Assembly: GCA_027031495.1 (NCBI GenBank)
Contig: JALVQA010000012.1
Location: 44,816 to 82,641, forward strand
Direction: 5' to 3'
Origin: Candidatus Moraniibacteriota bacterium
Lineage (GTDB): Bacteria > Patescibacteriota > Minisyncoccia > Moranbacterales > GCA-2747515
DNA: 37,826 nucleotides
The notes below the pieces were generated by a model. The model worked only from the letters and a program-made list of their open reading frames with translations. It searched no databases and was not told where the DNA came from. Both the position numbers and the translations under genes were made by a program. Of the stretch, positions 1-37,826 are shown in pieces; positions within the stretch are counted from its first letter, which is position 1, and every line of letters starts with the position of its first letter.

Positions 1-93
1 AATGCCCCGAAGGATATCCCAGTCCACCGCGAGGAGATCTATCTCCGCATCAAGAATGAAGAGGAAAACGCGGCCAGTTCCAGCAAGGGCTGA
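1..93 (+). CDS. 3' end of a CDS truncated by the window edge, product unknown
   Basis: Frame 1 reads NAPKDIPVHREEIYLRIKNEEENAASSSKG*, followed at once by a strong hairpin terminator. Confidence 0.55.
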   Translation, partial: NAPKDIPVHREEIYLRIKNEEENAASSSKG

Positions 94-105
94 CAGCCAG
101 CCATT

Positions 106-137
106 CGCCCCTGCGGTATCACTGCAGGGGCGCTTTT
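106..137 (+). terminator. Rho-independent terminator
   Basis: cgcccctgc-ggtatcact-gcaggggcg then cttttt; perfect 9-bp stem. Confidence 0.85.
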
Positions 138-162
138 TAATTCTACTAACCTAATCCTTTGT

Positions 163-693
163 TCATTTGTTCCACGGCGCATGACTCAACAGTTTCATCA
201 TCAGACAATTGCCACTTGCGCCACCATACAAAAGACCAAATCCCACAAACCACGCAATTAATGTAAAACCACTGTGCACGTATACACCTGCAAGCATACT
301 AAATACAATGAGTGCGCCAGCAACAATCATCACCTGACGTATAAGCGGGATGCGTACCTGCTTCTTTTTGCCACCTTTTTGTATTACCGGCAAGCCTTCA
401 GCATGCCACTGTGCAATACCGCCTTCTACGTTGTAGACGTTATCCAGTCCCGCCTTTGCAAGGATGTCACACGCCATATGCGAGCGATTACCACTGGCAC
501 AGTGCACATACACCTCTTTATGTTTGCGTAAATCTTCTATATGCTCCCTCAATTCATCCAACGGTATATTGACAACGCCCGGAATGCGAATATCCTCATG
601 TTCCCCACCGGTGCGTACATCAATGCAGATCACATCCGGCGACGGATTGTCCACTTTCTTTTTAAATTCTTGCACAGAAACGTTCTTTGTCAT
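163..693 (-). CDS. Rhodanese domain protein with C-terminal DUF2892-like membrane region (YgaP-like)
   Basis: IDVRTGGEHEDIRIPGVVNIP and active loop CASGNRS; two C-terminal hydrophobic segments. Confidence 0.85.
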   Translation of the reverse strand: MTKNVSVQEFKKKVDNPSPDVICIDVRTGGEHEDIRIPGVVNIPLDELREHIEDLRKHKEVYVHCASGNRSHMACDILAKAGLDNVYNVEGGIAQWHAEGLPVIQKGGKKKQVRIPLIRQVMIVAGALIVFSMLAGVYVHSGFTLIAWFVGFGLLYGGASGNCLMMKLLSHAPWNK

Positions 694-740
694 ATATTTC
701 TATTTATTTATGCTTTTTATTGTGCTTTTGTGTCCTTTTT

Positions 741-2048
741 TCATGATACCACATCCGAAAGATCCGGCAGCGTTTCAACTGTTTTGTTCAACTCTTTTGT
801 CATAGATGCAAGTACCGTATAGATGCGTGGACGATTTATAAAGCGCATTGGTGTTAACGGTATTGTTACTGTCGTATCTCGCAGATTATCACCCTCACCT
901 TCACATGAATCACTTTCACGCGTTTCTCTCTCCTGTCCCTCTGCGCATTTTTCTCGATAACGCTTATGCACTGGATCACCCTCATTGTTATAGTGCGCAA
1001 GATCATAGCGAAACCATCTCTTGTGCATTCTGCTTCCTTGACATGCTTCTCGCGCAACACTTGCCAATGCCATAGCAAACGCCGGACGCTTGTCACCCAC
1101 ACGTGTACGTCCAGGTGCACCAATTGCGCATACTTGTCCACGATAAATTAGCGTGTTGCCCTGTGCATCGCGTACTGTGCGCAACGCAATAAACGACTTT
1201 TCACCATGTAGCTTAACAAACCCCAAGGGGACATCATTCTGGCAAATAATCACACCATCTGCTGATGGTGTCAGCTCCGTAGTGTTGCGCATCGTCTCAT
1301 ACATACGACGTGACAATGAACTCCCCCTTATTGTTTTCATAGCTTTTATGGTCATTGTTTCTACTTCCGGACAATGCGGAACAATTGTCACGTCACTTTC
1401 TCTTCTATCTTTTTTGTCGCGCACATAGCGCAATGGCGTATCAAACACCGATACTGCATCTGATTCAAGATCAACTGGCTCCGCACTTTCATACGATGTG
1501 CCGACGCGAATCGTGCGCATGTGTGCCTTTCGCAAATCCATTGCGCCAATATAAGCGCTACCAAAGTATACACCATCTAAAACAGTACCTTCCGGCACGT
1601 GCAAAGAAAACGGTGACTGCTCAAAGCCCGATTGTGAAAAATCCAAATACGAAAGTAGTCGCAGACCACTGTGCTCAACAAGTGATCGCACACTATCTTC
1701 TGATTGCCACGAAAGCGCTTGTGGCTTTTGTTCGCGCAATCCTGCCACAAATGCAATTCCCTCAATAATTCTGATAAGTTCTGCCCATGTTGAATAACCA
1801 CCAGAATCGGAAGAACGCACAATGTCATGAAGACGTGCGATTTTTGCTGCCTGCTGATCTTCTGGCACACCACGTGCTGTCATCACCTCTTGCGCATGCG
1901 TTGCGAGAACATTCACAACACCTTCAATGTTATTTTCTTTTAGTAGCACATCGAGATCATGTTCCTCTTCCATCGCCACGCGTCGCAACGCTTCTACCGG
2001 CGATGATGTGGATGTATTTAATTGCTTTTCTTTCCCAAAAAAATACAT
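741..2048 (-). CDS. Hypothetical protein, 435 aa
   Basis: Long intact ORF, collinear with its neighbours; no domain recognised. Confidence 0.75.
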   Translation of the reverse strand: MYFFGKEKQLNTSTSSPVEALRRVAMEEEHDLDVLLKENNIEGVVNVLATHAQEVMTARGVPEDQQAAKIARLHDIVRSSDSGGYSTWAELIRIIEGIAFVAGLREQKPQALSWQSEDSVRSLVEHSGLRLLSYLDFSQSGFEQSPFSLHVPEGTVLDGVYFGSAYIGAMDLRKAHMRTIRVGTSYESAEPVDLESDAVSVFDTPLRYVRDKKDRRESDVTIVPHCPEVETMTIKAMKTIRGSSLSRRMYETMRNTTELTPSADGVIICQNDVPLGFVKLHGEKSFIALRTVRDAQGNTLIYRGQVCAIGAPGRTRVGDKRPAFAMALASVAREACQGSRMHKRWFRYDLAHYNNEGDPVHKRYREKCAEGQERETRESDSCEGEGDNLRDTTVTIPLTPMRFINRPRIYTVLASMTKELNKTVETLPDLSDVVS

Positions 2049-2065
2049 AGCACCTTCTTTACTTT

Positions 2066-4042
2066 TTACTTTTTCAACTCCTCTCGGAAGGCACGCATGT
2101 TTGGTGCACGACCAAGGAAGTCTTTGAGCAGCTGCCGCTCGTCGATCATAGACCCACGCTCCAGAATTGCGCTGCGATACCGCCGCCCGATGCTCGGACT
2201 GAGCAATCCGCCGTGCGCGCGGATGTGCGCCACAATGTCAGCAGCGAACACGCGTGTCCACATATACCCGTAGTACCCGGCATCGTAGCCCATCAAGTGA
2301 CCAAATCCGGCAGCAAAACGGTGTCCTGATGGCACACGCACGCCGGTGTACCGGTAGACAAGACGATTGTATAGTGCGCTGAAGTTGCGTATTGGACGCG
2401 TATGTATCACAAGGTCAAAGAGCGCAAAAATCATCTGCCGCGTCGTGGCATAACCTTTTTGAAAATCACGCGTTGCGATAAGATTGCGCACCATCGTTGG
2501 TGAAAGTAATTTTCCTGTTTGATAATGCTTACCCAAGCGACGCAACACCTTCGGATCCCACGCCCAGTACTCCATCGTCTGCGACGGTGTCTCCACGAAA
2601 TCCCACGCAACATTGGAGCCCGACTGTGATGGTAGTGGCACGCGTGAAAGCGTGTGATGTAGGATGTGTCCGAACTCATGAAAAAGTACAATAACTTCAT
2701 CGTGCGACAAAAGAGATGGTTGGTTTATATGCGGCTTCGGAAAGTTTGTCACCAGCACTGCTGCCGGTGTGTGGTATATCTCACCATCCTGCCACCCGGT
2801 TGTTAGATCAAATGCGGCAGCGTGTCCATACTTATTTTTGCGCGGGAATAGATCCATCGCGATGTACGCACGTGTTGTATCGTCTGGATTAATGATGCGA
2901 TACACGCGCACATCATTGTGCCACGTGCGCACGCCTTCCACACGCTCAAATCGTATATCCAAAAACCGCCCCACAATCGCCATCATTTCCGCCAATACAT
3001 GTTCTAGCGGAAAATATGCCCGCAGTGCGTGCGTATCAATCGCATGCGTTTTCTCCCGTAAATCCCGACTAACAAAAGCAATGTCCCACGGCTTGAGTGC
3101 GCGTAGCTCCAGTGCCTGCGCGTGTGCACGCAACGCTTCCATATCTTTTTGCGTACGCGCGTGTGCCAAATGCAATACCTTCTGAACAAACGCTTCAGCA
3201 CGTTGCGCATTATGTACCATCCGTTCATCCAATACATAGTCCGCATGCGTCGCATAGCCCAACAACCGTGCACGATGCCGACGCAATGCCAAAATCTCAC
3301 GCAACAACTTCTCATTCTTCGCGCCACCCTTGTTCATTAACTTATGCCACATCTCCTCGCGCTTTGCACGATTAGTGATATACTCCATGAACGGTCCACT
3401 CTCGGGATAGTCCAGCGACACAACAATTGTGCCACTGCGCCGCGGCAATCGGGCGACAAAATCCGCCGGCAATCCCGCCGCTTCCTCCTCAGTGAGCAGT
3501 ACTTCATCATGGTGCGCGTTGATGTTCTGTGCAAACTGTGCCGATTTTTTGGTGAGTGTTTGTTGCAATTGCATCAATTCCTTCTGCTTGCGTTCCGGTA
3601 AATCCAGCCCCATGCGCCGGTACGCGCGCAGTGTGTCTTGTAGCAACTTCCGCTCATCCGGGCGCAATTTCTCGCGTCGCCGTGATGCCACTGTAATCGC
3701 CGCATACACGCGCGGATTACGTATAATATGCATTAGTCGTTGCCGCGCCCAGACGTTCATTTTGTGCGCTGTCTCGCGCACGTCCTTGTGCGGGTGCACA
3801 TTTGCCAGAAGCTCCGTAATAGCGATAATATTTTTTGCCAGCACATCCGCTTTTTCCAGTACTAAAATTGTGTTTGTAAATGTCGCATCTTTTGGTACTA
3901 TGCGTGCCACACGCCGATATGCAGATGCCACATCAGCCATTACAGCGCGCACTTCGCGCTCCAGCTGCATCGCACTCCACCGCACCGGCGCAAAAAATGC
4001 CTGCGTGTCTGCACGAATATCATCAGAAATCTTTTGCACCAT
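2066..4042 (-). CDS. M3 family (oligopeptidase-type) metallopeptidase
   Basis: HEFGH zinc motif in VIVLFHEFGHILHHTLSR; downstream GYDAGYYGYMWTRVFAADIV typical of M3. Confidence 0.93.
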   Translation of the reverse strand: MVQKISDDIRADTQAFFAPVRWSAMQLEREVRAVMADVASAYRRVARIVPKDATFTNTILVLEKADVLAKNIIAITELLANVHPHKDVRETAHKMNVWARQRLMHIIRNPRVYAAITVASRRREKLRPDERKLLQDTLRAYRRMGLDLPERKQKELMQLQQTLTKKSAQFAQNINAHHDEVLLTEEEAAGLPADFVARLPRRSGTIVVSLDYPESGPFMEYITNRAKREEMWHKLMNKGGAKNEKLLREILALRRHRARLLGYATHADYVLDERMVHNAQRAEAFVQKVLHLAHARTQKDMEALRAHAQALELRALKPWDIAFVSRDLREKTHAIDTHALRAYFPLEHVLAEMMAIVGRFLDIRFERVEGVRTWHNDVRVYRIINPDDTTRAYIAMDLFPRKNKYGHAAAFDLTTGWQDGEIYHTPAAVLVTNFPKPHINQPSLLSHDEVIVLFHEFGHILHHTLSRVPLPSQSGSNVAWDFVETPSQTMEYWAWDPKVLRRLGKHYQTGKLLSPTMVRNLIATRDFQKGYATTRQMIFALFDLVIHTRPIRNFSALYNRLVYRYTGVRVPSGHRFAAGFGHLMGYDAGYYGYMWTRVFAADIVAHIRAHGGLLSPSIGRRYRSAILERGSMIDERQLLKDFLGRAPNMRAFREELKK

Positions 4043-4044
4043 AT

Positions 4045-6435
4045 CTATTTCTTTACACTAATTTCTCCACTTTTCTCAAGTGAATCAATCATTGACACAA
4101 TGATTTTATCAACCTCTTTGCTTGTTAACGTGCGGTCAGGTGCACCAAAGATGCAGTGAAATGCCATGGAACGTTCACCTGTTTTGTTATTTACGTACAA
4201 ATCAAAAAGGTCAACATCCTTAAGTAATACACCACCAGTATCATAAAGCACGCGCTCAACATCAGCAACACGTGTACGCGCACCAACAATCATGGAAAGG
4301 TCACGTGATACTGTCGGGTACTTTGATAGCGGCTCAAAAAACACTTCTTTCTTAAGCGCTTTTTGTACACTGTTCATATCAATTTCAGCATACGCAACAC
4401 GTGCGTTTTTAATGCCAAAGTACTTTGCCTGCTTTTTTGTAATTTCACCAATCAAACCCAGTGGGGTTTTATCCGTCCCATAAAACACAGCGTGGCGCGA
4501 CGGATGGAGCATAATATGGCGCGCGTCATCTTTGTAATCGTTACTATAGTAACACCCTTCTATACCGAGCGTATCAAGATATGCATCAATCATGCTTTTG
4601 AGAGAGAAGAACTGTCGCGCATCATTATGTTTACTCAGCACAGCGCATGCAAGTACACGGCGTTCATGTGGAAGATCATTTTTCGTCGGCTCATATATTC
4701 TACCAACCTCAAAAATGTGCACAGTGTCAGTATGTGTATAATTACGTGCACACGCTCGCATCAATGCCGGTGCAAGTGTGCGACGCATAAGTGTTTGCTC
4801 TGCGCTCATCGGGTTAAGAAGTTTTACATGTGCATTCTCATCGAGTCCCATTATTCGCGCATCATCAACGCTATAAAAGGAATAACTCTTTACTTCATCA
4901 AAACCACCTGCCACAAAAATATCGCGTGTACGATGTTCAAAAATGCGATTCTCATTGATTGGTGGTACAACAACATTCTCCTTTAGCGGTCGCGGTGGAA
5001 TATTTTCCAGACCGTACAAACGCCCGATCTCCTCAATAAGATCCTCTGGTGTGGCAAGGTCACGACGCACCGGTGGCACTGTGCACACAAGATTATCACC
5101 ATCGTGCGAAACAGCAATGCCAAGACGTGTAAAAATTTGTGCACTTTCTTTTTGTAAAATATCAATGCCAAGCAATTTTGTAACGTATGTTTGCGAAAGC
5201 GTAATTTTTTGCGGCGCAACGGGCACTGGATACACATCGCGTACACTTTTAAGTGTGCCGCCACATATTTCTTTAATAAGCGCTACTGCCTGTGCCTGTG
5301 CATGTGCCACTATTACGGGTGACGGATCACGCTCAAAACGATATGCCGCGTCAGACATAACACTATGACGCGCGCATGTTTTGCGAATTATTGTTCCATC
5401 AAAGTGTGCGCACTCAAGAATAACATTTTTCGTTGAGGATGTCACACCACTCTCTTTGCCGCCCATAACACCGGCAAATGCAAGAACTTTTTCGTCATCC
5501 GCTATTACAATATCATTTTTTGTTACTGTCAGTGTCGTGCCATCAAGCAATACCACTTTCTCATTTGTTGCCCCCATGCGTACGGCTATCGCACCACTAA
5601 TATACTCCTTATCAAATACGTGGAGTGGCTGTCCGGTCTGAAGCATGACATAATTTGTAATATCAACAAGTGGATTGATGCTTCGTATCCCACATACCAT
5701 CAGGCGCGCACGCATCCATTGTGGCGTCTGTACTGTATTATCAACACCTTCAATAAATGTTGCCGTATAACGATCACACGCATCCGTCTTCACGACAACA
5801 TTTTCACCATTGGTATTGTGTGATGGCACTGTACACTCTGTCGTCAACGGTATACTCTCTGCGCCGCGCCCCTCAATTGCAGCGATTTCCCGTGCCACAC
5901 CTTCGTGTGAGAGGCAATCGTGCGCGCGGTTCGGTAAAATATCAATTTCTATAGCCGTGTCATCCAACTCCATGTACTGTGCAAACGGCATACCGATTGG
6001 CGCATCATCCGGCAACACCATAATACCTTCGTGATCATCCCCCAGCCCAAGTTCGTCCTCAGCGCAAATCATCCCATTACTTTCTATGCCGCGAATCTTT
6101 CCTTTCCTAATCGCAAAACCCTTACCGTCTGATGTTGGTAGCACCGCACCGGGTAGCGCTACCGGTACTTTTTGTCCCTCGGCAAGATTTGGCGCACCGC
6201 AGACAATTGTGCGTAACTCGCCTTCGCCCACATCTACTTGCGCCACACTAAGACGATCAGCATTGGGATGTTTTACCTTTGTGCGCACTTGACCGACAAC
6301 GACATTTTTAAAGCCGGTACCGACTTTATCAATATCTTCCACTTCAAACGCACGCACCGTCAACACACGAGCTAGTTCCTCCGGCTCTTTTTGTGTGCCA
6401 CTTAAAGCACGCAACCACGCATAACTGTACTTCAT
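4045..6435 (-). CDS. pheT: Phenylalanyl-tRNA synthetase beta subunit
   Basis: N-terminal tRNA-binding domain (VVVGQVRTKVKHPNADRLSVAQVDVG), B3/B4, B5 and C-terminal FDX-ACB-like region; 796 aa. Confidence 0.96.
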   Translation of the reverse strand: MKYSYAWLRALSGTQKEPEELARVLTVRAFEVEDIDKVGTGFKNVVVGQVRTKVKHPNADRLSVAQVDVGEGELRTIVCGAPNLAEGQKVPVALPGAVLPTSDGKGFAIRKGKIRGIESNGMICAEDELGLGDDHEGIMVLPDDAPIGMPFAQYMELDDTAIEIDILPNRAHDCLSHEGVAREIAAIEGRGAESIPLTTECTVPSHNTNGENVVVKTDACDRYTATFIEGVDNTVQTPQWMRARLMVCGIRSINPLVDITNYVMLQTGQPLHVFDKEYISGAIAVRMGATNEKVVLLDGTTLTVTKNDIVIADDEKVLAFAGVMGGKESGVTSSTKNVILECAHFDGTIIRKTCARHSVMSDAAYRFERDPSPVIVAHAQAQAVALIKEICGGTLKSVRDVYPVPVAPQKITLSQTYVTKLLGIDILQKESAQIFTRLGIAVSHDGDNLVCTVPPVRRDLATPEDLIEEIGRLYGLENIPPRPLKENVVVPPINENRIFEHRTRDIFVAGGFDEVKSYSFYSVDDARIMGLDENAHVKLLNPMSAEQTLMRRTLAPALMRACARNYTHTDTVHIFEVGRIYEPTKNDLPHERRVLACAVLSKHNDARQFFSLKSMIDAYLDTLGIEGCYYSNDYKDDARHIMLHPSRHAVFYGTDKTPLGLIGEITKKQAKYFGIKNARVAYAEIDMNSVQKALKKEVFFEPLSKYPTVSRDLSMIVGARTRVADVERVLYDTGGVLLKDVDLFDLYVNNKTGERSMAFHCIFGAPDRTLTSKEVDKIIVSMIDSLEKSGEISVKK

Positions 6436-6549
6436 ATCTATCTATAAATATATTACGTCAGTGCAAAAACGACAGAAACACCATCGCTATGCACATTGTA
6501 CCACTCACGATAACAAAAATCTAGTAAATGCGTTATATACAATGCAATA

Positions 6550-7163
6550 TTATTGCACAGAGAAAGCTTCCACAAACCACTTGAAAACACCTTGTTTCGG
6601 CACAGAGCATATTGTTGCATCAGTCCATTGCAGTTTTGCGTGCTCATTATTGGAAAGCATAATCACACGTGGCGGTGACGGATAGAACTCTTGCAAAAGC
6701 TTCATCACCGGCCGGTCTGTCCATGTGCGTTCTGCCTGTCGCCATGGCGCAACGGGACCAAACGGACTTATTTGCGCGCAATAGCGCCATCCGTTGTCAC
6801 CACATTGGGATTTTAAACGACTCTTCGTTTGTGAGCACCGCGCGCCACGGATTAAAAACCGGCAAAATATGGTATCCTTCTTTGATAAGGTTTACTTGTC
6901 GCGCCGGTGAGAATTGTTCTCCACTGACGCTGCCGGCTGTCGCCGCGCCACCGGACCGCCACGAAGAAAAAAGTGGCAACGGCCAGTTTGCTGGATTGTT
7001 GAGCGCTTTTGCAGCGGCGGCACTTTCTGAAGCGACTAATGGCACTGTTGCCGCGTGCGCCGTCGTAGACGTAAAAAAGTGTAAATGCAAAACACAACAG
7101 TCCAACAGTAATCACTGCTCGTTTATAACAACAATTTGCCCTGGACACTTTTTTTATTTTCAA
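6550..7163 (-). pseudogene. Secreted protein gene disrupted by two apparent +1 frameshifts (or sequencing errors)
   Basis: Removing one T from the CTTTTTT run (about 7074-7080) joins LKIKKVSRANCCYKRAVITVGLLCFAFTLF to TSTTAHAATVPL, a classical signal peptide. Removing one A near 6814 joins ...VLTNEESFK to SQCGDNGWRYCAQISPFGPVAPWRQAERTWTDRPVMKLLQEFYPSPPRVIMLSNNEHAKLQWTDATICSVPKQGVFKWFVEAFSVQ*. Confidence 0.7.
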
Positions 7164-7270
7164 TACCCGTAAAGTTACAAACCTCAATTTTTTATTTCCT
7201 ATCACACCTTTACTATCAATAGTGTAACAAATTTCTCTAAAAAAGAGTAAAGTGGAAAAATTCATCGCCA

Positions 7271-7896
7271 CTACAACACTTTTGCTTTAAGCACAGCAAG
7301 GACATTATGAAAGATTTTTTCATGCCCCTTACTGTTTGGGTGTAAGCCATCTGCAAGATCACGCTCCTTAACGCTATGCATATTTTCTACGAAGAAGCAC
7401 TTTTCTTCTGTGGCAACCGTCCGAAGAATAGCGTTAAATTTCTCAATACGCTCATTTGTATAACACTTGCCATTTGTGCTTTGCGGTAAAGGATTAACAA
7501 GTGATTCGTTTACTTTTGTCAAACCAACGATTACAATTTTCGTAACATATGTGCGTGCACATGTACAGAGGGCTCTCATATTTTGTTCAAATACACTCTC
7601 TTCACAAAAAACATTACCGTCTTTTGTGATTACGGCGTCATTGATACCAATTGCAAAGATAACCGTATCGATACCATACAGTGGCGTCTTCATCTCACAA
7701 TCAAAGCGCTTTAGGATGCCATCTGCCGTGTCGCCATCAATACCAAAAACATATACTTCGCTTGGTGAGTATCCCGTTGCTCGCAACTCCGCACGCATAA
7801 TATGCAAACTCAAACGATGCACCCACCCACCTTCTTGCTCATCAAAAGCGCCACGTGTAATGCTATCACCAAAAATGCAAAATTTGTACCACTCAT
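7271..7896 (-). CDS. SGNH/GDSL-type hydrolase; start region apparently frameshifted
   Basis: The open frame upstream of the listed start encodes FCIFGDSITRGAFDEQEGGWVHRLSLH (GDSL block I); C-terminal DGLHPNSKGHEKI (block V). No ATG/GTG/TTG lies upstream of the motif in that frame; ATG at 7896 is one base out of frame. Confidence 0.8.
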
Positions 7897-7960
7897 AACA
7901 TATAATCTTAGTGCAATATCATTTACACAGAAATTTATAGTCTGTGTTACAATTTATTGC

Positions 7961-8683
7961 TTATTCAACGTAAATCGTTTCCCATTGAATACCGGCACTC
8001 TCATTCTCCGGATCTACACACCCTCTACGCGCCGACACCATCTTCACAATATTATCTACAAAATAGTACGCTGATGTTGCCTCAAATGCACAGCCAGCAT
8101 CACCATAGCCGCTATGTACGATGATATGTCCACCAACACGTTTACCAAAACGCAAAAATGTCATAAAACTCAAGCCCTTGTTACCACTATCCAACACAGC
8201 ACGCTGCAATTCCTTCTTCTGTGTGTCAAATTTATAGATATTCTCCTGATCCATAAAAATCAATAATGTGCCATCAGCAGAAAGACATCCTTCGCCAATA
8301 AACTCTTCATCAAGATTATACTTCTTCAATAACCCTATAAATGCTACAAACCACGGTTGATCATTATAAAGCGTCGCCTTCTCGCGACAGGCGTCAAACC
8401 GAATACCGTTATCAATATCACGTGGCGCACTACGTGGTGACGCAGCAGGAATATCCCACCAACCCAATTGTGTATGCCTATCATCACTGCACACACTCTC
8501 ATTTTTACCATGAATATCAGCGCTCTTTTGCAAATCGGCAAGTGTTGTCTCACACACCTCGCGCAGACGATATTCATCATTAAGCATATCACGCAATGAC
8601 CCAACGCGATTATAAAATATCAACGCTGCAGTAGATATGCCAAGCAGACATACTGTTAAAGTTCCAATAACGATGTTTTTCAT
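7961..8683 (-). CDS. Hypothetical membrane-anchored/exported protein
   Basis: MKNIVIGTLTVCLLGISTAALIFYNRVG N-terminal anchor; 240 aa intact ORF. Confidence 0.75.
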   Translation of the reverse strand: MKNIVIGTLTVCLLGISTAALIFYNRVGSLRDMLNDEYRLREVCETTLADLQKSADIHGKNESVCSDDRHTQLGWWDIPAASPRSAPRDIDNGIRFDACREKATLYNDQPWFVAFIGLLKKYNLDEEFIGEGCLSADGTLLIFMDQENIYKFDTQKKELQRAVLDSGNKGLSFMTFLRFGKRVGGHIIVHSGYGDAGCAFEATSAYYFVDNIVKMVSARRGCVDPENESAGIQWETIYVE

Positions 8684-8929
8684 ATTCTTTTAATTAGACT
8701 TATTACACATAAGTATATTATTAAAAAACAGTGTCTTAGATACCTTAGTAACGACTACAGCGCCCTCTTCCTTAACAAAATGTGGCACATATGAGAGGCT
8801 TGTTTTTTGGTTTTGTGTTTCATGTTTTAAATACTAAAGCATTCTAAGCCCATTGCAAGTTATTTTTTCACTACCTGACACTCGGAAGTCATTACGCACT
8901 TTACATAACACTCTTTACAGAAAAATGCC

Positions 8930-9472
8930 CTATCCATCGCCCTTCCCAAGTGGCACAATCTCGTCCGATCGCACATCAGCAATTGCCAGTGTAACAATAG
9001 CGCTCGGCAATGTGTCACGTTGCACCAAAAGCGTTAGCGCGCATGTACGATGCATGCCCTCTACAAGAATAATGCGATCATGTTCATCACGCACTGCCGT
9101 CAGAAGCGTCGCCGGTGGAAAATCATCCATGATCGCCAAAACTTTTGCGTTTTTCTTTTGTGCTATCATCGGCGCAACCTCTCGTAATGGTCGCGTCAGT
9201 GCGCCATCGTAATAGTGTTTTATCCATCCTTTCGTCGGTGCGCCATACATATCCACAATCATCGCAAGATCTGTTAGTTGGTACAGCTGCCACTCGCGCG
9301 TTTCCGGTGTAAGTGATGCGATATAGTTGCTGCGCCACGCTTCCCACGAGTCAAAACCGCGCTCGCGCCAGTGCTCTTGCCAACACTTTTGCCACGCCTC
9401 AGCACGCCGCCACGCAGCAAAGACGCGTGCCCATGTGATTGGTCCGATATATTTTAATGTATTTTGCTTCAT
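8930..9472 (-). CDS. ParB/sulfiredoxin-fold-like protein (paralog 1)
   Basis: IILVEGMHRTCAL motif; similar along most of its length to the 11816-12355 product. Confidence 0.7.
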   Translation of the reverse strand: MKQNTLKYIGPITWARVFAAWRRAEAWQKCWQEHWRERGFDSWEAWRSNYIASLTPETREWQLYQLTDLAMIVDMYGAPTKGWIKHYYDGALTRPLREVAPMIAQKKNAKVLAIMDDFPPATLLTAVRDEHDRIILVEGMHRTCALTLLVQRDTLPSAIVTLAIADVRSDEIVPLGKGDG

Positions 9473-9541
9473 ATCCAAACACAGTAAAAGTGTGTTACAC
9501 ATATGCAGTGTACCACATATGTCGTCACTTGGGCGTGGCTA

Positions 9542-11632
9542 TTACTGCTTGACAAGCTCTGCTCTAAATTCTTCACGTAAAAGTGTACGCAACTTTGGCG
9601 TAATCATTTCCGCATCAAACAAGTCGTCAAGCATTTCTTCTTGTGCGCGCAACACTTCACGATGCATCAATTCTTCATACTTTACTTTTAGTTTCGGATA
9701 CCGTGACAAAACGGCGTGCATTTTCTTTTCAGATTGTTTTTCAAATGTTTTATATGTATTTAATACATGTGATAATGCCGTATCATGACCGGCAAAATGT
9801 ACATCACATCGATCCATAAGCATCGTGATATGCTCCACAACTTCGCGTGCCAAGAGCATCAACGCACGATAGTACATGAAGCGGTCAACAGCTGTTTTAG
9901 TGCGCTTTTTAAGGAGGAAGACTCGTCGCAATAAATCAATACCACGCTCAATTACATCATTATTAAATATATGCTCAAAAGCAACGATACCAGCATTTAA
10001 ATCCTCAAGATGCGTACGCTGCACAGCCATTTTACCCAAAACTTTTTTATATGCACGTTCAGAGATTTCACCATATGTGTAAAGACTTTGCAGCGTGCGT
10101 TTCTCAATACCAATAGCATACATACGTAACACACGTTCTATGATATCAACATCACTCGCAACACGTTCTTGCAATCGCTCCTTTGCAGTATTGTAATGTT
10201 TTGTAAGACGTTTATGAATACGCTTATAGATTACATCGTCAACGCGCTCACGCTTATGCAACACCGCCAGCTGCATAAGTGCCGTTGCATAAACGTGGAC
10301 TTTCCCCTCCCAATATTCCACCTCTTCCAATGGATGTAACTTATCAATTTTAAGACGATGAATAAGAAGTGGAATTGTTGTTGCCTTAATGAAAAGCGTA
10401 AAATAAATACAGCCAATTGTTAAAGCGAGAATAAAATCACGCGGCGTCGTATCAAGTGTCCATCCGGCAATTGTCAGATCATGTGGAATTAAGAGTGCCA
10501 TTGTGATAGCAAGTGCACCACGTAAGGATCCCCATGCCATAAGATGCTGCCATGATGGTGGTATACGCGTTTTTTCTGTACGTTGTAGGTAATTAAACGG
10601 TACAAGCAGACCGTAAACACTTATCATGCGTGCTACAATAACAACAGTGATTATAATAACAAGCGGTACCACAAGCTCATGCACATCAATAGAAATGTTA
10701 GCAAAGATTAGACCCATCAATACAAAAACCAACGAATTTGCAACAAAAGCAAAATAATCCCAAAAACGTTGCATGTAGCGTTCAACGCGTGGCGCAAGTT
10801 TATAGCGCCCATAATTTCCAACAACCATCGCCGCAACAACTGTTGCAATAATAGATGAAATATGCAGACCAAGTGGATGAGCATGTGTAATAATCTCTGC
10901 CAATAAGAAAGTAAAGTGTGCAACAAGCATTGTCAGCGTGATGTGCACATGCTCAGAATCAGCATACTGCAATATTTTGGAAAAAATACCACCCATGATG
11001 AGGCCAAAGATAACGCCACTAACAACCATCATTGTAAACAAGCCAACGCCCTCCAACACCGTTGCCACATCAAAAACGCCGCTTTGTGTGATGGACAATA
11101 CAACTAAAAATAGTGCGACAGCCGTACCATCATTAAACAAACTTTCTCCCTCAAAAAGCAAAGCCAGTCGTCGTGGCGCTCCATACTCTTTGAAGAGCGC
11201 TAAAACCGCCACTGGATCTGTTGCAGAAATAATTGCACCAAAAAGCAACAGCGCTAAAAAAGGCATGTGTACACCAACAATTTCCATCGCCCACATACCA
11301 GCGAATGCCACAAAAAATGCACTTATTAATAGACCGCCAACAGCAAGTAAGCTGATAGCTTTGAGGTTTTCCGCAACTTTTGGAATGGACATGTTGTATG
11401 CCGCCTCAAAAATCAGTACCGGCAAAAATACGAAAAATAAGATATCTGGTGTTAGTTGAAATTGTGCTATAAATGCAAAAAATGGTATATGTGTCAATGG
11501 CACCAATAACAGACCAACAAAAACAAGAAGAACGGTATATGGTACACGGTAGCGCTGTGCCACCAAGAATACACCCATTGAAATCAATGTGAGTGTAAAA
11601 ATCGCAAGAAGCACTGCTATTGTGTGGTCCAT
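9542..11632 (-). CDS. CPA1-family Na+/H+ antiporter
   Basis: Many TM helices; FGAIISATDPVAVLALFKEYGAPRRLALLFEGESLFNDGTAVALF is diagnostic of NhaP/NHE; long cytosolic C-terminal helical tail. Confidence 0.95.
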   Translation of the reverse strand: MDHTIAVLLAIFTLTLISMGVFLVAQRYRVPYTVLLVFVGLLLVPLTHIPFFAFIAQFQLTPDILFFVFLPVLIFEAAYNMSIPKVAENLKAISLLAVGGLLISAFFVAFAGMWAMEIVGVHMPFLALLLFGAIISATDPVAVLALFKEYGAPRRLALLFEGESLFNDGTAVALFLVVLSITQSGVFDVATVLEGVGLFTMMVVSGVIFGLIMGGIFSKILQYADSEHVHITLTMLVAHFTFLLAEIITHAHPLGLHISSIIATVVAAMVVGNYGRYKLAPRVERYMQRFWDYFAFVANSLVFVLMGLIFANISIDVHELVVPLVIIITVVIVARMISVYGLLVPFNYLQRTEKTRIPPSWQHLMAWGSLRGALAITMALLIPHDLTIAGWTLDTTPRDFILALTIGCIYFTLFIKATTIPLLIHRLKIDKLHPLEEVEYWEGKVHVYATALMQLAVLHKRERVDDVIYKRIHKRLTKHYNTAKERLQERVASDVDIIERVLRMYAIGIEKRTLQSLYTYGEISERAYKKVLGKMAVQRTHLEDLNAGIVAFEHIFNNDVIERGIDLLRRVFLLKKRTKTAVDRFMYYRALMLLAREVVEHITMLMDRCDVHFAGHDTALSHVLNTYKTFEKQSEKKMHAVLSRYPKLKVKYEELMHREVLRAQEEMLDDLFDAEMITPKLRTLLREEFRAELVKQ

Positions 11633-11815
11633 ATGATTAACTACAATTATTTAATAACACGCAAAAAATCACTCCATGACTGGAGATTTACATCTAATCT
11701 ATTAATTACATAATATGATTATATCTTTGTAACGCGCCTCATTATACATAAAAATAAATAAGTGCACAAGCGCTTCAATAAATATTACGTATGTCATTTG
11801 TTGCCCACATATTAC

Positions 11816-12355
11816 CTACTTTAGTATTGGAAGAACATCATCATGTGGAGCAAGTGCGATACACACACTTGTTGTCGGGACCGATTTGTCAAGAATGCAC
11901 TGTGTTAAAGCACATGAGCGATGCATGCCATCAACAAGCACAATGCGTTTTTCATTAATAACACCTGTTATCATTATTGTTGTAGGAAAACTTTTCCGTA
12001 GCATAGCAATCTTTTGATCATTTTTCACAAAAGGTGTTTGCACAACAGTGTGCAACGGAAGTGTCGTCTCGCCCCCATAACACTCTCGTACCCATATACG
12101 CGTTGGCACACCGTAAAAATCTTTTATGACAGAAATGTCATCAATATGATAAAGTGTCCACTTTTTCTCTTTTGGTGCAAGTGGTGCAATGTAGTCGTTG
12201 CGCCACGCATCCCACGAGTTAAAACCCTCTTCTTTCCATAACGCACGCCATCCTTCTTGCCACATCTCAGCATAGCGCCACTGATTAAAGATACGTTCCC
12301 ATGATAGTGACCCAATCTCTCTGAGTGCACTATTGTATGATGTTGATAATGTCAT
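11816..12355 (-). CDS. ParB/sulfiredoxin-fold-like protein (paralog 2)
   Basis: IVLVDGMHRSCAL; shares W(A/E)R(V/I)F..WR.AE.WQ..W...W.E.GF.SW.AWR..YIA.L with paralog 1. Confidence 0.7.
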   Translation of the reverse strand: MTLSTSYNSALREIGSLSWERIFNQWRYAEMWQEGWRALWKEEGFNSWDAWRNDYIAPLAPKEKKWTLYHIDDISVIKDFYGVPTRIWVRECYGGETTLPLHTVVQTPFVKNDQKIAMLRKSFPTTIMITGVINEKRIVLVDGMHRSCALTQCILDKSVPTTSVCIALAPHDDVLPILK

Positions 12356-12393
12356 ATAGTCATTGTTCTTACTAAGAATTTACAGCACGCACA

Positions 12394-13086
12394 TCAGCGA
12401 CCATGTTTACGTGTAAATGATCGCACTTTGTCTACAAGCTTCTGTTTCGGATCAAGACGAAGATAGAGTGTCATAACGGAATCAATGAATTTTTTCTTTT
12501 TATATTCCGGTGACATTTCATATTCCTTGAGCAGTTTTTCATGATGTGATGAACGTCCTTTTACACAGTCCTCCGCTGCGACAACACCGGCAGATACACC
12601 GTAGTAACTCAATAATTGTTTAATGCGACTGCCATGATAATCATTACTTACAATCAATGCTTTTGTGTGCTCATTTTTATTCATGTGCTCTAAAATTTCT
12701 TCTATATTACCGGCTGTGTTGTTTGACTGTCCTAAAACAATAATAGATTCATCATCACCACCGTGACGCACAATATAATCTTTCATACGATGTGAACCTG
12801 ATTCTTCCGGCTTATCAGCACCACCACCAACTAAATAAACTGACGGCATCGCCTTTGTTTTTATTGTGTCGTCATTCTCGTTGCCACCGTTACTATGCTC
12901 TTTGCAATACTTAAGAATCTCCACCGCTGCCAGCGCGCGCACACGTGCATCAAATGATAATTTTTCATCGTGTGGACTACCATTAAAGAGGATGTACACA
13001 GCATCAACTTCTTTTGGTAGTTCCCATTGTTCGTTACGCCTATATCCCTGCTCCGCACGTGATGGTGTTGTATATATTTCTCGCAT
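12394..13086 (-). CDS. DUF218 / YdcF-ElyC-SanA-like protein
   Basis: VYLVGGGADKPEESGS, SNNTAGNIEEI and ALIVSNDYHGSRIKQLL match the DUF218 layout. Confidence 0.75.
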   Translation of the reverse strand: MREIYTTPSRAEQGYRRNEQWELPKEVDAVYILFNGSPHDEKLSFDARVRALAAVEILKYCKEHSNGGNENDDTIKTKAMPSVYLVGGGADKPEESGSHRMKDYIVRHGGDDESIIVLGQSNNTAGNIEEILEHMNKNEHTKALIVSNDYHGSRIKQLLSYYGVSAGVVAAEDCVKGRSSHHEKLLKEYEMSPEYKKKKFIDSVMTLYLRLDPKQKLVDKVRSFTRKHGR

Positions 13087-13305
13087 ATATATCTCTTTTG
13101 ATTTCGTTTACTATAGACATCGTACTATACTGCACCAATACGTTTTACGAAACACGCATTATTTACTATACTCTGTTTTTTTGGCATTTACTCACGAGTA
13201 TTTTCCCGTATTTTTTGCTGGGATAGTGAAAATCACTGCAAGAATTAATTTCCCTGTCAAAAACTTTTATGAAAATTTGGAATATAACATCGCCGCATTG
13301 CATAG

Positions 13306-14346
13306 TTAGCGAAATTGTGCGCCAACGCGTACGTCGCCAGAATGAAAGTGACGAATATCATCAATTTTATACTTCATCATTGCCAAGCGCTCCAGCCCAA
13401 AGCCCCACGCAAAGCCCTGATAACGATTGCGTTTGTAACCAGCCGCAACAAAGACGTTCTGATGTACCATGCCAGCACCACCAATTTCTAGCCAGCCGTT
13501 ACCCTTACACGCACTGCATCCTTTTGCATTTTCCGGGCCGCCACATTTTGTACAGTTAATATCAAACTCAAATCCCGGCTCCACAAACGGAAAATAACTT
13601 GGTCGCAACCGTACTTTGATATCCTTTTTGAAAAATGCACTAAAGAATGATTGCGCGATATCGAGAAAGTTCGCCACACTCACATCATCGCCTACCACCA
13701 GCGCTTCAAACTGATGAAACGTGTGCTCATGTGTGGAGTCCGTTGCCTCCTGGCGAAATACGCGCCCGGGAATAATAATGCGAAACGGTGGCGTATGCTG
13801 TTGCATGTAGCGTACTTGCACACTCGTGGTGTGTGTACGCAAAACTTGCCGTGCGTTATTATTCGCTGTTTGTATCCAGAACGTATCTTGCATATCACGC
13901 GCCGGATGTTCCTTTGGCACATTAACCGCATCAAAGTTGTAAAACTCCGTCTCCACTTCCGGTCCATCAACAATAGCAAAGCCCATCGTTGTAAAAATAT
14001 TTTCTATATCGCGTTGTACTAACGTGAGAGGATGCAGGTGGCCACGTCGCACTTTTGTGCCGGGCGCTGTTACATCAATCCATTCCGCCTGCGCATCACG
14101 TGCTGTCTCCAACTCTTCACGTTTGCGTGTAAGTGCCTGTACAATCGCCTGTTTTGCTTTCTGCACAATGGGACCAACTACACGCTTTTGTGCATCATCC
14201 AGATCCTTTATACCCTTTGTAAGAGCAACAAGACGACTCTTCTTTCCCATATATGTCACGCGAATACGCTCAAGAGCATCCTCGTCCTGTGCTGCATCAA
14301 TTGCTGCCAGCGCCTCTGCTTGCATTTTTTGAATAGCCTCTTCCAT
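13306..14346 (-). CDS. pheS: Phenylalanyl-tRNA synthetase alpha subunit
   Basis: RGHLHPLTLVQRDIENIFTTMGFAIVDGPEVETEFYNFDAVNVPKEHPARDMQDTFW and GFAWGFGLERLAMMKYKIDDIRHF; start chosen at MEEAIQKM. Confidence 0.96.
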   Translation of the reverse strand: MEEAIQKMQAEALAAIDAAQDEDALERIRVTYMGKKSRLVALTKGIKDLDDAQKRVVGPIVQKAKQAIVQALTRKREELETARDAQAEWIDVTAPGTKVRRGHLHPLTLVQRDIENIFTTMGFAIVDGPEVETEFYNFDAVNVPKEHPARDMQDTFWIQTANNNARQVLRTHTTSVQVRYMQQHTPPFRIIIPGRVFRQEATDSTHEHTFHQFEALVVGDDVSVANFLDIAQSFFSAFFKKDIKVRLRPSYFPFVEPGFEFDINCTKCGGPENAKGCSACKGNGWLEIGGAGMVHQNVFVAAGYKRNRYQGFAWGFGLERLAMMKYKIDDIRHFHSGDVRVGAQFR

Positions 14347-14366
14347 ATAGTTATTTATCAAAACCG

Positions 14367-14813
14367 TTAATTATCACTTGTTACCGCATATCCCGCCGCT
14401 TGCCACGCATTGATACCACCGATAAGTTCTTCAACGTGGTTAAAGCCATGCTTCTTCATGAAGGCTACAGCTTTGGCACTGCGATTGCCACTGCGACAAT
14501 ACACAAGATATTTTTTATCTTTCGGCAATGCGACCATCCGTCTGGCAAAGTCGTCGCCATTGATATCAATGTTTAACGCATTATCTGTGATACGTGCTTG
14601 CGCATACTCTTGTGGCGTTCGAACATCGATAACCGTATATTCACCGGACGCACTTTTTTGGGCGAAATCTTCCGGCGAGATACGCACAAATACCTTTTCT
14701 TCAACACTCTTGGCTGCAGACAATGCTGATTGCTCCTTCTGTTGTACTTGCGAAGTGCAACCACCGAGAAAAAGAATGCTTACAGCAATGGCATAGACCG
14801 CAATTTTTCTCAT
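14367..14813 (-). CDS. Rhodanese-domain lipoprotein
   Basis: Lipobox ILFLGGC; TVIDVRTPQEYAQARI and CRSGNRS active loop. Confidence 0.9.
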   Translation of the reverse strand: MRKIAVYAIAVSILFLGGCTSQVQQKEQSALSAAKSVEEKVFVRISPEDFAQKSASGEYTVIDVRTPQEYAQARITDNALNIDINGDDFARRMVALPKDKKYLVYCRSGNRSAKAVAFMKKHGFNHVEELIGGINAWQAAGYAVTSDN

Positions 14814-14859
14814 AAAAGATAATATTACTTAGAAAAATACATTCTCATTGTACCACAAG

Positions 14860-14890
14860 AAAAGACTATCTTATAAAAGATAGTCTTTTT
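14860..14890. terminator. Bidirectional hairpin terminator between the PBP and rhodanese genes
   Basis: aaaagactatctt-ataa-aagatagtctttt perfect hairpin. Confidence 0.8.
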
Positions 14891-14903
14891 ATAAATCTAT
14901 TTA

Positions 14904-17861
14904 TTATTTCTTCCGCACGCTTCTATGTAGTGACGCTTCCCATCGTTTATACATTGGATCGTTGTAATTTGGTGGCGCATCTGACAGTGGCGCATCTTTG
15001 TTGACATAATGAAGGATGCTGTGATATACAAGTCGTTCTTTTTTCTTCTTCTTTTTCTTCTTTTTGCTTTTTGTTATAGTTTCAACAACGTGACGACCTG
15101 TGATCATTGGCTTTTTTGACTCAACACGTTCATAGTCAATAAATCGTACATCGTTTCGTTGCGCGAGAACGCGCGCCATAAAATCGTGCCATAGAGGCGC
15201 TGCAACGTATGCACCAGCAGCCCCTGGATGCATTGCGCTATTGTCATTATTACCAGCCCACACACCGACTGCGATTTCCGGCGTATAGCCGACCGTCCAC
15301 GCGTCATGATAATTTTGTGTCGTGCCCGTCTTTGCAGCCACAGTCTTTCCCGGCACAACAAGCATATTGTTGCGCCCAAACGCCGGAGTACGCGCATTAT
15401 TATCAGAAAGAATGCTGTTTATCTTACGTGCAACTTGCGCATCGATAACACGACTCTTGTTAATCTCATTTTCAGCATCATATACAACAGCGCCGGCACC
15501 GTCAATAATTTTTGTAATTGCATGCACAGGCACACGCACGCCATCATTAGCAAAAACACCAAATGCCGCCGTTATATCCAACAAACGCACTTCAGCGCCA
15601 CCGAGCACAAGTGCAAGACCAAAACGTGAACGATCTTTGAGCGTTGTAATGCCCATACGCTCTGCTGTATCAATTGTTTTATCAATATCTGCAAGATAAA
15701 GAACCTTCACAGCAGGGATGTTAAGCGACTGCGCGAGCGCGCTACGTAATGAAACAAGACCGTGGAAGCGACCTGTGTAGTTGCCGGGTACATAGTGTCG
15801 CCCGCTACCATCCGGGCCGAAATCCGTCCTCACATCCCACACAAGCGTTTCCGGCTGATACCCTTTTTGAAATGCTGTCGCATATGCGAACGGCTTAAAT
15901 GCTGACCCTGGCTGGCGCAGGCGCGTTGCAACATTAACCTGCCCATCAATGTCAGTAGCATAGTAATCTTTAGAACCAACCATTGCAAGAATTTCGCCAC
16001 TACGCGAATCAACAGCTGTCAGCGCGGCATTTTCAGCGTTGTAACGCACACTGTTGCGCGCTACACCTTTTGCAATAACATCCTCAGCAATTGTCTGCAT
16101 TGGAATATCAATTGATGTATACACTTTAAGACCGCCACGCTTTACAAAGTCATGATCATACTTTTTTTCCAGCTCTTCGATTACATGAAAAACAAAGTGT
16201 GGTGCAACGATTTTTTGATGAAACGGCTGTATTTTTGCAAGTGTATCGGTTTCAAGTGCACGGTCAATAACATCACCCGATACAAAACCAAGCTCGCGTA
16301 TTCGCTCAAGAATCATTTTTTGACGTGCGATGAGGCGATTTGTGTGTGTGCCGTACGGTGAGAACGTTGCTGTCGCTTTAGGCAATGCTGCAAGGAGTGC
16401 CGCTTCGTCGAGCGTCAAATCCTTGGCTGGCTTGCCAAAATAAATTTCAGACGCAGCCTCAATACCATATGCATTTGACCCATATGGCACAATATTAAGA
16501 TAAGCATCAAGAATCTCATCCTTTGTATATGTTTGCTCTATTTTAATCGCCATTACCGCCTCGCGCACTTTGCGTTTGAGCGTCTTGTCACGCGTAAAGA
16601 ATACGTTACGTGCAAGTTGTTGTGTGATTGTTGAGCCACCTTGTGCAAGTGTGCCGCGCAAAAGATTTTCCTTTATAGCGCGTGCTATGGAAAACGGGTC
16701 AATGCCGAAGTGATTATAGAAAGCATCATCCTCCGCCGCAATAGTGGCAAAGCGCATGTAATCGGGAATATCATCGTGTGCAATTTTTTTACGGTTTTCC
16801 TCTCCATGAATCTCATACAAAACAGTATTACCCGTACGATCATAAATAATTGTCGTTTCCGCAATCTTGTGCGGGTCAAGCATCGTTGATGCGTCTGGCG
16901 TCACATGCCAAAGATATACAAAGATGATGCCAAGCGCAACAACGCAAAGAATGATGAGATCAATGATGCTAAAAAATATGCTGCGTACAATCGTCCACAG
17001 TGTAGCAAAAAATGCACTTACTTTTGATGCATTGTGTACGTGTGCGCCTTTGTATGTAATCGTACCGTCTGGCGTATGCCTTTTAATGAACTGTGACTGC
17101 TGTTTTAGTATCTTATCTTTTGTCTTCTTGCCACTTTTTTCGCGCTTAATATTTTTTCTGGTAATAACGCGCGTTAATATATTTTGCACCCTTGGAATAT
17201 GCAAGTTACCCTCTCTCCAATACGCATAACTATCGCGCACATACTTTTTTGTTTTTTTTGCACTCTGTTTACATGCTGCATATATGTACATGTAAAAGCG
17301 TTTCAACATCTTGCCGCCAGATATACCTTTGTTGCATACATACTTGCCACACTTTTTTATAAACTTCACAATAATTGCGCGCGCTATTGCGGCATATCGC
17401 ATAAAAAATGACACATATACAGCATGCCATATACCCCGCAAGCCTGTTAACATACGCACACCGTATGTGCGCATTTCCCTGCACACACGCACACTCGCAT
17501 CACGTACATGCTGTATCATATCCCGCATATACATGACACACTTGTTGCAGAATTTTCTTACCTTTTTTTGGCATAATCTTACATGTGCCTCTAGAGCGCG
17601 CCACACTTCATTAACATATACAAAACCGTGCGACACATTATTTTTGCGTCGTTCTCTGTATTTTTCCCATTGCACAAAACGCGCACGTACCTTGCGCCGT
17701 ATAATGTAATATAAGCCGCGATTTTTCTTAACACGTACTTTTCGTCCGTTTTTGTCAATAAAATACACTATACGCGAAGAAGATGACTCTCTTGTATCTA
17801 CATGACGCTTTGGCGCATTTGCATGATGCTTTTTATGGTATTTACGTCTCTTTTTGGACAT
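14904..17861 (-). CDS. Penicillin-binding protein 1A family (glycosyltransferase 51 + transpeptidase) with long basic N-terminal extension
   Basis: AAEDDAFYNHFGIDPFSIARA, GGSTITQQLARN, transpeptidase SLNIPAVK and KTGTTQNYHDAWTVGY. Confidence 0.95.
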   Translation of the reverse strand: MSKKRRKYHKKHHANAPKRHVDTRESSSSRIVYFIDKNGRKVRVKKNRGLYYIIRRKVRARFVQWEKYRERRKNNVSHGFVYVNEVWRALEAHVRLCQKKVRKFCNKCVMYMRDMIQHVRDASVRVCREMRTYGVRMLTGLRGIWHAVYVSFFMRYAAIARAIIVKFIKKCGKYVCNKGISGGKMLKRFYMYIYAACKQSAKKTKKYVRDSYAYWREGNLHIPRVQNILTRVITRKNIKREKSGKKTKDKILKQQSQFIKRHTPDGTITYKGAHVHNASKVSAFFATLWTIVRSIFFSIIDLIILCVVALGIIFVYLWHVTPDASTMLDPHKIAETTIIYDRTGNTVLYEIHGEENRKKIAHDDIPDYMRFATIAAEDDAFYNHFGIDPFSIARAIKENLLRGTLAQGGSTITQQLARNVFFTRDKTLKRKVREAVMAIKIEQTYTKDEILDAYLNIVPYGSNAYGIEAASEIYFGKPAKDLTLDEAALLAALPKATATFSPYGTHTNRLIARQKMILERIRELGFVSGDVIDRALETDTLAKIQPFHQKIVAPHFVFHVIEELEKKYDHDFVKRGGLKVYTSIDIPMQTIAEDVIAKGVARNSVRYNAENAALTAVDSRSGEILAMVGSKDYYATDIDGQVNVATRLRQPGSAFKPFAYATAFQKGYQPETLVWDVRTDFGPDGSGRHYVPGNYTGRFHGLVSLRSALAQSLNIPAVKVLYLADIDKTIDTAERMGITTLKDRSRFGLALVLGGAEVRLLDITAAFGVFANDGVRVPVHAITKIIDGAGAVVYDAENEINKSRVIDAQVARKINSILSDNNARTPAFGRNNMLVVPGKTVAAKTGTTQNYHDAWTVGYTPEIAVGVWAGNNDNSAMHPGAAGAYVAAPLWHDFMARVLAQRNDVRFIDYERVESKKPMITGRHVVETITKSKKKKKKKKKERLVYHSILHYVNKDAPLSDAPPNYNDPMYKRWEASLHRSVRKK

Positions 17862-18022
17862 GCAACCTCTTGCTTATGTTTATACGTGCCTCTCTCTGCA
17901 CAAGAAGACCTTATATTTTAGCATTTTTTTTGATATTGTCAACATAATAAAAAACCTTCTTCCATCTCTGGTAATGGTAATACAAAAGACAAACACTACT
18001 TACCGTAGCGTTTGTTTTGTAA

Positions 18023-19810
18023 TTACTTTCCTTTGCTCCGACGTGCCTTTACACGTTCGTTCTCAGTAAGGTGCTGTTTGCGCAGACGCACACTTTTCGG
18101 TGTAATTTCTAAGTACTCATCATCTGCCATAATCTCCAAGCCCGTCTCAATTGTAATGGGAATTGGTGGTGTCAATTTAATTGCATCATCACTCCCAGAA
18201 GCACGCATGTTTGTTAATTGTTTTCCTTTAATAGGATTAACGGTCATTTCCTCACCCTTTGTCGTATTACCAATCACCTGTCCTTCATAGACTTCCTCGC
18301 CAGCATTGACATAAAGTGCGCCACGTTGCTGTAAATTGTACAGTGCAAAACCAGCCGTTTTACCCGCAACACCGCTAATCATTGAGCCAACTGATCGCTT
18401 CTCAATTGCGCCAACATATGGGCGAAAACCAATCGTACGACTTGTAAAAATGCCCTCGCCACGTGTATCAACAACAAACTGATTACGGTAGCCAAGAAGT
18501 CCGCGCGTTGGTCCTTCAAAAAGAATGCGGGTACGGTCACCATGATTTTTCATGTCAACCATCTGCACTTTGCGCTTGCCAAGTTTTTCAATAACCGTAC
18601 CAGCCATATCAGATGACACCTCTATTGTCACCTCCTCAAACGGCTCACTTTTTACACCATCAATTTCTTTAATAATTACCTGTGGCTGCGATACCTGTAT
18701 TTCAAAGCCCTCACGACGCATATTTTCCAAGAGAACAGCTATGTGCATTTCGCCACGCCCAAAAACCTTGAAACGATCACCGGCACCAAAATCAATCTTC
18801 AGACCAACGTTTACTTCCAGCTCTTTTTTGAGACGCTCCCGAATCTGCTGCGATGTCACAAACTTTCCCTCTTTACCGGCAAATGGTGAATCGTTAACAA
18901 GAAAATCAAGGCTGATTGTTGGCTCATCCACAACGATACGCGGAAGTGCTTCCTGCTCCTCATTCTCGCAGATTGTATCACCGATAAATACATTAGGTAG
19001 TCCTGCAAGCATCACAATATCACCAGCTTCTGCACGGTCAACTTCAATACGCTGTTGTCCACGAAATGTGAAAAGTTTTGTAATGCGCCCAGACTGCAGC
19101 TCTCCCTTTGTCTTTACAATAACGCTTTGTCCAACGGAAACCGTGCCGTCATACATACGACACACAGCCAAACGCCCAACAAAGTCATCATAGCCAAGGT
19201 TGAACGGTTGCGCTAAGAGTGGCTTATCTGCCGTTCGCGGTGCTGGTGGCACGTGTACAAGAATCGCATCAAGAAGTGGCGTCATATCAGTACTTGCGTC
19301 ATCCATAGATGCTTTTGCAATACCATCACGTGCAATTGCATAGAGAACGGGAAATTCCAGCTGTTCATCTGTTGCACCAAGATCAAGAAAAAGTTCAAAG
19401 ATATCTTCTTCTACTTCTGCCACACGTTGTGCCGGTTTATCAATTTTATTAATAACAACAAGCGGCTTGTGCCCCAACTCCAATGACTTTTTTAACACAA
19501 AACGTGTCTGTGGCATCGGTCCTTCTTGCGCATCTACAACCAAAATCACGCTATCAATACTACGCAATACACGCTCAACTTCACTACCAAAATCAGCGTG
19601 CCCCGGTGTATCTACGATGTTAACTTTTGTTCCCTTATAGTCAAAGGATGCATTTTTTGCATAGATCGTAATACCACGTTCTTGCTCCAGTGCATCCGTA
19701 TCCATGGACACACCCTCTTCCACCATACCAGTTTGCTTCATGATAGCATCTGTCAGCGTTGTCTTGCCATGATCAACATGAGCAATAATAGCAATGTTGC
19801 GAATTTCCAT
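18023..19810 (-). CDS. typA: TypA/BipA translational GTPase
   Basis: MEIRNIAIIAHVDHGKTTLTDAIMKQTG; DTPGHADFGSEVERVL; BipA C-terminal region. Confidence 0.96.
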   Translation of the reverse strand: MEIRNIAIIAHVDHGKTTLTDAIMKQTGMVEEGVSMDTDALEQERGITIYAKNASFDYKGTKVNIVDTPGHADFGSEVERVLRSIDSVILVVDAQEGPMPQTRFVLKKSLELGHKPLVVINKIDKPAQRVAEVEEDIFELFLDLGATDEQLEFPVLYAIARDGIAKASMDDASTDMTPLLDAILVHVPPAPRTADKPLLAQPFNLGYDDFVGRLAVCRMYDGTVSVGQSVIVKTKGELQSGRITKLFTFRGQQRIEVDRAEAGDIVMLAGLPNVFIGDTICENEEQEALPRIVVDEPTISLDFLVNDSPFAGKEGKFVTSQQIRERLKKELEVNVGLKIDFGAGDRFKVFGRGEMHIAVLLENMRREGFEIQVSQPQVIIKEIDGVKSEPFEEVTIEVSSDMAGTVIEKLGKRKVQMVDMKNHGDRTRILFEGPTRGLLGYRNQFVVDTRGEGIFTSRTIGFRPYVGAIEKRSVGSMISGVAGKTAGFALYNLQQRGALYVNAGEEVYEGQVIGNTTKGEEMTVNPIKGKQLTNMRASGSDDAIKLTPPIPITIETGLEIMADDEYLEITPKSVRLRKQHLTENERVKARRSKGK

Positions 19811-19841
19811 AGTGATAATATTATTTTCCTCAAAGCAACGA

Positions 19842-19862
19842 AAAACCGCATCAGCGGTCTTC
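19842..19862 (-). terminator. Short hairpin plus U-tract between fusA and typA
   Basis: Minus strand ACCGC-TGAT-GCGGT-TTTTC. Confidence 0.5.
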
Positions 19863-19924
19863 TACTGCACCAAGTGTATCACCAAATGCCGCCAAAGGCA
19901 AATGACATATGCTCCCAAAGACAA

Positions 19925-19958
19925 AAAGCTGCCCCATATATGTGTGACAGCTTTTGCA
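19925..19958 (-). terminator. Hairpin terminator downstream of fusA
   Basis: Minus strand AAAAGCTG...CAGCTTTTT, 22 nt after the fusA stop. Confidence 0.65.
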
Positions 19959-19979
19959 CATCAAGTAAAGAGTGGTGTG

Positions 19980-22082
19980 TTATTTTTCTTCAGCCTTTCT
20001 ACCAACAATCTCATCAGCCACATTCTTTGGCACTTCACTATAATGACTGAATTCCATTGCGTAGTTTGCGCGTCCTTGCGACATACTGCGCAATTGTGTC
20101 GCGTAACCAAACATGCTTGAAAGTGGAACTTCTGCGTCAATGATCTTTACGGCCGAGTTACCCTCACCACGATCACCCATCTCTTTAATCATACCACGTC
20201 GCGCATTGATATCACCAACGATATCACCCATAAATTCCTCCGGTGTCGTGACTTGCACCTTCATAATCGGCTCAAGCAAAATCGGATTCGCTTTTTTGGC
20301 AGCATCTTTAAATGCCATTGAACCAGCAATTTTGAACGCTGCCTCAGAAGAATCCACATCATGGTATGAACCATCGTAGAGCGTCACCTTAATGTCAACC
20401 ATTGGATAACCGGCAACAATACCATTTTCCATCGCACTCTCTATACCCTTCTCAACAGGTTTAATATATTCTTGTGGAATAACACCACCTTTAATTTCAT
20501 CAACAAACTCAAAACCACTTCCTTCCTCACCCGGCTCAATGCGGATTAAACAGTGACCATACTGACCGCGACCACCGGACTGCTTAACAAACTTGCCTTC
20601 ACCTTCAGCAGTTTTTGTAATCGTCTCACGATATGCAACCTGTGGCGCACCAATATTTGCTTCTACCTTAAATTCCCGCTTAAGGCGATCAACAATAATA
20701 TCAAGATGCAACTCTCCCATACCGGCTAAAATTGTTTGCCCTGTCTCTTCATCTGTATATACACGCAATGTTGGATCTTCTTCAGATAGTTTTGCCAGCG
20801 CAGTACCCATTTTTTCTTGATCAGCTTTTGTCTTTGGTTCAACTGCAATAGATATAACCGGTTCCGGAAATGTCATTGATTCAAGCAAAACAGGATGATT
20901 TGGATCACATAGCGTATCTCCCGTACGCGTATTTTTAAGACCGACCAGTGCACCAATATCACCAGCACCCATTGAGCTTACTTCTTCACGAGAATTAGAG
21001 TGCATGCGCAAAATGCGTCCGATACGTTCTTTTTTACCACTCGTTGCATTGAGTACATAGCTTCCAGCAGTAATTGTTCCTGAATATACGCGGAAAAAGA
21101 CAAGTTGACCAACGTATGGATCTGTCGCCACTTTGAAAGCCAATGCCGTAAACGGCTCATTATCATCAGCTTTGCGCCCAATAATTTTACTATGATCATT
21201 AACATCCATTGCTTGCGTCGGCGGAATGTCAACAGGGCTTGGCAAATAATCAACAACTGCGTCCAGCACAAGTTGCACACCTTTATTCTGCAGTGCCGTA
21301 CCGGTTAATACAGGATAAATTTCACCAGCAATTGTTGCAGTGCGCAAAACTTTTTTAAGTTCTCCTTCAGTAATTTCTTCACCACCAAGATACTTCTCCA
21401 TGAGTGCCTCGTCATGCTCTACAATACGCTCAATCATTTTCTCGCGCCACTCCTCGGCAACACTTCGCAACTCATCAGAAAGGTCGCTCTCAATAACCTT
21501 CTCACCCATTTTCCCATCAAAACGCACTTCTTTCATGGCAATGAGATCAACAACACCTTCAAAATCACCACGCTCGCCAATCGGATACTGAATTGCAACA
21601 GCATGCGGTGTAAGGCGATCATAGATTGTCTGGAGCGCACGCTCAAATTCCGCACCTTCCTTATCAATCTTGTTAATGAAACAGATGCGTGGCACATTAT
21701 ACTTGTCTGCCTGACGCCACACTGTTTCCGACTGTGGCTCTACACCCTCTTTTCCGTCAAATACAACAACACCTCCGTCAAGAACACGCATGGAGCGCTC
21801 AACCTCAACAGTAAAGTCAACGTGCCCCGGTGTATCAATAATATTGATTTTGTGTCCCCTCCAAAAACACGTCGTTGCCGCCGCCGTGATCGTGATACCA
21901 CGCTCGCGCTCCTGTTCCATCCAATCCATTGTCGCTTCACCCTCATGCACTTCACCAATTTTGTGAGAAATGCCGGTATAAAAGAGGATACGCTCTGTTG
22001 TTGTTGTTTTGCCGGCATCAATATGCGCAATAATGCCAATGTTGCGTAAGTGATCTATTGGTGTATGTTTATTGTTAGTCAT
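19980..22082 (-). CDS. fusA: Elongation factor G
   Basis: [25 protein letters not shown]; full-length EF-G, 700 aa. Confidence 0.98.
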
Positions 22083-22155
22083 AGTATTTTACTGTTTTAT
22101 AACAATGAAGAGTTCGCGCGCCACTGTACGGATTTCCCCTTCATTTAAAAATAGT

Positions 22156-22623
22156 TTATGCAAAGTGAGCAAATGCCTTATTCGCCTCAGCCATGCGATG
22201 CATCTCTTCTCGCTTTTTCATTGCAGCACCTTCCTTGTTTGCACCGGCAATAATCTCATCAGCAATGCGTTGCGCCATTGGCTTTCCCTTTTGCTTACGG
22301 CATACATCACGAATCCAGCGCATTGCCAATGTCTGACGACGATCGCCAGATACTGGCACCGGCACCTGATAGTTCGCTCCACCAACACGGCGACTTTTAA
22401 GTTGCACCATTGGTGAAATGTTTTTAATTGCCTGTTCAAAAACATTAAGGCCGCCCTGATTTGTCTTCTCATGAACAATATCCAATGCATCGTACACAAT
22501 TTTCTCAGCAGTTGCACGTTTACCATCGCGCATAATTATACCAACAAATCGTCCGATAAGAATACTGTCATATTTCGGATCTTCTTTCCATTTTTTAGGG
22601 AATTGTCGTTTACGTCGTGGCAT
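22156..22623 (-). CDS. rpsG: 30S ribosomal protein S7
   Basis: MPRRKRQFPKKW...GGANYQVPVPVSGDRRQTLAMRWI. Confidence 0.98.
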   Translation of the reverse strand: MPRRKRQFPKKWKEDPKYDSILIGRFVGIIMRDGKRATAEKIVYDALDIVHEKTNQGGLNVFEQAIKNISPMVQLKSRRVGGANYQVPVPVSGDRRQTLAMRWIRDVCRKQKGKPMAQRIADEIIAGANKEGAAMKKREEMHRMAEANKAFAHFA

Positions 22624-22745
22624 ATTTTATGTAAAAAAATAATAATTACTTACTTCAAATTCGTTTACAGTATTTTCTCTAAATCAGAGGAAACAGACAT
22701 TCTCTGATCAAAACCAAGAAGTGATAACCTGAGCACTTTTAGTCA

Positions 22746-23159
22746 TTATGACTTTGGTCGTTTTGTACCATATTTTGAACGACCACGTCTGCGCCCTTCT
22801 ACACCGGCACAGTCAAGTACACCGCGCACAACATGATAGCGCACACCAGGAAGGTCCTTTACACGACCACCACGAATCAAAACAATGGAGTGCTCTTGAA
22901 GATTATGACCCTCACCACCAATATACGCAGTCACCTCCATACCATTTGTTAAGCGCACACGCGCAATTTTACGCAAAGCAGAGTTCGGTTTACGTGGTGT
23001 TGTCGTACTTACCTTTAAGCACACGCCTCTTTTGAAAGGGCTTTGCGTTTTTACCGGCTTGTTTTTTAGTGTGTTAAACACAAATGTCAATGCAGGTGAT
23101 TTTGACTTTTTCTTTGCTACTGAACGTGGCTTTCTCCGTAATTGGTTGATTGTTGGCAT
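22746..23159 (-). CDS. rpsL: 30S ribosomal protein S12
   Basis: [12 protein letters not shown]...[39 protein letters not shown]. Confidence 0.99.
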
Positions 23160-23206
23160 AATAGAAATTTAATTGCAATATTCTAAAATTGTATAACATG
23201 CAGAAT

Positions 23207-23254
23207 GTCTTGTTTCCACCTCATAAACAAACAAGACAGGCGTCTGCACACGCC
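23207..23254 (-). promoter_or_regulatory. Structured 5' leader of the str operon (two adjacent hairpins)
   Basis: GTCTTGTTT...AAACAAGAC (23207-23237) followed by GGCGT-CTGCAC-ACGCC (23239-23254), between the promoter and rpsL. Confidence 0.5.
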
Positions 23255-23266
23255 AGCACTTCTCAT

Positions 23267-23295
23267 ATATTAGTGCAGTTATTGTAAGTTGTCAA
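23267..23295 (-). promoter_or_regulatory. Sigma70-type promoter for the rpsL-rpsG-fusA operon
   Basis: Minus strand TTGACA (23295-23290), 17-nt spacer, TAATAT (23272-23267). Confidence 0.8.
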
Positions 23296-23328
23296 CCACT
23301 TCCATTTAAAAAACAAACAGTAAACACT

Positions 23329-24042
23329 TTACAAAGCGATACTGAAAAATATATTCCATCCAATAGATAGAAGTATGTTAAGTGGCTCGGGAAATAGAAA
23401 AACAAATGCAATAAGGATGAGAAAACCGTACTGCTCAAACATTATTTGTGTTTGGTGCGTCATTGGTACAAGCGCGTAAAGCAGCTTTGATCCATCAAGT
23501 GGTGGAATTGGCAGCAGATTAAAAATACCGAGAAGAACATTCCAAAATATTGCAACGACACAGAAGAAAAACACGATCGTTGCGAACGAGCCGGCAAGTG
23601 ATTGTGCGATGAGTGACCAATCAGACTGCATAACACCAAGAATAACTGCACTCTTTGCAACACTGCTCAACGGCAATACCTTTGCAATCATTGCAGCAAT
23701 AAATGCAAGTGCAAAATTTGTAAGTGGACCACCGAGCGCAACCATAACCGGCCCCCATCGTGCATTTTTAAGATTGTGCGGATTAAATGGTACTGGCTTT
23801 GCCCACCCAAAGGCAAATTTAAAATTTGTCAGCAATAACATAATAAGAGGCAAGATAATTGAACCAAGCGGATCAATATGACTCTGCGGCTTAAGCGTAA
23901 GTCGCCCCGCAAAAAGTGCTGTTCGATCACCAAGTCTCAGAGCGACAAGGCCATGTGCAATTTCGTGAATAATAATGGAGTAAAACAGTATAATGAGATA
24001 AAAAGCAATAATAACAATTGTGTGACCGTCCATAAAATACAA
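23329..24042 (-). CDS. M50 site-2-protease family membrane metallopeptidase
   Basis: IIIHEIAHGLVALRLGDRTA zinc motif; NLLPIPPLDGSKLL second motif. Confidence 0.92.
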   Translation of the reverse strand: MYFMDGHTIVIIAFYLIILFYSIIIHEIAHGLVALRLGDRTALFAGRLTLKPQSHIDPLGSIILPLIMLLLTNFKFAFGWAKPVPFNPHNLKNARWGPVMVALGGPLTNFALAFIAAMIAKVLPLSSVAKSAVILGVMQSDWSLIAQSLAGSFATIVFFFCVVAIFWNVLLGIFNLLPIPPLDGSKLLYALVPMTHQTQIMFEQYGFLILIAFVFLFPEPLNILLSIGWNIFFSIAL

Positions 24043-24118
24043 ATTAACAAATTAACAGCGTCTCTTTTACAAAACAACACATTACCTCACCAGTATAAAA
24101 CAAGTTTATAAAAAGCAC

Positions 24119-24155
24119 AAAAAACCGGCATAGTCGACATCTGCCGGTTTTTTTG
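24119..24155. terminator. Bidirectional terminator
   Basis: aaaaaaccggca...tgccggttttttt. Confidence 0.8.
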
Positions 24156-24396
24156 TATCTGACACAATTACAAACATGCCTTGTGCCATATGTCTCCTCT
24201 TTTGCACTCCTCCTTAAAGTGGTCTCCCTCCTCTGTGCGCAACAATATTGCGCCTATTACCACATTTTTCTACATTCCGCACACCTGTATACGCAGTGAT
24301 ATTATCACATACCGTTCACCCATAATTACACAGCTTTACTCCACCGCATAATTACCAGCATGCGACACATCTCGTGTTCCATGGGAGTATCCTCAC

Positions 24397-26925
24397 CTAT
24401 AAAACACTACTCCTGCGTCTACGATGATAGATGTAGAGAATTAATCCAGTGGCAAGTGCAGCAAGAATTGTGCTGATAACCGCACCAGGTCCCGTTGTTG
24501 GCGCAACAGCACCACGATACCCAAAGTCTGCCTTTGTGTGATGATCTTTGTCGCCCCTGAGACGAACCTTTGTGCGATGATCTAACTTACCATCTGGATC
24601 ATATGTTTGATAGAGTGTGCTCACATCTTCACTTTTCACAACAACGCGATATTCACCACTGCACAACTCTTTGAATTTATACCGTCCCCGACTGTTTGTT
24701 ACATCCTTATAAACCTTATTACCTTTGTAAAGCCACACATGTACACCTGGAATACCCTTTTCATTCGCATCTTGCTTACCATTTCCATTTGCATCGTACC
24801 ACACAGTATTACCAATGGAACCCTCGCATTTTTTCTTCCCTTTTTCTTTCTTTGGCTCAGGTTGCTCTGTAATTTGCGGCGTAACCGGTGGCTTACCCTC
24901 AAGATTTACAACAGACTTATCCGTATCGTCAACAGAAGCCCCGGTATTAACAGTCTTTGCAGTAACTGTCGCAACGTTGACGTATGCACTGTTTACTGTT
25001 GCCGAACATGTATATGTAAAGTATTCTCCCGGATCAAATGTATCGCCATTATACTTTGTTTTCGTAACATTTGCGCCCAATGCACAGCCAGGCGCAGCAT
25101 CATCGGTAATTACAACATCCTTCAACGCGGCGTTACCATCATTCCTTACCGTAATTCTAAATGTTGCCTTTTCACCCTCTTTCACGGTTTGTTTATCATC
25201 ACCATTGTCAGCATCATTTTTATCGATAACAATTGATGGTGCATTATCAACTGTAACGCGTGTATCATCACTATCATTTACTGTTTGGCCACCGATTGTA
25301 GATTTCGCTGTTACCTTTGCTGTATTTGTATGCACAGCGATTACATTTGGCTCTTCACACGTATACGTAAAACTTTTACCCGGCGCAAGCGATGCTGCAT
25401 TGTACTTTTCTTTCGACTGTTTTGCACTAAGGTTGCACCCTGGCGCTATTACATCTGTGACAACAACATCCGTCAATGGTGACACGCCAACATTTTTTAC
25501 AACAATTTTATACTTTGCTGCACCACTCTCTTTTACTTTTTGTGTGTCACTTCCATTTATTGCACTCTTAGTGATTCTGATTGCTGGTGCGTCCTTTACA
25601 GTCACATTTGTACTATCACTATCCCTTACATCTGCTTTATGATTAATCGGCGTTCCCTTCACACTTGCAGTAGAGCCATGTGATGTCTTTACATGTTCCT
25701 CCGTACATGTGTATTCAAACGTCTCACCGGGATCAAACGTCGTACCATTATACATCTTTATCGTTTGCGTTGCTGATCGCTTACAATTTGGAGAAACTTG
25801 ATCATCAATCACAACGTTCACCAACGACACCTGGCCTTCATTTCTTACAAAAATTCTGTACGTCGCTGTGCCATCATAGTCAACTTGCTGTGTATCATCG
25901 TGATTATCAGCATCATCCTTATCAATTTTAATTCGCGCTTCTTCATTACGACATTGCGCACTACAACCATCATGTGATGCTGTATTTCCATCATCACATT
26001 GCTCGCCGATCTCTATCTTGTTATTGCCACATACAGGCGGATTCGCACTACAACTCGCCGCAGAACCGCCATTGGAACCACTACATGTCCAACTCCACGG
26101 ACCGGAGCCACTTACACTTGATGCTGAACCTCTTGCGCACAAGTTGCTCGTTGGCTTACTGCTAAACGTCTTACCATTTGCGCTACCGCATTGACCGTTG
26201 ACTGGTGTTCTTGTCTTATTCGCACTACAACTCGCCGCAGAACCGCCATTGGAACCACTACATGTCCAACTCCACGGACCGGAGCCACTTACACTTGATG
26301 CTGAACCTCTTGCGCACAAGTTGCTCGTTGGCTTACTGCTAAACGTCTTACCATTTGCGCTACCGCATTGACCGTTGACTGGTGACGCTATAGGAAGAAA
26401 TTGTACGCAAATCGGATTTAAACTGTTTGGACTTGATGTATCTGGGTATGCTGTATGGCGTGCATTAACCTGTTTTGCACGACGTGATACGTACAAATCT
26501 TCATTAACGACACCCGTCCACACACCCGTTTTAACATAATCTGGTACATCACCCGTACTGTTTGACTTTGTAATAACACCATCTTGATTTGGCACATTAT
26601 CGTACACATGACGATTATCACGCAACTCTATATAGAACTTTTCATTTGGTTGCGCTACCTGATCACGCCAATCATATGAGTCAGATGCAGAGAGCGACAC
26701 TTTATAGTGTCCTGGCGGCAAATCAATTGGTTTTTCATCCTGATGTGCATCAAACGTCGCGTTTGAATAGATACGCTCATCAAAATTAACAATGATACCA
26801 CCAGAAAACGGACACGATGTCCTATAAATTTTTGTTGATCCTGATGTCGCAAACGTCGTTAATGGCACAAGTAATAATGCCGCGATCGCACTTATACGTG
26901 CACACATGCTTACGAATTTGTACAT
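24397..26925 (-). CDS. Large secreted surface protein: two G/S/W/C modules, DUF4215-like Cys-rich motif, DUF11-like repeats, SdrD B-like domain, C-terminal TM anchor
   Basis: Signal peptide MYKFVSMCARISAIAALLLVPLTTFA; CGNNKIEIGEQCDDGNTASHDGCSAQC; three repeats of the RITV(R/K)N.G...L..VV(I/V)(T/D)D type; GNTVWYDANGNGKQDANEKGIPGVHVWLY; C-terminal TTGPGAVISTILAALATGLILYIYHRRRR. Confidence 0.85.
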   Translation of the reverse strand: MYKFVSMCARISAIAALLLVPLTTFATSGSTKIYRTSCPFSGGIIVNFDERIYSNATFDAHQDEKPIDLPPGHYKVSLSASDSYDWRDQVAQPNEKFYIELRDNRHVYDNVPNQDGVITKSNSTGDVPDYVKTGVWTGVVNEDLYVSRRAKQVNARHTAYPDTSSPNSLNPICVQFLPIASPVNGQCGSANGKTFSSKPTSNLCARGSASSVSGSGPWSWTCSGSNGGSAASCSANKTRTPVNGQCGSANGKTFSSKPTSNLCARGSASSVSGSGPWSWTCSGSNGGSAASCSANPPVCGNNKIEIGEQCDDGNTASHDGCSAQCRNEEARIKIDKDDADNHDDTQQVDYDGTATYRIFVRNEGQVSLVNVVIDDQVSPNCKRSATQTIKMYNGTTFDPGETFEYTCTEEHVKTSHGSTASVKGTPINHKADVRDSDSTNVTVKDAPAIRITKSAINGSDTQKVKESGAAKYKIVVKNVGVSPLTDVVVTDVIAPGCNLSAKQSKEKYNAASLAPGKSFTYTCEEPNVIAVHTNTAKVTAKSTIGGQTVNDSDDTRVTVDNAPSIVIDKNDADNGDDKQTVKEGEKATFRITVRNDGNAALKDVVITDDAAPGCALGANVTKTKYNGDTFDPGEYFTYTCSATVNSAYVNVATVTAKTVNTGASVDDTDKSVVNLEGKPPVTPQITEQPEPKKEKGKKKCEGSIGNTVWYDANGNGKQDANEKGIPGVHVWLYKGNKVYKDVTNSRGRYKFKELCSGEYRVVVKSEDVSTLYQTYDPDGKLDHRTKVRLRGDKDHHTKADFGYRGAVAPTTGPGAVISTILAALATGLILYIYHRRRRSSVL
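26041..26384 (-). repeat. Tandem exact duplication inside the surface-protein gene
   Basis: 26041-26207 and 26218-26384 read as the same 167-bp sequence, period 177 bp (59 codons). Confidence 0.95.
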
Positions 26926-27075
26926 AGAATGATGCTTATAAATGATTACAACCGTGCTCACCGTATGCGCAAGACGGTTTTGAATTATTGTGTATGTTTA
27001 TTTATTTCTAAACGATGCACTATTATACTCCACTAGTATAACACATCTTTTTATTTGCATACAAATTTGCGTCAT

Positions 27076-28335
27076 TTACATTAAAAAATCCTTTTTGCGA
27101 CGTTTTTTGTGAAACGCAATTGCATATCTGTGCGCTTCTTCACGCAATGATTCTATGAGTACCTTATTTCGTAAAATTCTTTCTGGTGGCGGAAACTGTG
27201 CAGAACTGTAGATATCCACATTCTTTCGCGTTGGTCCCTTAGCAACTGCCATAAGCGGTGTTGTGACACCATATGTGTGCCACACTTCTTCCGCCATTGC
27301 AAGATGTGTCGCACCACCGTCCAGAATAACGACCTGTGGCAGTGGCCATTCCTTATGATTGAGGCGACGAACAAGAACTTCACGCATCATCGCAAGATCA
27401 TTGTCTGTCTGCGCATCCTTAATCATAAATGTACGATAGCTTTCTTTTTCCGGCACACCACCACAAAAAACAACCATCGCTCCAACAGCACTCTCACCGC
27501 CAAAGTGTGAGATATCGTAACATTCAATCCTTCCATCAATTTCATCGTTACGTAGCAGCACGTCACTATCAAAGTGTTGCGTCATAAGTGATATATCGCG
27601 AATATGCTCCAACGCAGCTATCTGGTCACGCAAACGCGCCGCTTCTTCGAATTCCTGTACGCGCGCCGCGCGCACCATGGCACGTCGCAGCGATGCTAGC
27701 AAACGTGTACGTTCTCCCGCCAACATCATACGTATACCGTGGATATTGCGTCTGTATTGCACTGGCGTGATGGCATTATCATAAGGACCGGGACACAAGC
27801 CGATCTGGTATGCCAGACAGCCTTTTTCACTTTGTTGCACACTATCGTGAAAGGGGAAAATTTTGCGCAAGATTTTAAGCGCTGTTTGCATGTGTGAACG
27901 TGATATGTATGGGCCAAATCGCTTGCCATCTGTATAGGCAGATGTGGCATACTTTTTCTTTGTAAAGTCTGTTTCCCGCATGATAAGTACACGTGGAAAG
28001 CGCTCTTTCGTGATGAGAAAATAGCTGTAGCTTTTATCATCTCTCTGCTGGATATTGTAGGGCGGCTGGTATTTCTTGATGAGGTTCGCTTCCAAAATCA
28101 GTGCTTCAAGCGCACTCGTTGTCTCGTACACATTCACCGACACTGCGTCATCCATTAATTGCCGCATACGTCGTCCACGACTTTTCTCCTCCTGTCCGCT
28201 GACATACTGTTGTACACGCGCACGCAATGATGTTGCTTTACCGATATAGAGCACTTTCCCATCAACATCTTTAAAAAGATATACACCCGGTCCTTTTGGT
28301 AGATTTTTTACATAATGATCTGTCAACATACTCAC
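27076..28335 (-). CDS. uvrC: UvrC-like excinuclease subunit, short form without C-terminal HhH
   Basis: GIY-YIG (GPGVYLFKDVDGKVLYIGKATSLRARV), UVR motif (EEAARLRDQIAALEHI), RNase H-like part (ECYDISHFGGESAVGAMVVF); ends just after the EEAHRYAIAFHKKRRKK region. Confidence 0.9.
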   Translation of the reverse strand: MSMLTDHYVKNLPKGPGVYLFKDVDGKVLYIGKATSLRARVQQYVSGQEEKSRGRRMRQLMDDAVSVNVYETTSALEALILEANLIKKYQPPYNIQQRDDKSYSYFLITKERFPRVLIMRETDFTKKKYATSAYTDGKRFGPYISRSHMQTALKILRKIFPFHDSVQQSEKGCLAYQIGLCPGPYDNAITPVQYRRNIHGIRMMLAGERTRLLASLRRAMVRAARVQEFEEAARLRDQIAALEHIRDISLMTQHFDSDVLLRNDEIDGRIECYDISHFGGESAVGAMVVFCGGVPEKESYRTFMIKDAQTDNDLAMMREVLVRRLNHKEWPLPQVVILDGGATHLAMAEEVWHTYGVTTPLMAVAKGPTRKNVDIYSSAQFPPPERILRNKVLIESLREEAHRYAIAFHKKRRKKDFLM

Positions 28336-28394
28336 ACTACTTTATCAAAATGCACATGCATCTCTAAATTACTGCAAGGACACACCGTTCAACA

Positions 28395-30107
28395 CTACCA
28401 ACTGCCACCACCACCGCCACCAAAGCCACCGCCAGAACTGCCACCACTGAAACCGGAACTGCCACCTGCAGCTGATTTTGATATGACACTTACAGCGTTC
28501 TCAAAATGCGAGAGATCGCGCACTAGAGTCGATGCACTGAGTGAACCGTCGCTCTTGTACCACTCCGGTTGTCTATTGTAGAGATCATCAAATTGCCGCG
28601 CCCATTGCTTTTCCACTCCGAGTGCTATGGCATATGGCAAAAATTTTTCAAACGTTTTCGGATTTTTCTCCGGAGCATTGTGAAATGCAAGACGATCTTT
28701 TTCCGTTACTGAGAGAAAGTCCTTAAAGTCCATAATATGCTCATACACATTCACACCCTCGCGTGTGCGCGCCGGCATAAAGTGCGAAAAAGCAATAACA
28801 CACAGACCGGAAAGCAACGCGCCAATAACGTTATAAACATTACCAGCAGAGAAAAACGTGCCACCAAAAATGATCATGAAGCCGGCCACAACATACATGC
28901 TCTTCACTTTTTCAGGATTCTTTACAAAGTATTTCCCAGCATACCTTTCTGTACATACCTTCTTAAATGTATAGAAAAATGACTGATCATCTCTAAGTAC
29001 ACTGACATTCCCCTGGTCTTCACCACCAAGAATCTTTCCCAGAAGAATCTTTTCGTGTGACAAAAGTTTCTTTTCGTCTGCATGCGTCCTTTTGATAACA
29101 TAATCATGCGATGCACTTTCGTAGTTGTCCTGCGTGGAGCGTGTAATTGTTATGTAGCCACGCACAGCAAGATCAATAAGTGTTGCGCCAACATCGCGCG
29201 GATGTATTCCTTCGTGTACGATAAAACTAACATCGGCCGGCGTCATATTGGCAGGTGGACTATATCGCGGAATAATTGTCCCATGCCGTCGCCGGTCACG
29301 TCCACGCGTATACCATAGATAGAACATGCCACTTCCAACAAAGAGTGGCGAGAGTGCCATAAGATTGTCCGTTATTGTGTGCCATATGCACGTCATTGCT
29401 GATGGTTCCTTTAGTATGCCTTTTTGCACAGATACAACAACCGTCATACCCTCACCTTCTCCCAATCCTGCATGAGAGAATATTGCATCGTTTTTTTTAA
29501 CCATTCCTATGCTACATGCATCTGTGCTTCCGGATACGCCAACAAAACACTGTGTGCGCATTACCTTACCGGGTATGTGAACACGAGCACTAACACTCTT
29601 TATCGGTACGTGCCAGTCATTACCCGTTACATTCCAATACAACTCATCGTGATCATCAAAGAAATTAATTATATCATGTACACGATACATAATACGGTAC
29701 ACATGTCTACCATACACACGTTTGTGTGGATCACCGATTTTTATTGTAAGGTAGCGATCATTCCTGCTAATACTGTAGGAGCGTGCTGTGCCATGCTCAT
29801 TTGTTACGAAAATATGATCGATATCTGTCGTATAGTTGCCACCACGCGCCTCGTAAGAAATTGGAATGGTGCGATATATGCCATGATGCTCATTGCCACT
29901 TTGTTCTGATCCAAAATTGTAGGTAATTGTTTCTACAACATCTATTACTGCGTCGCGCTTTACTGTAATATCAACATCAAATTTTTCAATAAATTCTTCA
30001 GAAGTTAAATCATTTTTACTGCTTGCATACACAGTGTTATCACTCAGTACACATATGATGGAAAACATTAGGCACACAGCTATCAATCGCACACGCTTAA
30101 AAGTCAT
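28395..30107 (-). CDS. DUF2207 family membrane protein
   Basis: Signal peptide, extracellular domain, TMs and C-terminal SGFSGGSSGGGFGGGGGGSW tail. Confidence 0.9.
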   Translation of the reverse strand: MTFKRVRLIAVCLMFSIICVLSDNTVYASSKNDLTSEEFIEKFDVDITVKRDAVIDVVETITYNFGSEQSGNEHHGIYRTIPISYEARGGNYTTDIDHIFVTNEHGTARSYSISRNDRYLTIKIGDPHKRVYGRHVYRIMYRVHDIINFFDDHDELYWNVTGNDWHVPIKSVSARVHIPGKVMRTQCFVGVSGSTDACSIGMVKKNDAIFSHAGLGEGEGMTVVVSVQKGILKEPSAMTCIWHTITDNLMALSPLFVGSGMFYLWYTRGRDRRRHGTIIPRYSPPANMTPADVSFIVHEGIHPRDVGATLIDLAVRGYITITRSTQDNYESASHDYVIKRTHADEKKLLSHEKILLGKILGGEDQGNVSVLRDDQSFFYTFKKVCTERYAGKYFVKNPEKVKSMYVVAGFMIIFGGTFFSAGNVYNVIGALLSGLCVIAFSHFMPARTREGVNVYEHIMDFKDFLSVTEKDRLAFHNAPEKNPKTFEKFLPYAIALGVEKQWARQFDDLYNRQPEWYKSDGSLSASTLVRDLSHFENAVSVISKSAAGGSSGFSGGSSGGGFGGGGGGSW

Positions 30108-30290
30108 GGTAATTTGGATGTTTACAATGTTATTTATCTGTCTTAATCATACAGTACATGGAGTACGGCGTCACTATTCACACTGCAAAAAAGTATCTTA
30201 TGATACGCGAAACATGTACTCTTGTGTCATTATATGATTGTGTGTCATAATATTAATGAGAATGCATTACACACTCATCTTGTTGATCTT

Positions 30291-31394
30291 ATGAAAAAAA
30301 AATATACAAAAAGTGGATTTACCACATTAATCTATGCAATTATTGCATCAATTATTACTGTTATCACAATGCTACTTGGCATGTTCTTTGTAAAAAATAC
30401 ACAGAATCAACAACCGCATGCTCTGTTGGATAACTTATCAGATGCGATAGCATCTTTATCGCAATCATCAGACGGAACAACACACCAGGCAACTGTAAAA
30501 ACCTCGCAACGTCAACAAAAAACACAGACAACACCGCAAGCACCGACGCCGCCAGGTAACACAACAGAGGCGACAGAGCCGCCGCGCCCAACAAGCATCG
30601 GCATTGGCGCTGTAAGTAGAGTTGTCGTGTCAGATAATAACAACACAAACACTGCACAGCATGCTCAAACTGCAACAACAGACACCACAACTACAACAGA
30701 CACACAACAGACACAAGATACTTCCTCTACCACAAATGACGCTACCGATACCACTGACACGGCAACTCCCGTCCCAAGCGGTGCAGTGACTCCCGGTGCA
30801 AAGAGTGATGGCACAGATGGATTTGTAGCGGACGCCGGCGGTGCAAGCGCGCTTCATGGCGAAATTTGGGACTACTGTGGACGCAAGGACGCAGAATGGA
30901 TGAGCCAAAAGTGGAACAAGGCTTGTGCACGCAGCAAAGTAACTGGCACATTTACAAATGTTGCAAAGAAGAGTAGTCCCGGTACGTTAACACTGACAAT
31001 TTGTGGTGACCACGACGATCCGTGTAAACATGGTGATGTTGAAAGCGGTCACAACGATTGTGGTCACGACTTTAGTGGCGGTGAGGTGATGCATGCATAC
31101 ATTGATGATGTTGATCTTGGCCTCCTCTTTAGCACTTTTGCAGATGACGATCGCTTTGGCGGTCTTAAGGGCGGGCCGAGTGTGGACCGTGGCACCATTC
31201 AAGCTGCAGTTATGACTGGCACAGCACAACTTACAGCAGATGAGATTGCTCGCATTACACAAGACGGTAAAATTACTCTTACTTTTGATATGCCGTACGG
31301 TGGCATGGTTGATATTTACCCAGGACCCGAAAGTGATTTGCATCACGACGTCTGTAGCTGGCAAGAGTATATTAAAATTGACTTACAGTACTGA
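30291..31394 (+). CDS. Hypothetical secreted/membrane-anchored protein with Thr/Gln-rich linker
   Basis: MKKKYTKSGFTTLIYAIIASIITVITMLLGMFFV anchor, low-complexity T/Q/P linker, C-terminal Cys-containing domain. Confidence 0.8.
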   Translation: MKKKYTKSGFTTLIYAIIASIITVITMLLGMFFVKNTQNQQPHALLDNLSDAIASLSQSSDGTTHQATVKTSQRQQKTQTTPQAPTPPGNTTEATEPPRPTSIGIGAVSRVVVSDNNNTNTAQHAQTATTDTTTTTDTQQTQDTSSTTNDATDTTDTATPVPSGAVTPGAKSDGTDGFVADAGGASALHGEIWDYCGRKDAEWMSQKWNKACARSKVTGTFTNVAKKSSPGTLTLTICGDHDDPCKHGDVESGHNDCGHDFSGGEVMHAYIDDVDLGLLFSTFADDDRFGGLKGGPSVDRGTIQAAVMTGTAQLTADEIARITQDGKITLTFDMPYGGMVDIYPGPESDLHHDVCSWQEYIKIDLQY

Positions 31395-31427
31395 TCTTTA
31401 TCTAGAAAATAAATTACACAAAAGAAA

Positions 31428-31463
31428 AAAGCTCACAGTAAATACATACTGTGAGCTTTGTTT
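31428..31463. terminator. Hairpin terminator
   Basis: aaagctcacagta-aataca-tactgtgagcttt with T-rich tail. Confidence 0.8.
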
Positions 31464-31517
31464 ATTACCAACAATACATCTTGTGCGATAACGCTGTGCG
31501 TTGCTGGCAATTAAAAA

Positions 31518-31697
31518 TTACAAAAACAAAAAGAGCCATAAAAACCATGCAGCTGCTGCAATGAGCAGCCCGCCACAGCCATAAAGCGCCAACATGACGC
31601 CCATCGCCGCACCAGTTGTCTTGGTTACGATCACGTACGGTGCAGCGATACAAACAATCGTCGTAAGTATCGGAAAAATAATTGTCGGATTTTTCAT
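31518..31697 (-). CDS. Small membrane protein, 59 aa, absent from the supplied ORF track
   Basis: MKNPTIIFPILTTIVCIAAPYVIVTKTTGAAMGVMLALYGCGGLLIAAAAWFLWLFLFL* preceded by an aaaggagcaaaaa-ATG ribosome-binding site. Confidence 0.75.
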   Translation of the reverse strand: MKNPTIIFPILTTIVCIAAPYVIVTKTTGAAMGVMLALYGCGGLLIAAAAWFLWLFLFL

Positions 31698-32087
31698 TTT
31701 TTGCTCCTTTCGTCACAGCCGCTACTGTGACTACCTTAGATAGCTTACGTGTAAGCGGCACGCATTGCTTGTGTAGTGGCACATGGACGTGTTTGAAAAC
31801 ACATGTCATTTCTATCATAAATATAGATGTTTGCCAAATAATAATATTGCACGATAACAAAAACTATTACAACAATGATGCTATTGTGAAAAAATAATTG
31901 AGAAAGTACAATGCATGTGCATGTTACTACTCAATTGCAATAAGACCGCTAATACAAGACACTTATACAACTCGCCACATATAGTAAACGTAACACTACC
32001 GCCTGCTCTTTTTTTTCATTTACCGCATGCACTTGTGCCAATGTTATACTTATTACAAAGGCCATAATATTACTACATAAAAACACT

Positions 32088-32702
32088 ATGAAAAACAAAA
32101 CTTTACACACTGTTCCACTCTTTCTCCTTGAGATCTATTTTGTTCTCTTTACGGCACTTGCCTTCTCGCCCGTAGATAGGCGCACATGGCTTGTTGAAAA
32201 TGCAACCGTCTGGATTATCCTTGCTGTTATTATCACACTTTATGTTCGTGGTATTCGTTTCTCTAATACATCGTATATTCTCATGAGCGTTCTTATTTAT
32301 CTCCATACCATTGGCGGACACTACACTTTTGCACATGTTCCCTTTGAGTGGGTTACAAATTTTTTTGGTTTTGAGCGCAATAATTTTGATCGCCTCGCAC
32401 ACTTTACCGTTGGCTTTTACGCCTTCCCTATTGCTGAGTGGCTCTATAGAAAAAGGCTTGTCGCACATCGCTTCCTTCTCTACACATATCCCGTTTTTGC
32501 TATTGCAACAATTGCAATGAGCTATGAGCTTATAGAATGGGTTTATGCCACATCGTCAGATCCTGCTGCTGGCGCTGCATACCTCGGCAGTCAGGGTGAT
32601 CAGTGGGATGCGCAAAAGGATATGTTTGCTGACACACTTGGCGCTATTGTTGCTGTCGTATTCTTCGGTTTTTTGCATAGGAAACGTATGCATAAAAAAT
32701 AG
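32088..32702 (+). CDS. DUF2238 / YjdF-like membrane protein
   Basis: HTIGGHYTFAHVPFEWV...ERNNFDRLAHFTVGFYAFPIAEWL. Confidence 0.85.
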   Translation: MKNKTLHTVPLFLLEIYFVLFTALAFSPVDRRTWLVENATVWIILAVIITLYVRGIRFSNTSYILMSVLIYLHTIGGHYTFAHVPFEWVTNFFGFERNNFDRLAHFTVGFYAFPIAEWLYRKRLVAHRFLLYTYPVFAIATIAMSYELIEWVYATSSDPAAGAAYLGSQGDQWDAQKDMFADTLGAIVAVVFFGFLHRKRMHKK

Positions 32703-32721
32703 TATTTTAATACTATTTTTG

Positions 32722-32751
32722 TTGACACAAACACTGTATTATTGCTATAGT
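32722..32751 (+). promoter_or_regulatory. Sigma70-type promoter
   Basis: TTGACA - 18 nt - TATAGT, upstream of the 32824 CDS. Confidence 0.65.
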
Positions 32752-32823
32752 ATCGATGTTCTTTAATATTTTTCCGACACAACGTCGGCCCATTCCCGCG
32801 GGCAAAGGGAAAGGAGCGCAACA

Positions 32824-33537
32824 ATGCATATTCTTCTTATTGAAAACGATCCACACAATACTGCTATAGCATGGAGAGTGCTTTCTTCTCACAATACACA
32901 CATTTCCCTTGCAACAAACCTTTCTGAGGCATTTGTAGCACTACACAGAACAAAGCAACAACCAGATCTCGTTATCTGTAATTGGTTTTTCTTTGATGTA
33001 GGTGGCGGTTATGATTGTGGTATTTACGATAATCGCTTCCAAAGAAGCATTGAAGATTTGCCCAATGATTGGAAAGAGCAATTCATTGAAAATAGAAAAG
33101 CATCTCGTAACAATGCCATGTGTACAACAACCGGTCACATCATCAGTAGAAATAAAAATATTGCTCTACAATCCATTGAACAGATAGCACCGCACTTTGG
33201 TATACACTATACACCGGGTAATTACAGTAGCAATCGCATTGGCGTCCCATACGGCATGCTTATACATGCTGCATGCAAGAAGCTAAATATTCGCTTCATG
33301 TTTGTCACAAATATACCTCATGGCAGCGAAGAGATTGGTCTCGGATTGTTTGCAAGCGGCTTAATTGGTGAATTAATTGCAAAAGAAATTATTCACTACT
33401 ACAATAACCGTTTTTGCAATAAAATTCTTAAGCACGGTGTCTATCTTTTATGCATCTCTCCAAATGGCATTATCTATACCGGAGAAAAAAGAGATTGTCG
33501 TGGCTATGAGAAATTGCGCGAGTGGTATAAGACATAG
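32824..33537 (+). CDS. Hypothetical protein with N-terminal response-regulator receiver-like segment
   Basis: MHILLIENDPHNTAIAWRVL...DLVICNWFF; preceded by aaaggagcgcaaca-ATG. Confidence 0.7.
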   Translation: MHILLIENDPHNTAIAWRVLSSHNTHISLATNLSEAFVALHRTKQQPDLVICNWFFFDVGGGYDCGIYDNRFQRSIEDLPNDWKEQFIENRKASRNNAMCTTTGHIISRNKNIALQSIEQIAPHFGIHYTPGNYSSNRIGVPYGMLIHAACKKLNIRFMFVTNIPHGSEEIGLGLFASGLIGELIAKEIIHYYNNRFCNKILKHGVYLLCISPNGIIYTGEKRDCRGYEKLREWYKT

Positions 33538-33562
33538 TGCCACATATCAACCATCCCTTCTC

Positions 33563-33598
33563 AGCGTTGCAATAATGATTTATTGCAACGCTTTTTTT
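33563..33598 (+). terminator. Strong Rho-independent terminator
   Basis: agcgttgcaataa-tgat-ttattgcaacgct-ttttttat. Confidence 0.9.
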
Positions 33599-34065
33599 AT
33601 TTTAAAGATATGCATATATTACATGATAATAAAGATAAAAAATACATAATCATAAAGACATATTACAATTATTGCACACCTGTCAATGCCACATACTTTA
33701 CGTGGTTCATCACACGATATGTCGCGCAATTTCTGCTTTTTACAGCGGCGGTCTTCTCGTCCAAAAACATGCCAAATACTGTCGGCTCTATGTCACTGTT
33801 GTAGGTACAATGCTCAAATCCGAACAGGTTGCATTTTAATGGTAATCCCCCTCTCTCCTGTTCAAATTCCATGGTATCCAAAAGCTAGTCGTGCATTTTT
33901 CAACTTTCCACAGTCTTGGTTTTATCCAACATTCTGTCGGAAAGAGTTAATTTTCTATGGTTAATATGGGCGATGATGGAAAAATTCCTGATATTTTTTA
34001 AAGATTTTGATGATATAATTTTGCCTACTTTTGAGGAATTATATCATAGATTGAAACATAGGTGA

Positions 34066-34326
34066 CTATCTTAAAATCTCCGACTTAAAAAATCTCTCTT
34101 GAAATTCCGTCAGGACCTTAATTTGTTCATCGCTGTAATTTTGACCGTCAGGAACAACTACCAATTTATCATCATCGTCGTCATCCATTCTATGAATAAT
34201 GGCGATGCATCTTCCCTCAAACTCATTCAAGAGTTCAAAAACTCCAAGAATATAGACCTCCAACTCTTCCCCATCAGGTGCTTTTGTGTCCGAGATATAA
34301 CGCCCGCGAGTATGCAACGTTTTCAT
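34066..34326 (-). pseudogene. 5'-truncated inorganic-pyrophosphatase-like small protein
   Basis: YISDTKAPDGEELEVYILGVFELLNEFEGRCIAIIHRMDDDDDDKLVVVPDGQNYSDEQIKVLTEFQERFFKSEI resembles the C-terminal part of this family; the usual N-terminal part is absent and the ORF upstream runs into palindromic sequence. Confidence 0.6.
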
Positions 34327-34379
34327 TTTAACAAAAACTTGCTTTTGGATTGAGGAAATGTAGCGAAGCGGTGTATACG

Positions 34380-34572
34380 CGTTGTTATCCGAAGTGTCGC
34401 GGAGCGACGCAAGGATGACAACGAGCTTGCTCGCGGGCGTTGATGCAAAATGGAGCGGAGCGACATTTTGGATCAACGTTAGGGATATACGAAGTTTTTC
34501 TGTAGCGTAGCGGAAGAAAATTTGGGTGAGGGGCGAGCTGAGCCCCGAACCGTATATCCCTTGTTATACGCC
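34380..34572. repeat. Element A: series of nested palindromes ending in a GTTATAC core-like site
   Basis: CGTTGTTATCC/GGATGACAACG (34380-34423); CGTTGATgCAAAATG/CATTTTGgATCAACG (34438-34478); GGGATATACG/CGTATATCCC (34482-34560) enclosing GGGGC/GCCCC; then TTGTTATACGCC. Confidence 0.8.
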
Positions 34573-34625
34573 CCGACGACTGAAAGGAGGAGAGCGAAGC
34601 GTGGCACGAAGCGTAGCGGAGTAAG

Positions 34626-34694
34626 TTCAAAAAATATTTTTCGTTCTCATCAATAAGATAGGCTTTCCTCATTAATTATAAATTTGATTTTTTC
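34626..34694 (-). repeat. Left imperfect inverted repeat flanking the monophosphatase gene
   Basis: Minus strand shares AAAAAATCAAATTTAT, GAAAGCYTATCTT and GAAAAATATTTTTTGAA blocks, in order, with 35600-35671 plus strand. Confidence 0.75.
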
Positions 34695-34697
34695 CTA

Positions 34698-34742
34698 TTT
34701 GAAAAATGAAAGAGGGGTTAGGGGTGAATTCCATTTTTCAAA
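34698..34742 (-). repeat. Hairpin with CACCCCTAACCCCTCT loop directly after the IMPase stop
   Basis: TTTGAAAAATG stem with CATTTTTCAAA; loop on minus strand GAATTCACCCCTAACCCCTCTTT. Confidence 0.7.
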
Positions 34743-34747
34743 ACTGC

Positions 34748-35512
34748 TTATTTTACTGCTTGTAGTAACTCATCATGAATAACTCCATTAGATATGATAA
34801 TATTATCTTTTGAAATATCAAACTCATCTCCATTCCAATCTGTAACTTTTCCTCCAGCTTCTTCAACTAGTAAATAATGACAATAATCCCAAGGAGATGA
34901 ACCCTTTGAAATAAAACCATCATATCTATCACATGCAATTCCTGAAATTTCATCATGGCAACACATATTATTTTTTACTTGATGTACATTTGCAATTATT
35001 TTTGAAACAACCTGCTTTTCTAATTGTTTATCTGGCAAGGTTCTTATATTCAAATCAGATAATTCTAAAGTTCTATCACTTACTTTAATTTGCTTATTAT
35101 TAAGAAAAGTTCCTTCGTTCTTAATAGCACAAAATAAATCTTTTGTTATTGGATTATAGGTTATTGATAAAATTGTTTTTCCATTCTTCACTAGACCAAT
35201 CCCTATAAAGAATACAGGAATATTTCTCACAAAATTTCTTGTTCCGTCTATTGGATCAACAACAAATGAATATTCTGATTTTTTTGTTATTTCAGAAGCC
35301 TCTTCACTTATTATGGAAATTTCAGGATATTTATTTTCAAGATGTTTCAAAATAATATCATTAACTTCAATATCATATTTTGTTAATAAATCATTTGCAT
35401 CTCTTTTTGAAGATGCTTCTTTGTTTTTATCTTCATATCCATTTGCAACAATTTCTCCAACTTTATATAAAAGTTGCTCTAAATCATTTTTAATTTTATT
35501 AAGGTCAAGCAT
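34748..35512 (-). CDS. Inositol monophosphatase family protein
   Basis: SEEASE, VDPIDGTRNF and PWDYCHYLLVEEAGG catalytic motifs. Confidence 0.92.
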   Translation of the reverse strand: MLDLNKIKNDLEQLLYKVGEIVANGYEDKNKEASSKRDANDLLTKYDIEVNDIILKHLENKYPEISIISEEASEITKKSEYSFVVDPIDGTRNFVRNIPVFFIGIGLVKNGKTILSITYNPITKDLFCAIKNEGTFLNNKQIKVSDRTLELSDLNIRTLPDKQLEKQVVSKIIANVHQVKNNMCCHDEISGIACDRYDGFISKGSSPWDYCHYLLVEEAGGKVTDWNGDEFDISKDNIIISNGVIHDELLQAVK

Positions 35513-35599
35513 AATATTTAATATTGGTTAAGATTTATAAAATTATTCATTTTCGGAACGGAGTGGAGAAAACACCAATTATCCCCCTCTTTTATTTTA

Positions 35600-35671
35600 G
35601 AAAAAATCAAATTTATTCCCCTTTTTAGAAAGCTTATCTTCATCGTTCATCTTAGAAAAATATTTTTTGAA
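35600..35671 (+). repeat. Right imperfect inverted repeat flanking the monophosphatase gene
   Basis: See 34626-34694; similarity may extend out to about 35571 (ATCCCCCTCTTTTATTTT). Confidence 0.75.
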
Positions 35672-35673
35672 TT

Positions 35674-35754
35674 GCGTATATGAGAAGTTGCGACCAACGG
35701 GAGCAATTTGGGTTGAGGCTCTGCAAGAGCCGAACCTCATATACGCTGTTAGGC
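35674..35754. repeat. Element B: palindrome GCGTATATGAG...CTCATATACGC ending in TGTTAGGC core-like site
   Basis: Outer 11-bp stem, inner GGCTC-tgcaa-GAGCC stem, then TGTTAGGC; shares AATTTGGGT-GAG(G) and CGAAC with element A. Confidence 0.8.
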
Positions 35755-35875
35755 GAGGGTGAGCGAGGAACGAGCGAAAGTGCAACGACCCCGAAGCGTA
35801 CATTTTTTATCTTTTTTCTTTCATAATTGTTTCCCGCGTAGCTTTTATTATTAAATGCAAAACAAAATTTTTCTG

Positions 35876-35926
35876 TTTTGGGCGAAGGGCAGAGGGGATT
35901 AAGGGGTGAATGCCCGTAGCCCAAAA
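35876..35926 (-). repeat. Second hairpin with ATTCACCCCTTAATCCCCTCT loop, directly after the SDH protease stop
   Basis: TTTTGGGCgaaGGGC paired with GCCCgtaGCCCAAAA; loop motif shared with 34698-34742 but with a different stem sequence. Confidence 0.75.
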
Positions 35927-35930
35927 CTCC

Positions 35931-36890
35931 TTATTTCTTCTTATTTTGAGGTTGGTTTACAAGAACTTGTTGAAATTGTTTACCCCAAGAAACTCCATTT
36001 GTAGTTTCAAATAATTTTACAAAAGGAGAAATATTAAAGAATCCGTTTAATAAAACATATGCTTCCCACAACAATTCCTGCAAGGTGTCATCGGCTAATT
36101 CGATATTCAATCCAAATTTTTGTAATTTTTTTAATGAAAGAGGTCTTGAATGGAGTAAATGTTTGTCATAATCAGAAAAATAATTCACCGCTTTTTTAAT
36201 TTTTGGAGACAGCCCTTTTTTATTCTCAAACATATATTCTTTTATCCAGTTAGAAACTAATTTTTTTGATAACTTTTCTGAATCTTCACATAATTCCAAT
36301 AATTCAATCGTATATTTTTCAATTAAGGGTATATATGCAGGCAAAGACTCTGGGCCATCTTTTGCAATTTTCTCTTTTATTTTCTCAAAACCTCTTTTTA
36401 TTGATCTTGCAGGAATACCATTAATTTGTGGATCAATAGGTCCTAATACTGCACTTGAATGCAAAATAATTGAATTGCCAGAAAGGGCTAACATGGTAGC
36501 CGCTGAATATGCAGAATGAGGAATAAGAAAATTAACTTTTTCAAATCTATTTCTAAGAATTAATACAATTCTTTCTGTTGCATCTGGTTTTCCTCCTGGG
36601 CTATGAATTAATACATCAACTTCTTTAATATCTTTTGCAACTGAATTGACCATATCAGTAAAACCATCAATATCTTCTAAATCAATAAAATTTGGAATGC
36701 CAGGTGGAAGTTGCCCTAAAAATTTTGTTGCATAAACAAGCAAGGGTTTTTCCCTGTATTTTTCAATATCTTCATAACAAGCTTTTCTTAAATTTAAGGG
36801 GTTTATTTCTTTTTTGTTTTTTTGCACCTCAAGAAGAAAATCATGCCAATCTTGTATAGTTTTAAATTTTTTGCGTTGAGGAGTAGCCAT
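35931..36890 (-). CDS. SDH-type (serine dehydrogenase proteinase / ClpP-crotonase fold) protease
   Basis: VDVLIHSPGGKPDATERIVLILR, IPHSAYSAATMLALSG, SSAVLGPIDPQI. Confidence 0.88.
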   Translation of the reverse strand: MATPQRKKFKTIQDWHDFLLEVQKNKKEINPLNLRKACYEDIEKYREKPLLVYATKFLGQLPPGIPNFIDLEDIDGFTDMVNSVAKDIKEVDVLIHSPGGKPDATERIVLILRNRFEKVNFLIPHSAYSAATMLALSGNSIILHSSAVLGPIDPQINGIPARSIKRGFEKIKEKIAKDGPESLPAYIPLIEKYTIELLELCEDSEKLSKKLVSNWIKEYMFENKKGLSPKIKKAVNYFSDYDKHLLHSRPLSLKKLQKFGLNIELADDTLQELLWEAYVLLNGFFNISPFVKLFETTNGVSWGKQFQQVLVNQPQNKKK

Positions 36891-37083
36891 AAATATTGGT
36901 TTTATAATTTAAAGTTGAACTTTGCGCAGATTCATAGGTAGTTTTTCTTCCCATTGCAATATCTGCCCTATCCATTATTTCTATAGTTTTTTTATAAAAA
37001 TCAAAGGATTCAAATGCTTTTTTATTGGCATTTTTCACTTTTTTAGAAAATACTTGTTGAGTTGTAGTTTTTTTCTTAGTCAT
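36862..37083 (-). CDS. Small Lys/Thr-rich protein, 73 aa
   Basis: ORF overlapping the start of the SDH gene by 29 nt, same strand; possible operon partner. Confidence 0.5.
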   Translation of the reverse strand: MTKKKTTTQQVFSKKVKNANKKAFESFDFYKKTIEIMDRADIAMGRKTTYESAQSSTLNYKTNIYGYSSTQKI

Positions 37084-37153
37084 ATTGAATTTAATAGAAT
37101 TAAAACATATTAAATATATAGGTCAATTATAGCAATTTTTTATAAAATTTCAA

Positions 37154-37826
37154 TTAAATAGATTGCAAATAACTCTGTTCAATTAAGCCCACAACATAAT
37201 TTAGTTCATCAAAACTTTTTAAAGTTATTTCTGAATTACCAATCCCATGGTGTCCGATATTTGAAACATCACGAATCATGCCTTTTGGATCATCAATTCC
37301 TTCTCCAATCCAAATCTTTATATCACTTCTTTGTAATTTCACCTCCGCAAAACTACGCCCAACTTTGTAGGCTATATATAATTTACGAGGACTTTCCTCA
37401 ATTTTTTGCTCTGATTCTAAAGTAAATATTTTTTCTCTAAGTGCAAAAAATAATTCTTTTATTTGCTCACTTTTATTTTTTAAATGATCTTCAATAGAAT
37501 ATTCTTCATAATTTACCTTTGTAATTTGTTTTGTAGTATTTGTCGTTTTTTTAGCTTGAGAACTAGCTACAAGTTTTAATTCAAAAATATTATCTTCATA
37601 GCGAGAATATCCCCATAGTTCGATGTTTTCTGCCATTCTGTTTATAGCATATTGATCGTATTTACTAAAAGTTTGTGCAACAAGCAAAACACGAGGAGAA
37701 CCAAAATTTACTTCAACATTATTGCCAAGTTTATTTTGCACAAGAAGTTGAAAATCTCCTTTATGATCTACAAGCCAATCAAGATAAAAAAGTCCTTGGT
37801 TAATAATATTATCTTTTTCTCCCCAT
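37154..37826 (-). CDS. DUF5655 domain protein with N-terminal nuclease-like region (5' end beyond window)
   Basis: The frame stays open to the window edge: WGEKDNIINQGLFYLDWLVDHKGDFQLLVQNKLGNNVEVNFGSPRVLLVAQTFSKYDQYAINRM; C-terminus SPRKLYIAYKVGRSFAEVKLQRSDIKIWI... DUF5655-like. Confidence 0.75.
   Translation of the reverse strand, partial: WGEKDNIINQGLFYLDWLVDHKGDFQLLVQNKLGNNVEVNFGSPRVLLVAQTFSKYDQYAINRMAENIELWGYSRYEDNIFELKLVASSQAKKTTNTTKQITKVNYEEYSIEDHLKNKSEQIKELFFALREKIFTLESEQKIEESPRKLYIAYKVGRSFAEVKLQRSDIKIWIGEGIDDPKGMIRDVSNIGHHGIGNSEITLKSFDELNYVVGLIEQSYLQSI

Follow-up and report, generated by a model that had tools for sequence, protein, structure and literature searches.

Two structured elements around a phosphatase gene of a Patescibacteria bacterium: probable attC sites of an integron with an I2-less integrase

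In a stretch of 37,826 nucleotides from a Candidatus Moraniibacteriota bacterium (the window), two structured palindromic elements, A and B, bracket a phosphatase gene, and their layout raises the question of what kind of sites they are. The original prediction regarded them as parts of an undescribed cassette or recombination system and left two options, a divergent attC-like site or an unrelated structured recombination site. Integrons are gene-capture systems best known for the spread of antibiotic resistance, and Patescibacteria have small, reduced genomes and are mostly host-dependent. From the sequence evidence described below, it appears that A and B serve as attC sites in a chromosomal integron carried by this Patescibacteria (CPR) bacterium, and that the integron is run by an integrase lacking the IntI-specific I2 domain; we give this reading a probability of about 0.92.

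From 34748 rightward, every gene in the window lies on the minus strand, and the array is read leftward. The features are as follows.

34470-34571, minus strand: site A, of attC type, closing the phosphatase cassette at its 3' end; its folded bottom strand is the plus strand of the window
34471-34477, minus strand: R' box of A, GTTGATC on the minus strand; its RRRY part is that of the next cassette
34481-34491, minus strand: L' arm of A, AGGGATATACG on the plus strand, pairing with 34551-34561
34551-34561, minus strand: L'' arm of A, CGTATATCCCT on the plus strand, pairing with 34481-34491
34563-34569, minus strand: R'' box of A, GTATAAC on the minus and GTTATAC on the plus strand, read from the sequence
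34478-35673, minus strand: phosphatase cassette, bounded by the B junction and by the G^TT in site A
34748-35512, minus strand: inositol monophosphatase-family gene, 254 aa (PF00459, 3e-50)
35668-35756, minus strand: site B, of attC type, closing the upstream ClpP-like cassette at its 3' end; R' lost
35674-35684, minus strand: L' arm of B, GCGTATATGAG on the plus strand; AATTC follows directly, where R' would be
35736-35746, minus strand: L'' arm of B, CTCATATACGC on the plus strand, pairing perfectly with 35674-35684
35748-35754, minus strand: R'' box of B, GCCTAAC on the minus and GTTAGGC on the plus strand, read from the sequence
35931-36890, minus strand: gene of the next cassette, a ClpP-like SDH-type serine proteinase of 319 aa (PF01972, 2e-22)
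36862-37083, minus strand: small ORF 5' of the proteinase gene, with no family
37154-37826, minus strand: DUF5655 gene, cut off by the contig end (PF18899, 3e-10)

Both palindromes are present and fold as had been described, and the gene that they bracket is indeed that of a phosphatase. Each consists of an 11-bp outer stem, an AAGTT/AATTT hairpin, and a GC-rich hairpin between GGGT and GAAC, which meet in a three-way junction. Folding energies of A and B are -38.9 and -35.9 kcal/mol on the plus strand, and -32.0 and -28.4 on the minus strand. On the functional (minus) strand the order is R''-A-L''-(hairpins)-L'-R'. The original prediction compared GTTAGGC and, as a loose fit, GTTATAC with the attC core GTTRRRY; however, these are the complements of the R'' boxes (GCCTAAC and GTATAAC), and the functional reading lies on the minus strand. 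R'' was thus mistaken for R', and no partner was found, because the wrong strand was read. The claim that a complementary partner is not evident holds for B, where AATTC stands in its place, but not for A, where GTTGATC (the complement of 34471-34477) is present and mismatched to R'', as is expected of integrated cassettes. The missing partner is therefore explained, since B has lost its R' and the R' of A belongs to the neighbouring cassette. In genome G123 the same cassette start reads ...ACGTTATACGCAATTC, while site B reads ..CATATACGCAATTC; the simplest account of the missing R' is that 13 nt were deleted between two ATACGC repeats. A similar junction is found in G042. Without R', site B may be dead, which weighs against the integron reading.

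Two further kinds of structure lie in the array. Adjoining A at 34382-34478 are two consecutive near-perfect palindromes, GTTGTTATCC..GGATGACAAC and GTTGATGC..GGATCAAC, with ends GTT/AAC; they resemble decayed mini-cassettes without a gene, and a similar unit is found at the attI of locus L030. Hairpins just past the stop codons (34701-34745 and 35875-35927) have stems that differ yet remain paired and a similar loop (ATTCACCCCT..AAYCCCTCT); they are possibly terminators or a second structured cassette element.

A simple pattern search recovered A and brought up the motif in a further two genomes of the host order. In one of these, G042, the motif has a full R' box, a tyrosine recombinase gene lies 1.4 kb away, and the cassette gene points away from the recombinase. 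A first covariance model was built from seven sites including A and B, which as seed sequences match it at 76 bits (E 4e-18) and 67.8 bits (E 8e-16), respectively. This model found 127 sites in 45 loci, and 61 of 131 genomes of the host order match; therefore, the structure of A and B is far beyond chance. Class-wide, a refined model built from the 127 sites matched 46 of 286 genomes, among them 33 from outside the host order; phylum-wide it matched 47 of 287. The sites often stand in arrays. Related genomes at the level of order, class, and phylum thus hold copies, with strong covariation, where their lack would have spoken against the original prediction.

Changed stems that stay paired had been taken as a mark of selection on a folded molecule, and the 127 sites bear this out. 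Paired cells were kept at 90.4% (72.3% in shuffles), double-sided changes numbered 767 (243 in shuffles), and the covariation score was 0.469, compared with 0.153 for shuffled alignments and at most 0.094 for slid partners. The L helix is 95.8% paired, with double-sided changes at nine of its 11 pairs. No base is inserted in the L stem in 97 of the 127 sites, and one base at a single position in 25, in an alignment that was fitted to the model. The AAC/GTT core of R'' is almost invariant, and a site in G127 has a perfect GCCTAAC/GTTAGGC pair. The bottom strand folds more stably in 114 of the 127 sites (Wilcoxon 2e-20), partly due to a conserved G-T pair (123/127 sites). The junction core (AAGTT..AATTTGGGT..GAAC) is conserved in sequence among CPR sites, which is not known of classical attC sites.

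If crossover takes place at G^TTRRRY, to which the sequences point, the R' of an integrated site is that of the next cassette, so that R'' and R' of one site may differ, whereas the two ends of a single cassette must match. In 41 of 74 cassettes, R' was perfectly complementary, over the four variable bases, to the R'' that closes that cassette. The corresponding values were 7.4% for the two boxes of the same site, 8.1% when the wrong neighbour was taken, and 7.4% for boxes paired at random, and no more than 17 matches arose in any of 20,000 permutations. The longest ORF lies on the attC strand in 65 of the 74 cassettes. Cassette genes encode HD hydrolase, radical SAM, Nudix, GNAT, GDSL, and peptide deformylase proteins, among others, and genes with their flanks are common to different genomes. 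Near-identical whole cassettes common to genomes gave one usable pair, and shared attC ends blur its breakpoints.

The same logic allowed a search for attI, in which the first bases of the first cassette were predicted from the R'' of the first attC. A perfect match (6/6) was found in 12 of 21 loci; it lies 76-112 nt from where the integrase gene starts and falls in a conserved sequence of the type TTCGCATATAAACGAG^TT. In the genome of the window, the putative attI reads AACCAG^TTATATTC.

The recombinase family was searched with 24 array-linked integrases as seeds, which gave 46 loci above 300 bits, with Xer-class recombinases below 170 bits. Model sites lie within 10 kb of 26 of the 46 family integrases, compared with one of 57 other Xer-class recombinases (Fisher 7e-11). 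All 26 of these loci have their sites 5' of the integrase and on its strand; at the single Xer-class locus the orientation is wrong. The other 20 family integrases, many of them at contig ends, have no model match within 10 kb, and this counts against the assignment. Named relatives of the recombinase come from Patescibacteria (Moranbacteria, Magasanikbacteria, Peregrinibacteria, and Gracilibacteria). Together, cassette-end complementarity, integrase layout, and attI, three tests that do not depend on folding, decide for the divergent attC-like site among the options of the original prediction. The idea of an undescribed cassette system holds only in part, for the integrase, which lacks the IntI-defining domain.

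The catalytic residues R, K, H-x-x-R, H, and Y are invariant in the CPR family. From the KDR motif to H-x-L-R-H, all 24 array-linked integrases have 51-66 residues, compared with 92-94 in nearly all IntI, including IntI1, IntI2, and the Vibrio integrase (one Pseudoalteromonas sequence has 74). All 24 lack the IntI-specific (I2) domain of about 42 residues, which in IntI lies around patch III; in the solved structure of the Vibrio integrase, residues 186-241 are the unmatched part. As reported by Messier and Roy (2001), in the passage of PMC9668308 that cites them, the I2 domain is required for IntI1 activity, and its lack in the CPR integrases is a further point against the assignment. Two CPR integrases score 224.5 and 208.8 bits with TIGR02249, below its cut-off of 265. 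With NF040815 (cut-off 220), the G042 integrase scores 226 bits and that of the window's own genome 204. The predicted structure (pLDDT 84.7) is closest in fold to VchIntIA bound to attC (2a3v, E 1.4e-18), ahead of XerA. In the phylogenetic tree, IntI is monophyletic (100/99) without the CPR sequences; however, a joint IntI and CPR clade is not rejected by the AU test (p 0.275). Therefore, loss and primitive absence of I2 are not separable.

It might be argued that the locus is a classical integron, the canonical IntI of which was missed or not assembled, and that the I2-less recombinases close by are Xer proteins with no relation to it. IntI is known to catalyse attC recombination, and integrase-less arrays are common elsewhere. 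However, not one of the 131 genomes of the host order has a TIGR02249 match over the cut-off, the I2-less family and not other recombinases stands beside the arrays in fixed orientation, and the attI junction adjoins the I2-less integrase genes. This explanation is thus very improbable.

The original prediction noted no integrase in the window, and none is present there or elsewhere on its contig, C12, which also weighs against the integron reading; however, the same genome encodes a tyrosine-recombinase integrase at C4:101457-102269. Contig C4 holds a complete unit, with integrase, putative attI, a cassette with DUF7768, an attC site, and one more cassette. C12 ends at the right edge of the window, inside the DUF5655 gene and on the side where the integrase of the array is expected; it is therefore a truncated array and not a proven integrase-less one. 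The missing N-terminus of the DUF5655 protein was sought on the other contigs of the genome and was not found. The C4 integrase may act in trans on the C12 array, or this array may have its own integrase beyond the contig end. Patescibacteria MAG contigs often end within arrays or beside the integrase (L102, L103, L105-L107, L109, and the C12 end), so that binned genomes may under-represent arrays.

Cassettes of the window have counterparts elsewhere. The DUF5655 gene also adjoins an attC-type site in G018, a genome of another family, with 91% protein identity and 87% DNA identity over 672 bp; the presence of this gene in arrays of two families (window 37154-37826; L029 3743-4632) suggests a recent cassette transfer. 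Both non-coding flanks of the phosphatase cassette are common to cassettes with other genes in G042 and G123. This cassette frame (window 34572-34750 and 35584-35673; L028 8831-8986 and 9834-10068; L065 5561-5784 and 6311-6390) is 81-90% identical in the three genomes, and its flanks are partly mutual inverted repeats. Inside it are three unrelated genes, for the phosphatase, a CDF transporter, and a membrane protein, which bears on how cassettes form.

Such a frame could also suggest a transposon-like unit, in which inverted repeats surround the phosphatase gene and A and B are not integron sites. Directly inward of A and B there are indeed nested inverted repeats (17 bp and 17 bp, 100%), and other genes are framed in the same way. 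However, the repeats fall inside the attC sites, most arrays have no frame, no transposase is linked, and the R''/R' logic and the orientation are those of an integron; there is little room left for this reading. Least probable of all is a structured RNA (leader, terminator, or riboswitch-like) flanking the genes, which would suit the strong covariation as well as single-stranded DNA does, and also the intergenic position and consistent gene orientation, but the elements had no match in an Rfam search, and an RNA predicts neither the complementarity of cassette ends across about 1.2 kb, nor the attI junctions, nor sites and flanks common to unrelated genes. Both the transposon-end and the RNA-element readings were rejected by the cassette-end and orientation tests.

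A possible mechanism for the I2-less integron can be described as follows. Each cassette would be made up of a gene and, after it, a folded attC. The CPR tyrosine recombinase would cut the folded bottom strand of attC (the plus strand of the window) between G and TT of R', and cassettes would be excised as circles, with their ends paired as R''/R'. Insertion would follow at attI, about 75-115 bp upstream of the integrase gene, or at other attC sites. In classical IntI, the I2 domain reads the extrahelical bases of attC; in the CPR system the conserved three-way junction, in place of these bases, may serve recognition and strand choice. The sequences themselves show the architecture, the covariation, the layout, attI, and the G^TT crossover, and from these features we infer the single-strand route, this role of the junction, and present activity of the system.

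Chromosomal integrons with IntI (the Vibrio superintegron, classes 1-3, and the archaeal integrons described by Ghaly et al., 2022; PMC9668308) have the same R''-L''-L'-R' attC with RYYYAAC/GTTRRRY. In them, too, crossover is marked by G^TT, attI lies next to the integrase gene, integrase and array point away from each other, most cassettes hold a single gene and share one orientation, and the bottom strand folds best. Unlike them, the CPR system has an integrase without the IntI-specific additional domain, attC sites that have a three-way-junction core in common and, as aligned to the model, mostly lack an extra base in the L stem, and hosts in the phylum Patescibacteria. XerA and its NF040815 relatives, related to archaeal dimer resolvases, have the same length (about 271 aa) and no I2 insert; however, the CPR integrase is linked to attC arrays and attI, has a C-terminal SPL ending, and is nearer to VchIntIA in fold. 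A tyrosine recombinase is also common to XerCD-dif and to Xer-using phages such as CTXphi, the latter of which uses a folded single strand as well (discussed in PMC4792948), whereas the CPR system has multi-site cassette arrays and a dedicated integrase gene in place of a dif-like single site.

Similar loci appear outside Patescibacteria. In three Flavobacteriaceae loci (L133, L135, and L124), attC-like arrays (..AACACCGTATAAAATTAATTGC...GCAACTAATCTTATACAAGACCGTTG..) lie downstream of I2-less integrases, at about 6001-6800, integrase and array pointing the same way. Cassette ends are perfectly complementary in six of 16 cassettes called by regular expression over all these loci, and, when the repeats were read by eye, in all six cassettes that follow one another in L135. 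These loci possibly represent a second phylum with I2-less integrons. In a Spirochaetota MAG, a single attC-type site (L151 7654-7756, 51 bits) neighbours an I2-less integrase, with the same inverted layout.

Integron surveys accept an integrase only with the IntI-specific domain, according to the methods passages of PMC9668308 and PMC8352920, and the integrases of the CPR systems would therefore escape them. No report of integrons in Patescibacteria or CPR was found in the open full-text literature, a scope outside which preprints and most subscription papers lie, and the passages searched of IntegronFinder 2.0 and of the archaeal survey do not mention Patescibacteria. Thus, an attC/attI integron system with integrases lacking the defining I2 domain appears to be new, a prior description being possible. 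Escudero et al. (2016; PMC4792948) described the paradox of how the I2 domain could have been selected without attC, and attC without I2, and natural attC/attI systems with I2-less integrases would make this paradox directly testable. On balance we favour a second, I2-independent kind of integron, with XerA-like recombinases, widespread among Patescibacteria and found in Flavobacteriaceae as well; being ancestral or of independent origin, it would answer this 'chicken-egg' puzzle. Patescibacteria themselves would gain a dedicated gene-capture platform, with cassettes moving between families.
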